Assembly (NCBI RefSeq): GCF_000219725.1
Contig: NC_015732.1
Coordinates: forward strand, 3,106,972-3,170,971
Reading direction: 5' to 3'
DNA from: Gracilinema caldarium DSM 7334
Lineage (GTDB): Bacteria; Spirochaetota; Spirochaetia; Treponematales; Breznakiellaceae
DNA length: 64,000 bases
Each line of letters opens with the position of its first letter. The first letter of the stretch is position 1. Below are positions 1-64,000 of this stretch, piece after piece. The translations under genes were made by a program, and so were the position numbers. The notes beneath the pieces are model-generated. The model was not told the origin of the DNA. It saw only the letters and a list, made by a program, of their open reading frames with translations, and made no database searches.

Positions 1-21
1 TCCTACAAAATACTCTGCCAT
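1..21 (-). CDS. xylA: xylose isomerase, N-terminal fragment (cut by window edge)
   Basis: Only seven codons are inside the window (ATG at 21 reading down), giving MAEYFVG. A GGAGG ribosome binding site lies just upstream, and the codons follow the xylB stop by 13 bp on the same strand. Xylose isomerases commonly begin with a very similar M-A/T-E-Y/F-F sequence, and xylA beside xylB is a standard arrangement. The enzyme converts D-xylose to D-xylulose, the substrate of the upstream kinase. The identification rests on position and a very short match, so it is tentative. Confidence 0.5.
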
Positions 22-34
22 ATCTGGCCTCCTT

Positions 35-1522
35 CTATCGATATAGGGGACTTAAAGCCCCCAAATAGGTTGCATAGGTTTTATAAGCCTGATCATAAAT
101 CGAAACAGCCTTGGGATCCGGTTCAATTACCTGCCCGCCTTCGAGCTGTACATGGGTATTACATAATGCTTCTATGCTTGATGAAAGGCCTGCTGCAGTT
201 TCGAGGCACCAGAGGGCCTGTATGGCTGCCCCCATGGCGGCTGCTTCTTCACCAGCAGGTAGCCGGACCGGCAGGTTCATAATATTTGCGACCATACTCC
301 GCCACAGCGGGCTTTTTGCGCCTCCGCCGATGAGCCTGATTTCCTGGGCTTTAAAATTCAGCGCCTTAAACGACTCCAGCCCAATCCGCATACCAAAAAT
401 TGCGGACTCAAGGGCTGCCCGGGCAATATTCTCCCGGTTAAAATTAGCCGCTGTAATACCTTGTACACTGGCTCGGCCATTGGGCAGGTTAGGAGTCCGC
501 TCGCCATTAAAGAAAGGTAGAATTACAATCCCATCGGCACCAATAGGAGCAGAGGCTGCAGCACTGTCAAAGGAACGGACATCTATACCAAAAAGCTTAC
601 GGAATTCCTCGGTGGCTACCGTACAATTCATGGTACAGAGAAGTGGTAGCCAGCCACCGGTGGAAGAGCAGAAAGCCGCCAGGTTCCCCTGAGGGTCCAC
701 CACGGGGGTATTTGAATAGCCGTAGAGGGTACCAGAAGTCCCCAGGCTCATAGTGAGGAAGCCATCCTGAACGGTGCCGGTACCGATAGCCCCCATCATA
801 TTGTCCCCTCCCCCTGAAGAAACCAGAGCACCTTCTGGAATGCCAAATTCATCGGAGGCTTTTTTACTCACGAGACCGGCACTCTGGTTGCTTTCGATAA
901 GGCGGGGGAGGTACTGAATTAGGTTAGGATCGATGAGATCACAGATCTTTTTAGACCAACGGCGTTGGCGGATATCAAAAAGAGCGGTACCGGAAGCATC
1001 GCCATATTCAGCCACATACTCACCGGTTAAGAGGTAATTTATGTAGTCATGGGGAAGCAGTACATGCCTGAGGCGGACAAACTGTTCCGGTTTATGTTTT
1101 TTGAGCCAGAGGATTTTCGGGGCCGTATACCCCGGAAGCATCAAGAGGCCCGTCTCTGCTAAAAGAGCGGCTTCACCACCTGCGGCATTCGTAAGCTCTT
1201 CACATTCCGCTGCGGTTGCGGTATCACACCACAGTTTTACCGAATACAGGGGCTTTCCCTGTTCATCCAGAGGAACAAAACCATGCTGCTGGCCGGAAAC
1301 ACCTATGGCCACAATAGAAGCACGCAGGTCCGCATCAATTCCTACAAAACAGGCTTTAAGTGCCTTTTCATACCAGTCAGCTTCCTGCTCACGACTGCCA
1401 TCATTTCTGGCTGTCATCTGTAATGGCGCCTGGGACCTGGCAACCACCACCTTTTTCTCAAAATCATAAAGGATAACCTTACAGCTCTGCGTCCCTAGGT
1501 CAATTCCGCAGACTGTTTTCAT
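35..1522 (-). CDS. xylB: xylulokinase
   Basis: FGGY-family sugar kinase of about 495 residues, the usual length. It phosphorylates D-xylulose to xylulose 5-phosphate in the cytoplasm. The N-terminus has the ATPase phosphate-1 loop GIDLGTQSCK. Other family landmarks are SGQQHGFV, DYINYLLTGEY, the LSLGTSGT phosphate-2 segment and IRLIGGGAKSPLWR near the adenosine site. An in-frame start 45 nt further upstream exists, but the ATG at 1522 has GGAGG at 1531-1535 and begins exactly where family members begin. The next gene on the strand looks like xylA, and an AraC-type regulator is divergent, so this is a xylose-utilisation operon probably controlled by that regulator. Xylulokinase is favoured over related FGGY kinases because of these neighbours. 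Confidence 0.93.
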   Translation of the reverse strand: MKTVCGIDLGTQSCKVILYDFEKKVVVARSQAPLQMTARNDGSREQEADWYEKALKACFVGIDADLRASIVAIGVSGQQHGFVPLDEQGKPLYSVKLWCDTATAAECEELTNAAGGEAALLAETGLLMLPGYTAPKILWLKKHKPEQFVRLRHVLLPHDYINYLLTGEYVAEYGDASGTALFDIRQRRWSKKICDLIDPNLIQYLPRLIESNQSAGLVSKKASDEFGIPEGALVSSGGGDNMMGAIGTGTVQDGFLTMSLGTSGTLYGYSNTPVVDPQGNLAAFCSSTGGWLPLLCTMNCTVATEEFRKLFGIDVRSFDSAAASAPIGADGIVILPFFNGERTPNLPNGRASVQGITAANFNRENIARAALESAIFGMRIGLESFKALNFKAQEIRLIGGGAKSPLWRSMVANIMNLPVRLPAGEEAAAMGAAIQALWCLETAAGLSSSIEALCNTHVQLEGGQVIEPDPKAVSIYDQAYKTYATYLGALSPLYR

Positions 1523-1582
1523 GATATTCACCTCCGCCTTCATTAAAATCAATATACAGGGCCTCATTACAAGCTTTGGCCC

Positions 1583-1606
1583 TTCTAAAACACTAAGATC
1601 TTTTAG
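1583..1606. repeat. small hairpin of the TCTAAAA/TTTTAGA type
   Basis: CTAAAA (1585-1590) and TTTTAG (1601-1606) form a short inverted repeat with a 10-nt loop in the xylB leader region. Its core resembles the longer hairpins at 20665, 23563 and 59539. Membership of that group is only a visual impression for this weakest copy. Confidence 0.3.
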
Positions 1607-1655
1607 CAGTCATTTTCAACTTACGGTAACATGAATCAAAGCTCCATACACGGTA

Positions 1656-1685
1656 TTGATGAAACATATCTATTATTGATATTCT
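1656..1685 (+). promoter_or_regulatory. promoter of the AraC-type gene, leaderless arrangement
   Basis: TTGATG (1656-1661), an 18-nt spacer and TATTCT (1680-1685) are followed after only 6 nt by the GTG start at 1692. No Shine-Dalgarno sequence is present, so transcription probably begins at or next to the start codon. Confidence 0.5.
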
Positions 1686-1691
1686 AATAGA

Positions 1692-2534
1692 GTGAACATT
1701 AAAGATGCTGTTTATGTATATCGACTCGTAGGCGGGGATAGGCTTTCATGGCATGGCCGCTACCATACCCATGGGCCAAATGATTATGAATTTCACGCCT
1801 TTCTGGAAGGTGAAGGCGCCTTTTTGCTTAACAGAAAGCGTTACCATATCGAAGGGAACCGATTGTTTTTAACCCGTCCACGGGAATTTCATTCCATTTT
1901 GCCGGAAGCTTTGGAAAAGCCCATCAGTTATTACGCCTTTTTATTTGAAATAGATCCTGACATTCCTCAGGATCAGAAGGCTTTGGAACTCATCCAGGTG
2001 AAAGAACAGCAACAACAAAAGGGAATAACCATAGAAGGACGATCCCGTTTTTTACTGGAAGAACTCTATTTTTTATCCCGTTCAAAAGAATCGGCTCAAA
2101 AACAAGCTGCTGAATATCTATTATTGAGTCTTATCTATCAATGGTATGGTCATGGCAACCTTACTATGGAGTCACAACAAACAACCCAAACATCTCTTTT
2201 TAAACAAAACAAACATGTCGAACGGGCCTTGCAAATAATGGAAAAATCTATACAGGAAAAAATAAACACCCAGGATTTAGCAGAAGAACTGGGCCTTTCG
2301 GAGGAGCATTTTATACGGCTTTTCAGAAAGAGCCTTGGTATGTCTCCCTTTCAATATTTTACCCGCCTTAAAATAGAAGCCGCCAGTGCCTATCTCGTAG
2401 AATCCTTCATGCCAATTAAGACCATCTCGGACTACTTTGGCTTTGAAAATCCCTTTCATTTTTCCCGGATTTTTAAAAAATGTACCGGCCTCTCACCCAA
2501 GGACTACCGAAAAACATATACACAGCGAATATAG
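1692..2534 (+). CDS. AraC-family transcriptional regulator, probable xylose-operon regulator
   Basis: 280 residues with the usual AraC architecture. An N-terminal cupin-like ligand-binding domain (about 1-150, with His-rich WHGRYHTHGPNDYE and the RPREFHSI turn) is followed by a double helix-turn-helix domain at about 180-278. The second HTH ends in the signature FGFENPFHFSRIFKKCTGLSP-like segment, followed by PKDYRK. The start is GTG at 1692, six nt after a -10 box. It is divergent from xylB with 169 bp between, which suggests it controls the xyl operon and perhaps itself. The inducer is not visible from sequence; xylose or another pentose is inferred from context only. Confidence 0.88.
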   Translation: MNIKDAVYVYRLVGGDRLSWHGRYHTHGPNDYEFHAFLEGEGAFLLNRKRYHIEGNRLFLTRPREFHSILPEALEKPISYYAFLFEIDPDIPQDQKALELIQVKEQQQQKGITIEGRSRFLLEELYFLSRSKESAQKQAAEYLLLSLIYQWYGHGNLTMESQQTTQTSLFKQNKHVERALQIMEKSIQEKINTQDLAEELGLSEEHFIRLFRKSLGMSPFQYFTRLKIEAASAYLVESFMPIKTISDYFGFENPFHFSRIFKKCTGLSPKDYRKTYTQRI

Positions 2535-2583
2535 GGCTCCTGGTTTTCCTGAACTATGCTGTTAGTGCTATTAAGCGCCACTT

Positions 2584-2611
2584 TTGTCTTTTTTAAAAAT
2601 ACCGATATACT
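2584..2611 (+). promoter_or_regulatory. promoter of the sensor-kinase gene, leaderless arrangement
   Basis: TTGTCT (2584-2589), a 16-nt spacer and TATACT (2606-2611) sit 8 nt before the ATG at 2620. No Shine-Dalgarno is seen. A TTG start inside the -35 box would be possible on paper, but the receiver domain begins naturally at 2620. Confidence 0.5.
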
Positions 2612-2619
2612 TTAATAGT

Positions 2620-4371
2620 ATGGCCCAGTTACTCCTGGTTGAAGATGACCGTACCCTTGCCTCAGCAGAAAAGAAGCTACTAGAACGGCGCGGATTCAGT
2701 GTAACCATTGCTGAAAATGGTGAAAAGGCCTATGAACTGCTTGAAAATGGCTTACAACCGGATCTTATATTGATGGACTACCACCTCGGTAGCGGGCTCG
2801 ATGGAGTAAAAACCGCCGAACTCATTCAACTACAGTGGGATATTCCGATTGTGTACCTTTCTGCCGACACGGACCAGGAATATTTAAAAAAAATAGAACA
2901 ATCCGCCAGTTATAGCTTTGTTTTAAAAAGCTCCAGCGTTGATATTCTTGAAGTGTCTATTAAAATGGCTCTCAAACTCCATGAGGCACAAAAGAAAGCT
3001 GCAGAAAAGGATCGGCTTTACCATCAACTTTACGCAACCATGCACCAGGGGGTTCTGTATTATGATAGTGAGGGTCGTATCATCGAGGCAAACCCTGCGG
3101 CAGTACAAATCTTAGGCTTCTCCCGGGACCAACTCATAGGGATACAGCAACTACCACCAAACTGGAAAACCATACAACTAGATGGAACAATTATACAAGA
3201 AGAAGAAAGGCCGGTATCTGTAACACTCAGAACGGGAAAAACTATCAACAATTTCATTATGGGTATCTATCGGACCGACCAGGAACAATACCGATGGCTT
3301 TCTATTGACACCTTACTTTTAGATGAAAGCTTTGCACCCTATAAGATAGTGTCCACCCTGGATGACATAACTGATCGAATACATCTCGAGCAGGAATTAG
3401 AAAATCTCTTTAATCAAATGCACAATGGATTTGCCCTCCACAAGATAATCCTCGATGATCAGGGCAAACCGGTGGATTATCGTTTCCTCAAGGTGAATCA
3501 TGCCTTTGAACGATTAACGGGTCTTTCTGCAAAGGATATTGTAGGGAAACGGGTTCTCGAAGTCTTACCAAATACCGAATCCTATTGGATAGAAACCTAT
3601 GGGAAAGTAGCCTTAACCGGTGAAACGATTACTTTCCAAAACTATTCTTCAGAATTAAACCGTTATTACGAAGTCAGTGCATATCGCCCTGCACCAAAGC
3701 AATTTGCAGTTATTATTTCGGATATTACTGACCGAAAGTTAGCCGAAGCTGCACTTCAGGGCGCTTATCAAGAGAAAGCAACCCTTCTTAAGGAATTACA
3801 GCACCGGGTAAAGAACAGCTTTGCCATGATAGAATCTATGGTTCAGCTTGCCGCAGACTCCTACGCTTCGGAAGAAATAAATCAGGCTCTTAAAGAAATT
3901 CAGTTTCGGGTAAATGCGGTTTCCCAACTCTAAAGTCAGCTTCATCAGAGCAGTTCCTTTAATGTGGTAGACACCTATGAATATTTTGAACAGTTACTGA
4001 ATTCCATGACCGATTTTTCCCCGCTAATCCTTACTACCCATATTGAATCTCTTAAGATTCCGGTTAAAATTGCCACATCCTTAGGTATTATTCTCACTGA
4101 ACTGGTTACCAATGCCTTAAAATATGCCTACCCCAAAGGTATACAGGGGGAACTCCGGGTCGAAATTGTTCAGGATGCTGAGGGCCTTACCCTAAAGGTT
4201 CAGGATAAAGGCAGGGGACTTCCGGTAAATTTTGTTATGAAAAACTCAAGCGGTCTTGGATTGAACCTGGTAAAGGCCCTGGCTGAGCAGTTGAAAGGAA
4301 GTTTCAGCATCAGCGGCACAGAGGGAACTACCTGTATCGTTCATATACCGAAAGAAGTACTTGCGGTGTAA
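2620..4371 (+). pseudogene. response regulator-PAS-histidine kinase, interrupted by one in-frame TAA
   Basis: One 584-codon reading frame is broken by a single TAA at 3931-3933 (codon 438). The part before the stop has a receiver domain (about 1-120, acidic residues in VEDD, phosphoacceptor Asp53 in LILMDYH, Lys103), two PAS domains (about 133-255 and 262-375) and a HisKA_2 dimerisation domain with the phospho-His at 395 (LQHRVKNS). The part after the stop, in the same frame, gives SQLHQSSSF, the end of the HisKA_2 helix, then a HATPase_c domain (N-box LVTNALKYAYPKG, DKGRGLP, SGLGLNLV). TAA could come from TAT, TAC or CAA by one change. A GTG at 3964 could restart the ATPase half, but no ribosome site is seen. 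Ligand and target are unknown. It is either a recent loss of function or a sequencing error. Confidence 0.75.
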
Positions 4372-4423
4372 TAAGGGCAGACTGGAAACCTGTCAGCACC
4401 AAGAGGAACGAGCCCTCGATTAC

Positions 4424-5815
4424 CTACTTTCCTGCACCTAAGGGGATGAGTCCCACTAGCCCACGCACTTCTTCATCCGCAAAACGGATACCCATACCAA
4501 CAAAAAAATCACGACGGGGATCTAGAGCAGCGTTTACACCGCCATAAAAGTACAGCCAATTCCAGGGCATATTTGAAAAGGGATTAAAAGCTGGGTACCA
4601 ATAGAGGGTACCCCGCAAATTAGGAAGACCGTTTTTCTGAAAATCAAAGGCTTCTGCCGAAAGCTGGACCGATGCCAATGGGCTGAAGTCCAGACCAAGT
4701 CCTGCAGTACTTTCATAGAGCCCACCCCTGAGGGTAAACCATCCAATTCGCCGTGCAATTTCTGCATCGAGCACATAGGATGCAGTACTGCCAGCTGGGG
4801 CAGAGCTTACCCCGATACGGTAAAACCTGTCTTTAGATACGGGCTCAAGACGCATAGATACGCCGGATAAGAAAGAAGAAGTTAGAAACTCATACCGGCC
4901 TCGAGCATCGACTTGAACCCCTAAACCCGCAGCTTTTTTAACAATCAATCCAGCATCATTAACTACCTGATTGCTTGTTATAGCTAAGTTATTTATAGAA
5001 TCTAAGACTTCTTGTAATTGAGCAGCCGCAGCTTCTGTTCGCTCCGCTGTAGCAAGGAGGCTCGCATAGAGTTGTTCGTCATAAATTGCTTTACCAAAAT
5101 TACCTTCTCCAGAACGTATTTCATCGGTGATCCTTCGAATATTTTCTAACGCTAACCTTACATCTGATGCAGAGGTGGCAATATCTCCTTCTCGTTCTCT
5201 TAGCAATTTTTCAAACCGTTCTGTGATTAGAGCGCTTGATTCCAGTATACGAGATATTCGATCAAGCTCTGCATCACTTCGTTTGTTTACTTTTATTGCC
5301 ATTTCATTAAAAGTTTCAATAGTAACAGTTAATAATTCCAACTGTCTTGTTTGAAAATCCCGAATAAGTTCAGAAATTTGTTTTGTTAAATCCTGAGCTG
5401 AACCCAAAACAGCACCCATATCACTAGAACCATGCGCGGCTTCAAGACGACTGCCCGGTTTTAAAACAGGACTAGAATCTGAACCAGGTTGTAATGCAAG
5501 AATAGAAGTACCCAATATTGATGAAGGCTTTCTTAATATCGAAGAATCTTGCCGAATTTCAACATTTTTTAAGAATGCAACACGTAATAATGCAGTATCT
5601 CCTGTAAGTTCAATAGCCTTTATTTTTCCTACCGGAACACCTGCTAAATACACCTTAGAATTTGTACTCAAACCAGTAGCATCTTCAATTACTACTTCAT
5701 ACAATTTAGTATTAAACTCATTAAATCCATCACTGGAACGAATGACATATACAGTCCCAGCAGTACCAATAGAGAGGAAAAAAATCCCAATTTTAACATA
5801 TCTAGATAAATTCAT
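4424..5815 (-). CDS. MCE/MlaD-family lipid-transport protein with a C-terminal beta-rich domain
   Basis: 463 residues. One N-terminal membrane anchor (about 7-25) is followed by an MCE domain (about 38-115) with GLSTNSKVYLAGVPVGKI, then a long helical, coiled-coil-prone region (about 140-300). The last 150 residues are rich in alternating beta strands (RFYRIGVSS, LRGGLYESTAG, FFVGMGIRF), resembling an outer-membrane beta sheet. MCE proteins form the periplasmic shuttle of Mla-type ABC lipid transporters. It overlaps the upstream ATPase gene by 4 nt (ATGA), so it is translated with it. It is last in the double Mla operon. The C-terminal domain suggests it reaches the outer membrane by itself, which is an inference. 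No terminator is obvious before the convergent kinase gene. Confidence 0.85.
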   Translation of the reverse strand: MNLSRYVKIGIFFLSIGTAGTVYVIRSSDGFNEFNTKLYEVVIEDATGLSTNSKVYLAGVPVGKIKAIELTGDTALLRVAFLKNVEIRQDSSILRKPSSILGTSILALQPGSDSSPVLKPGSRLEAAHGSSDMGAVLGSAQDLTKQISELIRDFQTRQLELLTVTIETFNEMAIKVNKRSDAELDRISRILESSALITERFEKLLREREGDIATSASDVRLALENIRRITDEIRSGEGNFGKAIYDEQLYASLLATAERTEAAAAQLQEVLDSINNLAITSNQVVNDAGLIVKKAAGLGVQVDARGRYEFLTSSFLSGVSMRLEPVSKDRFYRIGVSSAPAGSTASYVLDAEIARRIGWFTLRGGLYESTAGLGLDFSPLASVQLSAEAFDFQKNGLPNLRGTLYWYPAFNPFSNMPWNWLYFYGGVNAALDPRRDFFVGMGIRFADEEVRGLVGLIPLGAGK

Positions 5816-6558
5816 ACTTTTAGCTCATTAAATGAAATTCTTAAAAACTCCTTAACAATATCTTTCTCTGACAGAGAAACTTCTTTTGGAGTACCATCTG
5901 CAACAATATGGCCTTTATGTAAAAACGCAATTCTGTCTGAAATACGAAAAGCCGCAGGAATATCATGGGTTATTAACAAACAAGTTACTCCTAATTCTTT
6001 ATTAACCCGTATTACCAAGTTCATAATGGTTTCTGATAAAACGGGATCAAGTCCAGTTGTTGGTTCATCAAAAAAGAGCACTTCAGGTTGTAACATTAAA
6101 GCCCGAGCAACACCAACTCTTTTTCTCATACCACCAGAAAGATCTGATGGATGCATATGCTCAATCCCAGGTAGTTCGATCCATTCTAATATTTCTGCTA
6201 CTCTTTTTTTAATTTTAACTTTATTTTTTAGCTGCAATACCTCTCGCAAAGGGAATTCTAAATTTTCACCAACCGTCATTGAATCGAAAAGAGCCGCATT
6301 TTGAAAAGCGTAACCAAAATGTTTTCGAATATTAATTAAAGCATCATGAGAAAGAGAAGTTAATTCTGCATCTCTATACCAAACCTTACCAGAATCAGGT
6401 GTAATCATCCCAAGAATACATTTTAACAGTACACTTTTTCCCGTCCCACTTTGTCCAACAACAGAGCAAATACTCTTTTCTGGAATCTCCAAATCCACTC
6501 CAGAAAGGACCTTCTTTTCTCCAAAGGTCTTATATAGGTTCTCTATTTTAAGTATCAT
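5812..6558 (-). CDS. mlaF: Mla-type ABC transporter ATPase (set 1)
   Basis: 248-residue ABC ATPase of the MlaF subfamily. Walker A is GQSGTGKS (35-42), the Q-loop lies in YAFQNAALF, the signature is DLSGGMRKRV and Walker B is LFFDEPTTGLDP, with the switch His in LLITHD. The LSGGM-R-K-R-V form and 'GQSGTGKSVLLK' are typical of MlaF. It would energise lipid movement between inner membrane and the MCE shuttle. It lies 3 bp after the permease gene and overlaps the MCE gene by 4 bp, forming permease-ATPase-MCE set 1 of the operon. Confidence 0.9.
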   Translation of the reverse strand: MILKIENLYKTFGEKKVLSGVDLEIPEKSICSVVGQSGTGKSVLLKCILGMITPDSGKVWYRDAELTSLSHDALINIRKHFGYAFQNAALFDSMTVGENLEFPLREVLQLKNKVKIKKRVAEILEWIELPGIEHMHPSDLSGGMRKRVGVARALMLQPEVLFFDEPTTGLDPVLSETIMNLVIRVNKELGVTCLLITHDIPAAFRISDRIAFLHKGHIVADGTPKEVSLSEKDIVKEFLRISFNELKV

Positions 6559-6561
6559 TAA

Positions 6562-7341
6562 TTATCTTCCAAAAAAGATTGGTCGCATAATAGTAATCAT
6601 AATATAGTCGGCAACCAATATAGCAACAGAAGAAGTAACAACAGCCTTAGTTGCTCCTTCACCAACACCTTTTGCTCCCTGTGTAACATGTAAACCAAAA
6701 AAACAACTTATCGTTGATACCATAAAGCCCATTACTACCGATTTAATAAGCCCTATTGTAATATCTGCAACTTTTAATACATCAAACATGTACTGTATAT
6801 AACTTGCAGAATCAATACCATATAATTGAGTCGAAATGAAATAGGATCCTAAAGATCCAACTATATTTGCCAATATGGTAAGGATTGGGAAAACTAATAT
6901 TGATGCCCATACACGAGGAACCACCAGATAATGAACAGGATCAATTGACATTGACTCCAATGCATCGATTTGCTCTGTTACTTCCATTGTTCCCAATTCT
7001 GCAGCCATAGCAGAACCATTTTTTGCAATTAACATAAGCGTTGTAATAATAGGAGCCAATTCCTGGGCTAAAGCTACAGCAACACCAGCACCAGTACCAA
7101 TTTCTGCCTGAAATGGTTGTAAAAGAACTACACTTTGTAATGCAAAAATCATTCCAATAGCAAGTCCAGCTAATAGAATTACCGGCACCGAGTTCACGCC
7201 TAATAATTCTATTTCATTGATCAATAAATGCCATCGAATCGGTCGAGTAACACTTTTTTTTAATACTTTTCCGAGAAAAACAAAATACTGACCAATTTCT
7301 TCAATTTTTGCTAAAATTCTTATAAAAAGATAACGAGTCAT
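6562..7341 (-). CDS. mlaE: MlaE-family ABC transporter permease (set 1)
   Basis: 259 residues with about five or six hydrophobic segments and the MlaE/YrbE family landmarks: LAGLAIGMIFALQ, TTLMLIAKNGSAMAAELGTMEVTEQIDALESM, and VPRVWASILVFPIL. The conserved E-x-G-x-M-x-V-T/S-x-x-I-x-A-L motif is intact. It forms the inner-membrane channel working with the adjacent ATPase and MCE protein. The gene begins 22 bp after the TPR lipoprotein gene in the same operon. A homologous permease of the second set is encoded at 10117-10902. The substrate is probably phospholipid by family, unproven here. Confidence 0.9.
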   Translation of the reverse strand: MTRYLFIRILAKIEEIGQYFVFLGKVLKKSVTRPIRWHLLINEIELLGVNSVPVILLAGLAIGMIFALQSVVLLQPFQAEIGTGAGVAVALAQELAPIITTLMLIAKNGSAMAAELGTMEVTEQIDALESMSIDPVHYLVVPRVWASILVFPILTILANIVGSLGSYFISTQLYGIDSASYIQYMFDVLKVADITIGLIKSVVMGFMVSTISCFFGLHVTQGAKGVGEGATKAVVTSSVAILVADYIMITIMRPIFFGR

Positions 7342-7363
7342 ATCACTTTCCTAAAATAGAATA

Positions 7364-8209
7364 CTATTGCAATATATCAATTCTATTCTGTACCTCATTT
7401 ATTTTCTCAGAAAAACGGCCTGCAGTGAAGATGTCTAAAGCTTTTTTATAATGTAATTTTGCTTTATCCATATTTCCCATTTTTTCATATACGGTGCCTA
7501 AAGCGAGATAATCACTGCCTAAACCACTACCATTCTCTGCTCTACGATCATACTCTATTGCCTGTACTAGATATTGTATTGCCGAAAGATAATCGTTTTG
7601 CTTTGAATAAATCGAAGCCATTAGATAATAATCAGAAGCTAATTCAATAAATGATTTATTTTTTTTGTCTATATCAATGGCTGATTTTAATACCTGTAAG
7701 GCTTCAGAATAGTGTTGAAGTTGTTTTAAAACACTGCCATATAAACGTAGCGCTCGGGCCTTATCACTTTGACGGCTATTCAAAATTTCAATAGCCTTGA
7801 CAAGCATATTCCGAGCTTGTTCAATAGACTCTGCGTCTCCAGATAGTAATAATTTCTCTGCTTCTAATAATCCAGCCAGAGCAATCATTTCATCAATACC
7901 AGAATCAAAAGCTAGTTCCTGAGCCTTTTGCCATGCATCAAAGCCAACCCCAGAAACTCGACCAAGCCCATCTAAAGCACGAATTCGGCCTTCAGGTTCA
8001 TCAACCAAAGTATATAACCTATAAGCCTCAGTATAATACTCCTTTGCAGCTTCAGTATACCCTTCTCGCAAAGATTTTGCCCCTAACAAGACCAGGCGAC
8101 CAGCTTCATTTCGAATAGACAACGACTGGGGTGGTGTTTTTGGGGCAGATGAACAACTTGTAAATACTATGCAGACTATTCCAAACGTGAAGAAATAAAG
8201 TTTTTTCAT
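7364..8209 (-). CDS. TPR-repeat lipoprotein between the two Mla sets
   Basis: 281 residues from the ATG at 8209, chosen because AGGGGG precedes it and because it gives a clean signal peptide (MKKLYFFTFGIVCIVFTSC) with lipobox Cys19. The mature part is helical with several tetratricopeptide-like repeats (about 40-275), the last ones reading YYLMASIYSKQ, YLALGTVYEKMGN and AKLHYKKALDIF. TPR proteins are scaffolds, so it may dock periplasmic partners of the lipid transporter. The location, between an MCE gene 10 bp upstream and a permease gene 22 bp downstream, ties it to the transport operon. No specific family name is recognised. Confidence 0.8.
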   Translation of the reverse strand: MKKLYFFTFGIVCIVFTSCSSAPKTPPQSLSIRNEAGRLVLLGAKSLREGYTEAAKEYYTEAYRLYTLVDEPEGRIRALDGLGRVSGVGFDAWQKAQELAFDSGIDEMIALAGLLEAEKLLLSGDAESIEQARNMLVKAIEILNSRQSDKARALRLYGSVLKQLQHYSEALQVLKSAIDIDKKNKSFIELASDYYLMASIYSKQNDYLSAIQYLVQAIEYDRRAENGSGLGSDYLALGTVYEKMGNMDKAKLHYKKALDIFTAGRFSEKINEVQNRIDILQ

Positions 8210-8219
8210 CTTTATCCCC

Positions 8220-9326
8220 CTAAAAATCATTATTTCTAAGCCCAGTAGGCGCAGATTTAGGATCTATACGTTCGGGTATACCACCCCTTAGTAAGGGATT
8301 GTTTTTTAACCCTTCCAAAACATCTTGAGCCGATACTATAGCATTGCGAACATCATCAATCGTTGCTGCTATTCGAGGCATTTGTGCTGATAAGGTTGCT
8401 GTAGCTCCCTCAAGGTTTTTCATCGACTGCTCTACCTGTGCGAGAGACTCATCGATATGATTAAAGAGCCGATTCCCATCATCAAGGAGTGTTTTTAATG
8501 AGCCCTTGGGATCTAGTAATCGCGGGACTAATCCTGTCGGATCTTTGAAAGCCTCGCTAGTCTGTGCAAGATTACCAGTAATTGTAGATACAGATCCTAA
8601 AACTGAGGGCAGACTTGTCTCAACTTGTGTCATGATACCAGATACCCGAGGTACCAGTACTGAAACTGCGTCGTTTGTTTGCCCTAAAAGCCGTTCCAGC
8701 TGCTGAACCGAATCTGCTGCATCTCTCACTGCCTCAGCAACTGGCCCCGTTCCAGATCCAGCTACTGCACCATTTAAGATCATCAAGGTTTTCTTTAATT
8801 GTACCACCGTGTCATTTATATTTTCTATTAAGGGATTAATATTCGAGAGCAAGCGGGAAATGGTATCATCCTTTGGCGGACGATCAACTAAATCCTGCTC
8901 AACAAGACTCCTCCCTTCGGGTAAATCATAGGAAGGAATAAAAGATTTTTCTGGAAGATGAACCGATGACTTTCCTGGATGAAATAAGAGCTGATTTCCC
9001 AATCCTATAGGACTTATAACAAGCTCTAATAACGAGTTTTCTGTTACTTTATCAATATAGGTGTCATATATAACAAAAGTCGTATCAACCATGTTGTCAC
9101 GATTTAAAATAACCTTTTGAATACGCCCGATTTGAAATCCCTTATAAAAAATACCTGTTCCTGCGGACACACCAGCACTGGAATTAAATCGGGATTGATA
9201 GACATAATCCTTTGCGAACCATCGCTGTTTACCGCCCATCAAAATAAAAATTACCGCAAGCAGAACTAAAGCAAGCAAAACAAAAGTTCCTACAATCTGG
9301 TCAGCATATTTAATTCGGAATTTCAT
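8220..9326 (-). CDS. MCE/MlaD-family lipid-transport protein (set 2)
   Basis: 368 residues. A membrane anchor at about 11-31 (IVGTFVLLALVLLAVIFILM) is followed by an MCE domain (about 40-130, with GVSAGTGIFYKGFQIGRI), then a long alpha-helical tail rich in Leu, Val and Ser heptads (about 150-340). The motif LKNNPLLRGGIPE near the C-terminus recurs at the end of many MCE proteins. It should form the periplasmic lipid conduit for the second transporter set, with the ATPase at 9353 and the permease at 10117. Unlike the other MCE protein at 4424 it has no beta-rich C-terminal extension, so the two sets are not simple copies. Confidence 0.88.
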   Translation of the reverse strand: MKFRIKYADQIVGTFVLLALVLLAVIFILMGGKQRWFAKDYVYQSRFNSSAGVSAGTGIFYKGFQIGRIQKVILNRDNMVDTTFVIYDTYIDKVTENSLLELVISPIGLGNQLLFHPGKSSVHLPEKSFIPSYDLPEGRSLVEQDLVDRPPKDDTISRLLSNINPLIENINDTVVQLKKTLMILNGAVAGSGTGPVAEAVRDAADSVQQLERLLGQTNDAVSVLVPRVSGIMTQVETSLPSVLGSVSTITGNLAQTSEAFKDPTGLVPRLLDPKGSLKTLLDDGNRLFNHIDESLAQVEQSMKNLEGATATLSAQMPRIAATIDDVRNAIVSAQDVLEGLKNNPLLRGGIPERIDPKSAPTGLRNNDF

Positions 9327-9352
9327 AGTATCCTTCCTTTCAACAATCTAAA

Positions 9353-10120
9353 CTATCGCCTAGGATCTTCCAATGTAATTTCCTGAATTTTGTTCTCACG
9401 AATTTTTCTGATTAAGTCTCCGCCTAAGAGCGGGGCTATTTTTTCTGCAGATCCTTGTGTTGCGAGAGTTCCATTTGCTACTACACAAATATAATCTGCA
9501 ATACGAGCTATAAGATTTGCATCATGGGTAACCATAATTATCGTTTTCCCAGCCTTTTTTTCTTCCGTTAAAACCTGGATTAAACGATCTACTGCTTCAT
9601 GATCGAGGGAAGCTGTGGGTTCATCGAGCAATAAGACCTCGGGCTCACAGATCAAACTACGGGCAATCGATATCAATTTTTGTTCACCCATCGAAAGATC
9701 TGCGGGCCTGAATCCGAGCCCTTCAAGATATCCGACCCGTTGAATGACTCGTTTCACAGTAGCATCAGTTTCAGATTTATTGAGATGTGGTTTATGAATT
9801 GCCAAAGGGAGAGCGAGATTATTGTAAATAGTCTGATTAGCCCAGAGCGCAGCATCCTGAAATGCAAAAGAACAGACTGATCTAAACTTCAGTTCTTCCC
9901 GTTTATTCATAGCATGAATGTTCTTTCCCCTGAAAAACACAGAGCCTGCATACGGAAGCATAAGCCCTGCAACTGTTTTTAATAGGGTACTTTTCCCTGA
10001 ACCAGCTTTTCCGACAATACAGGTAGCTAATCCTTCATATAGCTCTATAGAAATATCATGAAGTATTTCATATTCTGCAATTCGGACACTCACATGGTCC
10101 ACAGTAAAGAGATTTTTCAT
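9353..10120 (-). CDS. Mla-type ABC transporter ATPase (set 2)
   Basis: 255-residue ABC ATPase. Walker A is GKAGSGKS (37-44), Walker B is VLLLDEPTASLD and the switch His is in IMVTHD. The signature motif is DLSMGEQKL rather than LSGGM/Q, so it is a clearly divergent paralog of the set 1 ATPase. It overlaps the upstream permease gene by 4 bp, and an MCE gene follows 26 bp later. It should drive the second lipid transporter. Substitutions in the signature are common among ABC ATPases, so activity is still expected. Confidence 0.87.
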   Translation of the reverse strand: MKNLFTVDHVSVRIAEYEILHDISIELYEGLATCIVGKAGSGKSTLLKTVAGLMLPYAGSVFFRGKNIHAMNKREELKFRSVCSFAFQDAALWANQTIYNNLALPLAIHKPHLNKSETDATVKRVIQRVGYLEGLGFRPADLSMGEQKLISIARSLICEPEVLLLDEPTASLDHEAVDRLIQVLTEEKKAGKTIIMVTHDANLIARIADYICVVANGTLATQGSAEKIAPLLGGDLIRKIRENKIQEITLEDPRR

Positions 10121-10902
10121 ATAAGATATGATAATACGGTAATAATAGCATCAGCTACAACGAGCAGCACCAGAGATTGACCGACTGCTCGAATACCTGC
10201 CTGCGGAATTTCAGTTGATGCCCGCATTACTGAAAATCCCTGATACACCGCCACTGTAGAAATCAAAGCGCCAAACACAATACTTTTAAATAATCCGCTT
10301 CCCATATCTACGAGGCGCAAAGCATTCATAAGGCCATTAAAATATTCATTAAATGGTAACGGTGCCACAAGACTAAGCACAATATAGGAACCTAAAAGAC
10401 CAAATATATTAAAATAAATATTTAGAAAAAATGAAGAGATGGTAACACCCAGGAACCGGGGTACTGCTAAGTATGAAATAGGATCAATCCCCACAGCAAT
10501 ATATGCTTCGATCTCGTGGGATACAACCATTCCACCTAACTCAGTTGCTATAGCCGTACCAGACCGAGCGGTTATGATAAAAGCTGTTAAAAGAGGGCCC
10601 AATTCGCGGGTAATAATGGCGATTAAAAGAACATACATGAGCTTACCCTGCCCAAATTGAGGCAATACAGAAACACCAATAATATTGATAATCGCCCCAA
10701 TACCTATAGCGAGTATCGTGGAAATACTTAAAGCTTCGACTCCGGTGAAGAGAATTTGCATTATTAAAACCTTTAAAGCCACTTGCCGACGTTTAAAAAA
10801 AAATGTAGCCTCCTTGATAATACGTCCAAAGAAACCAACGGCGTAGATATAATCAAGAGTTTTTTTAATAACTGTCTGACCAATTGTCGAGATTACTTTC
10901 AC
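10117..10902 (-). CDS. MlaE-family ABC transporter permease (set 2), first gene of the operon
   Basis: 261 residues with five or six membrane segments and MlaE landmarks: LLTAFIITARSGTAIATELGGMVVSHEIEAYIAVGIDP and VPRFLGVTISSFF. The start is GTG at 10902, lying 6 nt after a TATAAT box with no Shine-Dalgarno, so the operon mRNA may be leaderless. The order in transcription is permease, ATPase, MCE, TPR lipoprotein, permease, ATPase, MCE, that is two transporters in tandem. It is divergent from the GerMN-domain gene with only 90 bp between. Confidence 0.88.
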   Translation of the reverse strand: MKVISTIGQTVIKKTLDYIYAVGFFGRIIKEATFFFKRRQVALKVLIMQILFTGVEALSISTILAIGIGAIINIIGVSVLPQFGQGKLMYVLLIAIITRELGPLLTAFIITARSGTAIATELGGMVVSHEIEAYIAVGIDPISYLAVPRFLGVTISSFFLNIYFNIFGLLGSYIVLSLVAPLPFNEYFNGLMNALRLVDMGSGLFKSIVFGALISTVAVYQGFSVMRASTEIPQAGIRAVGQSLVLLVVADAIITVLSYLI

Positions 10903-10908
10903 ACACTA

Positions 10909-10937
10909 ATTATAAAAGACAAGACTTATTCAGTCCA
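10909..10937 (-). promoter_or_regulatory. promoter of the double Mla operon, leaderless arrangement
   Basis: Reading down: TGGACT (10937-10932), a 17-nt spacer, TATAAT (10914-10909), then TAGTGT and the GTG start at 10902. The -10 box is perfect and ends 6 nt before the start codon. Confidence 0.6.
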
Positions 10938-10957
10938 GATTGAATCCAATATAGTGG

Positions 10958-10986
10958 TTGACCCATTAAATGATTCAACGTATCAT
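10958..10986 (+). promoter_or_regulatory. promoter of the GerMN-domain gene, leaderless arrangement
   Basis: TTGACC (10958-10963), exactly 17 nt, TATCAT (10981-10986), 6 nt, then GTG at 10993. This fixes the start codon and shows that the longer open frame reaching back to 10783 into the opposing permease gene is not coding. Confidence 0.62.
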
Positions 10987-10992
10987 ACAATC

Positions 10993-11859
10993 GTGACAGC
11001 AAAACGAACAAAAAAGAAAAAAAACAATGCTCCCCTGGGATGTTTAGCAGGAATCATATTTGTGATTTTACTCAGCGGCCTCTTACTTTTAAATAAAACA
11101 ATTATAGAAAAAAATCTAAAAAATACTGGATTTTTCGAGAAAATTTTGCCTAAAACAACAGAATACAATAAAGATCGAGAAGCACCCCAAGAAAAACCAT
11201 CCCCTCCTTCCGGTACAACTGAAAAACCGATTGACTCAAAGCAAACTCAACCACAAACGACGCCAACTACCCCTCAAGCAGCCCCTTCAAGACCTCAAGA
11301 AACGATACCTAAAATAGAAACCAAACCAGATACATCAACAAAACAGATTACACAACCAGAAAAAACACCACAGGTTGCACCAAAAGATCGGTCCAAAACA
11401 GTTATACCAGCTGGAGATCCAAAGGAAACACCGCCACCAACCAAAGAACGGGCCCTTTATTTTATGCAGATAACCGAAGATGGATCCCTTATACGGACCA
11501 AAGTAAGCCGTTCGATCGTAGTTTCCGATTCCCCCCTTGTTGATGTTATCCAATCATTGTTATCTGGGCCCTTAGATATAGAAAAAAAGCGAGGACTCAT
11601 ATCGGTTATTCCCTCAGGAAGCCGACTACTTTCTGCTCAGGTTAAAGATGGTATTGCCTACTTAGATTTTAATGATACCTTTCAATTTAATACCTTTGGA
11701 AAGGAAGGTTATACTGCCCAATTAAAACAAGTTGTTTGGACAGCAACCGAATTTCCTACCGTACAGGGTGTTCAGATTCTTATTGAAGGGAAACGCCTCA
11801 CTTACCTAGGTGGAGAAGGGATTCGTGTAGATAGGCCACTAACCAGAACATCCTTTTAA
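10993..11859 (+). CDS. membrane-anchored GerMN-domain protein
   Basis: 288 residues from the GTG at 10993. A short basic N-terminus (AKRTKKKKNNAP) precedes one membrane helix (about 15-33, LGCLAGIIFVILLSGLLLL). A low-complexity linker rich in Pro, Thr, Gln and Lys follows (about 55-155), then a C-terminal GerMN domain (about 155-285, with RALYFMQITEDG, AYLDFNDTFQFN and VQILIEGKRLTYLGGEG). GerMN domains occur in spore-germination lipoproteins but also in envelope proteins of non-spore-formers. The layout of anchor, flexible spacer and folded domain suggests it spans part of the periplasm. The promoter sits 6 nt before the start. It converges with ymdB, ending 4 bp inside that gene's stop region. 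Confidence 0.8.
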   Translation: MTAKRTKKKKNNAPLGCLAGIIFVILLSGLLLLNKTIIEKNLKNTGFFEKILPKTTEYNKDREAPQEKPSPPSGTTEKPIDSKQTQPQTTPTTPQAAPSRPQETIPKIETKPDTSTKQITQPEKTPQVAPKDRSKTVIPAGDPKETPPPTKERALYFMQITEDGSLIRTKVSRSIVVSDSPLVDVIQSLLSGPLDIEKKRGLISVIPSGSRLLSAQVKDGIAYLDFNDTFQFNTFGKEGYTAQLKQVVWTATEFPTVQGVQILIEGKRLTYLGGEGIRVDRPLTRTSF

Positions 11860-12665
11860 CAAGGATACCTAAGACGCTCAATCGATCGTGCAAGACCGGA
11901 CTCGATATCAAGTTCAACGATGATACCATGGATAATCGCCGAACCTTTGGCGAGTTCCATTTTAAGAGGTATCTGAGTCCTATTTCGTTCTAGACAGATA
12001 GCTTTATCCATACCGATAATGCTTTCCTCTACCCCGGTCATACCCAGATCAGTTATATATGCAGTGCCTTTCGGCAAAATACGTTGATCCGCCGTTTGTA
12101 CGTGGGTATGGGTTCCTGCGATAACCCCTACCCTCCCATCAACATAGAGAGCAAGGGCTTCCTTCTCCTGAGGGGATTCAGCATGGAAATCGATGACCGT
12201 AAGGTATTTTCTTGAGGGCTCAAGACCCGCTAAATAGCGATCTAATGTTCTAAATGGGCAATCGATGGCAGTCATAAATTCCCGGCCTTGAAGATTTATA
12301 ACACACCAATGTACACCTGCCTTTTCAAGGACTATGTAACCTTTGCCAGGAAGCGTGCCAGGATAATTGCCAGGTCTGAGCACAAAGGGATTGGTTTCAA
12401 GTATTGGCCAGAAATCCCGTTTTTCCCAGATATGGTTTCCGGAAGTAACCAGATCGGCGCCAGCTTTAAGCAAAGCCTGCAAGGTAGTTTCAGTGAGACC
12501 AAACCCACCTGCAGCATTTTCTCCATTTACTACAACAAAATCGGCAGTATAGTTCGTAATCAGAGAACCGAGATAGCGTTGTATAACTTCTATCCCGGCA
12601 TCCCCAACCACATCCCCGATCATAAGGAGTCGGGCTGTTTTAATTTGACTATCGGGCATACTCAA
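11856..12665 (-). CDS. ymdB: YmdB-family metallophosphodiesterase
   Basis: 269 residues. It matches the YmdB/TIGR00282 family of binuclear metal phosphodiesterases, which hydrolyse cyclic nucleotides in Bacillus. All expected metal ligands are visible: Asp18 (MIGDVVG), Glu49-Asn50 (NGENAAGG), Asn77-His78 (SGNHIW), His161 (DFHAE), His186 and His188 (GTHTHVQTAD). The gene overlaps the 3' end of rny by 17 bp, the same rny-ymdB pairing as in Firmicutes, suggesting a shared role in RNA decay or signalling. An ATG two codons later is an equally possible start. A second, degenerate member of the family lies at 22312. Confidence 0.9.
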   Translation of the reverse strand: MSMPDSQIKTARLLMIGDVVGDAGIEVIQRYLGSLITNYTADFVVVNGENAAGGFGLTETTLQALLKAGADLVTSGNHIWEKRDFWPILETNPFVLRPGNYPGTLPGKGYIVLEKAGVHWCVINLQGREFMTAIDCPFRTLDRYLAGLEPSRKYLTVIDFHAESPQEKEALALYVDGRVGVIAGTHTHVQTADQRILPKGTAYITDLGMTGVEESIIGMDKAICLERNRTQIPLKMELAKGSAIIHGIIVELDIESGLARSIERLRYPC

Positions 12666-14172
12666 CGATACGGGTTTCTCGGATAATCGTTACCTTGATA
12701 CGCCCAGGATACTGTAAATCGGTTTCGATTTTTTTCGCAATCTGCTTGGCCAGTTCCTTGGACTGTTCATCATTAACTGCTTCATGGTTAACTAAAATCC
12801 GTAATTCCCGGCCAGCCTGTATTGCATAAGCCTTATCAACTCCAGAGAAGCTTTCTGCAATGTTCTCCAGATTTTCGAGCCGTTTAATGTAATTATCCAG
12901 GGTTTCCCGCCGGGCTCCAGGCCGAGCTGCTGAAATAGCATCGGCAATCTGAACAATAACCGACTCAATACAAGAAGGCTCCACATCATTATGGTGACTG
13001 CCAATAGCATTGATAACCCGCGGATCTTCGCCTAACTTCCTGGCAATATCCATACCAATTTCAGCATGGTTTAAATCTGAATCGGATTCGACACCCTTCC
13101 CAATATCGTGTAAAAGGGCACCCCGTTTTGCAATTTCACGGTTTGCACCGATTTCTGCTGCCAGCATACCAGCAATGATTGCTACTTCTTTCGAATGATA
13201 TAACACATTCTGGCCATAACTGGTGCGGAAATAAAGCCGACCCAGGGTTTTTATGGCCTCTTGGTTCATATTGTGCAAGCCAAGATCAAAGAGCACCTTT
13301 TCGCCCTCTTCAAATATTTTCTGGGATATTTCCCGGGAAACCTTCTGTACCACTTCTTCAATCCGCGCTGGATGAATCCGGCCATCAGTGATTAGCCGTT
13401 CCAGAGCTACCTTTGCGATTTCCCGCCGAACCGGATCGAAACAGGAAATGACCACCGCTTCAGGAGTATCATCAATTATAACGTCCACTCCCGTAAGGGT
13501 TTCCAGCGTACGGATATTCCGTCCTTCCCGGCCAATAATCCGGCCCTTCATTTCGTCATTCGGCAGAGACACGGTGGTAACCGTAACTTCTCCGGTAACT
13601 TCTGTAGCAAGCCGTTGAATTGTCGTAATAAGAATATCCCGGGCTTTTTTTTCCGCGGCAAGATTCGCTTCTTGTTCAATCTTGTTTAACAGTGACTGGG
13701 CATCATGCTTGGCTTCATTCTCCAAACTTTGAATTATGATTGCCTTTGCTTCTTCCCGGGAAAGACCAGAAATACGTTCTAATTCTGCCTTATACCGTTC
13801 TTCCTGAGCTTCGAGAGCTTTTTCCCGTTCTTGTAGGAATTTATCTCGTTCTGCAAGCCCCAGTTCAGTCTTCTCTATCTGGGCAATCTTTTTATCGATT
13901 ACCTCTTCTTTCTGCATGACACGACGTTCGTATCGCTGCAGTTCTACCCTGCGTTCCCGAGTCTCCCTCTCCTGCTGGTTCCGTTCGCGAATAAGTTGTT
14001 CTTTTGCTTCAAGAAGGATCTCCTTCTTCTTTGCTTCAGCTTCTTTTATCGCATCCTGTTTAATGCGTTCAGCGCGTTGCTCCGACGCCGTAAGTTGGAA
14101 TCTGGCATACAGCCATCTAATGGTCCAGCCTAAGGTTAACCCGGCAAGAGGGAGGATTATATATAATCCCAT
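12649..14172 (-). CDS. rny: ribonuclease Y
   Basis: 507 residues from the ATG at 14172, chosen because AAGGGG lies 7 nt upstream and the protein then begins with its membrane anchor (GLYIILPLAGLTLGWTIRW). A long charged coiled coil (about 25-190) is followed by a KH RNA-binding domain (GRIIGREGRNIRTLE) and an HD phosphohydrolase domain with HSKEVA and the HD pair in LLHDIGKG. RNase Y is a membrane-bound endonuclease that starts mRNA decay. Length and domain order fit the family. Its 3' end overlaps ymdB. A near-perfect promoter at 14209-14236 gives a leader of about 30 nt. Confidence 0.95.
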   Translation of the reverse strand: MGLYIILPLAGLTLGWTIRWLYARFQLTASEQRAERIKQDAIKEAEAKKKEILLEAKEQLIRERNQQERETRERRVELQRYERRVMQKEEVIDKKIAQIEKTELGLAERDKFLQEREKALEAQEERYKAELERISGLSREEAKAIIIQSLENEAKHDAQSLLNKIEQEANLAAEKKARDILITTIQRLATEVTGEVTVTTVSLPNDEMKGRIIGREGRNIRTLETLTGVDVIIDDTPEAVVISCFDPVRREIAKVALERLITDGRIHPARIEEVVQKVSREISQKIFEEGEKVLFDLGLHNMNQEAIKTLGRLYFRTSYGQNVLYHSKEVAIIAGMLAAEIGANREIAKRGALLHDIGKGVESDSDLNHAEIGMDIARKLGEDPRVINAIGSHHNDVEPSCIESVIVQIADAISAARPGARRETLDNYIKRLENLENIAESFSGVDKAYAIQAGRELRILVNHEAVNDEQSKELAKQIAKKIETDLQYPGRIKVTIIRETRIVEYAR

Positions 14173-14208
14173 ATAATACCCCTTACCGTAAAATACACTT
14201 ATTATGAA

Positions 14209-14236
14209 ATTATAACGAAGGACAAACAATTGTCAA
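14209..14236 (-). promoter_or_regulatory. near-consensus sigma70 promoter of rny
   Basis: Reading down: TTGACA (14236-14231), a 16-nt spacer and TATAAT (14214-14209). Both hexamers are perfect. A leader of about 30 nt with an AAGGGG ribosome site follows, so rny is an ordinary leadered gene. Confidence 0.72.
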
Positions 14237-14284
14237 GTAAATACTTATGCATAAAATTGCATATTTATGCAATAATAATGAATA

Positions 14285-15025
14285 TTACATCCGAAATTCT
14301 GTACCAAGATATACTTTTCGGGCTAGTTCATCCTGCAAAATAGCGTCCCGATCACCCTGAGCTACAATCGTTCCTTCATTGATAATATAGGCATGACTAG
14401 TAATTTCCAACGTATCCCGGACGTTATGATCTGTAATCAATACCCCGATACCTTTAAACGCAAGCTGACGGATAATCAGTTTAATTTCATAGACCGCAAT
14501 AGGATCTATGCCGGCAAAGGGCTCATCAAGCAGTAAAAATTTAGGATCCGTTGCAAGAGCCCGAGCAATTTCGGTCCGGCGGCGCTCCCCCCCAGAAAGA
14601 GTATACCCAGGTTGTTTACGTAATCGGGCAATACCAAAATCCTCGAGAAGTTCTTCAACTATTTGTTTTTTTTCACCTTTGGTCAAGTTTTTCCGGCTCT
14701 CAAGAATTGCCCAAATATTCTCCTCCACAGTAAGTTTTCTGAATATGGATGATTCCTGAGGTAGATAGGCAATTCCAGCCCGGGACCGTTGATACATGAG
14801 TTTATGGGTAATATCCTGATCATTCAACAATACAACACCAGCATTTGGCCGGTAAAAACCAACAATTATATAAAATACTGTGGTTTTCCCTGCTCCATTG
14901 GGACCAAGCAAGCCCACGACTTCTCCGTTTTTCATGGTAAAATTGACACCACGGACCACTTCCTTTCGGCCAAATCGTTTGTGTAAGTTCTGGACAATTA
15001 AATCATGGCTGGGTAGAACTTCCAT
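14285..15025 (-). CDS. lptB: lipopolysaccharide-export ABC ATPase LptB
   Basis: 246 residues. Walker A is GPNGAGKT (41-48), the Q-loop is in YLPQESSIF, the signature is TLSGGERRRTEIARAL and Walker B is LLLDEPFAGIDPIAV, with the switch His in LITDHNVRDTL. GERRRTEIARAL together with DEPFAGIDPIAV is diagnostic for LptB. It powers extraction of glycolipid from the inner membrane for transport to the outer membrane. It overlaps lptA by 23 bp and ends the pyrG-lptC-lptA-lptB run. No rpoN follows, unlike many bacteria. The exported lipid is unknown, because many treponemes lack classical LPS. Confidence 0.95.
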   Translation of the reverse strand: MEVLPSHDLIVQNLHKRFGRKEVVRGVNFTMKNGEVVGLLGPNGAGKTTVFYIIVGFYRPNAGVVLLNDQDITHKLMYQRSRAGIAYLPQESSIFRKLTVEENIWAILESRKNLTKGEKKQIVEELLEDFGIARLRKQPGYTLSGGERRRTEIARALATDPKFLLLDEPFAGIDPIAVYEIKLIIRQLAFKGIGVLITDHNVRDTLEITSHAYIINEGTIVAQGDRDAILQDELARKVYLGTEFRM

Positions 15026-15668
15026 CGGAAGACTTCTCCTTGGTAGAGCTTTTCAGAGTGCCCTTGACCTGTCCTTCCATAACCACATCATCGGTGTTAA
15101 GATCTATCCTCATGCGATCTGAACTGAATTCGTCCCCTTCTTTATACACAATAGGAGATCCGCTTAGCTCTAGCAATTTTACTTTACGGCGATACAAGGC
15201 ATAATCAGATCGGCACACAAGGTTATCTTTAAATATGCGAACATTTATCTGTAAGAGAACCGTACCAGCTTCGTCATTATATTCTAAAAAACGACTCCGG
15301 GCGACTACTTTATTTTCCTTATCTTCCAGGGTCGAATCACCTTCAAGCCGAGCTTTTTTTTGTTCCCGATCATAGAAAAGACTCGAAGTGGTAAACCGGA
15401 TGCCTTTTTTTTCATCAACTCCTACTACTGAACCACTACATTGGATATAACGATTATCTTTTCCGGAAATTTCAATTTTATCTGCATGTAAAATAAGATC
15501 CTCGGACCAAACCATAGCATTTCCACTCAACAATACCATTTCTTTTCCTGTTGCTTTACTGCCAATCATGGTATCAGCTTGAAAGCGAAAGGTTTCTGCG
15601 AAGATAAAAACATTTCTTATAAACAGAAGCAGAACAATAGAGACATATTTTGATGAGCAGCTATTCAC
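15003..15668 (-). CDS. lptA: LptA/OstA-like periplasmic glycolipid-transport protein
   Basis: 221 residues. A hydrophobic N-terminus (about 8-23) acts as signal sequence, and the remainder is beta-rich with repeated OstA-type strands (VLLSGNAMVWSEDLILHADKIEI, GDSTLEDKENKVVARSRFLEY, MRIDLNTDDVVMEGQVKGTL). LptA forms the periplasmic bridge between LptC and the outer membrane translocon. The gene overlaps lptC by 4 bp and lptB by 23 bp, so all three should be co-translated. It is somewhat longer than the E. coli protein. Confidence 0.85.
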   Translation of the reverse strand: MNSCSSKYVSIVLLLFIRNVFIFAETFRFQADTMIGSKATGKEMVLLSGNAMVWSEDLILHADKIEISGKDNRYIQCSGSVVGVDEKKGIRFTTSSLFYDREQKKARLEGDSTLEDKENKVVARSRFLEYNDEAGTVLLQINVRIFKDNLVCRSDYALYRRKVKLLELSGSPIVYKEGDEFSSDRMRIDLNTDDVVMEGQVKGTLKSSTKEKSSDGSSTQP

Positions 15669-16261
15669 TCGTCAGTATCCTCCTGGTAGGTTCCAGAAAC
15701 AGGTCCTGTAAACTGCCAGGATCGGCTTCGGCCGTCGGCACTGAAGTTTTTTCCGACCAGAATACTACCATCGGACTTTTTAAGAAGGACCTGGTCATCC
15801 AATGGTCCTAATAATTTTTTTGAGTTATGATTCCATTGAAGTGATTTAGCCTCTATAGAGAGATTTTCCGAATTAATATATATTTGAACACCTCCTGAAA
15901 AAGCCGCATCGGATGTTGCAGTCCAAAACTGAGCAAAACCAGCAGATCCTACAGCATCAGGTCCCACTGAATTCTTTGAGTATTGTTCAAAAGAGATATT
16001 CTGCACTTGCAATAGCTTTTTAGATTCATACCGATTTATCTGGTCTGCCTGCATATGGAGCGATATTTTTCCATCGCTTACCCGCACATAGTCTACATCC
16101 TTCATAACTAAATCGGGTTTTTCCTGTTCCGGCTCAGAACTTGTACCATAATCAAAAGAACATGAAAGAAAAATACATTCTATTCCAATCAATATAAATA
16201 CAACCAGGAAGTGTAAATAAGAAAATATAAAACTGCTTAGTATTGTATTCTGGCTGTCCAT
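15665..16261 (-). CDS. lptC: LptC-like lipoprotein or membrane-anchored protein
   Basis: 198 residues. One N-terminal hydrophobic segment (about 10-33) ends in a possible lipobox (FLSC, Cys34). The rest is beta-rich with LptC-like stretches (VRVSDGKISLHMQADQI, GGVQIYINSENLSIEAKSLQWNHNSKKLLGP, VGKNFSADGRSRSWQFTGPVSGTY). LptC family members receive lipid from LptB2FG and pass it to LptA. The assignment depends on the position directly before lptA and lptB as well as on the fold pattern. The gene lies 5 bp after pyrG. Confidence 0.8.
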   Translation of the reverse strand: MDSQNTILSSFIFSYLHFLVVFILIGIECIFLSCSFDYGTSSEPEQEKPDLVMKDVDYVRVSDGKISLHMQADQINRYESKKLLQVQNISFEQYSKNSVGPDAVGSAGFAQFWTATSDAAFSGGVQIYINSENLSIEAKSLQWNHNSKKLLGPLDDQVLLKKSDGSILVGKNFSADGRSRSWQFTGPVSGTYQEDTDE

Positions 16262-16266
16262 AAAAA

Positions 16267-17938
<1,672 letters not shown>

Positions 17939-17954
17939 CGGTCAAAAAATAAGA

Positions 17955-18443
17955 CTAAAAAAATGTCTGAAATTGTTGATGGGCATCTAAATACAATATT
18001 TGAACATTCCCAGAATCATTCGACAGATGTAGAGGTATACTCTTTTGGGCAGTTGAAACCATTGAAATATCTATGTAAATCGGTAGATGTAATCGTAAAG
18101 CTAAAATAAGGCAATCTGCAGGACCCAAGGCAAGATGATATTGAAAAAAAAGTCTCCGATACCGAAAACACCCAAAATATCCAGAAAGAGGAGAACCCCA
18201 TAGCTCCACATAACGAGCTTTGAACGCATGTTTGTTTAAAAACTGGGCCAATGCATCATGAATCATCGGATGAGGTGTTACTAAGGATTCAGAGGTCATG
18301 ATGAGGGAGCTAGCTTCAAATGCATCAATAGGAATAGAAATATACGAACTTATTTCATCAACCTGTAATAATACAAAGGGCCTATCTTGAGTCTCATCAT
18401 ATAATATGGCAATTATATGAGCCTGCTTGTGTTGCTTCATCAT
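17955..18443 (-). CDS. DUF151 (bifunctional-nuclease fold) protein
   Basis: 162 residues of the DUF151/BFN family. Visible landmarks are ISIPIDAFEASSLI, TPHPMIHDALAQFL and ALGPADCLILALRLHLPIYI, matching the conserved 'IPIWIG-EA', 'RP-THD' and 'RPSDAIALAL' blocks. In the last block Arg is replaced by Gly and the Ser by Ala, and the Asp is kept. Some plant and bacterial members are reported nucleases; the role here is unknown. Its start (the first of two adjacent ATGs) lies 7 nt after TATAGT. It is divergent from cheR and the two promoters share -35 bases. Confidence 0.78.
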   Translation of the reverse strand: MMKQHKQAHIIAILYDETQDRPFVLLQVDEISSYISIPIDAFEASSLIMTSESLVTPHPMIHDALAQFLNKHAFKARYVELWGSPLSGYFGCFRYRRLFFQYHLALGPADCLILALRLHLPIYIDISMVSTAQKSIPLHLSNDSGNVQILYLDAHQQFQTFF

Positions 18444-18450
18444 ACTTTTA

Positions 18451-18479
18451 ACTATAGCACAGGTAAATTTAATTGACAG
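18451..18479 (-). promoter_or_regulatory. promoter of the DUF151 gene, leaderless arrangement
   Basis: Reading down: CTGTCA (18479-18474), 17 nt, TATAGT (18456-18451) with an upstream TG giving an extended -10, 7 nt, then ATG at 18443. The -35 occupies the same bases as the cheR -35 on the other strand. Confidence 0.5.
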
Positions 18480-18501
18480 TTCATCGATAGCTTCTTACAC
18501 T
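18473..18501 (+). promoter_or_regulatory. promoter of cheR, leaderless arrangement
   Basis: TTGACA (18473-18478, perfect), exactly 17 nt, TACACT (18496-18501), 7 nt, then the ATG at 18509. No Shine-Dalgarno is present. Confidence 0.65.
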
Positions 18502-18508
18502 TAATTTT

Positions 18509-19324
18509 ATGAGTGATTTCCTAACCGATGCAGAATTCGAACAGTTCCGTAAGCTGATTTACGATGAAAGCGGAATCCATTTCTCTGCAACCAACAGATC
18601 AATCCTTGAAAGCCGTATTAAAGAGCAGTTACGGGCTAATAATCTTGAACATGTACAGGATTATTATATAAAAGTTTCTAAAAATAAAGAAGAACTTAAG
18701 GAATTTCTCGATTCAATCACCACAAACCTCACACGATTTTTCCGTAATCAAGCCCATTTTGATGCATTAGAAAAACATGTTATTCCTGAACTTATAAAGA
18801 TTAAAAAACCTCTCAACGACACAAGAATTAAGATTTGGAGCGCTGGTTGTTCAACCGGCGAAGAACCCTACACTATAGCCATGTTGATGAAAGAAGTTCT
18901 CGATCCGCCATGGAAAGCAGAGATCGTAGCCAGTGATATCAGCTTAAAATCACTGATGGTAGGTAAGGAGGGATTCTATACGGATGCAAAAATAGCAGGT
19001 GTTCCGGATAACTACCTAAAAAAATACTTTGACCGTGTGGAAGGGGGCTATCGCATTCATGATGATATCAAGGCTATGATCCGATTCGATTACCACAATC
19101 TAAAAAATGATTCGGGTCTCCGTGGTATGGATGTAGTTTTCTGCCGGAATGTCCTTATCTATTTTGATGAAACTGCCCAAAAGGCGGTCATTGAACGGTT
19201 CTGGGAAGCAATGGCCTCAAAATCGTTCTTATTTATCGGACATTCAGAATCACTATTTGGGATGAATACCCGTTTTGAATTTCTGAAAACTGAGTGGTCA
19301 ACCCTATATCGAAAATACACCTGA
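18509..19324 (+). CDS. cheR: chemotaxis protein methyltransferase CheR
   Basis: 271 residues. It methylates glutamates on chemoreceptors using S-adenosylmethionine. An N-terminal helical domain (about 1-75) carries TTNLTRFFRN (71-80), and the Rossmann domain has KIWSAGCSTGEEPYTIAM (108-125) for SAM binding and MDVVFCRNVLIYFD. Both are diagnostic. It is 13 bp before cheB and forms the adaptation pair with it. The start lies directly behind a strong promoter, so the cheR message may be leaderless whereas cheB has its own ribosome site. Confidence 0.95.
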   Translation: MSDFLTDAEFEQFRKLIYDESGIHFSATNRSILESRIKEQLRANNLEHVQDYYIKVSKNKEELKEFLDSITTNLTRFFRNQAHFDALEKHVIPELIKIKKPLNDTRIKIWSAGCSTGEEPYTIAMLMKEVLDPPWKAEIVASDISLKSLMVGKEGFYTDAKIAGVPDNYLKKYFDRVEGGYRIHDDIKAMIRFDYHNLKNDSGLRGMDVVFCRNVLIYFDETAQKAVIERFWEAMASKSFLFIGHSESLFGMNTRFEFLKTEWSTLYRKYT

Positions 19325-19337
19325 TAGGAGCAACTTT

Positions 19338-20456
19338 GTGGCTGACGAAATTTCCGTTTTAATTGTCGATGACTCTGCGCTTATGCGTAATCTAATATCT
19401 CGTATGGTAGAAGCAACGCCCGGTCTTATAGTAGCGGATAGGGCTATGAATGGTGATTTTGCCCTTCAAAAGATTGAGCGCTGTAAACCAGATGTTATTG
19501 TACTTGATCTTGAAATGCCTCAGATGAATGGGATCGAATTCCTAAAGGAAAGGAAACGGCGGGGTATCGATGTTCCGGTCATTATTCTTTCTTCCATAGC
19601 CCGAAGGGGTGCTGAAATTACCATGGAAGCCCTGTCACTTGGTGCAAGTGACTTTATTATGAAGCCCTCCGATACTCAACATGATGATATTCAGAGCATT
19701 AAGGAACATCTTACCAATTTACTCCTTGTATATGGCAAGCAATACCGCCAGAGTAAGGGTTTACAAACACCGTCAATTCTTGCTACTCCCCCGAAGACAC
19801 CTCAAAAACTATCGGAACTACCACAGCCCGTTAAACCTGTTCGCCCGGCAAATGCCCCTAAACCAGGGCCAATCGAAATAATTGCCATTGGGATTTCAAC
19901 TGGAGGCCCCAATGCACTTCGAGAAGTTTTTGCTAAACTTGATAAGGATCTTCCTGCTCCCATTGTGGTGGTGCAACACATGCCTCCGGGCTTTACCGAA
20001 GAATTCGCAAAAAGCCTAGATAAACTTTGTCCTCTTGAGGTCAAGGAGGCTGCAGAGGGTGATATTATTAAACCAGGACGTATTCTCATCGCACCTGGAG
20101 ATAAACATCTTGAGGTAGAAAAGCGACCACTTGCTACGGTGGCTCATATTTCCGAGGCACCGCCTGTTAACGGTCACCGGCCTTCGGCAGATGTGCTTTT
20201 CGCATCCGTAGCAAAGGAATTCGGCAACCGAGCATTGGGAGTCATCATGACCGGTATGGGAAAAGACGGAGCTAAAGAATTAGGATCGATTCTTAATTCC
20301 GGGGGCTTGACTCTTGGCCAGGATGAAGTAACTTCTATAGTATACGGGATGCCAAAGGTTGCTTGGGAAATGGGCCATGTGATGGAACAGGTTCCACTCT
20401 CAAAGATGGCAGAACGAATCTGTACCTTGGCAAAGGACTATCAAACAGGAGGTTGA
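19338..20456 (+). CDS. cheB: chemotaxis response regulator protein-glutamate methylesterase CheB
   Basis: 372 residues. An N-terminal receiver domain (phosphoacceptor Asp57 in VLDLEMPQMNG) is joined by a Pro-rich linker (about 140-178) to the methylesterase domain. Its catalytic triad is visible: Ser187 (IGISTGGPNALREV), His214 (VVQHMPPGF) and Asp310 (TGMGKDGAKEL). It removes methyl groups from, or deamidates, chemoreceptors. The start is GTG at 19338 with TAGGAG upstream. The 3' end contains AGGAGG, the ribosome site for the small gene that starts 2 bp after the stop. Confidence 0.95.
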   Translation: MADEISVLIVDDSALMRNLISRMVEATPGLIVADRAMNGDFALQKIERCKPDVIVLDLEMPQMNGIEFLKERKRRGIDVPVIILSSIARRGAEITMEALSLGASDFIMKPSDTQHDDIQSIKEHLTNLLLVYGKQYRQSKGLQTPSILATPPKTPQKLSELPQPVKPVRPANAPKPGPIEIIAIGISTGGPNALREVFAKLDKDLPAPIVVVQHMPPGFTEEFAKSLDKLCPLEVKEAAEGDIIKPGRILIAPGDKHLEVEKRPLATVAHISEAPPVNGHRPSADVLFASVAKEFGNRALGVIMTGMGKDGAKELGSILNSGGLTLGQDEVTSIVYGMPKVAWEMGHVMEQVPLSKMAERICTLAKDYQTGG

Positions 20457-20457
20457 A

Positions 20458-20649
20458 ATGAAAAAGGCCTATCGTTGTGATGATTGCGGTCACGAAATAG
20501 TACAGGATGAAGGGGATCCAGTTCCTGAATGCTGTGGAGAAAAAATGAAAGAAATTCCCCTCGAAGCCTGCAGAGATGCAGGGCCTGAAGCTGCACGGCC
20601 AGGAGCTGAGGATGAACCTTGTGAGGATTATACCGGAAAACAGATCTAA
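20458..20649 (+). CDS. small four-cysteine zinc-ribbon-like protein
   Basis: 63 residues. MKKAYRCDDCGHEIVQDEGDPVPECCGEKM has a CxxC and a CC pair, a rubredoxin or desulfoferrodoxin-N-like knuckle that would bind zinc or iron. The C-terminal half is acidic and low in structure. The ATG lies 1 nt after the cheB stop with AGGAGG inside cheB, so it is translationally linked to the chemotaxis genes. Function is not recognised; a metal-binding accessory or regulatory peptide is possible. Confidence 0.65.
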   Translation: MKKAYRCDDCGHEIVQDEGDPVPECCGEKMKEIPLEACRDAGPEAARPGAEDEPCEDYTGKQI

Positions 20650-20664
20650 CTAAATAGTAACCAT

Positions 20665-20705
20665 GGAACTTCTAGAAATGATTATTTCTAGAGGTTTCCT
20701 TTTGT
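20665..20705 (+). terminator. hairpin terminator after cheR-cheB-zinc ribbon operon
   Basis: GGAACTTCTAGAAAT and ATTTCTAGAGGTTTCC pair over about 15 bp with one bulge and one G-U pair around a GATT loop, and TTTT follows. It fits an intrinsic terminator. Its sequence resembles the hairpins at 59539 and 23563. Confidence 0.65.
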
Positions 20706-20746
20706 GGGATTTTCTAAAACCGATATTTTCTATATGATGGGCTATA

Positions 20747-21538
20747 ATGCCCAGAAAGAAAAATACTGTACCAGTAGTTCACTATGATCCGGAAACAGAA
20801 TTATCTATCATTTCTGATTGTTTAAAAATCAAATTGTCACAAAAAAAAAGCTCATCACCTCAAAAGTCACTTATTATTTTTATTACAAGTATTCTAAAAG
20901 GTCTTGCATGGCTTCATCTAGTATTTATCCTGACAACTTCGTTTTGTCTTTTTTTATTTAAATATATCAATCCCGGTGTCACAACACTGATGTTGTATCG
21001 TAAGTATTTGTATAATTACAAAATACAAGCACCACGGTACATTCCTCTAGAGAAAATTCCTAAAACCATACAAACCATGACGATCAAAGTTGAAGATGGT
21101 GATTTTTATAAGCATCATGGCATTATACCCGCAGCAATAAAAAACGCATGGAAATTGAACCAGCAATTTGGTGAGCCCGTCTATGGCGGAAGCACCATCA
21201 CCATGCAAACCGCTAGAACTATTTTTCTTGTGCCAGAAAAATCCTATATACGAAAATACCTCGAAGCCATTATTGCCTTGGAAATGGAAGCAATACTGGG
21301 GAAAAAACGCATTCTAGAGCTTTATTTTAATTATGCTGAATGGGGAAAAGGGATCTTTGGAATAGAAACGGCGTCACGGTATTATTATAAAACCGGAGTC
21401 CGCTCAATTAGCACAGACCAGGCAATACGGTTTGTCACAATACTTTCATCTCCCCTTCGTTATGGTCCCTATAATTTTCAGCGTAATGGTATTTTACGAA
21501 GTCGCTATAATTATTTGGTCAAACGTTTTGCGGAATAA
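20747..21538 (+). CDS. mtgA: monofunctional peptidoglycan glycosyltransferase (GT51)
   Basis: 263 residues with one N-terminal membrane helix (about 49-72) and a GT51 transglycosylase domain. Landmarks are VEDGDFYKHHGI (the catalytic Glu of motif 1), YGGSTITMQTAR (motif 2), and ELYFNYAEWGKGIFGIETASRYYY (motif 3). No transpeptidase domain follows, so it only polymerises lipid II glycan strands. The ATG at 20747 lies about 8 nt after a possible TATGAT box with a weak -35 and no strong Shine-Dalgarno. It could be another leaderless gene, but the evidence is weaker than for the others. Confidence 0.88.
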   Translation: MPRKKNTVPVVHYDPETELSIISDCLKIKLSQKKSSSPQKSLIIFITSILKGLAWLHLVFILTTSFCLFLFKYINPGVTTLMLYRKYLYNYKIQAPRYIPLEKIPKTIQTMTIKVEDGDFYKHHGIIPAAIKNAWKLNQQFGEPVYGGSTITMQTARTIFLVPEKSYIRKYLEAIIALEMEAILGKKRILELYFNYAEWGKGIFGIETASRYYYKTGVRSISTDQAIRFVTILSSPLRYGPYNFQRNGILRSRYNYLVKRFAE

Positions 21539-21649
21539 AAACACCCTAAAAACAACCTTATAGTATTTTCTCATAAAATATAGTATATTTTTAATGTACG
21601 ACCGTGGACCCCCTGGTTTCTAGTTCATGACGATATCAAGGAGGACCTT

Positions 21650-22186
21650 ATGGAAACAGCTGCTACGTTAAACGATTCTGCCATTGCCCTGACCGAAGCA
21701 AACAGACCGAAAGAAGCAATTTCCCTGTTCCGCAAGGCCCTTGCAATGGAACCTGCTAATCCCCTGTTATGGCTGAACCTTGGTATTGCCCAGCAAAAAG
21801 CCGGAGATTATACCAGTGCCATGGACAGCTTTTACCGTTGTTTGTCCTTTGACAGCACGATGGCTGAAGCCTGGAATGCTCTCGGTTTAATCCATTATGA
21901 GCTTGAGCACTTTGAAAAGTCTGAGGCTTGTTATAAAAAGGCATTGCAACAGGAGCGGCGTTCACCGAAAAGCTGGAACAATTTAGGGGTGCTATACTTT
22001 ACCATGGGTAGTTATGAGGAAGCCCGACACTGTTTTGAACAGGCTGTAAGCTTATCACCTCATTACTATGATGCTCTGTATAATTTACGAGACACCTGTA
22101 ATGAGCTCGGTGATACCAGAGCGGCCGTTGAATTTGGACGCCGTTTAGGAGAACTGAACAATTCAAAACCTATTCGTTTGTCCTAA
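21650..22186 (+). CDS. tetratricopeptide-repeat protein
   Basis: 178 residues built almost wholly of four or five TPR units (about 5-165), for example AISLFRKALAMEPANPLLWLNLGIAQQ, AWNALGLIHYELEHFEKSEACYKKAL and SWNNLGVLYFTMGSYEEARHCFEQAV. No signal peptide or enzyme domain is seen, so it is a cytoplasmic scaffold. AAGGAGG precedes the ATG. It stands alone between the transglycosylase and the YmdB-like gene. The partner is unknown. Confidence 0.82.
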   Translation: METAATLNDSAIALTEANRPKEAISLFRKALAMEPANPLLWLNLGIAQQKAGDYTSAMDSFYRCLSFDSTMAEAWNALGLIHYELEHFEKSEACYKKALQQERRSPKSWNNLGVLYFTMGSYEEARHCFEQAVSLSPHYYDALYNLRDTCNELGDTRAAVEFGRRLGELNNSKPIRLS

Positions 22187-22311
22187 CGTAAAACAACAAT
22201 ACAGGAGCCTGGCTTCGTACATTGGGTCAGCGAAGCTTCTGTTCACTTGCGCTACAGATGGTCCTTATGATAGGTTTTCAGCAGGGATAATCCCCCACCT
22301 GGAGTCTTTTA

Positions 22312-23133
22312 TTGAGAATTTTGTATATTAGCGAAATCGTTGGTAAGGTCGGAGTTTTTGCAGTAAAAAAAATACTGCCTTCGTTAAAGAAAGAAAAGCA
22401 TATCGATTTTGTCATTGCCAATGCCGATGGAACTACCGGCGGCTATGGCCTTGGCCGCAATCATGCCGGATACCTCAGAAAACTTGGTATCGATGTACTC
22501 ACCACCGGAGACTGTTGTTTTTATAAAAAAGATCTGGTTCAAAATTTTGATCGATTACCATATGTGCTGAGGCCCCTTAATATCAGTCCCTATGCTCCTG
22601 GCTTTGGAAGCCGTACCTACCAGGTTGGCACTGAAAAAGTTGCCATTGCAGTTCTATTGGGACAGGGAGGTTTTGACCGGCTCCATGCAGAAAATCCCTT
22701 CATCAAACTGCCTGAACTTTTAGAGCGTCTTCGCCGGGAGACACCCTATGTCATTATTGAGTTTCATGCCTCTACCACTGCAGAAAAACGTTCCCTTTTT
22801 GCACAGGCGGAGGGCCTCTGCTCGGCCGTAATCGGTTCCCATAGCAGAGTTCAAACCGCCGATGCCCGCATTACCCAGGGCGGAACCGCTACAATTACCG
22901 ATGCGGGCCGTACAGGAAGCATCAATTCAGTAGGCGGGACTGATGCCAAGGTCCGGATTCAGGAATACCTGACTGGCATACCTGACTGGAGCCGGGATAC
23001 CTGGGACCAAATTGAATTACAAGCCCTTTTTATTGAAATCGCACCTAATGGAAAGGCGACGTCGATTTCGCCCTTGCAAATTGTTTGTCAGGAGGTCCCC
23101 CATGAAGGAGATCGGAAGGATATTGAAAATTGA
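22312..23133 (+). CDS. degenerate YmdB-family paralog, probable pseudoenzyme
   Basis: 273 residues, TTG start with GGAG upstream. It aligns along its whole length with the YmdB protein encoded at 11856, but most metal ligands are changed. The first Asp is Glu8 (ISEIVG), the Glu-Asn pair is Asp39-Gly40 (NADGTTGG), the Asn-His pair is Asp67-Cys68 (TTGDCCF), and the last His of H-x-H is Arg179 (GSHSRVQTAD). His152 and His177 remain. The fold should be intact, but phosphodiesterase activity is unlikely, so a binding or regulatory role is inferred. The gene overlaps the RseC-like gene by 32 bp, so the two are co-expressed. Confidence 0.8.
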   Translation: MRILYISEIVGKVGVFAVKKILPSLKKEKHIDFVIANADGTTGGYGLGRNHAGYLRKLGIDVLTTGDCCFYKKDLVQNFDRLPYVLRPLNISPYAPGFGSRTYQVGTEKVAIAVLLGQGGFDRLHAENPFIKLPELLERLRRETPYVIIEFHASTTAEKRSLFAQAEGLCSAVIGSHSRVQTADARITQGGTATITDAGRTGSINSVGGTDAKVRIQEYLTGIPDWSRDTWDQIELQALFIEIAPNGKATSISPLQIVCQEVPHEGDRKDIEN

Positions 23134-23551
23134 AGGTGACCTTGTCATCATTAAAGGTGGAGAACTGGCTGCCTGTTTTGGTTGTATGAATGAAGAATGC
23201 AAAAATAATGGGAAACAATTTACTGCACAGAATTCATTAAACCTGCCTATCGAAGAAGGGCAGCTGGTCGAAATAGAAAATAAGACCAGTACCGCAATGC
23301 TGCAAGGTATTACGGTATTTCTGCCACCAGTACTGCTTTTCATCCTTGGTTATGTACTTACCGGCCGTATGGTTCCTACAAGTTCAGATGACGTCCGTGT
23401 TGGAATAGGCGTAGCGGCTCTCTTTTTTGGCTTCTTTATCACCTATTGGGTACGAAAACTATTGCCCACAAAGGGTTCACCCTACATTACGAAAATCATT
23501 AAGGACTATTCCGAAGCAATCGCCATAGGACAACTTGAACAACAACCTTAG
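23102..23551 (+). CDS. RseC/MucC-family membrane protein
   Basis: 149 residues from the ATG at 23102, supported by AGGAGG 6 nt upstream. A Cys cluster (AACFGCMNEEC) lies near the N-terminus, and two membrane helices follow (about 60-82 and 96-115). This is the layout of PF04246, seen in RseC, which affects SoxR reduction and the Rnf-linked redox state. The gene overlaps the YmdB-like paralog by 32 bp. No rnf genes are in the window. Function beyond a redox-associated membrane role cannot be given. Confidence 0.78.
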   Translation: MKEIGRILKIEGDLVIIKGGELAACFGCMNEECKNNGKQFTAQNSLNLPIEEGQLVEIENKTSTAMLQGITVFLPPVLLFILGYVLTGRMVPTSSDDVRVGIGVAALFFGFFITYWVRKLLPTKGSPYITKIIKDYSEAIAIGQLEQQP

Positions 23552-23562
23552 CTCACAGCGCC

Positions 23563-23587
23563 TCTAAAATTCTAACCGAGTTTTAGA
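23563..23587. repeat. small hairpin, TCTAAAA/TTTTAGA core
   Basis: TCTAAAA (23563-23569) and TTTTAGA (23581-23587) pair around an 11-nt loop just after the RseC-like gene. It may act as a weak terminator. The core recurs in the larger hairpin at 59539. Confidence 0.4.
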
Positions 23588-23604
23588 AACGCCCAACAAT
23601 AAAT

Positions 23605-23633
23605 TTGCCCCTATACCTTAAAGGGTGTATATT
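23605..23633 (+). promoter_or_regulatory. probable promoter of the hsp20 gene
   Basis: TTGCCC (23605-23610), 17 nt, TATATT (23628-23633). The transcript would start near 23640, giving a leader of about 90 nt that opens with a perfect inverted repeat. Confidence 0.5.
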
Positions 23634-23640
23634 TGTAATG

Positions 23641-23662
23641 AAGGATATTGATAAATATCCTT
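23641..23662. promoter_or_regulatory. inverted repeat at the hsp20 transcription start
   Basis: AAGGATATT and AATATCCTT are perfect 9-bp arms separated by GATA. It lies immediately downstream of the -10 box. It could be a repressor operator or a hairpin at the mRNA 5' end. It does not match the CIRCE sequence. Confidence 0.45.
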
Positions 23663-23729
23663 TACAACCGCTCATTATTGAGGGTTGATCATACCGGGCC
23701 GAAAGGACGGTACCATTAAGGAGCCTTGT

Positions 23730-24284
23730 ATGAAAGGAAACAAGGTATATGTCGATTTAGGGACGATCTTCGATGAAATTTTCGAAGCCGCACAGAATTT
23801 CAGCGATGAATTCCAGTCAAACTTCAGCAAGTACGGTAATCGTTTTGGCGAGGGAGCACCTCACCCCTTTGGTGATCAGGGGCCCTTCGGTTTTGCCCAG
23901 GACGAAAATGTAGACTACTATCCCAATTATTCCTACCCGCCCATGAATGTCTACATGCTTCCTGACCGGACTCTTGTTTTCGAGTTTGCCCTGGCGGGTT
24001 TTGACGAAAAGAACATCAGCCTCTCATTCCAGGGAGACTATATGGTGTTCTCTGCCAAAATTAACCCCGAATACCAGTTGGAAGAAAACATACGATACTT
24101 TAAGCGCCGGCTTAAGCTCAAGGATATTGAAAAACAGAAATACTATGTTCCCCTGGACAAATTCGACCAGGAAAAGGTTAAAGCAGTTTACCGGAACGGT
24201 ATCCTCAAGGTAACCATTCCTCCCAAGGAAGAACCTGCCGGTACCGAAGGCATTAAAATCGAAATTATTAAAGAAGGTGAATAG
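23730..24284 (+). CDS. Hsp20/alpha-crystallin small heat-shock protein
   Basis: 184 residues from the ATG at 23730, which has AAGGAG 7 nt upstream; an upstream in-frame ATG at 23685 lacks this. The N-terminal half is Phe-rich and disordered-looking (IFDEIFEAAQNFSDEFQSNF). The alpha-crystallin domain covers about 78-180 (YPPMNVYMLPDRTLVFEFALAGFDEKNISL, then AVYRNGILKVTIPPKE with the conserved G-I-L-x-V-x-I/P motif). It is an ATP-independent chaperone holding unfolded proteins. A promoter with an inverted repeat at the start site lies upstream, and a strong terminator follows. Confidence 0.9.
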   Translation: MKGNKVYVDLGTIFDEIFEAAQNFSDEFQSNFSKYGNRFGEGAPHPFGDQGPFGFAQDENVDYYPNYSYPPMNVYMLPDRTLVFEFALAGFDEKNISLSFQGDYMVFSAKINPEYQLEENIRYFKRRLKLKDIEKQKYYVPLDKFDQEKVKAVYRNGILKVTIPPKEEPAGTEGIKIEIIKEGE

Positions 24285-24346
24285 TACCAATCAGGTTGAT
24301 GAAATGCTCCCGGCAGTTCTACAACCTCACAGGTCTTAATAAAAAT

Positions 24347-24384
24347 AAAAGGGCTGTCCACGAACACCGTGGACAGCCCTTTTT
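24347..24384. terminator. bidirectional intrinsic terminator between hsp20 and the hydrogenase operon
   Basis: AAAAGGGCTGTCCACG and CGTGGACAGCCCTTTTT are perfect arms around a 5-nt loop. An A-run on one side and a T-run on the other let it end both convergent transcripts. Confidence 0.85.
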
Positions 24385-24399
24385 AGTACTGGCCTCTTA

Positions 24400-24426
24400 C
24401 TGTTGGCCCCACAACAGGGCCAACAG
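24400..24426. repeat. second hairpin just after hydA
   Basis: CTGTTGGCCC and GGGCCAACAG form perfect 10-bp arms around a 7-nt loop, 8 bp beyond the hydA stop. There is no T-run, so it is more likely an mRNA 3' stabiliser ahead of the true terminator. Confidence 0.6.
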
Positions 24427-24434
24427 GTTACATC

Positions 24435-26180
24435 TTATTTCTGATACAATGGCCGGGCTACATAGTGGGTGTGTAGAAGCTCATGAGCCTTGTGATCGTT
24501 AGGTTCACCAAGGAACTCATCATAGACCTGCTTGATGAAGGGGTTCTGGTGTGAACACCGATAGGTGGACTTTTCATCATCCGCATAGATACCGGCAATC
24601 CGCTTGGACCGAACCTCGTCGGTACAGCCATAGGGCTGACCACCACCAGCGATACAACCGCCACGACAGGCCATGACTTCTACAAAGTGGTAGGGAGTTT
24701 CCTTTCCGGCAGCCTTTGCTTCCTTAATTTTCTCCAGTACAGCAGCAATATTACCCATTTGATGGGCTACAGCAATCCGGATCTTCGTTCCGTTCATATC
24801 AACTTCAGCTTCCTTTACCCCCTGAAGACCCCGGGCAGGAATAAAATTGACATCTCCCATTTCCTTCTTGGTAACAAGGAAATAGGCAGTACGAACAGCA
24901 GCCTCCATAACACCGCCGGTTGCTCCAAAGATGGTACCAGCACCGGTATAGGGACCAAGCGGACTATCAGCCTCTTCATCGGGGAGGTTCAGGATATCAA
25001 TGCCAGCCTGTTTAATCATCCGGGCTAATTCCCGGGTGGTAATGGAAACATCAACATCCTGATATCCGGAGGACTTCATATCATCATTTCGGTCAATTTC
25101 CCATTTCTTGGCGGTACAGGGCATGATTGAAACAGAGAAGACCTTTGCAGGATCCACCCCTGCCTTCTGAGCCCAGTAGGCCTTAATCATGGCACCCATC
25201 ATCTGCTGGGGACTCTTGGCAGTGGAGAAATGGGGGATCATTTCAGGGTAGTATTTTTCTAGGTAGTCTACCCAGGCAGGGCAACAGGAAGTGATAAGCG
25301 GGATGTCACCTTTTCCTTCGGTGAGTCGCTTAACCAGTTCTGTACCTTCCTCCATGATAGTAAGGTCTGCCGCAAAGTTGGTATCAAAGACGGTCTTAAA
25401 GCCAAGCCGGCGAAGGGCAGCATAAATTTTCTTAGTGATAATGGTTCCAGGTTCAAGACCAAATTCTTCACCAAGAGCAACACGGACAGCAGGAGCAATC
25501 TGTACAACTGGGTGGATGTCCTTATTCTGCAGGGCTGCCCAGACTTTCCGGGTATCATCCCGTTCATAAATAGCGCCAACCGGACAGTGGGCGGAACACT
25601 GACCGCATTTGATACAGGGGCTTTCACCAAGGGGAACATCGGCTGCGGAAGCTATACGACCGCTTATTCCACGGCCAAGGAACTCGATGGCCCATACGTT
25701 CTGCATATCCTGACACACCTTAACACAGCGCCCACAGCGGACACATTTTTTGGGATCCAGAATAATGGAGGGATTCGATTCATCCTTTTTTAGGTCCTTT
25801 ACAATGTTCTGGAAGGGTACTTCTCGGATACCGAACTCGGCTGCCAGAGTCTGCAGTTCACAGTTACCATTCCGGGGACACTGGAGACAATCGTTGGGAT
25901 GGTTAGACAAAATTAGTTCCACCACGGTGCGGCGAACCTGAATAATTTCAGGATCGTGGGTAATTACCTTCATACCCTCGGCCACAGGGGTGGTACAGGC
26001 CCGTACCATTTTGGGGGAGCCTTCCATCCGGACAATACAGATGCCGCAAGCCGCCCATGGGGGCAGATCGGGATTATAGCAGAGGGTCGGTATTTTAATG
26101 TTTGTCTTTTTAGCCGCATCGAGAATAGAAGTACCTTCTTCTACCTGAACCGGCATGCCATTTATCGTCAGATTAACCAT
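24435..26180 (-). CDS. hndD: [FeFe] hydrogenase catalytic subunit of a bifurcating NAD-linked enzyme
   Basis: 581 residues, cytoplasmic. An N-terminal [2Fe-2S] domain (Cys34, 45, 48, 62) is followed by a His-Cys3 [4Fe-4S] site (His94, Cys98, 101, 107) and two ferredoxin clusters (Cys146/149/152/156 and Cys189/192/195/199). The H-cluster motifs are complete: TSCCPAW (297-303), MPCTAKKWE (353-361) and EVMACRGGCIAGGGQP (501-516), with H-cluster ligands Cys300, 355, 505 and 509. This is the HndD/HydA type that makes H2 by oxidising ferredoxin and NADH together, or works in reverse. It is the last gene of the hndA-ATPase-hndB-hndC-hndD operon. The maturases HydE, F and G are not in the window. Confidence 0.96.
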   Translation of the reverse strand: MVNLTINGMPVQVEEGTSILDAAKKTNIKIPTLCYNPDLPPWAACGICIVRMEGSPKMVRACTTPVAEGMKVITHDPEIIQVRRTVVELILSNHPNDCLQCPRNGNCELQTLAAEFGIREVPFQNIVKDLKKDESNPSIILDPKKCVRCGRCVKVCQDMQNVWAIEFLGRGISGRIASAADVPLGESPCIKCGQCSAHCPVGAIYERDDTRKVWAALQNKDIHPVVQIAPAVRVALGEEFGLEPGTIITKKIYAALRRLGFKTVFDTNFAADLTIMEEGTELVKRLTEGKGDIPLITSCCPAWVDYLEKYYPEMIPHFSTAKSPQQMMGAMIKAYWAQKAGVDPAKVFSVSIMPCTAKKWEIDRNDDMKSSGYQDVDVSITTRELARMIKQAGIDILNLPDEEADSPLGPYTGAGTIFGATGGVMEAAVRTAYFLVTKKEMGDVNFIPARGLQGVKEAEVDMNGTKIRIAVAHQMGNIAAVLEKIKEAKAAGKETPYHFVEVMACRGGCIAGGGQPYGCTDEVRSKRIAGIYADDEKSTYRCSHQNPFIKQVYDEFLGEPNDHKAHELLHTHYVARPLYQK

Positions 26181-26191
26181 CGATCTACTCC

Positions 26192-27982
26192 TTATTTCTT
26201 CATGACAGCGCCGAACTTACAGACATTGTAGCATTCACCGCATTTAATACACTTGGATGCATCAATGACATGGGGCTGGCGTTTTTCACCGGAAATACAG
26301 CTGACCGGACAGCGCCGGGCACAGAGACCACAACCAATACATTTATTGGGATCGATTTCGAACCGTACCAGGTGCTTACATTTCCCAGCCCGGCACTTCT
26401 TATCCACAATGTGTTCGATGTATTCATCCCGGAAGTTTCGAATCGTGGAAAGGGTCGGGTTAGCCGCAGAACCACCCAGCATACAGAGGGAAGCCTTGGT
26501 CATAGCCTTACCAATTTCTTCCAGCTTGTCCAGATCTGACATTTCACCGTTACCGCGGGCAATCTTTTCCAGGATATTTTTAATCTGGGTAGTACCGATA
26601 CGGCAGGGAGAACATTTACCGCAGGATTCATCCACACAGAATTCCATGTAGAACCGGGAAACGTCCACCACACAGTCGTCCTCGTCCATAACGATCATAC
26701 CACCGGAACCCATCATGGACCCAAGAGCAGTCAGACTCTCATAGTCGATGGGGGTATCCAGGTCTTTTTCGGTCAGGATACCGCCGGAAGGACCGCCGGT
26801 CTGAACACCTTTGAATTTCTTTCCATTCTTAATACCACCACCGATGTCGAAAATAATTTCCCGGAGGGTGGTCCCCATGGGAACTTCGACAAGGCCTGAG
26901 TTATTCACCTTACCGGTAAGGGCGAAAACCTTGGTCCCCTTGGATTTTTCCGTACCAATCTTCGCAAGCCATGCGCCGCCCTTGGTTAAAATAACAGGAA
27001 TATTGGCCAGGGTTTCCACATTGTTGATGACCGTGGGCTTACCCCAGAGACCGGACTGGGCTGGGAATGGAGGCTTCGGAACGGGCATACCCCGTTTCCC
27101 TTCGATGGACTGAATGAGGGCGGTTTCCTCACCACAGACGAAGGCACCGGCACCAAGCCGGATTTCGATGTCAAAATCAAAACCGGAGCCCAGAATGTTT
27201 TTACCAAGCAGTCCGTAATCTTTTGCCTGTTCAATGGCGATCTTGAGCCGGTCGATTGCAAGCGGATATTCAGCACGGATATACACATAACCCTGATGGG
27301 CACCAATGACCTTACCGGCAATGACCATGGCTTCGATGATGGAATGGGGGTCCCCTTCGATGGTAGACCGGTCCATATAAGCGCCGGGATCACCTTCATC
27401 GGCGTTACAGATCATGTATTTGGTATCACCAGGAACTTTGCGGGCAATATCCCACTTAAGCCAGGTGGGGAATCCCGCACCGCCACGGCCCCGGAGACCG
27501 GAAATTTTCAATTCTTCGATAATTTGCTCGGGGGTCATCTCAAAGAGGGCCTTTTCCAGCGCTACATAGCCTTCCCGGGCAATATATTCATCGATGCTTT
27601 CAGGATTGATGACACCGCAGTTCCGCAGTACCACCCGCAGCTGTTTCTGGTAGAACTCTATATCCTCAACAGCTACTTTGTTCTTATTAGCTTCATCTTT
27701 TTTATACAGGAGCTTTTTAACTTCTCGCCCCTTTACAATCTGTTCAGCAATAATGACCTGAGCATCTTCAGGTTTTACTTCCACATAAAAGGAGTCTTCC
27801 GGCAGGACCTTAACGATCGGTCCCTTTTCACAGAAGCCGAAACAGCCGGTTTTTACAATCTGAACCTGATCCTTTACACCCTGTTTTTCTGCTTCTGCGA
27901 TCAGATTTCGATAAATCTCGTCACTCTTGTTGGACTCACATCCCGTACCGCCGCAGACGAGAATATAGTGGTTATAAGCCAT
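26192..27982 (-). CDS. hndC: NuoF-like flavoprotein subunit of the bifurcating hydrogenase
   Basis: 596 residues. An N-terminal thioredoxin-like [2Fe-2S] domain (about 1-90, ILVCGGTGC and KTGCFGFCEKGP) is followed by the NuoF core. This has GLRGRGGAGFPTWLKW for FMN, an NADH-binding stretch around CNADEGDPGAYMDR, and the [4Fe-4S] motif ESCGKCSPCRIGT. Two C-terminal ferredoxin clusters follow (CIGCGLCARRC and CIKCGECYNVC). It binds NAD(H) and FMN and is the presumed bifurcating flavin site. It lies 11 bp before hndD. Confidence 0.95.
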   Translation of the reverse strand: MAYNHYILVCGGTGCESNKSDEIYRNLIAEAEKQGVKDQVQIVKTGCFGFCEKGPIVKVLPEDSFYVEVKPEDAQVIIAEQIVKGREVKKLLYKKDEANKNKVAVEDIEFYQKQLRVVLRNCGVINPESIDEYIAREGYVALEKALFEMTPEQIIEELKISGLRGRGGAGFPTWLKWDIARKVPGDTKYMICNADEGDPGAYMDRSTIEGDPHSIIEAMVIAGKVIGAHQGYVYIRAEYPLAIDRLKIAIEQAKDYGLLGKNILGSGFDFDIEIRLGAGAFVCGEETALIQSIEGKRGMPVPKPPFPAQSGLWGKPTVINNVETLANIPVILTKGGAWLAKIGTEKSKGTKVFALTGKVNNSGLVEVPMGTTLREIIFDIGGGIKNGKKFKGVQTGGPSGGILTEKDLDTPIDYESLTALGSMMGSGGMIVMDEDDCVVDVSRFYMEFCVDESCGKCSPCRIGTTQIKNILEKIARGNGEMSDLDKLEEIGKAMTKASLCMLGGSAANPTLSTIRNFRDEYIEHIVDKKCRAGKCKHLVRFEIDPNKCIGCGLCARRCPVSCISGEKRQPHVIDASKCIKCGECYNVCKFGAVMKK

Positions 27983-27992
27983 GCTTTCCCCC

Positions 27993-28391
27993 TTACTGAG
28001 CGTTAATAATATCTACAGCGGGCCTATCCAGGATGAGATTATCCAGCAGTTCCCGTCCGATTAAATGCTTTTCTACAATGTCCTTTGCAGCCTTTGCGTC
28101 TACCTTGCCGTAAATAACCGTAGGCATACCGGGCATAACAACCTCTACGGTTGGTTCGGAGTGACAAAGCCCCATACAGCCAGTCTGACGAACCAAAACC
28201 TGGTCCACCAGGTTCTTTTCATCCAGGGCTTTCAGGAACGCGTCCAAGGTAACCTTTGCCCCAGCGGCTATACCACAGGTTCCCATACCGACGATTACCT
28301 GAATATTCTTTCCTTCCGTATCCCGCTTGCGCAGGTCATTTTTTTTGGAATCCCTGAGCTTTCTCAGTTCTTCCAGTGTCATCTTTGCCAT
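27993..28391 (-). CDS. hndB: HndB-like [2Fe-2S] ferredoxin subunit
   Basis: 132 residues with a thioredoxin-like [2Fe-2S] fold: GMGTCGIAAGA and QTGCMGLCHSEPTVEV supply the four Cys ligands (CxxxxA-type first pair, then C-x3-C). The N-terminus is a short charged helix (TLEELRKLRDSKKNDLRKRD). Similar small proteins sit between the NuoE-like and NuoF-like genes of NAD- or NADP-linked [FeFe] hydrogenases. It would carry electrons between subunits. It is 16 bp downstream of the ATPase gene and 10 bp ahead of hndC. Confidence 0.88.
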   Translation of the reverse strand: MAKMTLEELRKLRDSKKNDLRKRDTEGKNIQVIVGMGTCGIAAGAKVTLDAFLKALDEKNLVDQVLVRQTGCMGLCHSEPTVEVVMPGMPTVIYGKVDAKAAKDIVEKHLIGRELLDNLILDRPAVDIINAQ

Positions 28392-28407
28392 AGCGATCTC
28401 CTTCGCA

Positions 28408-28956
28408 TTAATCTTCCGCTTCTAAGGAACGAAGATATTGATCCAGCAGTACCTGGGATCCAGCCTCTTCCAGATCACCCAGGACATCCAGTAATTCTGT
28501 TTTCCGTACCTCATAGTTTGCAACACAACCACCCCTCTGCAGGGATCTCCGTACCACAAACTCTTTAGGTCCAGAAAGCAACAGAATCATTCTGATTAAG
28601 CCCGGAATATCCCCCAGGGGAGGGGTATCCACGTTATCCAGGTCAAACCAGGCTGAAACCATGGTTCCCTGGCCTTTTTGAGATGTAATATCCCATCCGC
28701 CTCCGCATTGTTCAGCGGTTTGCACTAAAAAGGGCAACCCCAAACCAACCTTGCGATGGGGATGTTTTATCCCATCGGTATGAAAAGGGTCCAAGGCTTT
28801 CTGCAACTCCTCAGAAGTCATACCCTTTCCATCATCCTGGACCGTGAACCGGAATTGTGTATCCGATTCTTCCAGTATTACCGTAACGATATTGGACTGC
28901 GCTTCAGCTGCATTTTGTACAATATCCAGCACCAGATCGCTGACGGTAAAATGCAT
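28408..28956 (-). CDS. HATPase_c (histidine-kinase-like ATPase) protein in the hydrogenase operon
   Basis: 182 residues. The first 110 are a GHKL ATPase domain with N-box (VLDIVQNAAEAQSNIV), G1 (VQDDGKGM) and G2 (KVGLGLPFLVQTAE). There is no dimerisation or phospho-His domain, so it is not a classical sensor kinase. The C-terminal 70 residues are unrecognised and contain one Cys-Val-Ala-Asn stretch. Such ATPases are often found between hndA and hndB in other anaerobes, implying a role in controlling or assembling the hydrogenase. The mechanism is unknown. Confidence 0.8.
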   Translation of the reverse strand: MHFTVSDLVLDIVQNAAEAQSNIVTVILEESDTQFRFTVQDDGKGMTSEELQKALDPFHTDGIKHPHRKVGLGLPFLVQTAEQCGGGWDITSQKGQGTMVSAWFDLDNVDTPPLGDIPGLIRMILLLSGPKEFVVRRSLQRGGCVANYEVRKTELLDVLGDLEEAGSQVLLDQYLRSLEAED

Positions 28957-28971
28957 ATTTTTTAAACTACC

Positions 28972-29469
28972 CTATTTTGCAGTCTGATACTTTGCAATGA
29001 TATCCGGAAGCTGATCCTTAGTTACCTTTCCATAAACATCGTTGCCAATAGTAATAACCGGAGCTAGGCCACAACATCCGACACAGCGGACCGGATCGAT
29101 CGAGAATAATCCATCCTCGGTAACCCCGTCTTCTTCAAGACTCAATATGGACCTGGCTTCATTAATGAGCTCCTGGCCGCCCTTAAGATAGCAGGCCGTT
29201 CCGAGACAAACGGAAATTTTGTATTTTCCCGGCTTGGTGGTCTTAAAGAAGTGATAGAAGGTAATAACTCCATAAATTCTGGCCAAAGGAATGCCAGTAA
29301 TTCGTGAAGCCTTTTCGGCAGCCTCCCGGGGAATGTAGCCAAAGGTTTCCTGTATTTTGTGCAGGATCATAATGAGGCTACCGGGTTTTGCCTTCCATTC
29401 GTCGATAAACGCGGCCAGTTCCTTGGGGAACTCGATGTCGCGGGAGAGCGTGGTATACGCTGATGCCAT
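28972..29469 (-). CDS. hndA: NuoE-like [2Fe-2S] subunit of the bifurcating hydrogenase
   Basis: 165 residues from the ATG at 29469, which is preceded by GGGGG; a longer frame to 29520 lacks support. The thioredoxin-like [2Fe-2S] domain has ligands in SVCLGTACYLKG and PVRCVGCCGLAPV. The helical N-terminus (LIMILHKIQETFGYIPREAAEKAS) is typical of the NuoE/HndA family. It passes electrons from the flavin subunit. It is the first gene of the operon. Confidence 0.93.
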   Translation of the reverse strand: MASAYTTLSRDIEFPKELAAFIDEWKAKPGSLIMILHKIQETFGYIPREAAEKASRITGIPLARIYGVITFYHFFKTTKPGKYKISVCLGTACYLKGGQELINEARSILSLEEDGVTEDGLFSIDPVRCVGCCGLAPVITIGNDVYGKVTKDQLPDIIAKYQTAK

Positions 29470-29520
29470 GGATACCCCCGAAATATATAGATAAAAAAGT
29501 ATCGTATAAACGACGGGCAT

Positions 29521-29549
29521 ATTTTATATCTTGTCAATAATTTATGCAA
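29521..29549 (-). promoter_or_regulatory. possible promoter of the hydrogenase operon
   Basis: Reading down: TTGCAT (29549-29544), 17 nt, TAAAAT (29526-29521), giving a leader of about 45 nt. A TTGACA lies inside the spacer without a well-placed -10, so the assignment is uncertain. Confidence 0.35.
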
Positions 29550-29642
29550 GTCGACTGTAATTTTAGTTTTTATCTATATAATTTTACCTTTATATAACAA
29601 CAAGGAAATCACCTAGAACCATAGTAGTACAACTGCGAGTAT

Positions 29643-30344
29643 TTACGGTTTCCATGCAATCTGGTACACCAATGGGTTCTCAAGAACTAATAGATCTACG
29701 AAAGGGATGACAAAGAACGCCTTAGACCCCGATCCGCTACCACCAAGTACTGAACAAATTGTGCCAGGAACATGTACTTCCAGGGTAATCTGGCTGGATG
29801 CAATCTCCTGAGCAATAGTCTTGCCATAGACAGAAGTAACTAGCGTAAGATAATCCGCTGGGGAAAGCTTTTCTCCGGTTATTATTGGTGCCATAAGCGC
29901 ATCTAGGTAATCCCTTATTTCTGGGGTAAACAAACTGAGCAATTGAGATGTGGATTCCCTGTTCAAGGTCACACTAAAGCGAGATTCCTCTTTTACTAAT
30001 ATTTGTTGTACAAAGAGAAACCGTTGTGAAAGCTTTTCAGAGTCTACAATCCGAAAACGGCCTTCCAACCCCTGCGGTGCTACATCTTTGGTAGCAACCA
30101 GAGCAAGTTCTGGCACCTTTTGAAAGGATGCGGTAATTTCAGCGGCTGAAATAAGCGCCCCTGTACTCTTTTGGTTAGAACTACTCAAATCGTTTAATAA
30201 AGAAGCCACCTTAGGTTTTATACTTCCCGTAAAAAAGACATCCACTTGTTGATCTGAACGAAGAGTAGCTACCATAGAAACAGAACAGGCGCTCAAGCTC
30301 AGAACGCAATTCATCAATATGAATAAATAAGAATGCAGTTTCAT
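29643..30344 (-). CDS. lipoprotein of unknown function
   Basis: 233 residues with a signal peptide ending in lipobox LSAC (Cys20). The mature part shows no recognised domain. It has alternating polar and beta-prone segments, an Ile/Val-rich C-terminus (AFFVIPFVDLLVLENPLVYQI) and a Gly-Ser run (GGSGSGSK). It stands alone, downstream of the hydrogenase operon's promoter region but on the same strand, and is divergent from the acyl-CoA synthetase. Envelope location is the only safe inference. Confidence 0.68.
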   Translation of the reverse strand: MKLHSYLFILMNCVLSLSACSVSMVATLRSDQQVDVFFTGSIKPKVASLLNDLSSSNQKSTGALISAAEITASFQKVPELALVATKDVAPQGLEGRFRIVDSEKLSQRFLFVQQILVKEESRFSVTLNRESTSQLLSLFTPEIRDYLDALMAPIITGEKLSPADYLTLVTSVYGKTIAQEIASSQITLEVHVPGTICSVLGGSGSGSKAFFVIPFVDLLVLENPLVYQIAWKP

Positions 30345-30466
30345 ATACCAATAAACAACCTAGTTACCAGAATAGCACACTTATGTTACATTTTAACGAA
30401 ACATTTTACTTTATTCCGTGTCAAATGAAATATCTTACCAACACAACTATAGACGAGGTTAGATTG

Positions 30467-32179
30467 ATGAATACAGCCACCACACCTTGGGCCTTCCTGG
30501 ATAAATATCGGGGAACTTATTTTAACGGAGAATGGCCAACCTTACCAGAAATGTTCCGAATTACCGTACAACGGTACGGTGAACGGCCCTGTTTTACCAT
30601 TTATGAAGGTGATGAGCGGATCAGCCTCACCTATAACGAAGCACTCACCAAAATTGAAGCGGTAAGCCGATGGCTCCACGCTCAGGGAATCCGCAAGGGT
30701 GATAAGGTGGCAGTGACGGGGAAGAATTCCCCTGAATGGACAGTAGCATATCTAGGGATTCTTTTTGCGGGTGCTACCGTGGTGCCCATCGACTATCAGC
30801 TTAAAACTGATGAAATTGAACTTTTACTCCGTACTGCCGATGTGGCAATCCTCTTTGTAGACGAAGAAAAACATAATCACTTTGTTGAACAACCGGGTCA
30901 GCTTACGACAATTATTTCTCTCAAAAAGGGTGTTGGAACCTATATTTACGACCTGGATGGCCCCCAGACCGAGATTGTACCAGCAGCAGAAACTGATCTA
31001 GCGGCTATCCTCTTTACATCCGGAACCACGGGTAATCCCAAGGGGGTAATGCTTACCCACAAGAATCTCGTTAGCGACTGCTACATAGCCCAAAGCAACC
31101 TGACCATTTATCACACCGATGTATTCTATGCCCTGCTACCCATTCATCATTCCTATACCATGCTGGCGGTCTTTATCGAAGCTATTTCGGTAGGGGCCGA
31201 ACTGGTCTTTGGGAAACGGATTGTAACGAAGGCCATACTGAAGGATTTAAAAGAGGCCAAGGTAACCATGTTCCTTGGGGTGCCCATGCTCTTTAATGCA
31301 GTCTTGAATGGTATTATGAAGGGCATTAAAGCTAAAGGACCGCTTGTTTACGGCCTCATTCGGGTAATGATGAGCATCTCCGGGTTTATTAAAAAGGTCT
31401 TTAAGGTTAATCCGGGTAAAAAAATGTTCCATTCAATTCTGGACAAGGCGTCCCTTTCATCAATCCGCATCTGTATTTCCGGCGGCGGACCTCTTGCCCC
31501 CAGAATCTTTAAACAATACAACCAGCTGGGGATCGATTTTGTCCAGGGCTATGGATTAACCGAAACCTCTCCCATTATTGCCCTGAATCCTAAGGAACAT
31601 TACAAGGAAACCAGCGTGGGTAAGGTGCTTCCAATGACCGATTTACGGATCCTTAATCCAAACGAACAAGGTATCGGGGAAATTATTGTTAAAGGACCTA
31701 TGGTAATGCAAGGCTATTACAAAATGCCGGAAGAAACCCGGGAAACCTTTACCGAAGATGCTTACCTGAAAACTGGTGACCTGGGCTACCTGGACAGTGA
31801 GAACTACCTCTACCTGACCGGCCGGGCGAAAAACATGATCGTTACCGAGGGTGGAAAAAATGTATACCCAGAAGAAATAGAAAACGAATTCCAGCTTTAT
31901 GGAGAAATTGAACAGATCCTGGTACGAGGATACCTCATCGATGCGAAAATGAAAACCGAAGGCATTGAAGCCCTTGTATATCCAAACCAGGAAGCCTTTA
32001 AGGATGAGGTCGGAGCATTAAAGCCCAAGGAAGAAATTAAGCGCCGGATTGATGAAATCATCACCGAGGTGAACCAGCGGCTTAAACCTTACCAGAAAAT
32101 TGAGCGGGTCACCATTCTGGATGAACCCCTCGAAATGACCACCACCAAGAAAATAAAACGGAACGCCGTTAAAGTATAA
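30467..32179 (+). CDS. AMP-dependent acyl-CoA synthetase (long-chain fatty-acid CoA ligase family)
   Basis: 570 residues from the ATG at 30467, which has GAGG 8 nt upstream; open frame continues to 30383 without a site. ANL-superfamily landmarks: P-loop LFTSGTTGNPKGVMLTHKN, A5 GYGLTETSP, A7 LKTGDLGYL, A8 GRAKNMIVTEGGKNVYPEEIE and a C-terminal catalytic Lys in TTTKKIKRN. It activates a carboxylic acid through an acyl-AMP to acyl-CoA. Chain length cannot be read from sequence, though length and order resemble long-chain ligases. It may help take up host or environmental fatty acids. It is a single-gene unit. Confidence 0.9.
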   Translation: MNTATTPWAFLDKYRGTYFNGEWPTLPEMFRITVQRYGERPCFTIYEGDERISLTYNEALTKIEAVSRWLHAQGIRKGDKVAVTGKNSPEWTVAYLGILFAGATVVPIDYQLKTDEIELLLRTADVAILFVDEEKHNHFVEQPGQLTTIISLKKGVGTYIYDLDGPQTEIVPAAETDLAAILFTSGTTGNPKGVMLTHKNLVSDCYIAQSNLTIYHTDVFYALLPIHHSYTMLAVFIEAISVGAELVFGKRIVTKAILKDLKEAKVTMFLGVPMLFNAVLNGIMKGIKAKGPLVYGLIRVMMSISGFIKKVFKVNPGKKMFHSILDKASLSSIRICISGGGPLAPRIFKQYNQLGIDFVQGYGLTETSPIIALNPKEHYKETSVGKVLPMTDLRILNPNEQGIGEIIVKGPMVMQGYYKMPEETRETFTEDAYLKTGDLGYLDSENYLYLTGRAKNMIVTEGGKNVYPEEIENEFQLYGEIEQILVRGYLIDAKMKTEGIEALVYPNQEAFKDEVGALKPKEEIKRRIDEIITEVNQRLKPYQKIERVTILDEPLEMTTTKKIKRNAVKV

Positions 32180-32203
32180 CAGAGCAAGGTTTTCATAATA
32201 TAG

Positions 32204-32235
32204 GGTCTTCTATACACTGTGGTTTATAGAAGACC
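32204..32235 (+). terminator. hairpin after the acyl-CoA synthetase gene
   Basis: GGTCTTCTATA and TATAGAAGACC are perfect 11-bp arms around a 10-nt loop, 24 bp beyond the stop. A T-run is missing, so termination by it alone is uncertain. Confidence 0.5.
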
Positions 32236-32398
32236 TACCATCCAAGGGTATACTACAACTATAGACCATTCAAATGGTCTCCAGGACAGACCTGAGCAAT
32301 CAAAACCTGATCTTTCAGAACATGCTGAGTACCATATCACATTTTATCATAATACATCATTGCATTTCTATTAATATTTACTAAACTTTCATATAGAT

Positions 32399-32478
32399 CC
32401 CGGCAAAGTGGGCCAGCAACCTATCTTGCAACGGGACTATAAACAAAGGCTTCCATAAAAAAGACATGGTTGCCTGGG
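32399..32478 (+). other. candidate structured 5' leader of the cytidylate-kinase-like gene
   Basis: CCCGGCAA (32399-32406) can pair with TTGCCTGGG (32470-32478) with one bulge, enclosing about 63 nt and covering the first bases of the GGGGAGG ribosome site. The closing stem and its position suggest possible translational control. Known riboswitch cores were looked for and not matched. Confidence 0.3.
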
Positions 32479-32487
32479 GAGGTTACT

Positions 32488-33153
32488 ATGGCAGTACTTA
32501 CCATTTCTCGAGACATTGGGTCTGGTGGTCTTGAACTTGCCCGCCGTACTGCAGAGCTGACCAACTACCTCATTGCTGATAAATCCGTTATAGAACACAT
32601 CATGAGAGAATATGGATTTGTCAATTTTGATAAAAGCTATGAATCATCGGGTAGTTTTTTCAGTGCAGAGGAAGAACTTACCGAACGGACTCTATCTTTT
32701 TTGGATCAGGTGATTCGGGCTATTGCAAGGACCAATAACTGTATTATCATTGGCCGTGGGGGCTTTGTCCCATTAACCGGTTTTAGCGATGCAATCCATA
32801 TCAGGGTAACGGCCCCATTTTCGGTTCGTGTTGATCGCGTCATGAGAGAAAGTAATCTCTTGAGCCGTATCGATGCTGAACAAGTTGTGCTAAAAAAGGA
32901 TAAGGCCCGCCGAGGCTTCCTTGCCCGATACTACGGGGTACGCTGGGAAGATACTGTTCCCTTCGATATGGTAGTAAATGTAGACATCTTTGGGATCGAT
33001 CCCCTGGCACATCTGTTGGCTGATACTCTGGATCAATTAATGAGCAAACAGGTTAATCCTCCTTCGGTTCAAGATATTTCGGTCGATCCAATCCTTCTCG
33101 AAGTGGCTCAAAAGCAACTCGCTGAACATTATGAGATAGAACAGGATCTATAA
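32488..33153 (+). CDS. cytidylate-kinase-like family protein
   Basis: 221 residues from the ATG at 32488 with GGGGAGG 6 nt upstream. It matches the Cytidylate_kin2 (PF13189) pattern: N-terminal TISRDIGSGG in place of a full Walker A, IIIGRGG in the middle, VTAPFSVRVDRVM and an Arg-rich lid-like segment (KKDKARRGFLARYYG). True CMP kinases have a different NMP-binding insertion, so the substrate is unknown. The C-terminal 40 residues are an unassigned extension. It is monocistronic, with a possibly structured leader. Confidence 0.82.
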   Translation: MAVLTISRDIGSGGLELARRTAELTNYLIADKSVIEHIMREYGFVNFDKSYESSGSFFSAEEELTERTLSFLDQVIRAIARTNNCIIIGRGGFVPLTGFSDAIHIRVTAPFSVRVDRVMRESNLLSRIDAEQVVLKKDKARRGFLARYYGVRWEDTVPFDMVVNVDIFGIDPLAHLLADTLDQLMSKQVNPPSVQDISVDPILLEVAQKQLAEHYEIEQDL

Positions 33154-33214
33154 AAGGCTCGCACTATACGACAGAGATCTATAGCCAGTTTCTATGTAAA
33201 AGATACAGCCACTT

Positions 33215-33940
33215 TTAGTCCTTCCGGCATCGGCTGAGGGCAGCAGAAAGGAGGGGTAGATCAATTTTCCCTGCAGCCAATGCCTGCTGGCATTCTCTCT
33301 CATGAAGGGGTAGTTCAAAGGCTCTGCGCCCCACATGTTCCGGATAATGGGCATCGGAACTGGTGATAAGCGGATACCCAAGAGTTTGTACGGTAGGTGG
33401 CAGTCGGACACACTCCAGAGCAGACCAAGGACCGGCTGACACAAAGCCAAGCTGACTTGTCATGGAAAAAGCAGGCCGATCCACATGGGCGGGTATAACT
33501 AAACCGCCAAATTGCTCTACAAGGGGGCCTATTTCATCAAGCCCCAATTCCAGTGCAGATCCTAGGTATATGTCAATTTCCCCTTCTATTTCATCGTGTT
33601 CATTCACTATAACCTGGTCGCCAAGACGCTCCGGATCATGAGGAATCGGTGGCAAAAGAGTATGCACGTACTCACCCAAGGATAGAGCCTTTTCTAAGGT
33701 ATCAAAGAGGCAGAGCACATGCACCTCTTCACGGGTGGTAGCTTCCATTCCAAAGATTGGTATGATGTTATAGGACACGCAAAGTTTTGCAAAGGAAGGA
33801 CAATTGGCACAGGTGTTATGATCGGTAAGAGCAAGGATTTTTATCCCCCGACGAGCCGCCTCTTCGACAAGAACCCGTGGAGATAAATCCAGTGAACCGC
33901 AAGGAGACAGGCATGAATGGTTATGCAGATCTGCCAGCAT
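33215..33940 (-). CDS. PHP-domain protein
   Basis: 241 residues of the polymerase-and-histidinol-phosphatase fold. Metal-binding landmarks are DLHNHS (His6, His8), ALTDHNT, GMEATT and SSDAHYPEHVG near the C-terminus. Some family members are nucleotidases or phosphatases; the substrate here is unknown. It is the last gene of a compact operon with two DRTGG proteins, a CBS-HATPase protein, a HAD phosphatase and a carbonic anhydrase. In other anaerobes similar PHP genes are found near bifurcating hydrogenase genes, so it may belong functionally with the operon at 24-29 kb. Confidence 0.82.
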   Translation of the reverse strand: MLADLHNHSCLSPCGSLDLSPRVLVEEAARRGIKILALTDHNTCANCPSFAKLCVSYNIIPIFGMEATTREEVHVLCLFDTLEKALSLGEYVHTLLPPIPHDPERLGDQVIVNEHDEIEGEIDIYLGSALELGLDEIGPLVEQFGGLVIPAHVDRPAFSMTSQLGFVSAGPWSALECVRLPPTVQTLGYPLITSSDAHYPEHVGRRAFELPLHERECQQALAAGKIDLPLLSAALSRCRKD

Positions 33941-33948
33941 ATTTTGAT

Positions 33949-34287
33949 TTAGGCGTAGCCCAGCAGTGTAAAGAGACGGCCTGAGGTTATAAATTGATTT
34001 TCAGCGGTCCGCACGATAGCAACCCCTTCCTCTCGTGCAGCTTCGATCATATCCTCTGGGACCGGTCGAGAATTACAGATGATAATTAATGTGATATTCA
34101 CCAAGGTGGCTACCGCTACCGTATTTTTATGGGCTTGAATAGTAATCAGAGCTCCCGCAGCTTTTGCATTAGCCATGACATCGGATAGAAGGTCTGAAGT
34201 ATAAGCCCCCTCAAGGTCCGTATCTTCGAACCGGTCTTGCACAACTTCACATGAAAGGGTCTTAATAACATCACTGATTTTCATCAA
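33949..34287 (-). CDS. DRTGG-domain protein (copy 1)
   Basis: 112 residues. The whole protein is a single small alpha/beta domain of the DRTGG type (VVQDRFEDTDLEGAYTSDLLSDVMANAK ... VNITLIIICNSRPVPEDMIEAAREEGVAI). The name motif is replaced, as often happens. DRTGG domains sit next to CBS and acetyltransferase domains and probably bind a nucleotide or act as adaptors. It overlaps the CBS-HATPase gene by 4 bp. A second paralog is at 36026 in the same operon. Confidence 0.75.
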   Translation of the reverse strand: MMKISDVIKTLSCEVVQDRFEDTDLEGAYTSDLLSDVMANAKAAGALITIQAHKNTVAVATLVNITLIIICNSRPVPEDMIEAAREEGVAIVRTAENQFITSGRLFTLLGYA

Positions 34288-35213
34288 TCCTGCTCCTTGG
34301 TGTTTTTAAGGTATATAACCGAAACCACCTTTGTGGGACCTCCCAGGGTGGACTCTATCGTAAATTCATCGGAGACCCGTTTCGTATTGGCAAGTCCCAT
34401 ACCAGCACCAAAACCTAAGGAGCGAATCCATTCATTGGCAGTGGACCAGCCTTCCTGCAGGGCAAGCTCTATATTTTCTATACCCGGGCCGGTATCCAAG
34501 GCTGTAATAACGACCTTGTCGCCTTGAATTGAACAGCTAATGGTGCCTCCATAGGAGTGTACCACCTGGTTAATCTCCAGTTCATAACTTGCTATAGCAA
34601 TACGGCGGATAAGTTTGGGATCCAGATTAAGTGCTTTGAGGGCTTTTTTTATTTCGGTAGATGCATGACCGGCACCTTCAAAATCATACCGGGTAGTACT
34701 AAATTGCAGTTCTTTCACCGAGGCCGCATCCGCAGCTGGGGGCGGATTATTTTTTTCAAGCCGTAGTACCTCCCGGTTAATTTCCACAAGAAGTGTACGG
34801 ATAACATCCTTGGAGGTAATAATACCTACCAGTTCCCTGGCCTTATTGAGAACCGGAAAGCGGCCATATCGGTATTTATTGAGGTATGAAATAGCAAAAG
34901 AAAGAGGCATATCATCTTCCAGCACAATAACATTCCGGGTCATACGCTTTTCGGCTATATCATCTATGTAACCCTTATCGAGGGCTGTCACAATGTCATC
35001 TATGGAAACAATACCCAAAAGCCGCTGATCCTCAGCAATCGGTACACCGGTAATATAGTTTTCTCGCATCAACCCCTGTATGTGCCGTAATGTATCAGTC
35101 CGTTTTGCAGTAATAAGAGCAGTGGTCATTACATCTTTAATTTTGAGCCGATAAATGAGTTCTAGAATCACTGTTGGGGAATCGAAGGTATTGATGGGAA
35201 TATCATCCTGCAT
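34284..35213 (-). CDS. CBS-pair plus HATPase_c protein (anti-sigma/kinase-like sensor)
   Basis: 309 residues. Two CBS motifs (about 24-150, KDVMTTALITAK and RMTRNVIVLEDD) typically bind adenine nucleotides. They are followed by a GHKL ATPase domain of the anti-sigma/RsbW type (about 175-305) with the N-box ELEINQVVHSYGG, LDTGPGI and GFGAGMGLANTKRVSD. The architecture suggests energy-state sensing coupled to a Ser/Thr kinase or partner-switching output; no antagonist is adjacent. It overlaps the DRTGG gene by 4 bp and the HAD gene by 11 bp. Confidence 0.85.
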   Translation of the reverse strand: MQDDIPINTFDSPTVILELIYRLKIKDVMTTALITAKRTDTLRHIQGLMRENYITGVPIAEDQRLLGIVSIDDIVTALDKGYIDDIAEKRMTRNVIVLEDDMPLSFAISYLNKYRYGRFPVLNKARELVGIITSKDVIRTLLVEINREVLRLEKNNPPPAADAASVKELQFSTTRYDFEGAGHASTEIKKALKALNLDPKLIRRIAIASYELEINQVVHSYGGTISCSIQGDKVVITALDTGPGIENIELALQEGWSTANEWIRSLGFGAGMGLANTKRVSDEFTIESTLGGPTKVVSVIYLKNTKEQD

Positions 35214-36033
35214 GGTCCTGCCCCTTAAGGATATACTGTTCTACAAATTCAGCTACCCCATCTTCTTCATTAGTCTTGTTAGTTATTGCCTTTGCAATAG
35301 CCTTTATTCTCGGATCCCCATTTGCCATGGCTACTCCAAAACCAGCCCAACGAATCATACTCTCATCATTCATGCTGTCTCCAATGGCCATAACCTGACT
35401 ACGGTCAATTCCAAGTAACTGTGCCACTATTGCCAGAGCTTCGCCTTTACCGGTGGCAGGAGGAAGAATTTCAAGGAAATAGGGCTTACTGGTAAAAATA
35501 GTCACCCGATCCCCAATAAAAGTCTTTAGTATCGTTTCCAGAGGACGCAATAAGGCAGGATCTCCAGGAACAACCATTTTTTGAGCCCCCGCAGCGAGGA
35601 AACTCCTAAAATTATCAACCACAACCTGCCGCTGACCGGTCAGTTTTTGATCAATATCTGCATATTCATTCCGGCGGGATACATAAATTGTTCCTTCATC
35701 ATAGATCTGTACTGGAAAACCTTCCGCATCGACTAGATCATAAACTGCAAGAGCAGCTTCCATAGGAAGAAAAAATTCCTTAATTACTGTACCGGTGTGA
35801 CTTTCCAAGATAGTGGTGCCATTATTGCAAACGAGATACCCCGGCCGTTTATGCAAGCCCAGATCCCGGGCATAACGGTCCATCGCTGCAGGGGATCGGC
35901 CAGAGGCAAGCATAACAATAACCCCCGCTGCTTCTACTCGTTTTAAGACATTTTTTGTATGAAACGATATGGTTAAATCTTCACGAAGAAGCGTGTCATC
36001 CAGATCCAGAGCTAACAGCTTAATTTCATGCAT
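35203..36033 (-). CDS. Cof-type HAD-superfamily phosphatase
   Basis: 276 residues. HAD motif I is ALDLDDTLL, motif II is MLASGRSP, the conserved Lys is in GKGEALAI and motif III/IV is MAIGDSMNDESM. It belongs to the Cof/YbjI subfamily (type IIB cap), which hydrolyses sugar phosphates or flavin precursors; the exact substrate cannot be inferred. It overlaps the DRTGG gene upstream by 8 bp and the CBS gene downstream by 11 bp, so it is co-translated within the operon. Confidence 0.87.
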   Translation of the reverse strand: MHEIKLLALDLDDTLLREDLTISFHTKNVLKRVEAAGVIVMLASGRSPAAMDRYARDLGLHKRPGYLVCNNGTTILESHTGTVIKEFFLPMEAALAVYDLVDAEGFPVQIYDEGTIYVSRRNEYADIDQKLTGQRQVVVDNFRSFLAAGAQKMVVPGDPALLRPLETILKTFIGDRVTIFTSKPYFLEILPPATGKGEALAIVAQLLGIDRSQVMAIGDSMNDESMIRWAGFGVAMANGDPRIKAIAKAITNKTNEEDGVAEFVEQYILKGQDHAG

Positions 36034-36379
36034 CGGCTGTTCCTTTTTCCAATAATTTACCTAGGGCAACACAGGCCTGAAACATTGAAAGAGGGGTAGA
36101 TAGTACGGTGATTCCGTGTTCTTCGGCTACTTTTTTCATCGTTGGCTGTGGGTTTTTATCGTTAACAAGCAATACTCCTTTAGCACCTACAATATCAGCT
36201 GTACGAATTGTTTGTTCCGATGTTAGAGAAGTAACGATGATGGCATTTTCCAAGTCTGTTACCAACACATCACTCATCAGATCGCTCGCCACCACATGTT
36301 CTATTATAACACCAGAGAAATCATCGCCTTTATTAATAACATGAGCAGGAAGTTGCTCAATAATATCAAGAAACGTCAT
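36026..36379 (-). CDS. DRTGG-domain protein (copy 2)
   Basis: 117 residues. It is a single DRTGG-like domain (HVINKGDDFSGVIIEHVVASDLMSDVLV ... GAKGVLLVNDKNPQPTMKKVAEEHGITVLSTPL), homologous in layout to the protein at 33949. It overlaps the HAD gene by 8 bp. It follows the carbonic anhydrase gene by 10 bp. Role unknown; the pairing of two DRTGG proteins with a CBS-HATPase suggests a signalling complex. Confidence 0.75.
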   Translation of the reverse strand: MTFLDIIEQLPAHVINKGDDFSGVIIEHVVASDLMSDVLVTDLENAIIVTSLTSEQTIRTADIVGAKGVLLVNDKNPQPTMKKVAEEHGITVLSTPLSMFQACVALGKLLEKGTADA

Positions 36380-36389
36380 TCAGACTCCC

Positions 36390-36908
36390 TTACTCTTCTA
36401 TATAATCCTGTTTTGCCATCCGGGCAAGTTCCCGATAATGTTCTGCATTTTCCTTAATACCCGCAATCTCTGCAGCGGTCAATTCTCGTATTACCTTTGC
36501 AGGAGCACCAAGAATAAGCGACCGGGAAGGAATTTTTTTTCCCTGAGTCACAAGCGCACCAGCTCCGACAATAGATTCAGAACCTATCTCAGCACCGTTC
36601 AGAATGATAGCCCCCATACCAATGAGGGCATTATCACCTATCACACAGGAGTGTAGAATCGACCGATGTCCTACCGTTACATGTTTACCCACAATAGTAG
36701 GCATATTGGTATCCACATGAATCACCGTTCCATCCTGTATATTGCTCCCCTCCCCAATTTCAATCGGCGCAATATCAGCCCGCAGGGTAACCGAAAACCA
36801 AACTGAAACATCTTTGGCGAGACTAACCGCACCGGCAACTTCCGCATTCCAGGCAATGAAAACCGATTGATGAATTTTTGGGACCAAATCCTTAATTGCA
36901 TGAACCAT
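36390..36908 (-). CDS. gamma-class carbonic-anhydrase-like hexapeptide-repeat protein
   Basis: 172 residues from the ATG at 36908, with GGAGGGG 4 nt upstream; a longer frame to 36962 is unsupported. It is a left-handed beta-helix with hexapeptide repeats (IGEGSNIQDGTVIHVD, VGKHVTVGHRSILHSCVIGDNALIGMGAIIL). The three zinc ligands of the YrdA/CaiE group are visible as His64, His81 and His86. Some members hydrate CO2, others have no proven activity. It is the first gene of the operon running down to the PHP gene and is divergent from parA (88 bp). Confidence 0.87.
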   Translation of the reverse strand: MVHAIKDLVPKIHQSVFIAWNAEVAGAVSLAKDVSVWFSVTLRADIAPIEIGEGSNIQDGTVIHVDTNMPTIVGKHVTVGHRSILHSCVIGDNALIGMGAIILNGAEIGSESIVGAGALVTQGKKIPSRSLILGAPAKVIRELTAAEIAGIKENAEHYRELARMAKQDYIEE

Positions 36909-36977
36909 TATACCCCTCCATACTTGAAGAATATCCGCATCTAGGTCACTATTCAATAGCAATTTTTATCTCTACCA

Positions 36978-36986
36978 TGCTATACT
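36978..36986 (+). promoter_or_regulatory. extended -10 promoter of parA, leaderless or near-leaderless
   Basis: TGC-TATACT (36978-36986) is an extended -10 element, 10 nt before the ATG at 36997. No good -35 and no Shine-Dalgarno are seen. Confidence 0.5.
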
Positions 36987-36996
36987 AGATACCATA

Positions 36997-37755
36997 ATGG
37001 GACGGATTTTTGTATTTGTAAATCAAAAAGGCGGAGTAGGAAAAACCACTTCAGCCATCAATATTGGCGCATACCTGGCAGAAGCTGGACAACGGGTACT
37101 GCTCGTAGACTTTGACTCCCAAGCTAACCTTACTAGCGGTGTTGGAGCCGATGGGAGCAAGCCTGGGATATATGAACTGATATCCGGAAAAAACAGCGCC
37201 ACCGAAGTCATTCAGGAAACCTCGGTTCGAAACCTTTTTGTTATTCCAGCTTCGATTGACCTTTCAGGGGCTGCGGTTGAATTAGTAGAACAGGAAGACC
37301 GGGATTACTATCTAAAACGTTCCCTGGATAGTCTGCGGGATCAGTATGATTTTATCTTGATTGATTGTCCCCCATCCCTTGGAATTTTAACCCTCAACGG
37401 GTTAGTTGCCGCCGATGGGGTACTGATACCGCTACAATGCGAGTATTTTGCCCTAGAAGGACTTTCTCTACTCCTCCAAACCATTAAACGCATCCAGAAG
37501 GGGCTGAATCCCCATTTAGATATTGCAGGTATATTTTTTACCATGTATGACCAGCGAACCAAGCTAGCTCAGGATGTGGTCCGACAGGTAACCGCCTATT
37601 TTAAGGACCGGGTCTTTAAGACTATTATTCCACGAAATGTCCGACTTTCTGAAGCACCTTCCCATGGCATCCCGATATCCCAATACGATGCCCTCTGCGT
37701 AGGAGCCCGCAGTTACAAAAGTCTCGCCGAGGAGGTACTGAACCGTGGCCGCTAA
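36997..37755 (+). CDS. parA: chromosome-partitioning ATPase ParA/Soj
   Basis: 252 residues. It begins with the deviant Walker A motif NQKGGVGKTTSAIN, followed by LLVDFDSQANLT (Walker A') and DFILIDCPPSLGILT (Walker B). This is the standard small chromosomal ParA lacking a DNA-binding N-terminal extension. With ParB it segregates replication origins. It overlaps parB by 11 bp. The start follows an extended -10 box directly. Confidence 0.96.
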   Translation: MGRIFVFVNQKGGVGKTTSAINIGAYLAEAGQRVLLVDFDSQANLTSGVGADGSKPGIYELISGKNSATEVIQETSVRNLFVIPASIDLSGAAVELVEQEDRDYYLKRSLDSLRDQYDFILIDCPPSLGILTLNGLVAADGVLIPLQCEYFALEGLSLLLQTIKRIQKGLNPHLDIAGIFFTMYDQRTKLAQDVVRQVTAYFKDRVFKTIIPRNVRLSEAPSHGIPISQYDALCVGARSYKSLAEEVLNRGR

Positions 37756-38638
37756 ATATGGACTCGGTAAGGGTCTTGATGCGCTGCTCTCAGGAACCTC
37801 AGCAGATGAAACAAGACCTGAAAACGCACCTCAGGGAGAAGTTCGGATACCCCTCGAAAAGCTGAAAGCCAACCCCAATCAGCCCCGCAAAGTGTTTGAT
37901 GAAGAATCGCTTCAGGAACTGGCCGCCTCAATCCGGGAACATGGGATCATACAACCAATCATTGTTGAAGAAACCCCTGACGGAACCTATATCATCGTCG
38001 CAGGCGAACGACGAAGCCGGGCTGCCCGTTTAGCAGGGCTGCGGGAAGTACCAGCAATTATCCGCAACTACTCTGATGAACGACGACTCGAAGTAGCTCT
38101 TATCGAAAATGTTCAGCGATCGGATCTGAACCCCGTTGAGGAAGCCCAAGCCTATAAGCGCCTCATGGAACTGACCGGCCTCTCCCAGGATGAGGTGGCC
38201 GCCCGGGTTGGTAAAAACCGTTCTACTGTAGCTAATGCCCTGAGGCTCCTCAAACTTCCTGATGACATGCAGCATGCTTTAGCGGCCCAGCAAATGACGA
38301 GTGGCCATGCCCGTGCTATCCTTTCTGTAGTTAACCCAGCTGATCAACGGGTGCTTTTTGGAAAAATTATTGCCGATGCAATTTCAGTACGGGAAGCAGA
38401 AAAATTTGCCCAGGAACTTAATGGCGGCATCCGTGCAGCGGATAAACCAAAGAGAACAGATAAACTCCATGAAAAAGCTCCAGAATTACTTGCCATGGAA
38501 CAACAGTTTATTGATATTCTGGGAACAAAGGTTTCTATTTCAGGGGGACTGAAACGAGGGTCCATACATATTGATTATTATTCAATGGAAGATCTGGATA
38601 GGATCTATGCAATATTAGCCAGCAAAGAAACTCAATAA
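37745..38638 (+). CDS. parB: chromosome-partitioning protein ParB/Spo0J
   Basis: 297 residues. N-terminal GLGKGLDALLSG, then the CTP-binding ParB core (IPLEKLKANPNQPRKVFDEESLQELAASIREHGIIQPI, ERRSRAARLAGL), then the HTH (VAARVGKNRSTVANALRLLKLP) and a C-terminal dimerisation domain. It binds parS sites near the origin; I found no obvious parS in the window. It overlaps parA by 11 bp. A receiver-domain gene follows 24 bp later and may be in the same operon. Confidence 0.96.
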   Translation: MAAKYGLGKGLDALLSGTSADETRPENAPQGEVRIPLEKLKANPNQPRKVFDEESLQELAASIREHGIIQPIIVEETPDGTYIIVAGERRSRAARLAGLREVPAIIRNYSDERRLEVALIENVQRSDLNPVEEAQAYKRLMELTGLSQDEVAARVGKNRSTVANALRLLKLPDDMQHALAAQQMTSGHARAILSVVNPADQRVLFGKIIADAISVREAEKFAQELNGGIRAADKPKRTDKLHEKAPELLAMEQQFIDILGTKVSISGGLKRGSIHIDYYSMEDLDRIYAILASKETQ

Positions 38639-38662
38639 GAGTATAGTAAAAGGAAGGATGTC

Positions 38663-39040
38663 ATGAGTACCATACTAATTATAGACGATGACAGCACCAT
38701 TCAGGATGTGGCTGAAGCAATCCTTAAAAACCAGGGGCATACCGTCTTAAAAGCTCTCGACACCCTGCAAGCTGAACGTTATTTATCCTCATCATGTATA
38801 GATCTTATTCTGCTTGATATTGTGTTACCCGGTCAAGGCGGCCTGGAATACCTCATGGATATCAGGAATCGGCATCCAAACATTGCTGTTATTGTTATGT
38901 CTGGTAAGGTGCGAACGGACCTCTTACCGGTAAAAAAGCTGGCCCAGCAATTTGGCGCCGTCTGTATTCTTTCAAAACCCTTTACAGCACCAGAATTGAT
39001 TGAATCTGTAACAGCTGCTCTGAAAAGCAGCTGTAATTAA
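38663..39040 (+). CDS. single-domain response regulator (CheY-like receiver)
   Basis: 125 residues. A receiver domain with acidic pocket DDD (8-10), phosphoacceptor Asp52 (LILLDIVLPG), Ser80 in VIVMSG and Lys105 in ILSKPF. There is no output domain. Its location directly behind parAB is unusual for a chemotaxis protein, so a cell-cycle or polarity role is possible. AAGGAAGG is upstream. The cognate kinase is unknown. Confidence 0.88.
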   Translation: MSTILIIDDDSTIQDVAEAILKNQGHTVLKALDTLQAERYLSSSCIDLILLDIVLPGQGGLEYLMDIRNRHPNIAVIVMSGKVRTDLLPVKKLAQQFGAVCILSKPFTAPELIESVTAALKSSCN

Positions 39041-39071
39041 CTGCGGCCTGGGTTGCGGCTACTGCCATACA

Positions 39072-39107
39072 CTAGGAGCCTGTCGGACAAGTCCGACAGG
39101 CTCCTAG
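39072..39107. repeat. perfect 36-bp inverted repeat between convergent genes
   Basis: CTAGGAGCCTGTCGGAC and its exact reverse complement are separated by AA, giving 17-bp arms. It overlaps the stop codon of the methyltransferase gene. It lacks a T-run, so it may be a convergent-gene roadblock, a terminator of another type, or one copy of a dispersed repeat. Confidence 0.7.
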
Positions 39108-39886
39108 CCAGAAATAAGCCCTGGCCGGCCTTCCCAGAGGAGTATTGCCGCGGCAGCAGCTACATTAAGGGAGTCCACAGCATCCACTTCAAAACGCCTC
39201 TGTGGAATCGTAACCTGTGCACAAGACCGGTTCAACATTTCCTGAGACAAGCCAAACCGCTCATTACCCAACATGAGAGCAAGTTTTTTCACCTGACGGA
39301 GGGACTCGGGGCTACAGGAGTCTGGACTGAGCATGGCCGCCCAGAGTTCCCATCCCGTGCTTGCGAGGAGTTCCAATTCACCGGCACCATGAAAGGTATA
39401 GATGGGTAATGCAAACACCGCAGCCATAGAACAGCGAAGCACCCGCCGGCTATACGGATCGGCAGAACGAGGGCCCAGCAGGATTCCATCCCATCCAAGA
39501 GCCGCAGCGGTTCTGATAATGGCCCCCAGATTTTCCGGGTCTGTAATTTGTGGCAAAACAACAAGTCGCTGCCCTGAAGCAACCAGCGTCCCCGCTTCGG
39601 ACAGAGGTTGTAGCTCAGGCCGCCGGGCCGCAAACAGTAAGCCCCGATGAAAGGGATAGCCCGCAAGCTTGCTGATTTCTGCTTCGCTCAGAACCTGTAT
39701 GGGAATTGTTCCTCGGCTGATGGCCTCTGCATCTTCCAAAGCGGCGGGCACACAAAGTATTCCCAGGGCATCACAAAAGGCTGCGGTCCGTTCAGCCACG
39801 AGCCGACCTTCAGCAATAATAATCCTTTCCTTACGGAGTTCTCGGTCTTTAAGCTCGGCAAACCAAGCCAGGTCCAACTCAGCCAT
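39104..39886 (-). CDS. TrmH/SpoU-family RNA 2'-O-methyltransferase
   Basis: 260 residues from the ATG at 39886. This start overlaps the upstream gene's end (ATGGCTGA: start and stop interleaved), which signals translational coupling. Longer frames run back inside the lipoprotein gene and are unlikely. SPOUT knot motifs are clear: PQITDPENLGAIIRTAAALGWDGILLG, ALMLGNERFGLSQEML and the SLNVAAAAAILLWE C-terminal motif. An N-terminal RNA-binding segment is present (IIIAEGRLVAERTAAFCDAL). It methylates rRNA or tRNA ribose; the target is not determinable. Confidence 0.88.
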   Translation of the reverse strand: MAELDLAWFAELKDRELRKERIIIAEGRLVAERTAAFCDALGILCVPAALEDAEAISRGTIPIQVLSEAEISKLAGYPFHRGLLFAARRPELQPLSEAGTLVASGQRLVVLPQITDPENLGAIIRTAAALGWDGILLGPRSADPYSRRVLRCSMAAVFALPIYTFHGAGELELLASTGWELWAAMLSPDSCSPESLRQVKKLALMLGNERFGLSQEMLNRSCAQVTIPQRRFEVDAVDSLNVAAAAAILLWEGRPGLISG

Positions 39887-40616
39887 TGGTACGACCCATA
39901 AACCAGGCTTTCCAGCCCTGATACACCTGGGACCGATCAAGGCCCAGAGCTTTTTCATAATCACCCCGTTCCAGCAAACGGAACAGAGCTTCTTTGCCGA
40001 ATATTTCCAGCACATATTGAATAAAAGAATCGGCAAAGCTATAGCCATTATGGTTGGCAAAATACAGCGGGTTTCCAGATGTCAGTATTTTTTCCGGAGG
40101 AAATTCCATAGATTGATGAATTGCTTTGCCGCGACTGCCGTTGGTGAGATACAGGGCCACCCCTTCGTTAAGCCAGAGGGGGCAATGGGGATATAACCGA
40201 TAGATGACCGTGTGAATATACTCATGGCCAACTGCACCAAGAATACTGTCATAATCATGCACCCTGGTTGGATGGTCTGGCGAGAGAAGCAATACCTTTT
40301 CGCCTATATTATCCCCAATGTACCATTCAAGATTCAGAAGCCGGCCGATGAGGCCATACTTCTTTGTCACAAACTGCTGATGGTCTGTATAGATATATAC
40401 ATGGGTAACAGGAACGGAAACATTAAAAAACTCAGCCCCCGCGCTTTCTGCAGCTTCCAGAGCTCTGACCAGATCTTCCAGAACTGTCACCCTTTCATCA
40501 ACATGATGAATGATAAAATTGCCATAAGAACTTTGACACATTCCCCCTATTTCGGGATTGCTTGCACAGGAGATAAAGAGCAGAAAACAAACAACAGCAG
40601 GGTACCAGTGTTTCAT
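39879..40616 (-). CDS. lipoprotein with a gluzincin metallopeptidase-like domain
   Basis: 245 residues. The signal peptide ends in lipobox FISC (Cys17). The mature part contains a zinc-peptidase motif GHEYIHTVI (HExxH) and a downstream Glu in LWLNEGVALYL, the pattern of 'peptidase MA-like' gluzincins. It would act at the periplasmic face of a membrane. It is the gene upstream of, and overlapping, the TrmH gene. Substrate unknown. Catalytic residues look complete. Confidence 0.8.
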   Translation of the reverse strand: MKHWYPAVVCFLLFISCASNPEIGGMCQSSYGNFIIHHVDERVTVLEDLVRALEAAESAGAEFFNVSVPVTHVYIYTDHQQFVTKKYGLIGRLLNLEWYIGDNIGEKVLLLSPDHPTRVHDYDSILGAVGHEYIHTVIYRLYPHCPLWLNEGVALYLTNGSRGKAIHQSMEFPPEKILTSGNPLYFANHNGYSFADSFIQYVLEIFGKEALFRLLERGDYEKALGLDRSQVYQGWKAWFMGRTNG

Positions 40617-40643
40617 ACCCTGCTGTTATAGCAGAAAGGACTT

Positions 40644-42053
40644 TTACCGTGCAACGGCAGCGGGTGGCTTTGGAAAGCTCTGAATACATTTCAGAGAATT
40701 TTCCAAATCTTCACCGGAGAATTCATAATCCTGCAACTGTCCAGCAAAGTACTTTTCATAACCCGCCAAGTCCATAAGCCCGTGACCGGAAAGACCGAAA
40801 ACAATAACCTTTTCCTTTCCTTCTTCCTTGGCCTGTTTTGCTTCCCGGATCGCCATGGCGATGGCGTGGCTCGATTCGGGAGCTGCGATAATGCCTTCGG
40901 TTCGGGCGAAGGTGACCGCCGCATCATAGCATTCAAGTTGATGAACCGATCTGGGTTCTACTAGGCCGTCGAGGACCGCTTTGGATACCAGCGGAGCCAT
41001 ACCATGGTACCGGAGGCCCCCTGCATGAATCGTGGGGGCAATAAACTCGTGGCCCAGGGTATGCATGGGAAGGAGCGGTGTCATCCCGGACATGTCTCCC
41101 AGGTCATAGGCAAAAACACCCTTGGTAAGGGTCGGACATGAAGCGGGTTCTACCGCGATAATATCGATATTAGCCCCTTCGATCTTATCCTTTACAAAGG
41201 GGAAAGCAAGGCCTGCAAAATTGGATCCGCCACCCACACAGGCAATGACCGAATCGGGGGTCCGTTCGCCAATCTTCGCTAACTGGGCCTTTACTTCCTG
41301 ACCAATAATGGTCTGATGCAGCATGACATGATTCAGGACCGACCCAAGGGCATACTTGGTTGAACCCGTCTTGTCAGACACCGCTTCTTCCACCGCTTCA
41401 CTGATGGCGATGGCAAGACTACCGGGACAATTGGGGTCCTTTGCAAGAACAGACCGGCCAGCCTCAGTATAGGGGCTCGGACTGGGAATACAGGTGCCGC
41501 CCCAGGTCTGCATCATCAATTTACGGAAGGGCTTCTGCTCAAAGCTTACCTTAACCATGTAAATTTTACATTCCATACCCATGAGGGCACAGGAGAAGGC
41601 CAGGGCACTTCCCCATTGGCCAGCCCCTGTTTCAGTTGTTAGTTTTTTAACTCCCGATATTTTATTGTAATAGGCCTGGGCGACCGCCGTGTTTGGCTTG
41701 TGACTTCCTGCGGGGGATACGCTTTCATTTTTAAAATAAATCCTGGCTGGGGTACCTAAGGCCCGCTCAAGGGCTACCGCCCGATGCAAAGGCGACGGCC
41801 GCCAGCGGGACAAAATCTCCAGCACCGGTTCAGGTATATCAATCCAGCGCTCCTGGGACACTTCCTGCTCAATAAGGGGGGCTGGAAAAATAGCGGAAAG
41901 CATATCCGGTGTTACGGGCTTTCCATCGGGCCCCAGGGGAGGCAGCATGGGGGTTTTGAAATCCGCCGCCAGATTGTACCACTGGCGGGGCATTTCATCT
42001 TCCGAAAGCACCACCCGGATTGGTCCATAGGGTTTTTTATCGTGGATAGACAT
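40644..42053 (-). CDS. trpB2: tryptophan synthase beta subunit, TrpB2 type
   Basis: 469 residues, longer than classic TrpB (about 400) as expected for TrpB2. PLP-enzyme landmarks are the Schiff-base Lys in [21 protein letters not shown], the phosphate-binding Gly-rich loop [11 protein letters not shown] and the C-terminal [10 protein letters not shown]. It condenses indole with serine (or another acceptor) to form tryptophan. No trpA or other trp gene adjoins it, so it may salvage free indole. AAGGAGCC is upstream. A promoter with a 22-bp near-palindrome at its start site is at 42068-42120. Confidence 0.92.
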
Positions 42054-42067
42054 AATTGGCTCCTTTT

Positions 42068-42089
42068 ATGTTTCTATATATAGATACAT
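42068..42089. promoter_or_regulatory. near-perfect palindromic operator of trpB2
   Basis: A 22-bp dyad with 11-bp arms and one mismatched pair, centred on CTATATATAG, lies between the -10 box and the ribosome site. Its position over the start of transcription is that of a repressor site. The regulator is unknown. Confidence 0.5.
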
Positions 42090-42091
42090 TA

Positions 42092-42120
42092 TGTATAACA
42101 TAGGAACTAACCTTTGACAA
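42092..42120 (-). promoter_or_regulatory. promoter of trpB2
   Basis: Reading down: TTGTCA (42120-42115), 17 nt, TATACA (42097-42092). An ordinary leader of about 35 nt with an AAGGAG site follows. Confidence 0.55.
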
Positions 42121-42129
42121 GTCTTTTTT

Positions 42130-43269
42130 TTAAACTTTTTTGCCCTTCCAATAGACAGGCAAGCGGAGTAGAACCATCAGGGTCAACACAACATTCAACA
42201 TAGGAATAATGAAAATCTGTATAAGGAAATCTATAGGACGCAGGTCTTTTAAATGTTCTCCTGAAATGACAATCGCTGCAATGGTATTCATCGACATAGC
42301 AACCCACACGGCCACCGGCAGGGGCCAAAGCAGGCTTTCCAAAACAAGTAACGGAAGGGCTACCATTCCGAGACTTATCATCAACATAAGCATGTTAAAA
42401 GAAAGTCTGGTTGACCTATCGGGACTAAAAATACCTCCTTTTGTCCAGCGGAGACCCTGAATAAAAAATTGTTTCCATGTCGGTTCAGTTTCAGTGAGCA
42501 CATGAATATCAGGACCCAGGCTAGCCCTGATTTTACAGGGAGTTTTCTGGTTGATAAAGGAAATCAGCGCTGCATCTTCGGTAACACTGAAAGGGACTGC
42601 ACCATAACCACCAGCAGCATCTAATACAGACTTCCTTACCGCCATATTATTTCCAAAGCCGCCACCAGGAGCTCCAATAGCTGTGGAAGCTGCTAAATAT
42701 CCATACCGAACCACATGATCGAACGCCTGGGTTTTATAAAGAAAGGACGCTTGAGGTGTTTTTTTAAAAACCGGGCCAATAACAAGGCCTGTATTCAGAT
42801 TAGACATACGCTTAACCATTCCACTAACCCAGGTTGTTGGCAGTTCACAATCCGCATCGGTCAGCAATACCAGTTCTCCAGCAGCTGCTTCAAACCCCTT
42901 GATCAAACCAAACTGTTTATAATTGGGCCCCGGATTTTCAGTAAGCTGTAGTAATCGACACAAATGACCTTCGAGATTAAATTGTTTACTAAATTCATGA
43001 ATTATAGAAGCTGTTTCATCGGTCGATCGGTCATCTATAAAAAGCAGCTCTATAAGAGGATAATCCTGCTTTAAAAGCGATTTTAGAAGCGCAGAAATCC
43101 GGTTTGCTTCGTTGTGAACCGGAATAATTATAGAAACTGATATGGTTCCAGTTAGTACGTTGTTGCGCGCACTCAGGTCTCTGCGATATTCCAGATAGAG
43201 ACCTGCCATAAGCACCAAATGAAGACCAACAAAAATGATGAAAAAAAAGATAGTAAAAATCACCAGCAT
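42130..43269 (-). CDS. membrane-bound family 2 glycosyltransferase
   Basis: 379 residues from the ATG at 43269, 7 nt after a -10 box; earlier ATGs lie inside the promoter. An N-terminal membrane helix (about 3-22) precedes a GT-A domain with SIIIPVHNEANRI, IDDRSTDET, the DxD motif in LTDADCELP and QGLRWTKGG (QxxRW). Two or three C-terminal membrane helices follow (about 285-370). The processive-type QxxRW and membrane helices suggest synthesis of a polysaccharide or glycolipid. Products cannot be told. It is a single gene, divergent from tRNA-Ala. Confidence 0.87.
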   Translation of the reverse strand: MLVIFTIFFFIIFVGLHLVLMAGLYLEYRRDLSARNNVLTGTISVSIIIPVHNEANRISALLKSLLKQDYPLIELLFIDDRSTDETASIIHEFSKQFNLEGHLCRLLQLTENPGPNYKQFGLIKGFEAAAGELVLLTDADCELPTTWVSGMVKRMSNLNTGLVIGPVFKKTPQASFLYKTQAFDHVVRYGYLAASTAIGAPGGGFGNNMAVRKSVLDAAGGYGAVPFSVTEDAALISFINQKTPCKIRASLGPDIHVLTETEPTWKQFFIQGLRWTKGGIFSPDRSTRLSFNMLMLMISLGMVALPLLVLESLLWPLPVAVWVAMSMNTIAAIVISGEHLKDLRPIDFLIQIFIIPMLNVVLTLMVLLRLPVYWKGKKV

Positions 43270-43276
43270 ATTACAA

Positions 43277-43304
43277 ACCATACAATGAAACATCATATTG
43301 TCAA
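43277..43304 (-). promoter_or_regulatory. promoter of the glycosyltransferase gene, leaderless arrangement
   Basis: Reading down: TTGACA (43304-43299, perfect), 16 nt, TATGGT (43282-43277), 7 nt, ATG at 43269. Confidence 0.6.
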
Positions 43305-43357
43305 GAACTAAGCGGTCTTGATTTTTACGTTATGTTGATGGTAATATAGATCTTGAC

Positions 43358-43431
43358 GGGGAATTAGCTCAGTTGGCTAGAGCGATTGGTTCGCAATCAA
43401 TAGGTCAGGGGTTCGAATCCCCTATTCTCCA
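43358..43431 (+). tRNA. tRNA-Ala(CGC)
   Basis: The sequence folds as a full cloverleaf. The acceptor GGGGAAT pairs with ATTCTCC, including a G3-U70 pair, the classic alanine identity element. The D stem is GCTC/GAGC, the anticodon loop TTCGCAA gives anticodon CGC, and the T arm is AGGGG-TTCGAAT-CCCCT. Discriminator A is at 43431 and CCA is not encoded. A TTGATT-18-TAATAT promoter candidate lies at 43318-43347. A strong terminator follows at once, so it is transcribed alone. Confidence 0.92.
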
Positions 43432-43436
43432 ATCAT

Positions 43437-43464
43437 GAAAAACCGGCCTTTGGGCCGGTTTTTT
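43437..43464 (+). terminator. intrinsic terminator of tRNA-Ala
   Basis: AAAAACCGGCC and GGCCGGTTTTTT pair perfectly around a TTTG loop and end in a T-run, starting 6 nt after the tRNA. Confidence 0.88.
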
Positions 43465-43475
43465 ACTTTAGAATG

Positions 43476-43606
43476 AATAGGGGATTCGAACCGAGTGAGC
43501 ACCGCGCGGAAGCGTGGGAAGGTGCCCATGGAGGGGCACCGCCAGCGAACGAGGCGGCCCGGAAACCTGAGGCACGATGCCGAAGGTTGTAGGGCGAATC
43601 CCCTAT
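43476..43606. repeat. 130-bp GC-rich element bounded by inverted copies of the tRNA-Ala 3' end
   Basis: The left end (43477-43488) and right end (43595-43606) are perfect 12-bp inverted repeats. The right copy is identical to tRNA positions 43414-43425, and the left end matches the tRNA's 3' part in inverted orientation over 18 nt. Inside, three hairpins can form: GGTGCCC/GGGGCACC, CCGCC/GGCGG and AACCT/AGGTT (with an inner GGC/GCC). No open frame of note. It overlaps the last bases of the AAA+ gene. It looks like a small structured mobile or repeat element targeted to the tRNA end. Confidence 0.65.
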
Positions 43607-45606
43607 ACTTTAAAACCAATAGTATGCTGTAGATGACTGCGGCTTTTGAGTTCTAGTTCCAGTTCGCTGATTATTTCTTGGGGTGTCGGACTATCTACGA
43701 ACGCAAGCCTTTTTGCAACGCTTGAAAAGTCGCCAGGGACCAGGCCTTCCAAGTTGTGGATACGAAAACAAGCTTCTGTATCAAAGGTTATATGGGAAAA
43801 ATAGCGGCGGGCCAAAGTAAGACGCTGATCTGGAGTTGGCGGGTAGAATTCAACCTTATAGGGGAAACGGCGGAAGCTTGCACCATCCAGGGCCTTAATA
43901 AAGTTAGTTGTGGCAATAAACAGGCCCTTAAAATCATCCATCTGATTAAGAAATTCATTGGTCTGACTGCGTTCCCAACTCCTTTCATTTTTTTCGCGGT
44001 TAAGGATAAAAGAATCGGCTTCATCTAAAATCAGGACATTGTTTTCAGCTTCCTTAAAGGCATCACGGATCCGATCTTCCGTAACACCAACATAAGGACT
44101 AAAAAGATCGCTTGCCCTTTTAATGATAGGCTGAAGTTGTAACTCAGTGGCAATATGAATAGCCAAGGCTGATTTTCCCGTACCGGGTAATCCATAAAAA
44201 AGGATATTTAATCCTTGCTGGGTTCGAGAAAATGTATCATACCATTTTTTAATCCGATCTAAAAGGACATAGGGATCTATTGAAAGATGTAAAAGCCCCA
44301 CATCAATTTCTTCAATTTTATTATTTATCTTCTGATTGTCTTTCATAAGCATTTCCTGACTGCGGCTGAGCATATCCTTGGCCACCTCTAGAATCCGTTC
44401 CTGGCTTTCGCAGTCTTCCTTGAGTAGGGAACAAATTTCATAGACCTGACGTATCCGAGATGGGTTTGCCTTAAAATCCTTGGCAAGTTTATCTATATCC
44501 GTAGAAGAAAAGAGGTTCGTAACATTATTGTTTGTTTCCCACATTTGTTTTCTATATTGAATACTTGCGGGTTTAAAACCAATGATAATGTGCATTCGGC
44601 GCAGGACTGAAGCTGGAATTCTGTTAGTTTGATTAGTGATGAATATTATTTTTATTGTTGCATTATCTAAAAATTGATTAACAATCGCTTTGAACGTCGA
44701 AGGTGTACCCTGGGCAGAAAGCACGTCTTCGCTGTTTAAAAGAGTATCCGCTTCATCAATAATGAGAACCTCTTTTTTTGAGTCCAATAATTTTGCTGAA
44801 AGATAGAGATTTGAAAGAGGACGGCTACCATCCACATCGTCGGTCATCAAACTATAGGGGATTAGATTACACGAAAGAGAGAGGGCTTTGCTCAACTCTG
44901 ATTTTCCAGTCCCTGGCTCACCATAAAAAAGTAAAAAAGCAGGACCATGGCGCTTTAACGCCGCTTTAGCAGAAAGTATGGTTGCCTCAGGCAGATCAAA
45001 GGTTTCTAAGGCAAAATAGGGCGGCTCTAGAACATGCAATAAAAATGATGAAAGGGGCCGATTGTTTATATCTTCCAGGTAATTATGCACATATTTATTT
45101 AAGCCAACTCTGATATTTATGTGCCTTAAATCAAATAATGCAAACCTTTCAAATTCCAATAAACCTAACTTTCCCATAGGACTATGCAGTCTAAGTTCTG
45201 CTACAAGCTCATTTTTCGATATGTGGACCCAAGTAGTAAGTATAACCAATTGGCAGGCCGCAGATTGTTTTTCAAAATATGCAGTAAAAGCATTCATACT
45301 ACCATAAATGTACAGGAACTCTACTATTTTGATGTGATGAGCCTGTAAATTAAAACGGTCTGCCAGCTCTGTCAGCTTAGGGTTTGTCCGTTGCATATGC
45401 ATCGATACATATTCTTTGATTTCGTTAACTGCCTTATCCCGGTTTACACTGTCTTTTTCCTCCGCCGATATATTTGGAATGAGCACTTTTAATAAATCAC
45501 ACTGATTGTGAATAAGATCATACAAATCATCACCATGTTCCTGTGTATTCCAGCATTGCAGTAAAAGCTCAGTATAACGATAATCCCAGTAGGTAAAGCC
45601 CTCCAT
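43603..45606 (-). CDS. double AAA+ ATPase of a defence-like locus
   Basis: 667 residues from the ATG at 45606, with GGAGG 7 nt upstream. The first 200 residues are a helical domain of no recognised family. Two AAA+ modules follow: Walker A GEPGTGKS (229-236) with Walker B VLIIDEAD (280-287), and Walker A GLPGTGKS (472-479) with Walker B VLILDEAD (524-531). Module 2 has sensor FIATTN (563-568) and a paired Arg at SFRRFP. A tandem CDC48-like AAA layout without a protease domain suggests a remodelling motor. It is the last gene on the strand after two DUF262 genes and is preceded by one copy of a 21-nt repeat. Role in phage defence is inferred only from neighbours. Confidence 0.85.
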   Translation of the reverse strand: MEGFTYWDYRYTELLLQCWNTQEHGDDLYDLIHNQCDLLKVLIPNISAEEKDSVNRDKAVNEIKEYVSMHMQRTNPKLTELADRFNLQAHHIKIVEFLYIYGSMNAFTAYFEKQSAACQLVILTTWVHISKNELVAELRLHSPMGKLGLLEFERFALFDLRHINIRVGLNKYVHNYLEDINNRPLSSFLLHVLEPPYFALETFDLPEATILSAKAALKRHGPAFLLFYGEPGTGKSELSKALSLSCNLIPYSLMTDDVDGSRPLSNLYLSAKLLDSKKEVLIIDEADTLLNSEDVLSAQGTPSTFKAIVNQFLDNATIKIIFITNQTNRIPASVLRRMHIIIGFKPASIQYRKQMWETNNNVTNLFSSTDIDKLAKDFKANPSRIRQVYEICSLLKEDCESQERILEVAKDMLSRSQEMLMKDNQKINNKIEEIDVGLLHLSIDPYVLLDRIKKWYDTFSRTQQGLNILFYGLPGTGKSALAIHIATELQLQPIIKRASDLFSPYVGVTEDRIRDAFKEAENNVLILDEADSFILNREKNERSWERSQTNEFLNQMDDFKGLFIATTNFIKALDGASFRRFPYKVEFYPPTPDQRLTLARRYFSHITFDTEACFRIHNLEGLVPGDFSSVAKRLAFVDSPTPQEIISELELELKSRSHLQHTIGFKV

Positions 45607-45638
45607 ACTAAAACCTCCAGGATTATTGTAAATTACAG

Positions 45639-45659
45639 GAGTGCCAAATCCGGTCACAG
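45639..45659. repeat. 21-nt direct repeat, copy 1
   Basis: This 21-mer, beginning GAGTGCCAAA and ending CCGGTCACAG, recurs at 49274-49294 with one mismatch (A/T at position 10). It sits 4 nt after the DUF262 stop and 33 nt before the AAA+ start codon. It may be a shared operator or the scar of an insertion. Confidence 0.75.
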
Positions 45660-45663
45660 GTGG

Positions 45664-47427
45664 CTATGGATGAGAAGAAATAGGCGTATTTTGTGATAAA
45701 TAAATATCAACTAACTTTTTTATTTCTTCTTGATGTTTTCTAATTTGCTCTTTACCCCATGTATTGTTTTCAAAACTTTCAAACATTATGAGGCGCTTCA
45801 AACTTGAATTATCATCCTGGAATAATTTTTTCTTATCGATTGGGTTTTCCTTATTACCTTTCGAATTTTGAGATGCGGAAATTAAACATAAATTTCCTAT
45901 TCCATTATAAAGAGAAATATTCTCAGGATCATTTCGTCGGGCATGTTCTTGCGATAAAAGATGCTCTCTAGAAGTTAATTGCCTGAATTTAAAATTATTA
46001 AATTTATTTTTTATGTTTTCTATTTTATTTATAATAGTATCTGGAGCGCCTTCTTTCTTTTCCTTATAAAGTTTCCAAAGTAAAAAATCTATAAAATAGA
46101 GATTATATATAGTTATATTAGGGTAGCTTAAACAAACTCTATTAAACTTACTTTTTGCTATTTCCCACAATTCTTGTCTATACTTTTCTGCGGTAGGATT
46201 CTCGTTTTTGCTAAGCCATTTCATTATTTTATGTAACCAATCATTATACGTGTTACTAGAATCAGAATAATACAACATCAGTTCTATTTTAACTATCTCT
46301 TCATCATCTTCAAAGGTTTTGATTATCGTATTAGAATCGGCATTATCTAATTTTCTAATACCCCAATTTTGTTTTGTTTCATCTGCATTTGTTATATCTT
46401 GTTTGATTACATAGGTATCAAACATCTTTCGATATTTCAGTAAATCATTAATAAATATTTTAGGTTCTGGATCGATTTCTTTAAATTGTTGTAAAAGTTT
46501 TTTATCATCAAGTGCTACTTGTTCATACCTTAACTTTAACACTTGTAGTAAAAAATTAGAGAAATTTATTATAGACTTGTATTTATCTTGAGTATATTTT
46601 TCTTTATTAATAGTATCTTTATCATTATTATGTTCAATAATTTCCTTTAATGTATAAGAGACGTGATCATTCGTTTCATTATCTGCATCTTCCATTTTTA
46701 CATTTACATAATTGGACATATCTGAACAAGCTTCCCATATCATAGCAAATTTTTGGTGATCCATTTCATCATCAGTAGCGAGCTTTCCCATCAAAAGTGC
46801 TTTTACAATTTCGTGTTTCTCTAGCTGTTCACCTCGATTGTTCATTATTTCAAAATAATGATTTAAATCTGTATCTTTTGGTATATCTACATGGAATAAA
46901 TAAACTTTATTATAAAATGTATCTGAAAAATCTGTAACATTTTCTATAGATCTTAATTCTTCTTGGATAATTTCTATCGCATCTTTGATCGCAACTATAC
47001 TTATATCTTGGTCATTAAAATCACATAATACATTTATAAAATCGTTTTTATCAGTATTGTACAAACGATCTATATAGTTTTGAACCCTTTTTCGAGAATC
47101 GAACTTAAGGTTCGATGTTTTAACAACAAATAGTATATCATTATCTTTATTCTCATAATTCCAATTTTTTAAGACTAGATTTATCAATACAAGCGTTGTA
47201 AACCTTTGCTGGCCATCAACCAACTCAAAAACACCATCTTCACGTTTAAAACAAACTAGAGAACCTAGATAATAATTTTTACTTTCTCCATTTTGCGAAT
47301 ATTCATTGATATCCCTAATTAACTGAGCTATTTCAGTCTTCTCCCAAGCGTAATTGCGTTGATATCGTGGGATTATATAATAATTATTTGATAATATTTC
47401 TTCTATGCTTAAGGGCTCATATTTCAT
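45664..47427 (-). CDS. DUF262/HNH (GmrSD-like) protein
   Basis: 587 residues. The N-terminal DUF262 ParB/Srx-like domain has IPRYQRNYAWE (19-29) and the signature DGQQRFTTL (71-79). A long A+T-rich, Lys/Asn/Glu-rich middle follows. The C-terminal DUF1524-like HNH part (487-535) has REHLLSQEHARR and IGNLCLISASQNSKGN. This is the architecture of GmrSD-type modification-dependent restriction enzymes, fused in one chain. One base line in the gene counts to about 17% G+C, far below the rest of the window, a sign of transfer. It overlaps the broken DUF262 gene by 11 bp. Confidence 0.85.
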   Translation of the reverse strand: MKYEPLSIEEILSNNYYIIPRYQRNYAWEKTEIAQLIRDINEYSQNGESKNYYLGSLVCFKREDGVFELVDGQQRFTTLVLINLVLKNWNYENKDNDILFVVKTSNLKFDSRKRVQNYIDRLYNTDKNDFINVLCDFNDQDISIVAIKDAIEIIQEELRSIENVTDFSDTFYNKVYLFHVDIPKDTDLNHYFEIMNNRGEQLEKHEIVKALLMGKLATDDEMDHQKFAMIWEACSDMSNYVNVKMEDADNETNDHVSYTLKEIIEHNNDKDTINKEKYTQDKYKSIINFSNFLLQVLKLRYEQVALDDKKLLQQFKEIDPEPKIFINDLLKYRKMFDTYVIKQDITNADETKQNWGIRKLDNADSNTIIKTFEDDEEIVKIELMLYYSDSSNTYNDWLHKIMKWLSKNENPTAEKYRQELWEIAKSKFNRVCLSYPNITIYNLYFIDFLLWKLYKEKKEGAPDTIINKIENIKNKFNNFKFRQLTSREHLLSQEHARRNDPENISLYNGIGNLCLISASQNSKGNKENPIDKKKLFQDDNSSLKRLIMFESFENNTWGKEQIRKHQEEIKKLVDIYLSQNTPISSHP

Positions 47428-48781
47428 TTTCTATTCCTCCATATATAAATTTACATATTTTTTCAGTTCCAATAACACTACTTTCATTTTTCTTTTTATA
47501 ATTTTTAAATTGATAATCATGTAAATCGGCTGGGCTTAGACTATTGCTTATTCTATTAAAAACTTTTATTGCTTCACTATGTATAATTGTTTCTACAGTA
47601 ATTCTATTCTTCTCGCAACGCAATGTATAAACTAATTTATAAAATGCTTGATAAATATTTTCAAAATCATCATTAATAAAGCCAAATTTATCAATGAATG
47701 CTATCATAATATTCTCAAATAGATTTCTAACTTTTTCATCTCCGCTCCTCGACCAGCCACTATATCCAAAACAATATTCTTCATAAAATTCAACAAATTG
47801 TTTTGATTTTGCTTTTATTTCATCTTCTTTATTTAAATCAAATATCTGCTCACGAAGACTAATATAATAATCAACATATTCAAAAAATCTTTTACCGTTA
47901 ATTATGGGGCTTGTAATTTAGAATGGGAAAGTTTGCGCAACATTTAAATTTATTAATATTTTATTTTTTTTTAAATTTTCAAATAATCCATCTAACATTC
48001 GTATTCCGGTTTCATAAGGATATATTTGGGGTTGTTTAAGTGAAACACCTTTAAATTCGTCTATTTCATCTTTTGTAAAATTATATTTATATTCATTTTT
48101 ACTCCATTTACGAATTCTAAAGAGATGATTGCCGAGTATTGGTTTTAAAGATCCGTTACTTATCGATTTTTCCCATCGTTCAACACATTTTTCTCGTTCT
48201 TCTTCACTATCGGACTCCATTTCACGTAAATGAAATGCTTTTAATAAATCATACGGTTCAAGTGGTTTACCTCTTGCATTTTGAGCATCAAATAGTTGAA
48301 ATGCTTCTTCCTGATCAAGAACTGTAAATAGAACAACTTCACATTTGTTCATGATTTTTCTTCTAAAATCTTTTTTATCTTTATCGTTTTCCAGTTTTGC
48401 ACTTATCCATTGATTTATTACATGGTAATTATAAACAATATTGTTTTTTGAAATAGCATTGTTTTTAATTGGTTTGTTTAGTAATAACACATCTTCTTTG
48501 TCATTTTTTTCGTCTAACGCGTATAATAATATAGAAATGGTTATAAGTCTCTGCTGTCCATCTACAATATCATATTTACCATTATTCTCGTGAAGAATTA
48601 TATTTCCAATTCTAAAATCCTTATTTTTAATAAGGATATATTCATAAATATCTTCTAAGAGCTGAAAAACATTTTTATCAGTCCATTTATATGGTCGTTG
48701 ATACTCAGGGATCTCCAGATTTAATGTTTTATCTAGCAAAGCATTTAATTTTATTATTTCTTGTGTTGGTGTTGTAGCCAT
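47417..48781 (-). pseudogene. second DUF262-domain gene, interrupted by one in-frame TAA
   Basis: A 455-codon frame broken at codon 288 by TAA (47918-47920). The first part has the DUF262 motifs IPEYQRPYKW (24-33) and DGQQRLITI (74-82), plus FQLFDAQNARGKPLEPYDLLKAFHLRE. After the stop the same frame continues without another break as ITSPIINGKRFFEYVDYY through to IYGGIENEI. CAA to TAA is the simplest cause (Gln in 'FQITSPIINGK'). There is no clear HNH domain. The ATG at 48781 has AGAGGA upstream, and a TTGATA-17-TAAAAT promoter precedes it. A truncated 287-residue product with an intact DUF262 domain could still be made. Very low G+C like the neighbour. Confidence 0.75.
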
Positions 48782-48830
48782 ACTATTCCTCTTTATAAAA
48801 GCCAAAACTATTAAAAATAATAAAATATAT

Positions 48831-48859
48831 ATTTTAACATGGGAATTATAATTTATCAA
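48831..48859 (-). promoter_or_regulatory. internal promoter ahead of the DUF262 pair
   Basis: Reading down: TTGATA (48859-48854), 17 nt, TAAAAT (48836-48831), with a leader of about 45 nt ahead of the ATG at 48781. The two DUF262 genes could be expressed independently of the unknown gene upstream. Confidence 0.45.
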
Positions 48860-48887
48860 ACACAATTTTAAATCATTATGTTTCCCT

Positions 48888-49292
48888 CTATTCTATTGTC
48901 ACCAGCTGAAATAACTCATCATAATAATACACAAAACGGCCATGCTGAAAACCAATGAGTGCTTTTTTATCCTTTTTTTTATAATTTATTACAACCTCTT
49001 TTATCCCAATACAGGGCTCTGATATGTGCTCCCTTGCAACACCATTTGAGCACCTATCCAAAGATACATACCAAAAGTCATTGCAAATAAGGTAATACTC
49101 TTCTGTAGCCGCAAGGAAACGGTACCCCTTACGTTCATACCGTCCTAGTAGTTCTCTTTTCTCTGTACCATTTTTTATTTCATAGCTAACTAAATAGTTT
49201 TCATCTTGGGTTATCATATAGGTGGATAAAACAGCTACTGTTTCCTCTTGCACATAATCAATGTACCCTATAAGAGTGCCAATTCCGGTCAC
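48888..49292 (-). CDS. 134-residue protein of unknown function in the defence-like locus
   Basis: 134 residues in the longest frame, rich in Tyr and charged residues (YYLICNDFWYVSLDRCSNG, IGFQHGRFVYYYDELFQLVTIE), all-beta in character, without signal peptide or known motif. The GTG at 49292 lies inside copy 2 of the 21-nt repeat and has no ribosome site. A GTG at codon 14 or the ATG at codon 26 are possible alternatives, so the start is uncertain. The gene is divergent from the WYL regulator and leads the strand carrying the DUF262 and AAA+ genes. It could be a genuine small component or the remnant of a larger gene. Confidence 0.5.
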   Translation of the reverse strand: MTGIGTLIGYIDYVQEETVAVLSTYMITQDENYLVSYEIKNGTEKRELLGRYERKGYRFLAATEEYYLICNDFWYVSLDRCSNGVAREHISEPCIGIKEVVINYKKKDKKALIGFQHGRFVYYYDELFQLVTIE

Positions 49293-49294
49293 AG
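49274..49294. repeat. 21-nt direct repeat, copy 2
   Basis: The sequence matches 45639-45659 except for one base. It lies 12 bp upstream of the -35 box of the WYL regulator gene, in the divergent control region with the 134-residue gene. Confidence 0.75.
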
Positions 49295-49306
49295 ATATTT
49301 CATCAT

Positions 49307-49335
49307 TTGCAGAAATGCCTATAGTAGGTCATAAT
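49307..49335 (+). promoter_or_regulatory. promoter of the WYL regulator gene, leaderless arrangement
   Basis: TTGCAG (49307-49312), 17 nt, CATAAT (49330-49335), 9 nt, then ATG at 49345, with no Shine-Dalgarno. Confidence 0.5.
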
Positions 49336-49344
49336 TACCATATC

Positions 49345-50331
49345 ATGTATAAACAATTATCAGAGATACTTACGGCGGCCCGATTAATATCCCGTACCAG
49401 CGGCGCAACGATTAAGGAGCTCGAAAACCACCTGCATCTATCCCGCCGTTCTGTATATCGGCTTCTGGATACTTTGGAAGAACTTGGGTATCCCTTGTAT
49501 GATGAATTTCATGGCAAAGAACGGGTCATTTTTCTTAATGAACACCGGGACAACCTGCGCTGGTGGATTCCCTATCCTCAGGTAGAGCTTAACTCAGAAG
49601 ATATCATACTCTTAGAGTATTTATTTAAAGAAGCCGCAAAGACCTCAGCGGTGGCCAACGAGATAAGACGGCTCAAAGAAAAATTGGGGCCCCTGCTGGC
49701 AGAAGGCGGCTACACCCTTGCTGGCGACCTTCATCAATCTGGAATTCTTCCTGCGCCTTCCCTTTCCAAAAAGTTTGATGCATCTAAACACCAGCTTCTT
49801 AAAACCATACTCCAGGGCATACAAGAGCGCGCAGTCTGCATTGTTTCCTATCAAGCCATATCGAGCGCAACGGTAAAAACCTTTCGTATTCATCCCCTTA
49901 TATTGATGGAAAAATATGGCGGTTTGTACCTTTTCGTGTTTGTTCCCTACTATGGAAACATTCGTATATTAGCCGTCGAACGCATTAAAAACTTTGAGCT
50001 TACCGAAGAAGAATTTGCTATGCCAGCCCACTTTACTCCCGAGCCATGGCTAACAGACCCCTTTGGCATTATACTCAACAAAACCTTTACAGCCCGTATT
50101 TGGTTTTCTCCGGAACAAGCCCCCTATATTCAAGAACTGAATTGGCCCGAAGGGTCCAATCTGGAAACCCAAAATGATGGGTCCCTGATCCTTACCGTAC
50201 AAACAGCCGCTGATTATGAACTAAAACGCTGGGTTCTCAGTTTCGGTTCATCAGCCTGTTTGCTCGAACCTGAGCATTTACGAAGGGAAATACAAAAGGA
50301 ACTTCAGGATATGGAAAATCTGTATCAATAA
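49345..50331 (+). CDS. WYL-domain transcriptional regulator
   Basis: 328 residues from the ATG at 49345, the natural start of the helix-turn-helix domain (YKQLSEILTAARLISRTSGATIKELENHLHLSRRSVYRLLDTLEELG, an HTH_11/DeoR-like fold). A WYL domain follows at about 150-235, with VSYQAISSATVKTFRIHPL in the ligand-binding position and the usual W-Y-L replaced (GLYLFVFVPY). A C-terminal WCX-like domain ends the protein (about 235-325). WYL regulators of the BrxR/CapW group control phage-defence loci and sense nucleic-acid-related signals. Here it is divergent from the AAA+/DUF262 cluster. It may bind the repeated 21-mer. The ligand is unknown. Confidence 0.85.
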   Translation: MYKQLSEILTAARLISRTSGATIKELENHLHLSRRSVYRLLDTLEELGYPLYDEFHGKERVIFLNEHRDNLRWWIPYPQVELNSEDIILLEYLFKEAAKTSAVANEIRRLKEKLGPLLAEGGYTLAGDLHQSGILPAPSLSKKFDASKHQLLKTILQGIQERAVCIVSYQAISSATVKTFRIHPLILMEKYGGLYLFVFVPYYGNIRILAVERIKNFELTEEEFAMPAHFTPEPWLTDPFGIILNKTFTARIWFSPEQAPYIQELNWPEGSNLETQNDGSLILTVQTAADYELKRWVLSFGSSACLLEPEHLRREIQKELQDMENLYQ

Positions 50332-50341
50332 CTAAAAAAAT

Positions 50342-50371
50342 TTGACAATAAATAAAAGCACTATCTACACT
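50342..50371 (+). promoter_or_regulatory. promoter of the lipoprotein gene at 50401
   Basis: TTGACA (50342-50347), 18 nt, TACACT (50366-50371), and a short leader with AAGGGG before the ATG. It is an ordinary leadered promoter. Confidence 0.55.
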
Positions 50372-50400
50372 TAGTACAAGAACGTTCCAAGGGGTTATCC

Positions 50401-51039
50401 ATGAAGAACAAAACTTTTTTCCTCCTTATTTTAGCAATGACTTTGCTATTATCTTCCTGTATTGAAATAACCCAACATATCAGATTGGAAAACAATACCA
50501 TAATAAACAACACAAGAATTGTTATTCAAAAAGCCTTGCTTACTATGGCCCAGAGTTATGGTAATGATTCTGACCTGTCATCACTTGAATTTAACGATGA
50601 AACAATCTATCAAATTAGTGAACAAATACCAAAAGAAAATTTTGTATCAATTAAAAAAGTCAATAATGAATTAGAAAATGGTCTTGAGATAACTGTTCGA
50701 TACCCGCGAACTAAAAGACCCACAGTACAGAATGATGATGTTGCACCAATCTTTTATCCCTATTTAAAAAATAAAACCTTGGTTGTAGAATTTAATAATA
50801 TGAGTTCTACCAATATTGATGAAAATAATCAAATGGTTTCGGCTATACTTTCTGGCTTTAAATATCGCTTGTTTATTGATAGTTCCGTATTAAGTTCACC
50901 CAAAAAGGCAACTTTATATACTAAAGATGAAGAAACGACCTATACTATGCCTCTAATAAACTATTCAAACTTTACTCTGGTAGAAATATCCATGGCATAT
51001 CTCTTAAGCGGCCAATCTTTACGTTTGGTAATTGAGTAA
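50401..51039 (+). CDS. lipoprotein of unknown function
   Basis: 212 residues with a clear signal peptide and lipobox LSSC (Cys20). The mature protein is beta-rich and polar (ITQHIRLENNTIINNTRIVIQK, LEITVRYPRTKRP, TLVVEFNNMSST), similar in pattern to YdgA-like or spirochaetal surface lipoproteins but with no recognised domain. A ribosome site AAGGGG lies 7 nt upstream. It stands alone, after the WYL regulator and converging with the ABC transporter genes. Confidence 0.7.
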   Translation: MKNKTFFLLILAMTLLLSSCIEITQHIRLENNTIINNTRIVIQKALLTMAQSYGNDSDLSSLEFNDETIYQISEQIPKENFVSIKKVNNELENGLEITVRYPRTKRPTVQNDDVAPIFYPYLKNKTLVVEFNNMSSTNIDENNQMVSAILSGFKYRLFIDSSVLSSPKKATLYTKDEETTYTMPLINYSNFTLVEISMAYLLSGQSLRLVIE

Positions 51040-51058
51040 GGGGCGCTTTTTAAGAAGT

Positions 51059-51853
51059 CTATTCCACCAACAACGCCCGGTCGCCAGCAAATTCCTGTTT
51101 GCGAATTTCGCGGAAACGATGTACCAGGGCATCTACGGTAAGGCTCGATTTTTCTGTGCCTGAGACATCCATGATGATTTCACCCTTATCCATCATGACG
51201 AGCCGGTTTCCAATAGTGATAGCCCGAGCCATGTCGTGGGTAACCATGATGACCGAAAGCTCATATTCCTGGGCAAAGCGTTGAGTAAGTTCCAAAACCT
51301 TTTCCGCATTGGCAGGGTCCAGGGCGGCGGTATGCTCATCCAGAAGGAGGATGCTTGGCCGGGCAATGACCGCCATAAGGAGGGTAAGGGCTTGCCGCTG
51401 ACCTCCAGAAAGACGGCTCACATTTTCTTTCATACGGTTTTCCAAACCGATACCCAATTCGGCAAGCCGGTCCCGAAACTCTACCTTTCGCGCCCGGGTC
51501 ATCGCAATGGTAAGGGGTTTCCGTCCCTTCCGGGCCGCCACAGCCAGGTTGTCTTCCACGGTCATTTCTGCGGCGGTCCCCGCCAGGGGGTCCTGAAACA
51601 CCCGGCCGATCGATCGGGCGCGAAGGTACTCCGGTTCGCCGGTCCGATCGATCCCATCGATCACTATGGAGCCTGAGCTGGGGCGAACCGATCCGGCGAT
51701 AAGGTTCAGCAGGGTGCTCTTGCCGGCTCCATTGGAACCAATGACGGTGACAAAATCCCCCTGTCCGATCATCAATCTAATGGAATTTAAAGCCCTTCGT
51801 TCATCGGGGGTATTGGCATTAAAAACGACGATACAATCCTGCAGACTGATCAT
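51059..51853 (-). CDS. ABC transporter ATPase of the TrpX-type importer
   Basis: 264 residues from the ATG at 51853, whose ATGA overlaps the permease stop; GGAGGAAG is upstream. Walker A GSNGAGKS (39-46), signature RLSGGQRQALTLLMAV, Walker B ILLLDEHTAALDP and switch His in IMVTHD. It is the third gene of a binding protein-permease-ATPase set of the ABC family using ABC_sub_bind lipoproteins (TrpXYZ/YckB-like). It powers uptake of the solute bound by the lipoprotein. The longer frame back to 51922 is inside the permease gene and unlikely. Confidence 0.88.
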   Translation of the reverse strand: MISLQDCIVVFNANTPDERRALNSIRLMIGQGDFVTVIGSNGAGKSTLLNLIAGSVRPSSGSIVIDGIDRTGEPEYLRARSIGRVFQDPLAGTAAEMTVEDNLAVAARKGRKPLTIAMTRARKVEFRDRLAELGIGLENRMKENVSRLSGGQRQALTLLMAVIARPSILLLDEHTAALDPANAEKVLELTQRFAQEYELSVIMVTHDMARAITIGNRLVMMDKGEIIMDVSGTEKSSLTVDALVHRFREIRKQEFAGDRALLVE

Positions 51854-52776
51854 AGTACTTCCTCCGCCTTCCGTTGCAGGCTTGCCTGCTGAGCCCGCTG
51901 GTCCTGCAGAGCGCTTTTCCACTGACCGAGAACAAGGGAAAGGACAATCATCAGGGCGGTGAGAAGCCTGAGGTCGTTGGGGGTAATCCCCGCGATATAC
52001 CCATAAAACCGGGCCCCAAAGAGAATCGCCTTAAAGATGATGGCCCCCAGCACTACCCGGAACAGCTGAAGCCCGATCCGGTTGGTTCTGAGGACCAGTT
52101 CGCCGATCATTACCGAGGCAAGTCCCAGGGCAACGACGCCTGCCCCAAGGTTTACATCGGCAAAACCGTGGTGCTGACTTGCCAGGGCGCCGGCGAAGGC
52201 AACGAGGGCGTTTGCCAGGGCGACCCCGGCGGCTTTAAAGGTCGTCGGGTTCGAACCGGAAGCAATGACCACTTTTACATTGTCCCCTAAGGCGCCCATC
52301 GTAAGGCCGAACTCGGTGTGAAAAAAGAGGTCCAGCAGCACCATGATGATGATGGCTAGTAGCAAGAAAAAGAGTGCACTTGCCACTTCAGGGGGCAAGG
52401 CGGGAAACCAGGTGGCGCTAAACTGTATGAGGGGGCGGTTGCTGATGAGCTGGATGTTGGATCGGCCGCCCATAACACGCAGGTTGATGGAATACAGGCC
52501 CGTCATAACGACGATACCGGCCAGAAGGGGCGGCACCTTAAGTCCCGTGTGGATGAGGGATGTCATTGTTCCCGCCAGGGCGCCTGCGGTTATCGCAATG
52601 AGGGCTGCCACCGGGAAGGGGATGCCCGCTGTAAGACAGCTAGCCGCGACCGCAGCACCCAGGGGAAAACTCCCCTCCACGGTGAGGTCAGGGAAATCGA
52701 GGACCCGGAAGGTGATAAACACCCCCATGGCCAGGATGCCGTAAATTAAGCCTTCTACCAGTATCGCTGAAATCAT
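51850..52776 (-). CDS. ABC transporter permease (TrpY-type)
   Basis: 308 residues with about eight membrane helices, ending in a cytoplasmic tail. The BPD_transp_2-like pattern includes FRVLDFPDLTVEGSFPLGAA near the N-terminus and GEPG-like FTLGALGDN in the cytoplasmic loop (TMGALGDNVKVVIASG). It forms the membrane pore for the adjacent ATPase (4-bp overlap) and binding protein (24 bp upstream). G+C is high and no anomaly is visible. Confidence 0.87.
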   Translation of the reverse strand: MISAILVEGLIYGILAMGVFITFRVLDFPDLTVEGSFPLGAAVAASCLTAGIPFPVAALIAITAGALAGTMTSLIHTGLKVPPLLAGIVVMTGLYSINLRVMGGRSNIQLISNRPLIQFSATWFPALPPEVASALFFLLLAIIIMVLLDLFFHTEFGLTMGALGDNVKVVIASGSNPTTFKAAGVALANALVAFAGALASQHHGFADVNLGAGVVALGLASVMIGELVLRTNRIGLQLFRVVLGAIIFKAILFGARFYGYIAGITPNDLRLLTALMIVLSLVLGQWKSALQDQRAQQASLQRKAEEVL

Positions 52777-52800
52777 GAAGTACGAACCTTACCCTTAGTT

Positions 52801-53793
52801 TTACTTGCCGATAACGAGGGATGCCCGATCTATGTAGGCCTGGGGTACGGTGACACCGATTTTTTTAGCTACATCCAGATTGATGACCAGAGCCTGTTCT
52901 TTGGGGTCCTTTGCAAAGTATGTGGGAATATCGGCGGTCTTTTTGCCTTTAAGAACTTCTACCACGATGCGGCCCGTAGCCTTACCCATTTCGTAGTAGT
53001 TAAAGCCCACTGCGGCCAGTACGGGAACGGTCTCAGCAGAACTGGGGTCCGCCGTTACCAGGGGCAATTTTGCCTTTAGGCAGATATCCGCCACGGTAGA
53101 AATAGCGGAAAACACCGTGTTATCCGTAGACAGGTAAATACCATCGACCCGGCCGACAAGGGATGTCAAAGCCTGGGAAACTTCAGCAGAATTGGTAACC
53201 GTGGCGGTAACAAACTCAAGCCCCTTGGACTTAACATAGGCTTCTGCCTTGGCGGCGGTGGTAACCGAGTTGGCTTCTCCCGCATTATAAATATGGCCGA
53301 TTCGCTTAATGTTTGGGGCCAGGGCGATGAGGGTATCAAGCTGGCCTTCCAGGGGCGGCAGGTCAGACGTACCGGTGATATGTTCGCCCCCCTTGTCATA
53401 GGAAGCCACAAGGCCCGCCGCAACGGGGTCAGTAACGGCAGAATAGATGACAGGGATGTCGGTAAGCACATTAGCCAGAGCCATGGCGGTGGGGGTTGCA
53501 ATACCGACCGCCACATTGACCTTATCAACCTTGAATTTCTGGGCAATCTGGGAAGCCGTGGCAGGTTCTCCGTTGGCATTTTGTAGGTCAATCTTTGCTT
53601 TTGGGAAGGCAGCAGTTATTTCTTCTACAATACCTTTTTCCAAGGCATCCAGGGCAGGATGGGCTACTATTTTTGCCACACCGATTTTCGGTTCATCGGA
53701 TACTTTTTTTACTGAACCGGCACCGCAGGCGGCCAGGGCTACAAGTCCTAGGCCAATCAGGGTATAGCCAATCATTTTCACGCTTTTCTTCAT
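52801..53793 (-). CDS. ABC transporter substrate-binding lipoprotein (TrpX/ABC_sub_bind family)
   Basis: 330 residues. Signal peptide with lipobox LAAC (Cys23). The mature protein matches the ABC_sub_bind (PF04392) family: ALEKGIVEEITAAFP, VGIATPTAMALAN, PVIYSAVTDPVAAGLV and GTSDLPPLEGQLD. Relatives bind aromatic amino acids, thiamine precursors or other solutes, so the ligand remains open. It is the first gene of its operon. A perfect -35 promoter and a palindromic operator lie upstream. TTAAGGAG precedes the ATG. Confidence 0.88.
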   Translation of the reverse strand: MKKSVKMIGYTLIGLGLVALAACGAGSVKKVSDEPKIGVAKIVAHPALDALEKGIVEEITAAFPKAKIDLQNANGEPATASQIAQKFKVDKVNVAVGIATPTAMALANVLTDIPVIYSAVTDPVAAGLVASYDKGGEHITGTSDLPPLEGQLDTLIALAPNIKRIGHIYNAGEANSVTTAAKAEAYVKSKGLEFVTATVTNSAEVSQALTSLVGRVDGIYLSTDNTVFSAISTVADICLKAKLPLVTADPSSAETVPVLAAVGFNYYEMGKATGRIVVEVLKGKKTADIPTYFAKDPKEQALVINLDVAKKIGVTVPQAYIDRASLVIGK

Positions 53794-53809
53794 ATTACTA
53801 CTCCTTAAT

Positions 53810-53827
53810 GTTTCTTTTAATAGAAAC
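53810..53827. promoter_or_regulatory. palindromic operator of the ABC importer operon
   Basis: GTTTCT and AGAAAC form 6-bp arms around TTTAAT, placed about 10-25 bp after the -10 box. The location fits repression by a dimeric regulator. Regulator unknown. Confidence 0.45.
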
Positions 53828-53835
53828 GTTTACAA

Positions 53836-53864
53836 AATATACCGATACGGATGAACTATGTCAA
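53836..53864 (-). promoter_or_regulatory. promoter of the ABC importer operon
   Basis: Reading down: TTGACA (53864-53859, perfect), 17 nt, TATATT (53841-53836). A leader of about 40 nt follows with AAGGAG. Confidence 0.65.
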
Positions 53865-53885
53865 GTTAAAAAGGACTTAAGAAGT

Positions 53886-55337
53886 TTATTTCACCGCTTC
53901 TATGGCAGACTGTAAGGCCGCTTCCAGCATTTCCTGGGGTGGTTCTTTAATATGACCTAACCGTTGCATATCTGCCACTAAAGAGCGAGATGCGGCAATG
54001 TCTGCCTTTGCTTGCTGGTATACCTCGTCCCAGGTCATGGGAACCCTGGCTACATCCTCCGCAATGGCCTGCATGGCCACATCGGCCGCTTCTACCGCAA
54101 AGACCTCGGTTTCTTCCATGGTGGCAATTATATTTTCAGGGCTAATCCCCCGTCGTTCCGCAAAGTCGGCAATTGAGTGGGCACAGCGGATCGCCATACC
54201 ATCGGTAATTTTTCTGGATCGAACTAAAAGGGCTCCTTTCAGGATTCCCGGAAAGCAAACCGAATTATTCACCTGATTGGGAAAGTCACCCCGGCCAGTG
54301 GCTACAATGTAAGCCCCTTCTTCTTTAGCCGCATAGGGCCAGATTTCAGGTACCGGATTGGCACAAGCAAAGACTATAGCCTTTTCCGCCATAGAGCGAA
54401 CCCATTCCCGTTTAACCGTATCCGGTCCGGGCGTAGAAAGGGCAATAAGAACATCGGCACCCTTAATAGCTGTGTCCATATCCTTAATACCCTGGGGGTT
54501 GGTTTTTTGGCAAAGCTCCCATTTCCGGTAGTTGCGGGTATCAGTTTCTATATCCTTCCGCCCCGTATGCAACGAACCCTGAGAGTCGAACATGATAATC
54601 TTTGCCGGATCTGCCCCATCGGTCATGAGCAGGCGGGCAATAGTCGTGTTCGATGCCCCCGCACCAAGCAACACAATCCGGACCTCTGAAAGTTTTTTAT
54701 TCACCAACTTCAGCGCATTGATGAGCCCCGCCAAGGTGACACAGGCGGTTCCCTGGGCGTCATCATGCCAGACCGGAATATCGCAAGTCTCCCGCAGTTC
54801 ATCAAGAACCTTAAAACAATTGGGCTGACTGATATCTTCCAGATTGATGGCCCCAAAGGAATGCTGGACCATTTTTACAAATTCAATAATTTTATCGGGG
54901 TTGTTTTTTCCGCTGGCATCCCGGGAATCGACACAGAGGGGCACCGCATCCACACCGCCTAAGTATTTCATCAACATGGCCTTCCCTTCCATGACCCCGA
55001 GGCCTCCAGGGGGCGTACAGTCTCCGTCCCCAAGGACCCGGGTGGAGTCGGAAACCACCGCGACCATGTTTCCCCGGCTGGAAAGCGCAAAGGAGCTGTC
55101 ATTGTCATCCCGTATGGTGGTGGATATTTTTGAAACCCCGGGGGTGTACCAGACATTGAACCAGTTAAAACCAAAAATGCCGCACCGGGGCAGGGTCTGC
55201 ATTTTACCACCATAAAATTGATGAGCTTCGAGAGAAAGATTTTTGAGAAAGAGGGTCTTGGCCCGGGCTTTTTGCTCTTCGGTAAAATCTCCAGGGAAGA
55301 GGCTGTCCAGATCTTTAAGACTAATATCTACGTTCAT
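53886..55337 (-). CDS. NAD(P)-dependent malic enzyme
   Basis: 483 residues. Decarboxylating malic enzyme converts malate to pyruvate and CO2. Visible landmarks: YTPGVSKIS, LGDGDCTPPGGLGVMEGKAMLMK, NLEDISQPNCFKVLDELR (metal site), PVWHDDAQGTACVTLAGL, and the Rossmann motif VLLGAGASNTTIARLL. FACANPVPEIWP is the second nucleotide motif. AAGGAT lies upstream. The next upstream gene on this strand, across the vapBC insert, is a PTS IIC, and a decayed piece of that gene's end sits just before this start. The cofactor preference cannot be told. Confidence 0.92.
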   Translation of the reverse strand: MNVDISLKDLDSLFPGDFTEEQKARAKTLFLKNLSLEAHQFYGGKMQTLPRCGIFGFNWFNVWYTPGVSKISTTIRDDNDSSFALSSRGNMVAVVSDSTRVLGDGDCTPPGGLGVMEGKAMLMKYLGGVDAVPLCVDSRDASGKNNPDKIIEFVKMVQHSFGAINLEDISQPNCFKVLDELRETCDIPVWHDDAQGTACVTLAGLINALKLVNKKLSEVRIVLLGAGASNTTIARLLMTDGADPAKIIMFDSQGSLHTGRKDIETDTRNYRKWELCQKTNPQGIKDMDTAIKGADVLIALSTPGPDTVKREWVRSMAEKAIVFACANPVPEIWPYAAKEEGAYIVATGRGDFPNQVNNSVCFPGILKGALLVRSRKITDGMAIRCAHSIADFAERRGISPENIIATMEETEVFAVEAADVAMQAIAEDVARVPMTWDEVYQQAKADIAASRSLVADMQRLGHIKEPPQEMLEAALQSAIEAVK

Positions 55338-55395
55338 GTGGCAATCCTTATTAAGTTACCGGATGCACTAGCAGTGAGTACCGGCTATTTTGGCG

Positions 55396-55440
55396 TCAGA
55401 TTACCACGAAACTATGTGAATATCCAGAACCAGAGACATT
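55396..55440 (-). pseudogene. decayed copy of the PTS IIC gene's 3' end
   Basis: About 45 bp align with 56258-56304, the part of the intact gene coding for RFWIFELFRGNL, with roughly four of five bases identical and small indels. Read down it gives LWFWIFT-stop-FRGNL. It lies between malic enzyme and vapB, and the intact copy lies immediately beyond vapC. It is best explained as a remnant left when the vapBC region arrived or was duplicated. Confidence 0.6.
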
Positions 55441-55514
55441 TTATACAATCTAAAAGTTGGATTTATAAAAGAACTATACATTTTATTGAAGGACATATTA
55501 TACTTATTACGTAT

Positions 55515-55531
55515 CATACATATTATGTATG
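55515..55531. promoter_or_regulatory. perfect palindromic operator of vapBC
   Basis: CATACATA and TATGTATG are perfect 8-bp arms around a single T, abutting the vapB ribosome site and just after a TATACT box (55499-55504). The position fits autorepression by the VapBC complex. Confidence 0.6.
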
Positions 55532-55540
55532 GAGGTTTTT

Positions 55541-55774
55541 ATGCCTAATGTAACGATGAGTATTGATGAAGAACTATTAAAATCTGCCCGAAAAATAGCC
55601 ATTGAAAAAAATACAACCGTATCTGATATGGTCCGATCATACCTTACTAACTTAGTAAAATCGGAAACAATACGACGAGAATATGTAGCAGATGAACTTG
55701 AACGGCTTTTTAATAAAAGCACCGCCCATTCGCAGGGTATACGACTGACTCGGGATGCGCTCCATGACCGATAA
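55541..55774 (+). CDS. vapB: VapB-like antitoxin
   Basis: 77 residues from the ATG at 55541, with GGAGG 5 nt upstream. The N-terminus is a ribbon-helix-helix DNA-binding fold (NVTMSIDEELLKSARKIAIEKNTTVSDMVRSYL), and the C-terminus is a toxin-wrapping tail. It should neutralise the PIN ribonuclease encoded next and, with it, repress its own promoter through the palindrome at 55515. It overlaps vapC by 11 or 20 bp depending on the vapC start. Confidence 0.85.
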   Translation: MPNVTMSIDEELLKSARKIAIEKNTTVSDMVRSYLTNLVKSETIRREYVADELERLFNKSTAHSQGIRLTRDALHDR

Positions 55775-56186
55775 AATAATTTTTCTTGATACCAACATTT
55801 TAGTATATGCTAATGACAATGCTTATCCAGAAAAGCAAAAAATTGCACGGAACTATATTCGTGAGGTTATTATAACAGGAAATGGATACATCTCTACCCA
55901 GGTTTTGGCTGAGTTCTGGGTTACAGTTACTCAAAAACTACCCACATGCCTTTCACAAGACCTAGCTCGGGAACAAATAAGTCTTTTTTCGAACTTTCAT
56001 ATAATACCAGTTGAATACCCAACTATTTTAGAGGCTATTCGGCTTCAAGAACGGTATCAAATCTCCTTTTGGGACGCTCAAATAATAGCCTCTGCATTAC
56101 AGGTAAATGCAACGGTACTGTTGACTGAAGATTTGCAGCATGGGCTTAGTATAAATTCTATTACGATACAAAACCCCTTTTTATAA
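55764..56186 (+). CDS. vapC: VapC-like PIN-domain toxin ribonuclease
   Basis: 140 residues from the ATG at 55764 (an alternative ATG at 55755). PIN-domain acidic residues are visible: Asp in IIFLDTNILVYA, Glu in VLAEFW, and Asp in ISFWDAQIIASA followed by LLTEDLQHG. Such enzymes cut tRNA or rRNA when the antitoxin is lost. The stop codon overlaps the convergent PTS gene by 6 bp, so the module ends exactly at that gene's end. All catalytic residues are present, so it is probably active. Confidence 0.88.
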   Translation: MTDKIIFLDTNILVYANDNAYPEKQKIARNYIREVIITGNGYISTQVLAEFWVTVTQKLPTCLSQDLAREQISLFSNFHIIPVEYPTILEAIRLQERYQISFWDAQIIASALQVNATVLLTEDLQHGLSINSITIQNPFL

Positions 56187-57527
56187 TTGGGCCCGGGAAG
56201 CTTTTTTAGAAGCATACCAAAGCAGTACTGCTACAGGAACAATCAGCACGAGAGCAATCAGATTACCACGGAACAATTCAAATATCCAGAACCGGAGGGG
56301 ATTTCCACCATCGGTGAAGGAGCTCACCACGAGGCTTGAGCCTTCCGATACACCGGGAATTGTCCCAGCCTTCTGGGCAAGTTCGGTAATAAGCGGCCCC
56401 AGAGCTGTAGCACTATAGAGAAAAGCAATAATAACCGGCAAGGCAATAAGAATGGCTCGGATCACATTGCCCCCGCTTATAAGCACTACTACAGAAAAGA
56501 TGGACATGAGATTTGGCAAATCCCCAGCAGGAAGCACTTTGTTTCCAGGCAGTACAAAGGCCAGGGCAAGACTGATGGGCATTAAAAGCATTCCGGTTAC
56601 AATCACCGAGGGAATCTTCATTAAAAAGCCCGTATCCATAGCAATGGCTATGGTTCGTCTTCCAAAAAGGGGTGCCATCCGTTCAGACGCAGCCCGGGAA
56701 ATAGAACCTGTCGCATCACCAATCAGGGATCCGCAATGGGGCAGAAGAAACATAATCGCCGCAATTTTAACCGCCGTCTCGAGGATCTGCTTCACATCAT
56801 AGGCTGCCAAATACCCGAAAAGGAGGCCCATAAATAAACCAACAATCATGGGTTCCCCGAGGACTGCCCAGGGGCCTTCCGACCGGGAAGGATTCCAATG
56901 GAGCCAGCGCAAGCCAGGGATTTTTTCGATGACCGCATCCATAGCAATAGCCCAGGGTGCAAAACCGGCAACCGTAAGAGGACTAATGCTCACTCCGGTA
57001 ATTCCCGCCACATTCTGGACATAGGGTGTGGTCATTTCGGACATTTTAAAAACCAGCAGGGCCGCAAATAAACTGCCAGCAAGAGCAAGCGGCAGCGGAA
57101 TACCAACCGCCATGAGCATAGAGCCAATCAGGGCAAAATGCCAGTAGTTCCAGATATCAATATAAAAAACCGTGGTCCACCGGAGGAGGAGCATTAACAC
57201 ATTGAGGAACAGCACGAGGAGAATGATGAGGGGCGCAATCCATGAAGACCAGGTTATGGCGGCAAGGGGCGGCCATCCGGCATCGATAATAGGAAACTGA
57301 AGGTTCCGAGCTTCGACCATGGCTTGAACCGCAGGGTGCATCATGCCAAGAAAGGCATCAAAAATAAGAAAAACCCCTGCAAAACCGATGCCTACTTTAA
57401 GAGATTGGAGAAGAGCCTTTCCGAGAGGCATTTTGGAAAACAGGGCGATGATAAAGAATAGAATTGGAAGTAAGAGATATACCTTAAATGAAAAAATCCA
57501 ACTAATCACATCGCTTAAAACCTGCAT
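56181..57527 (-). CDS. PTS galactitol-family IIC membrane component (orphan)
   Basis: 448 residues from the ATG at 57527, with GGGAGGTGGGGAT upstream. About ten hydrophobic segments. It follows the EIIC-GAT pattern: IIDAGWPPLAAITWSSWIAPLIILLVLFLNVLMLLLRWTTVFYIDIWNYWH, PWAIAMDAVIEKIPGL, LPGNKVLPAGDLPNL and a C-terminal GGNPLRFWIFELF. The usual IIA and IIB partners are absent, so the sugar and phosphate donor are unknown and a PTS-independent role is possible. Convergent with vapC (6-bp overlap). G+C is similar to its neighbours. Confidence 0.83.
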   Translation of the reverse strand: MQVLSDVISWIFSFKVYLLLPILFFIIALFSKMPLGKALLQSLKVGIGFAGVFLIFDAFLGMMHPAVQAMVEARNLQFPIIDAGWPPLAAITWSSWIAPLIILLVLFLNVLMLLLRWTTVFYIDIWNYWHFALIGSMLMAVGIPLPLALAGSLFAALLVFKMSEMTTPYVQNVAGITGVSISPLTVAGFAPWAIAMDAVIEKIPGLRWLHWNPSRSEGPWAVLGEPMIVGLFMGLLFGYLAAYDVKQILETAVKIAAIMFLLPHCGSLIGDATGSISRAASERMAPLFGRRTIAIAMDTGFLMKIPSVIVTGMLLMPISLALAFVLPGNKVLPAGDLPNLMSIFSVVVLISGGNVIRAILIALPVIIAFLYSATALGPLITELAQKAGTIPGVSEGSSLVVSSFTDGGNPLRFWIFELFRGNLIALVLIVPVAVLLWYASKKASRAQL

Positions 57528-57671
57528 ATCCCCACCTCCCATACCTTTTCATCAACCTGATTTATACAACAACAGGGGCTCCCTGCACAATAACAGGGGG
57601 CCCGAACAATAAAACAACAGCAAACTCAACGCTTACATCACCAATACCATTCAGATCCTAAGCATTAGAAT

Positions 57672-59501
57672 CTAGCTATTGAGCTCAGCAAGCTCGCTCT
57701 TTACCATGCCTACCAGTTCTGTAATGGCTTCGGATATTTCCAGAAGCCGGTTATCCTTATCTTTACGGCGCTTTACTTCTACCTTGGGAAGGTTCTTTTC
57801 GCCAATCACCACCCTGAGGGGGATACCGATCAGGTCCGCATCCTTAAACTTCACGCCGGGCCGCTCATCCCGGTCATCCACCAGCACCTCGATGCCCTGC
57901 CGGGCCAGTTCAGCCTCGATCCGGTCTGTAGTCTCTTTCACAGCACCATCATATTTAATCGGTACGAGGATGACATGGTAAGGGGCCACCGACATAGGCC
58001 ACACAATACCGTCCTGATCATGATGTTCTTCTATAATAGAAGCCAACGTCCGGTCTACACCGATGCCATAGCACCCCATGGTGGGGATCTGGGTTTTACC
58101 ATCCACATCGAGGTAGGTTACGTTCATAGACTTGGTATATTTGTAACCAAGCTTAAAGATGTGGCCCAGCTCGTTCCCTTTCTTTTCATAGAGTTCGCCA
58201 CCGCAGAGCACACAGCGATCTCCTGCCTTCACGGTCCGTACATCAGCCACCATCCAGGGGGTAAAGTCCCGGCCATAGGCCACATGGGCATAGTGGAGGT
58301 CCTTTGCCAGGGCTCCGGTAACCCCATCGGTCATAGCGGTTACCGACTCATCGGCCACTACGGGAAGTCCTGTGAGACCCACAGGGCCTGCAAACCCAAC
58401 CGGTGCGCCGGTGAGACGTTCCACATCCACATCGGATGCAAGCATGACTTCGCTCGCCTTGAGGGTTGCTGCCAGTTTGGTTTCATTCACATCCAAATCG
58501 CCCCGGATGGCTACCGCGAAGAAAGCTTCAGGATAGGTTTTGGGGGCATCCGGTGCCGGAGCATGTTTTTCCAGTTTTGAACAGCCCGGCGCCCCGGACA
58601 AATCCAATTCCACATTGAGGGCTTTATAAATGAGGGTTTTTATAAAGGACTTGGCATCGGTTTTGAGGAAGGCACAGAGTTCCTCGATGGTCCGCACCGA
58701 AGGGGTCTCAATTTTTTCGATGGGAGGCGTTGCAGCCGCCGCGGTCCGGGCGGCCTCGAGAGAAGCAGGGGCAACAAAGTCGGCTTTGCAGGCAGCCTTT
58801 TCTACGTTGGCCGCATAGTCGCAGTCCTTGCAGAGAATAAGGGTATTGTCGCCAATCTCACTTTCTACCATGAATTCTTCTGAGCCCGTACCGCCCATCG
58901 CCCCCGTATCCGCCCGGACCGGGATAACCGTAAGCCCACAGCGCTTAAAAATCCGCCGGTAAGCCCGCCCCATAGCCTGATAGGTTCTATCGAGGCTTTC
59001 ATCATCGGTGTGATAGGAATAGGCATCCTTCATGGTAAATTCCCGGCCCCGCATAACTCCGTACCGGGGACGGATTTCATCCCGGTATTTAGTGTTAATC
59101 TGGTACAGTGTCAGGGGAAGCTGGCGATAACTATTAAGTTCGTCCCGCACGAGAGCAGTAAACGCTTCCTCCGCCGTAGGAGACACAACAAAATCATTGC
59201 CGAGCCGGTTCTTTACCCGGAGCATACCCTCTCCCATGGTCTCCCAGCGGCCCGATTCTTTCCAGATTTCACCGGGAACGACTACCGGCGGTTTTATTTC
59301 CAAGGCACCGATGGCATCCATCTCTTCACGAATAATATTTTCCACTTTCCGGAATGAACGAAGTCCGAGGGGCAGATAGGCAAAAAGACCGTTTGCCAGT
59401 TTCCGAATCATGGCGGCCCGCATCATGAGCTGGTGACTTACAATAACTGCATCGGCGGGCACTTCCCGCAGGGTAGGTATGAAGGTTTCAGATATTTTCA
59501 T
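57672..59501 (-). CDS. proS: prolyl-tRNA synthetase
   Basis: 609 residues, the bacterial long form with an editing domain inserted between class II motifs 2 and 3. Motif 1 is around RKVENIIREEMDAIGALEIKPPVV, motif 2 is YQINTKYRDEIRPRYGVMRGREFTMKDAYS, and motif 3 is MGCYGIGVDRTLASI. The INS editing domain spans about 225-410 (with ALNVELDLSGAPGCSKLEK and LTGAPVGFAGPVGL). The C-terminal anticodon-binding domain is VILVPIKYDG through GEKNLPKVEVKRR. It charges tRNA-Pro and clears mis-charged alanine. AAGGA lies upstream. Confidence 0.97.
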   Translation of the reverse strand: MKISETFIPTLREVPADAVIVSHQLMMRAAMIRKLANGLFAYLPLGLRSFRKVENIIREEMDAIGALEIKPPVVVPGEIWKESGRWETMGEGMLRVKNRLGNDFVVSPTAEEAFTALVRDELNSYRQLPLTLYQINTKYRDEIRPRYGVMRGREFTMKDAYSYHTDDESLDRTYQAMGRAYRRIFKRCGLTVIPVRADTGAMGGTGSEEFMVESEIGDNTLILCKDCDYAANVEKAACKADFVAPASLEAARTAAAATPPIEKIETPSVRTIEELCAFLKTDAKSFIKTLIYKALNVELDLSGAPGCSKLEKHAPAPDAPKTYPEAFFAVAIRGDLDVNETKLAATLKASEVMLASDVDVERLTGAPVGFAGPVGLTGLPVVADESVTAMTDGVTGALAKDLHYAHVAYGRDFTPWMVADVRTVKAGDRCVLCGGELYEKKGNELGHIFKLGYKYTKSMNVTYLDVDGKTQIPTMGCYGIGVDRTLASIIEEHHDQDGIVWPMSVAPYHVILVPIKYDGAVKETTDRIEAELARQGIEVLVDDRDERPGVKFKDADLIGIPLRVVIGEKNLPKVEVKRRKDKDNRLLEISEAITELVGMVKSELAELNS

Positions 59502-59538
59502 ACAGATTAAATCCTTATAATAGGTAGATACGCGTATA

Positions 59539-59585
59539 GGAACTTCTAAAAATTGCAGTTTTTAGAGGTCCCTTTTAGAGGTCCC
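59539..59585. repeat. hairpin element with a tandem duplicated arm
   Basis: GGAACTTCTAAAAA and TTTTTAGAGGTCCC (14 bp, one A-C mismatch and one G-U) pair around TTGCAG, and the right arm TTTTAGAGGTCCC is then repeated at 59573-59585. It lies between the FMN-enzyme gene and proS. Its sequence is close to the terminator hairpin at 20665. Confidence 0.6.
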
Positions 59586-59653
59586 TATATACGATAAAAT
59601 ACCCGGCAAGGCCCACCTTGGGCAAGGGGGGCGGGAATTGATAAGATGAGGTT

Positions 59654-60538
59654 CTACGCCAGCAAAGTTCTGTACCATTTCGCGATACCCTCGGGACCAT
59701 GCTGAAGCAGAGCGATAACCAGTGGTCGGCCTATGAGTACCTCCTGAGCGCCAAGAGCCCGGGCAAGACGGAGGTGCCGAATTGTTCTGAGCCCTCCATC
59801 AACCCAGATAGCACCGGTATATTTTTTAAGTACTGGACCCTGTTCCCGAAGAAATCGGGCGGTACTTCCCCGTTTTGTTTCGATCCGGCCTCCATGGTTT
59901 GAAACCACTACCACATCGGGGCGAAGTTCGGCAACGAGTTCCAAATCCTGACGGGTAAAGACCCCCTTTATGGCAAAAGGCACGCCATACTTTTTATTGG
60001 CTGTATCCTTAAGCTCCTGCAGTTCCCGGAACCCCTTCTTTTCAAGACTCACCAGGTTCCGCATCGTTACAATATTATAAGAATCTGTATCGACACCAAA
60101 AAGCTCGGCCACCTTTCCAGCCCACCCCATCCGTTCCAGGATTTTTTCATTCGGATAGGGTTTGATGAACACCGCCCCCGTCGTCCCATACTGTTCCAGA
60201 GCAGCGATACCCTGCTGTAATTTTTCGTCGGGATAGCCGTCTCCTATTGAAAGGGCAATATTTGCGGCAAGACAGCCCTGCACGACTTCAAAATAGTATG
60301 GTTTTTCTTCATCATACCCCATATTTTGCGTAGCTCCCGTCATAGGAGCAAGCCGAACCTGTGGTACATCATTCCCATTCAAACCAAGTTCATCGGCAAT
60401 CACATCCCAATCACGGACATTGGCAATGAAATTTATATTATCGAAAACCCCGCCAAGACCAGGGAGTTCATTCATACAGGCATACCCATCACAGCGGGAA
60501 CAAAAATAGCATTTCGGATGTGTACTCAGAGGATTCAT
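59654..60538 (-). CDS. FMN-dependent alpha-hydroxy-acid-oxidising family protein with a cysteine-rich N-terminus
   Basis: 294 residues, shorter than classic lactate or glycolate oxidases (about 360). TIM-barrel landmarks: PFAIKGVFTRQDLELVAE, VVSNHGGR (substrate and FMN binding) and IWVDGGLRTIRHLRLARALGAQEVLIGRPL. An N-terminal motif CYFCSRCDGYAC (Cys10, 13, 16, 21) could hold an Fe-S cluster or zinc and is not part of classic members. The electron acceptor in an anaerobe is unlikely to be oxygen. The gene stands alone between proS and glgP. Substrate unknown. Confidence 0.8.
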   Translation of the reverse strand: MNPLSTHPKCYFCSRCDGYACMNELPGLGGVFDNINFIANVRDWDVIADELGLNGNDVPQVRLAPMTGATQNMGYDEEKPYYFEVVQGCLAANIALSIGDGYPDEKLQQGIAALEQYGTTGAVFIKPYPNEKILERMGWAGKVAELFGVDTDSYNIVTMRNLVSLEKKGFRELQELKDTANKKYGVPFAIKGVFTRQDLELVAELRPDVVVVSNHGGRIETKRGSTARFLREQGPVLKKYTGAIWVDGGLRTIRHLRLARALGAQEVLIGRPLVIALLQHGPEGIAKWYRTLLA

Positions 60539-60630
60539 AAACTCAAAGCATTACAGACATTCCATGCTTTTTCAAGTAGGCAGAATTAAGCAGGAAGCCC
60601 CCAGGCCAAAACCATTCTTTCTGGCCATTA

Positions 60631-60660
60631 TTGACAGGATAAGAGATTTTGCGCTACGAT
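60631..60660 (+). promoter_or_regulatory. promoter of glgP
   Basis: TTGACA (60631-60636, perfect), 18 nt, TACGAT (60655-60660), giving a leader of about 50 nt with AAGGAGG before the TTG start. Confidence 0.5.
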
Positions 60661-60716
60661 TTTGTACTAGTATTGAACCGGTTTAGTAATCTGTTCAGCC
60701 ATTCAAGGAGGACCCT

Positions 60717-63167
60717 TTGAATATCGATAAAGAAACCTTTAAAGAGCACATCAGACTACGGCTGAAACGGCGCTATGGTAAGGAAATTGCTGAAGCGAGC
60801 CGCCACGACATTTTCGATGCCGTTGCCGCCGCATCGATGGAATATATCCTCGATAACTGGATGGCAACCCGCAAAGCCTTCGATGCCAATCCCGGCAGGC
60901 AGATGTTCTACCTGTCCGCGGAATTCCTCATGGGCCGGGCACTGACCAATAACCTCATCAACCTGGGGATCCTAGATATGGTGAAGGAAGTCCTCACTGA
61001 AATTGGCCACGACATCAACGAAATAGAAGACCAAGAACCCGATGCGGGCCTTGGAAACGGCGGTCTCGGCCGACTGGCGGCATGTTTTCTCGACAGCCTG
61101 GCCACGATGAACCTCCCCGGTCATGGCTACGGTATCCGCTACCGTTACGGTATGTTTGAACAAAAGATCGAACACTGTCGGCAGATTGAAAAACCGGATA
61201 ACTGGCTTGAACACCGGGACCCCTGGGAAATTAAGCGGAGCGACCTTGCGGTGGATGTAAAAATCGGGGGCGAAGTTACCCTTATTGTAGATGAACAGGG
61301 CCGCGAACGGTTCACCGTTAAAAATGCCGAGATTATCCGGGCTATTCCTCATGACATGCCCATCGTTGGCTACAATACTAAAACCGTTAACACCCTGCGT
61401 CTCTGGGAAGCCTACAGCCCCGACGGCTTTAACCTCCAGCTCTTTAACGACATGCAGTACCTCCGGGCTGTCGAAAAGGCCAATCAGGCAGAGGACCTCT
61501 CCCGGGTGCTGTACCCCAACGATTCAGGCCCCTCCGGTAAGGCACTTCGGCTTAAACAGCAATACTTCTTTGTATCCGCAAGCCTTCAGGACATACTCCG
61601 GTCATTTAAACATCGCTTTGGCACCAATTTTACGAAACTTCCCGACTTCGCCGTCGTTCAGCTCAATGATACCCACCCGGTAGTAGCTATTCCTGAAATG
61701 ATGCGGCTCCTCATGGACGAAGAGGGCCTCGGATGGGACGAATCCTGGGCAATCGTAACTAAAATGTTCGCCTACACCAACCATACCATCCTTGCAGAAG
61801 CCCTGGAAAAATGGCCCCTGGACCTCTTCTCCTCCATCATTCCTCGTATTTATAATATTGTTGAAGAAATCGACCGGCGCCACCAGGAAGCTCTCAAACA
61901 GCTCTATCCCAACGACTGGGAACGGCGGCACCGGATGTCCATCATCGCTGACGGCATGATCCACATGGCCCGGCTCGCCATTGTGGGTGGCTTTTCGGTC
62001 AACGGCGTTGCAGCGCTTCACACGGAAATTCTTAAAAAACGGGAACTCCGGGACTGGTATGAATGGAAGCCCCAGAACTTTAACAATAAGACCAACGGGG
62101 TTACCCAGCGTCGCTGGCTGAAACTGGCCAACCCCGGCCTCTCAGCCCTCATCACCGAAACCATTGGTACCGGTTGGGAAACGGATCTTTCAAAACTTAA
62201 GGCTCTGGAACCTTATGTAGAGGACCCCCAGTTCCGCAAACGTTTTGCGGAGATTAAACGGAACAATAAGGTACAGCTTGCAGCCTACCTGCAGAAAACC
62301 CAGGGGGTTACCATAGATCCAGACTCTATTTTCGATGTTCAGGTAAAGCGGCTCCATGAATACAAGCGCCAGCTCCTCAATATTTTCCATGTGATGTACC
62401 TGCACAATAAGCTTGCCGATGACCCCACCATCGAAATGCCGAAACAGACCTTTATTTTCGGCGCCAAGGCCGCTTCAGGATACCGGCGGGCTAAGTCGAT
62501 CATCTCCCTCATCTGTGCAGAGGCCGCCCGGATCGACGCCGATCCCCGTGTCAAGGGCCGGCTCAAGGTAGTTTTCGCAGAAAATTACCGGGTAACCCTG
62601 GCAGAGAAAATCATTCCCGCCGCAGAGGTCTCCGAACAGATTTCCACCGCCGGTAAGGAAGCCAGCGGCACCGGCAATATGAAATTCATGATGAACGGTG
62701 CCTTGACCCTGGGGACCATGGACGGTGCCAATGTCGAAATTGTCCAGGAAGTGGGCCGGAAAAATGCCTTCATTTTCGGTCTTACCGCCGAAGAAATTGC
62801 CGCAGTCGAAGCAACCCACTCCTACGATCCTCACCTGTATCTGGGACGCAATCCCGCCCTCGCTCGGGTGGTTCACCAGCTTGTGGATGGCACCTTCGGC
62901 CACGAATTCCAGGCAGCCTTTAAGGAACTCTATGACTCTTTAGTACATGGGGTTGATGGCAGCCGCCCGGATTCCTACTACGTTCTTGCCGATTTCGATG
63001 CCTATGTGCAAGCCCACGAAAAAGTAGTCAGCACCTACGCCGACCAGGACACATGGAACAAAATGGCCATCATCAATGTGGCCCGCTCGGGAATCTTCTC
63101 CACCGACCGGACCATTGCTGAATATGCCAATGATATTTGGAAAATAAAGCCAATCGCAGTAAAATAA
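60717..63167 (+). CDS. glgP: glycogen/starch phosphorylase
   Basis: 816 residues, the standard length, TTG start with AAGGAGG 7 nt upstream. It releases glucose 1-phosphate from alpha-1,4-glucans using phosphate. Landmarks: DAGLGNGGLGRLAACFLDSLATMNLPGHGYGIRY, the phosphate/PLP site KEASGTGNMKFMMNGALTLGTMDGANVEI with the PLP Lys in NMKF, and VKRLHEYKRQLLN. The regulatory N-terminus of eukaryotic enzymes is absent. It is monocistronic, followed by a folded element and a terminator. Confidence 0.97.
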   Translation: MNIDKETFKEHIRLRLKRRYGKEIAEASRHDIFDAVAAASMEYILDNWMATRKAFDANPGRQMFYLSAEFLMGRALTNNLINLGILDMVKEVLTEIGHDINEIEDQEPDAGLGNGGLGRLAACFLDSLATMNLPGHGYGIRYRYGMFEQKIEHCRQIEKPDNWLEHRDPWEIKRSDLAVDVKIGGEVTLIVDEQGRERFTVKNAEIIRAIPHDMPIVGYNTKTVNTLRLWEAYSPDGFNLQLFNDMQYLRAVEKANQAEDLSRVLYPNDSGPSGKALRLKQQYFFVSASLQDILRSFKHRFGTNFTKLPDFAVVQLNDTHPVVAIPEMMRLLMDEEGLGWDESWAIVTKMFAYTNHTILAEALEKWPLDLFSSIIPRIYNIVEEIDRRHQEALKQLYPNDWERRHRMSIIADGMIHMARLAIVGGFSVNGVAALHTEILKKRELRDWYEWKPQNFNNKTNGVTQRRWLKLANPGLSALITETIGTGWETDLSKLKALEPYVEDPQFRKRFAEIKRNNKVQLAAYLQKTQGVTIDPDSIFDVQVKRLHEYKRQLLNIFHVMYLHNKLADDPTIEMPKQTFIFGAKAASGYRRAKSIISLICAEAARIDADPRVKGRLKVVFAENYRVTLAEKIIPAAEVSEQISTAGKEASGTGNMKFMMNGALTLGTMDGANVEIVQEVGRKNAFIFGLTAEEIAAVEATHSYDPHLYLGRNPALARVVHQLVDGTFGHEFQAAFKELYDSLVHGVDGSRPDSYYVLADFDAYVQAHEKVVSTYADQDTWNKMAIINVARSGIFSTDRTIAEYANDIWKIKPIAVK

Positions 63168-63188
63168 AATGGAAGGTTGATGAACTGC

Positions 63189-63264
63189 GCGGGGCTCCTG
63201 AAGTGATCTCCCCTGTGGGAGACCCTTTGGGGGGACCATAAGGGAAATCCCTCGGGAGTCCCGC
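63189..63264. other. 76-nt multi-stem structured element after glgP
   Basis: GCGGGGCTCC (63189-63198) pairs with GGAGTCCCGC (63255-63264) over 10 bp with one G-U. Inside are TCTCCC/GGGAGA (4-nt loop, 63207-63222) and CCCTT/AAGGG (63223-63244), giving a three-stem junction. No open frame. It could be an RNA 3' structure or a repeat element. Confidence 0.5.
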
Positions 63265-63279
63265 ACACCGTAGAAAGCC

Positions 63280-63318
63280 AAAAAGGCCCTGGGACAGTAC
63301 AGTCCTGGGCCTTTTTTA
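63280..63318. terminator. terminator between glgP and the NifX-like gene
   Basis: AAAAAGGCCC and GGGCCTTTTTT pair, with a smaller inner stem, and an A-run/T-run on the two sides. It can serve both convergent genes. Confidence 0.78.
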
Positions 63319-63345
63319 TGTCTTGTATGGTAATGCAGATACTCG

Positions 63346-63768
63346 TTAATGCAGATACTCGGTGTGATCCTTAAGATTGCCCGCAATATAAGCCTGAACC
63401 GCCTCATCGATCGTTGCAAAATCGGTAACCACCGGGGTAATGCCTGCCTGTTTCATGCTTTCATAGGCACCATAGCCCATGCCGCCTGCAACCAACATAT
63501 TACAGTCAGTGATCGCCTGAGCCATCCGAGCATGTCGGTCCTGAGACGCCGGATCAAAGCCGTGCCGTTCACCGTGACCAGCACCATGATGGTCATGGTG
63601 GTCGTGATGGCCATTATGCCCCCCTGCGAACTGGGCATGGCCCATTTTTTCCCGTTGCTCCCGGGCAACAATTTTGCCATTTTCTATAGTCAGAACTTCA
63701 TAAAAGCGTGCCCTGCCGAAATGCTTACTGATGGTTTTGCCATCATCGGTTACAAAGGCTATTTTCAT
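63346..63768 (-). CDS. NifX/NafY-like dinitrogenase iron-molybdenum cofactor family protein
   Basis: 140 residues from the ATG at 63768, with GGAGG upstream. It follows the Nitro_FeMo-Co pattern: IAFVTDDGKTISKHFGRARFYEVLTIENG at the start and TDCNMLVAGGMGYGAYESMKQAGITPVVTDF in the second half. A His-rich insertion (GGHNGHHDHHDHHGAGHGERHG, about 47-68) is unusual and could bind metal ions. The family binds FeMo cofactor or Fe-S clusters; no nif genes are nearby, so a metal-binding or cluster-storage role is more likely. Divergent from the gene at 63884. Confidence 0.83.
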   Translation of the reverse strand: MKIAFVTDDGKTISKHFGRARFYEVLTIENGKIVAREQREKMGHAQFAGGHNGHHDHHDHHGAGHGERHGFDPASQDRHARMAQAITDCNMLVAGGMGYGAYESMKQAGITPVVTDFATIDEAVQAYIAGNLKDHTEYLH

Positions 63769-63848
63769 TGTATCATCCTCCATATTATTAGCATATGCTC
63801 ATTATAATAACCCCATATCATTATGGCAAGAGGGATATTCCTTTTTAC

Positions 63849-63877
63849 TTGCAGAAGCGGAGTACACCTGTTACCTT
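63849..63877 (+). promoter_or_regulatory. promoter of the last gene, leaderless arrangement
   Basis: TTGCAG (63849-63854), 17 nt, TACCTT (63872-63877), 6 nt, then ATG at 63884. Confidence 0.42.
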
Positions 63878-63883
63878 TATAGT

Positions 63884-64000
63884 ATGAAGAACCAAAGGCC
63901 TCCGACAATGCGTATAATGCAGGCCCCATTTAACTGTCTCACCCCGGATCTTATCACGGATTCTATAGAAGAAGCCTTTGGTATAAGCCTCGAAAACCTC
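63884..64000 (+). CDS. start of an unidentified gene (cut by window edge)
   Basis: 39 codons are open to the window end, beginning MKNQRPPTMRIM, then QAPFNCLTPDLITDSIEEAFG. Nothing in them identifies a family with certainty; the spacing of LTPDLITDSIEEAFG resembles the beginning of small-molecule (aminoglycoside-type) phosphotransferases, which is only a guess. The ATG lies 6 nt after a -10 box with no Shine-Dalgarno. Confidence 0.5.
   Translation, partial: MKNQRPPTMRIMQAPFNCLTPDLITDSIEEAFGISLENL

Follow-up and report, generated by a model that had tools for sequence, protein, structure and literature searches.

A broken TgvAB-type restriction cassette between the AAA+ and WYL genes of a widespread bacterial pair in Gracilinema caldarium

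The locus described here is part of the complete 3.24-Mb genome of Gracilinema caldarium DSM 7334 and was analysed within a stretch of 64,000 nucleotides, hereafter the window, whose positions are used throughout. Four genes lie on the minus strand, in the order orphan ORF, broken DUF262 gene, intact DUF262-nuclease gene and tandem AAA+ ATPase gene, and a WYL-domain regulator gene lies on the opposite (plus) strand, divergent from the AAA+ gene. This arrangement, given in a preliminary description made from the DNA letters, was borne out by the ORF list and by Pfam. The features are as follows.

43603 to 45606, minus strand: tandem AAA+ ATPase gene, 667 aa, with a helical N-domain of about 185 aa, a D1 module and a D2 module with a YVG pore loop (Pfam AAA twice)
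45639 to 45659, minus strand: copy 2 of the 21-bp repeat, with the AAA+ ATG about 33 bp downstream
45664 to 47427, minus strand: intact TgvB-like gene, 587 aa, DUF262 (QR, DGQQR, FxxxN) plus GmrSD_C/DUF1524 His-Me nuclease
47417 to 48781, minus strand: broken TgvA-like gene, DUF262 plus DUF7834, with an in-frame stop at codon 288 of 454
48888 to 49292, minus strand: orphan ORF of up to 134 aa, 37% G+C, with an uncertain start that may lie downstream of the GTG
49274 to 49294, minus strand: copy 1 of the 21-bp repeat, lying over the orphan ORF's 5' end, with 50 bp between it and the WYL start
49345 to 50331, plus strand: WYL-domain regulator gene (Pfam HTH_11, WYL and WCX)

The AAA+ gene most likely starts at the ATG at 45606, which is preceded by a GGAGG ribosome site and fits the alignment of homologues; the GTG at 45657 proposed earlier is probably 51 bases too far upstream and falls inside the 21-bp repeat. 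The most likely WYL start, 49345 (MYKQ...), matches that of its closest homologue. The low G+C content that had been pointed out for the DUF262 genes amounts to 26-28%, against a mean of 46% in 33 long ORFs elsewhere in the window, while the AAA+ and WYL genes have 40-45% and the gap just upstream of the DUF262 pair has 19%. Promoter-like sites lie within this gap, directly 5' of the first DUF262 gene, so co-transcription of the pair with the 134-aa ORF may be absent. The product of that ORF is an orphan as judged by its sequence, with no match in Pfam, PADLOC, NCBIfam, the plasmid collection or the 393 genomes of the phylum. Homology to a 142-aa gene situated between the WYL and AAA+ genes at another locus (L020) was rejected as the two did not match, and the single-sequence model of the 134-aa protein (pLDDT 36) was too poor for a structure search.

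Two further features adjoin these genes. Downstream of the WYL gene, at a distance of 70 bp, a putative lipoprotein gene (50401 to 51036, plus strand, 31% G+C) reached the cut-off of no family in Pfam and other profile scans. On the other side, a structured element of about 130 nt (43475 to 43607, plus strand) lies between tRNA-Ala(CGC), at 43358 to 43431, and the AAA+ stop codon; its predicted fold has an energy of -70.8 kcal/mol (z -7.2), with compensatory changes at 17 of the 29 predicted pairs among seven sequences. About a dozen genomes of this order have relatives with about 70-86% identity, which in eight of the ten loci fetched lie near a tRNA, for the most part directly downstream (Ala, Asn, Leu), and the ends of the element copy the adjoining tRNA's own 3' end, inverted at the 5' end and direct at the 3' end. 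No Rfam family reached its gathering score with this element, which is possibly a tRNA-targeted mobile or attachment element.

In our analysis of the DUF262 pair, Pfam identified GmrSD_N in both genes, GmrSD_C (His-Me/HNH) in the second and DUF7834, divided by the break, in the first, in agreement with the DUF262 motifs and the C-terminal HNH-like motif previously read from the letters. The motifs QR, DGQQR and FxxxN are present in both proteins, and in an alignment with five homologues the nuclease subunit keeps all three together with the His-Me H, N and N (H..N..N). The first gene had been called broken, and it is: a single stop, at codon 288, interrupts one continuous frame of 454 codons running from the ATG at 48781. 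A frameshift was ruled out, as five intact homologues align through the stop in the same frame throughout. Homologous pairs in the same order were found on plasmids of Vibrio, Citrobacter, Aliarcobacter, Pseudoalteromonas, Acinetobacter, Escherichia, Klebsiella and Picosynechococcus. All ten of the plasmid loci examined carry the pair without this AAA+ gene, profile searches of these ten returning no real member of the AAA+ family and one marginal match of 14.6 bits, and in two of them (Vibrio aerogenes and an Escherichia coli plasmid) the pair is located inside a type I restriction-modification operon. These results support the earlier proposal that the locus holds a horizontally transferred restriction cassette of the GmrSD family.

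As far as sequence can tell, the pair is a two-gene GmrSD type IV restriction cassette of the known TgvAB type. In Vibrio cholerae, tgvAB encodes a two-protein GmrSD system set in a type I restriction-modification operon, and neither protein works alone (PMC11411939). The cassette in our study resembles TgvAB of VPI-2 in its adjacent genes, with DUF262 first and the DUF262-DUF1524 His-Me nuclease second, and in all the DUF262 motifs. It is important to note that this likeness was drawn through plasmid pairs, the operon-embedded pairs from V. aerogenes and E. coli plasmids serving as proxies for VC1767/VC1766, and that identity to those pairs is about 28-41%. Unlike TgvAB, the pair in G. caldarium stands between AAA+ and WYL genes rather than in a type I operon, and its first gene is broken, which makes it a broken relative and not a working TgvAB. 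A second two-protein system, GrwAB (PMC12137116), known from VSP-II of WASA V. cholerae, likewise belongs to a two-gene GmrSD family in which both genes are needed, but there the nuclease-bearing GrwA is the first gene, whereas the nuclease gene is the second here. Because TgvAB needs both proteins and the first gene has a stop, restriction by this pair is unlikely; the cassette is probably inactive at this locus, its restriction activity lost.

Regarding the AAA+ protein, Pfam placed two AAA modules, each with Walker A and Walker B, as the preliminary description had read them, and the family alignment shows that both modules keep Walker A, Walker B, the sensor Asn and the double arginine, and that the D2 pore loop is of the YVG type, with the G invariant and the V nearly so. 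The closest solved relatives, best by structure and by sequence alike, are of the Cdc48/p97 type. The structure search with our model (mean pLDDT 81) was dominated by hits to AAA modules. The N-terminal region, described earlier as 200 unrecognised residues, has no sequence match in the PDB, to which the model adds that its approximately 185 residues are mostly helical. The protein shares two classical AAA modules and a hydrophobic D2 pore loop with the Cdc48/p97-type tandem ATPases, but its N-domain matches no known one in sequence, and membership of the CDC48 family was rejected (TIGR01243, 59 bits against a cut-off of 802.65). IetA models gave the best match to its D2 module (113 bits), but membership of IetAS was also rejected (IetA, 99.4 bits against the NCBIfam cut-off of 510); the protein has two AAA modules and, among the adjacent genes scanned, no protease family match that would indicate an IetS-type gene. 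From the Walker motifs, sensor Asn, double arginine, D2 pore loop and Cdc48/p97-type relatives we infer that the protein would form a hexamer that probably threads protein substrates through the YVG loop of D2; it would thereby dismantle or remodel a protein complex, and the helical N-domain would pick the substrate.

The divergent gene had been described as a WYL-HTH regulator, and its product indeed carries the HTH_11, WYL and WCX domains; it matches, with an E value of 1e-75, the WYL protein encoded next to the AAA+ gene in a genome of the same family. The probable role of this protein is to sense a nucleic-acid signal that marks infection or damage, and to control the promoters bearing the 21-bp site. 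The locus resembles those of BrxR/CapW-type regulators in having an HTH-WYL-WCX protein, a GmrSD enzyme and a candidate site at two promoters, and differs in that the WYL protein would here regulate the AAA+ gene through putative binding.

Special attention was given to the distribution of the AAA+ gene. Relatives were found in 47 of the 393 genomes of the phylum, and also in Fibrobacter, Syntrophaceae, Burkholderiaceae, Pseudomonas, Rhodocyclaceae and others, on plasmids and on some viral contigs. We surveyed 53 loci at first and 86 in all, from many phyla, and a WYL gene lies within 2 kb of the AAA+ gene in 39 of the 86, where chance would predict fewer than one, the 42 genomes searched having about 100 WYL domains over about 140 Mb. 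DUF262, by comparison, is near the AAA+ gene in only three of the 53 loci, within 6 kb in the window and at L076 and L082. The nearest relative, in a genome of the same family (L011), has the AAA+ gene followed by the WYL gene, beside fabG-like and biotin-carrier genes and without DUF262. By this sequence survey, the tandem AAA+ and WYL genes are a conserved pair independent of DUF262. Our search of the literature found no description of an AAA+-WYL or DUF2779-WYL system and no name for the pair.

Elsewhere, the neighbours of the pair include DUF2779 (6 of the 79 scanned), PD-(D/E)XK nucleases, a PLD-HerA protein, helicases of the SNF2 and ResIII types and, at two loci, a lone GmrSD gene. Matches to PADLOC families numbered 96 among 79 neighbours of AAA+-WYL pairs and 14 among 79 neighbours of AAA+ genes without WYL, few genes being involved in either set. 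A defence role of the AAA+-WYL pair is possible, since its neighbours are often nucleases or helicases. At L076 and L082, both in the same phylum as G. caldarium, a GmrSD gene and the AAA+ gene are no more than 1.5 kb apart, where about 0.17 such cases would be expected; in both cases it is a single longer gene (646-654 aa) and not a DUF262 pair. This hints that AAA+-WYL pairs sit in defence islands more often than chance would place them, but defence genes cluster anyway.

Some loci of this survey have contents of their own. On plasmids of Desulfosarcina and Pantoea (L018, 9938 to 15947; L021, 10754 to 16519) the AAA+-WYL pair has the same three companions, one gene for an unknown protein, one whose product matches PLD weakly and one for an SNF2-type helicase, possibly as a recurrent five-gene unit. 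On a Methylomonas plasmid (L023, 7266 to 10868) the gene after AAA+ encodes an RtcB RNA ligase, and several viral contigs (L198, L200-L203) retain a shorter AAA+ relative of about 570 aa beside a gene of deaminase-like type and further phage genes that look early.

The two copies of the 21-bp repeat, CTGTGACCGGAwTTGGCACTC, are identical at 20 of 21 positions and are the only copies in the genome at up to three mismatches. Between them they enclose precisely the orphan ORF together with both DUF262 genes; copy 2 starts a few bases after the DUF262 stop, and a -10-like TACAwT follows both at equal spacing. Judged by sequence and position, the repeat would be either a shared operator for the WYL protein or an insertion footprint. 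The operator is plausible in that another WYL protein, the repressor BrxR, relies on two boxes of similar kind within one island that also has a GmrSD enzyme (PMC9122601), and co-regulation is favoured by the repeat together with the -10-like element and the similarity that extends past both copies. A target duplication that arose when the block of orphan ORF and DUF262 genes inserted, with no regulatory role, would explain why the copies flank exactly that block; against it, the 17 bases downstream of the copies agree at 10 positions (P ~0.005), and such similarity, continuing on the same side of both, is unexpected for a simple 21-bp duplication, nor is there an integrase or transposase gene among the neighbouring ORFs. 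We regard this duplication as a serious alternative, although not one that we would expect to hold.

Taken together, these observations make it likely that the locus is composite, a broken restriction cassette of a known family having been inserted into a widespread, uncharacterised AAA+-WYL locus. The autonomy of both pairs, like the gene content, the single stop and the uniqueness of the repeat, was observed directly; the insertion history would be that a low-G+C cassette of the TgvAB kind came to lie between the divergent WYL and tandem AAA+ genes, which form an accessory pair of patchy occurrence across bacteria. Several points weigh against the composite reading. The stop codon may reflect an error in sequencing, or it may be read through; the DNA fetched for 33 of the 86 AAA+ loci contains no WYL gene, which means that members of the AAA+ family do not always go with one; the repeat may be no more than an insertion footprint; and the excess of GmrSD genes at L076 and L082 may not be pure chance, although defence genes tend to cluster.

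For the AAA+-WYL pair itself, we consider it possible, while leaning against it, that it is a non-defence stress module, such as a DNA-damage-inducible unfoldase, alongside which the restriction cassette merely landed. The pair is chromosomal and patchy and occurs in ordinary contexts such as that of L011, and some WYL regulators, PafBC among them, have DNA-damage genes under their control (PMC6789036); the frequent nuclease and helicase neighbours and the carriage of the AAA+ family on plasmids argue against this. Some AAA+ loci without a WYL gene (L106, L109) also have ordinary gene contexts, kept between genomes. A rather unlikely proposal is that the pair and its swappable neighbours (DUF2779, PD-(D/E)XK, PLD-helicase, GmrSD) make up a modular immune system, undescribed so far and spanning phyla, whose unfoldase, under WYL control, would activate or dismantle a partner complex. 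Very doubtful is one multi-gene immune system, with the AAA+ protein loading or remodelling the DUF262 proteins, the WYL protein controlling all through the 21-bp site and the stop an error or tolerated, which has in its favour the 21-bp sequence shared by both promoters and the GmrSD genes adjoining AAA+-WYL pairs in two other genomes, and against it the plasmid pairs without AAA+, the rarity of DUF262 near AAA+ loci, the single longer gene at L076 and L082 and the broken first gene.

The preliminary description had joined the five genes into one immune locus. On the neighbourhood counts we rejected a single four-gene system, the DUF262 pair occurring without the AAA+ gene on the plasmids and the AAA+-WYL pair without DUF262 nearly everywhere else, and the combination probably does not form a separate system. 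Of the two findings that the description had named as counter-evidence, one was made, the conservation of the AAA+-WYL pair without DUF262, and the other was not, as the AAA+ protein falls in no known housekeeping family. A known type IV cassette, broken here, is now set apart from an unnamed and widespread AAA+-WYL pair, which can be tested alone. If the pair proves to be neither an immune nor a stress module, a false four-gene defence system will have been kept out of the catalogues; if it is one of them, it would add an unfoldase-based branch under WYL sensing.
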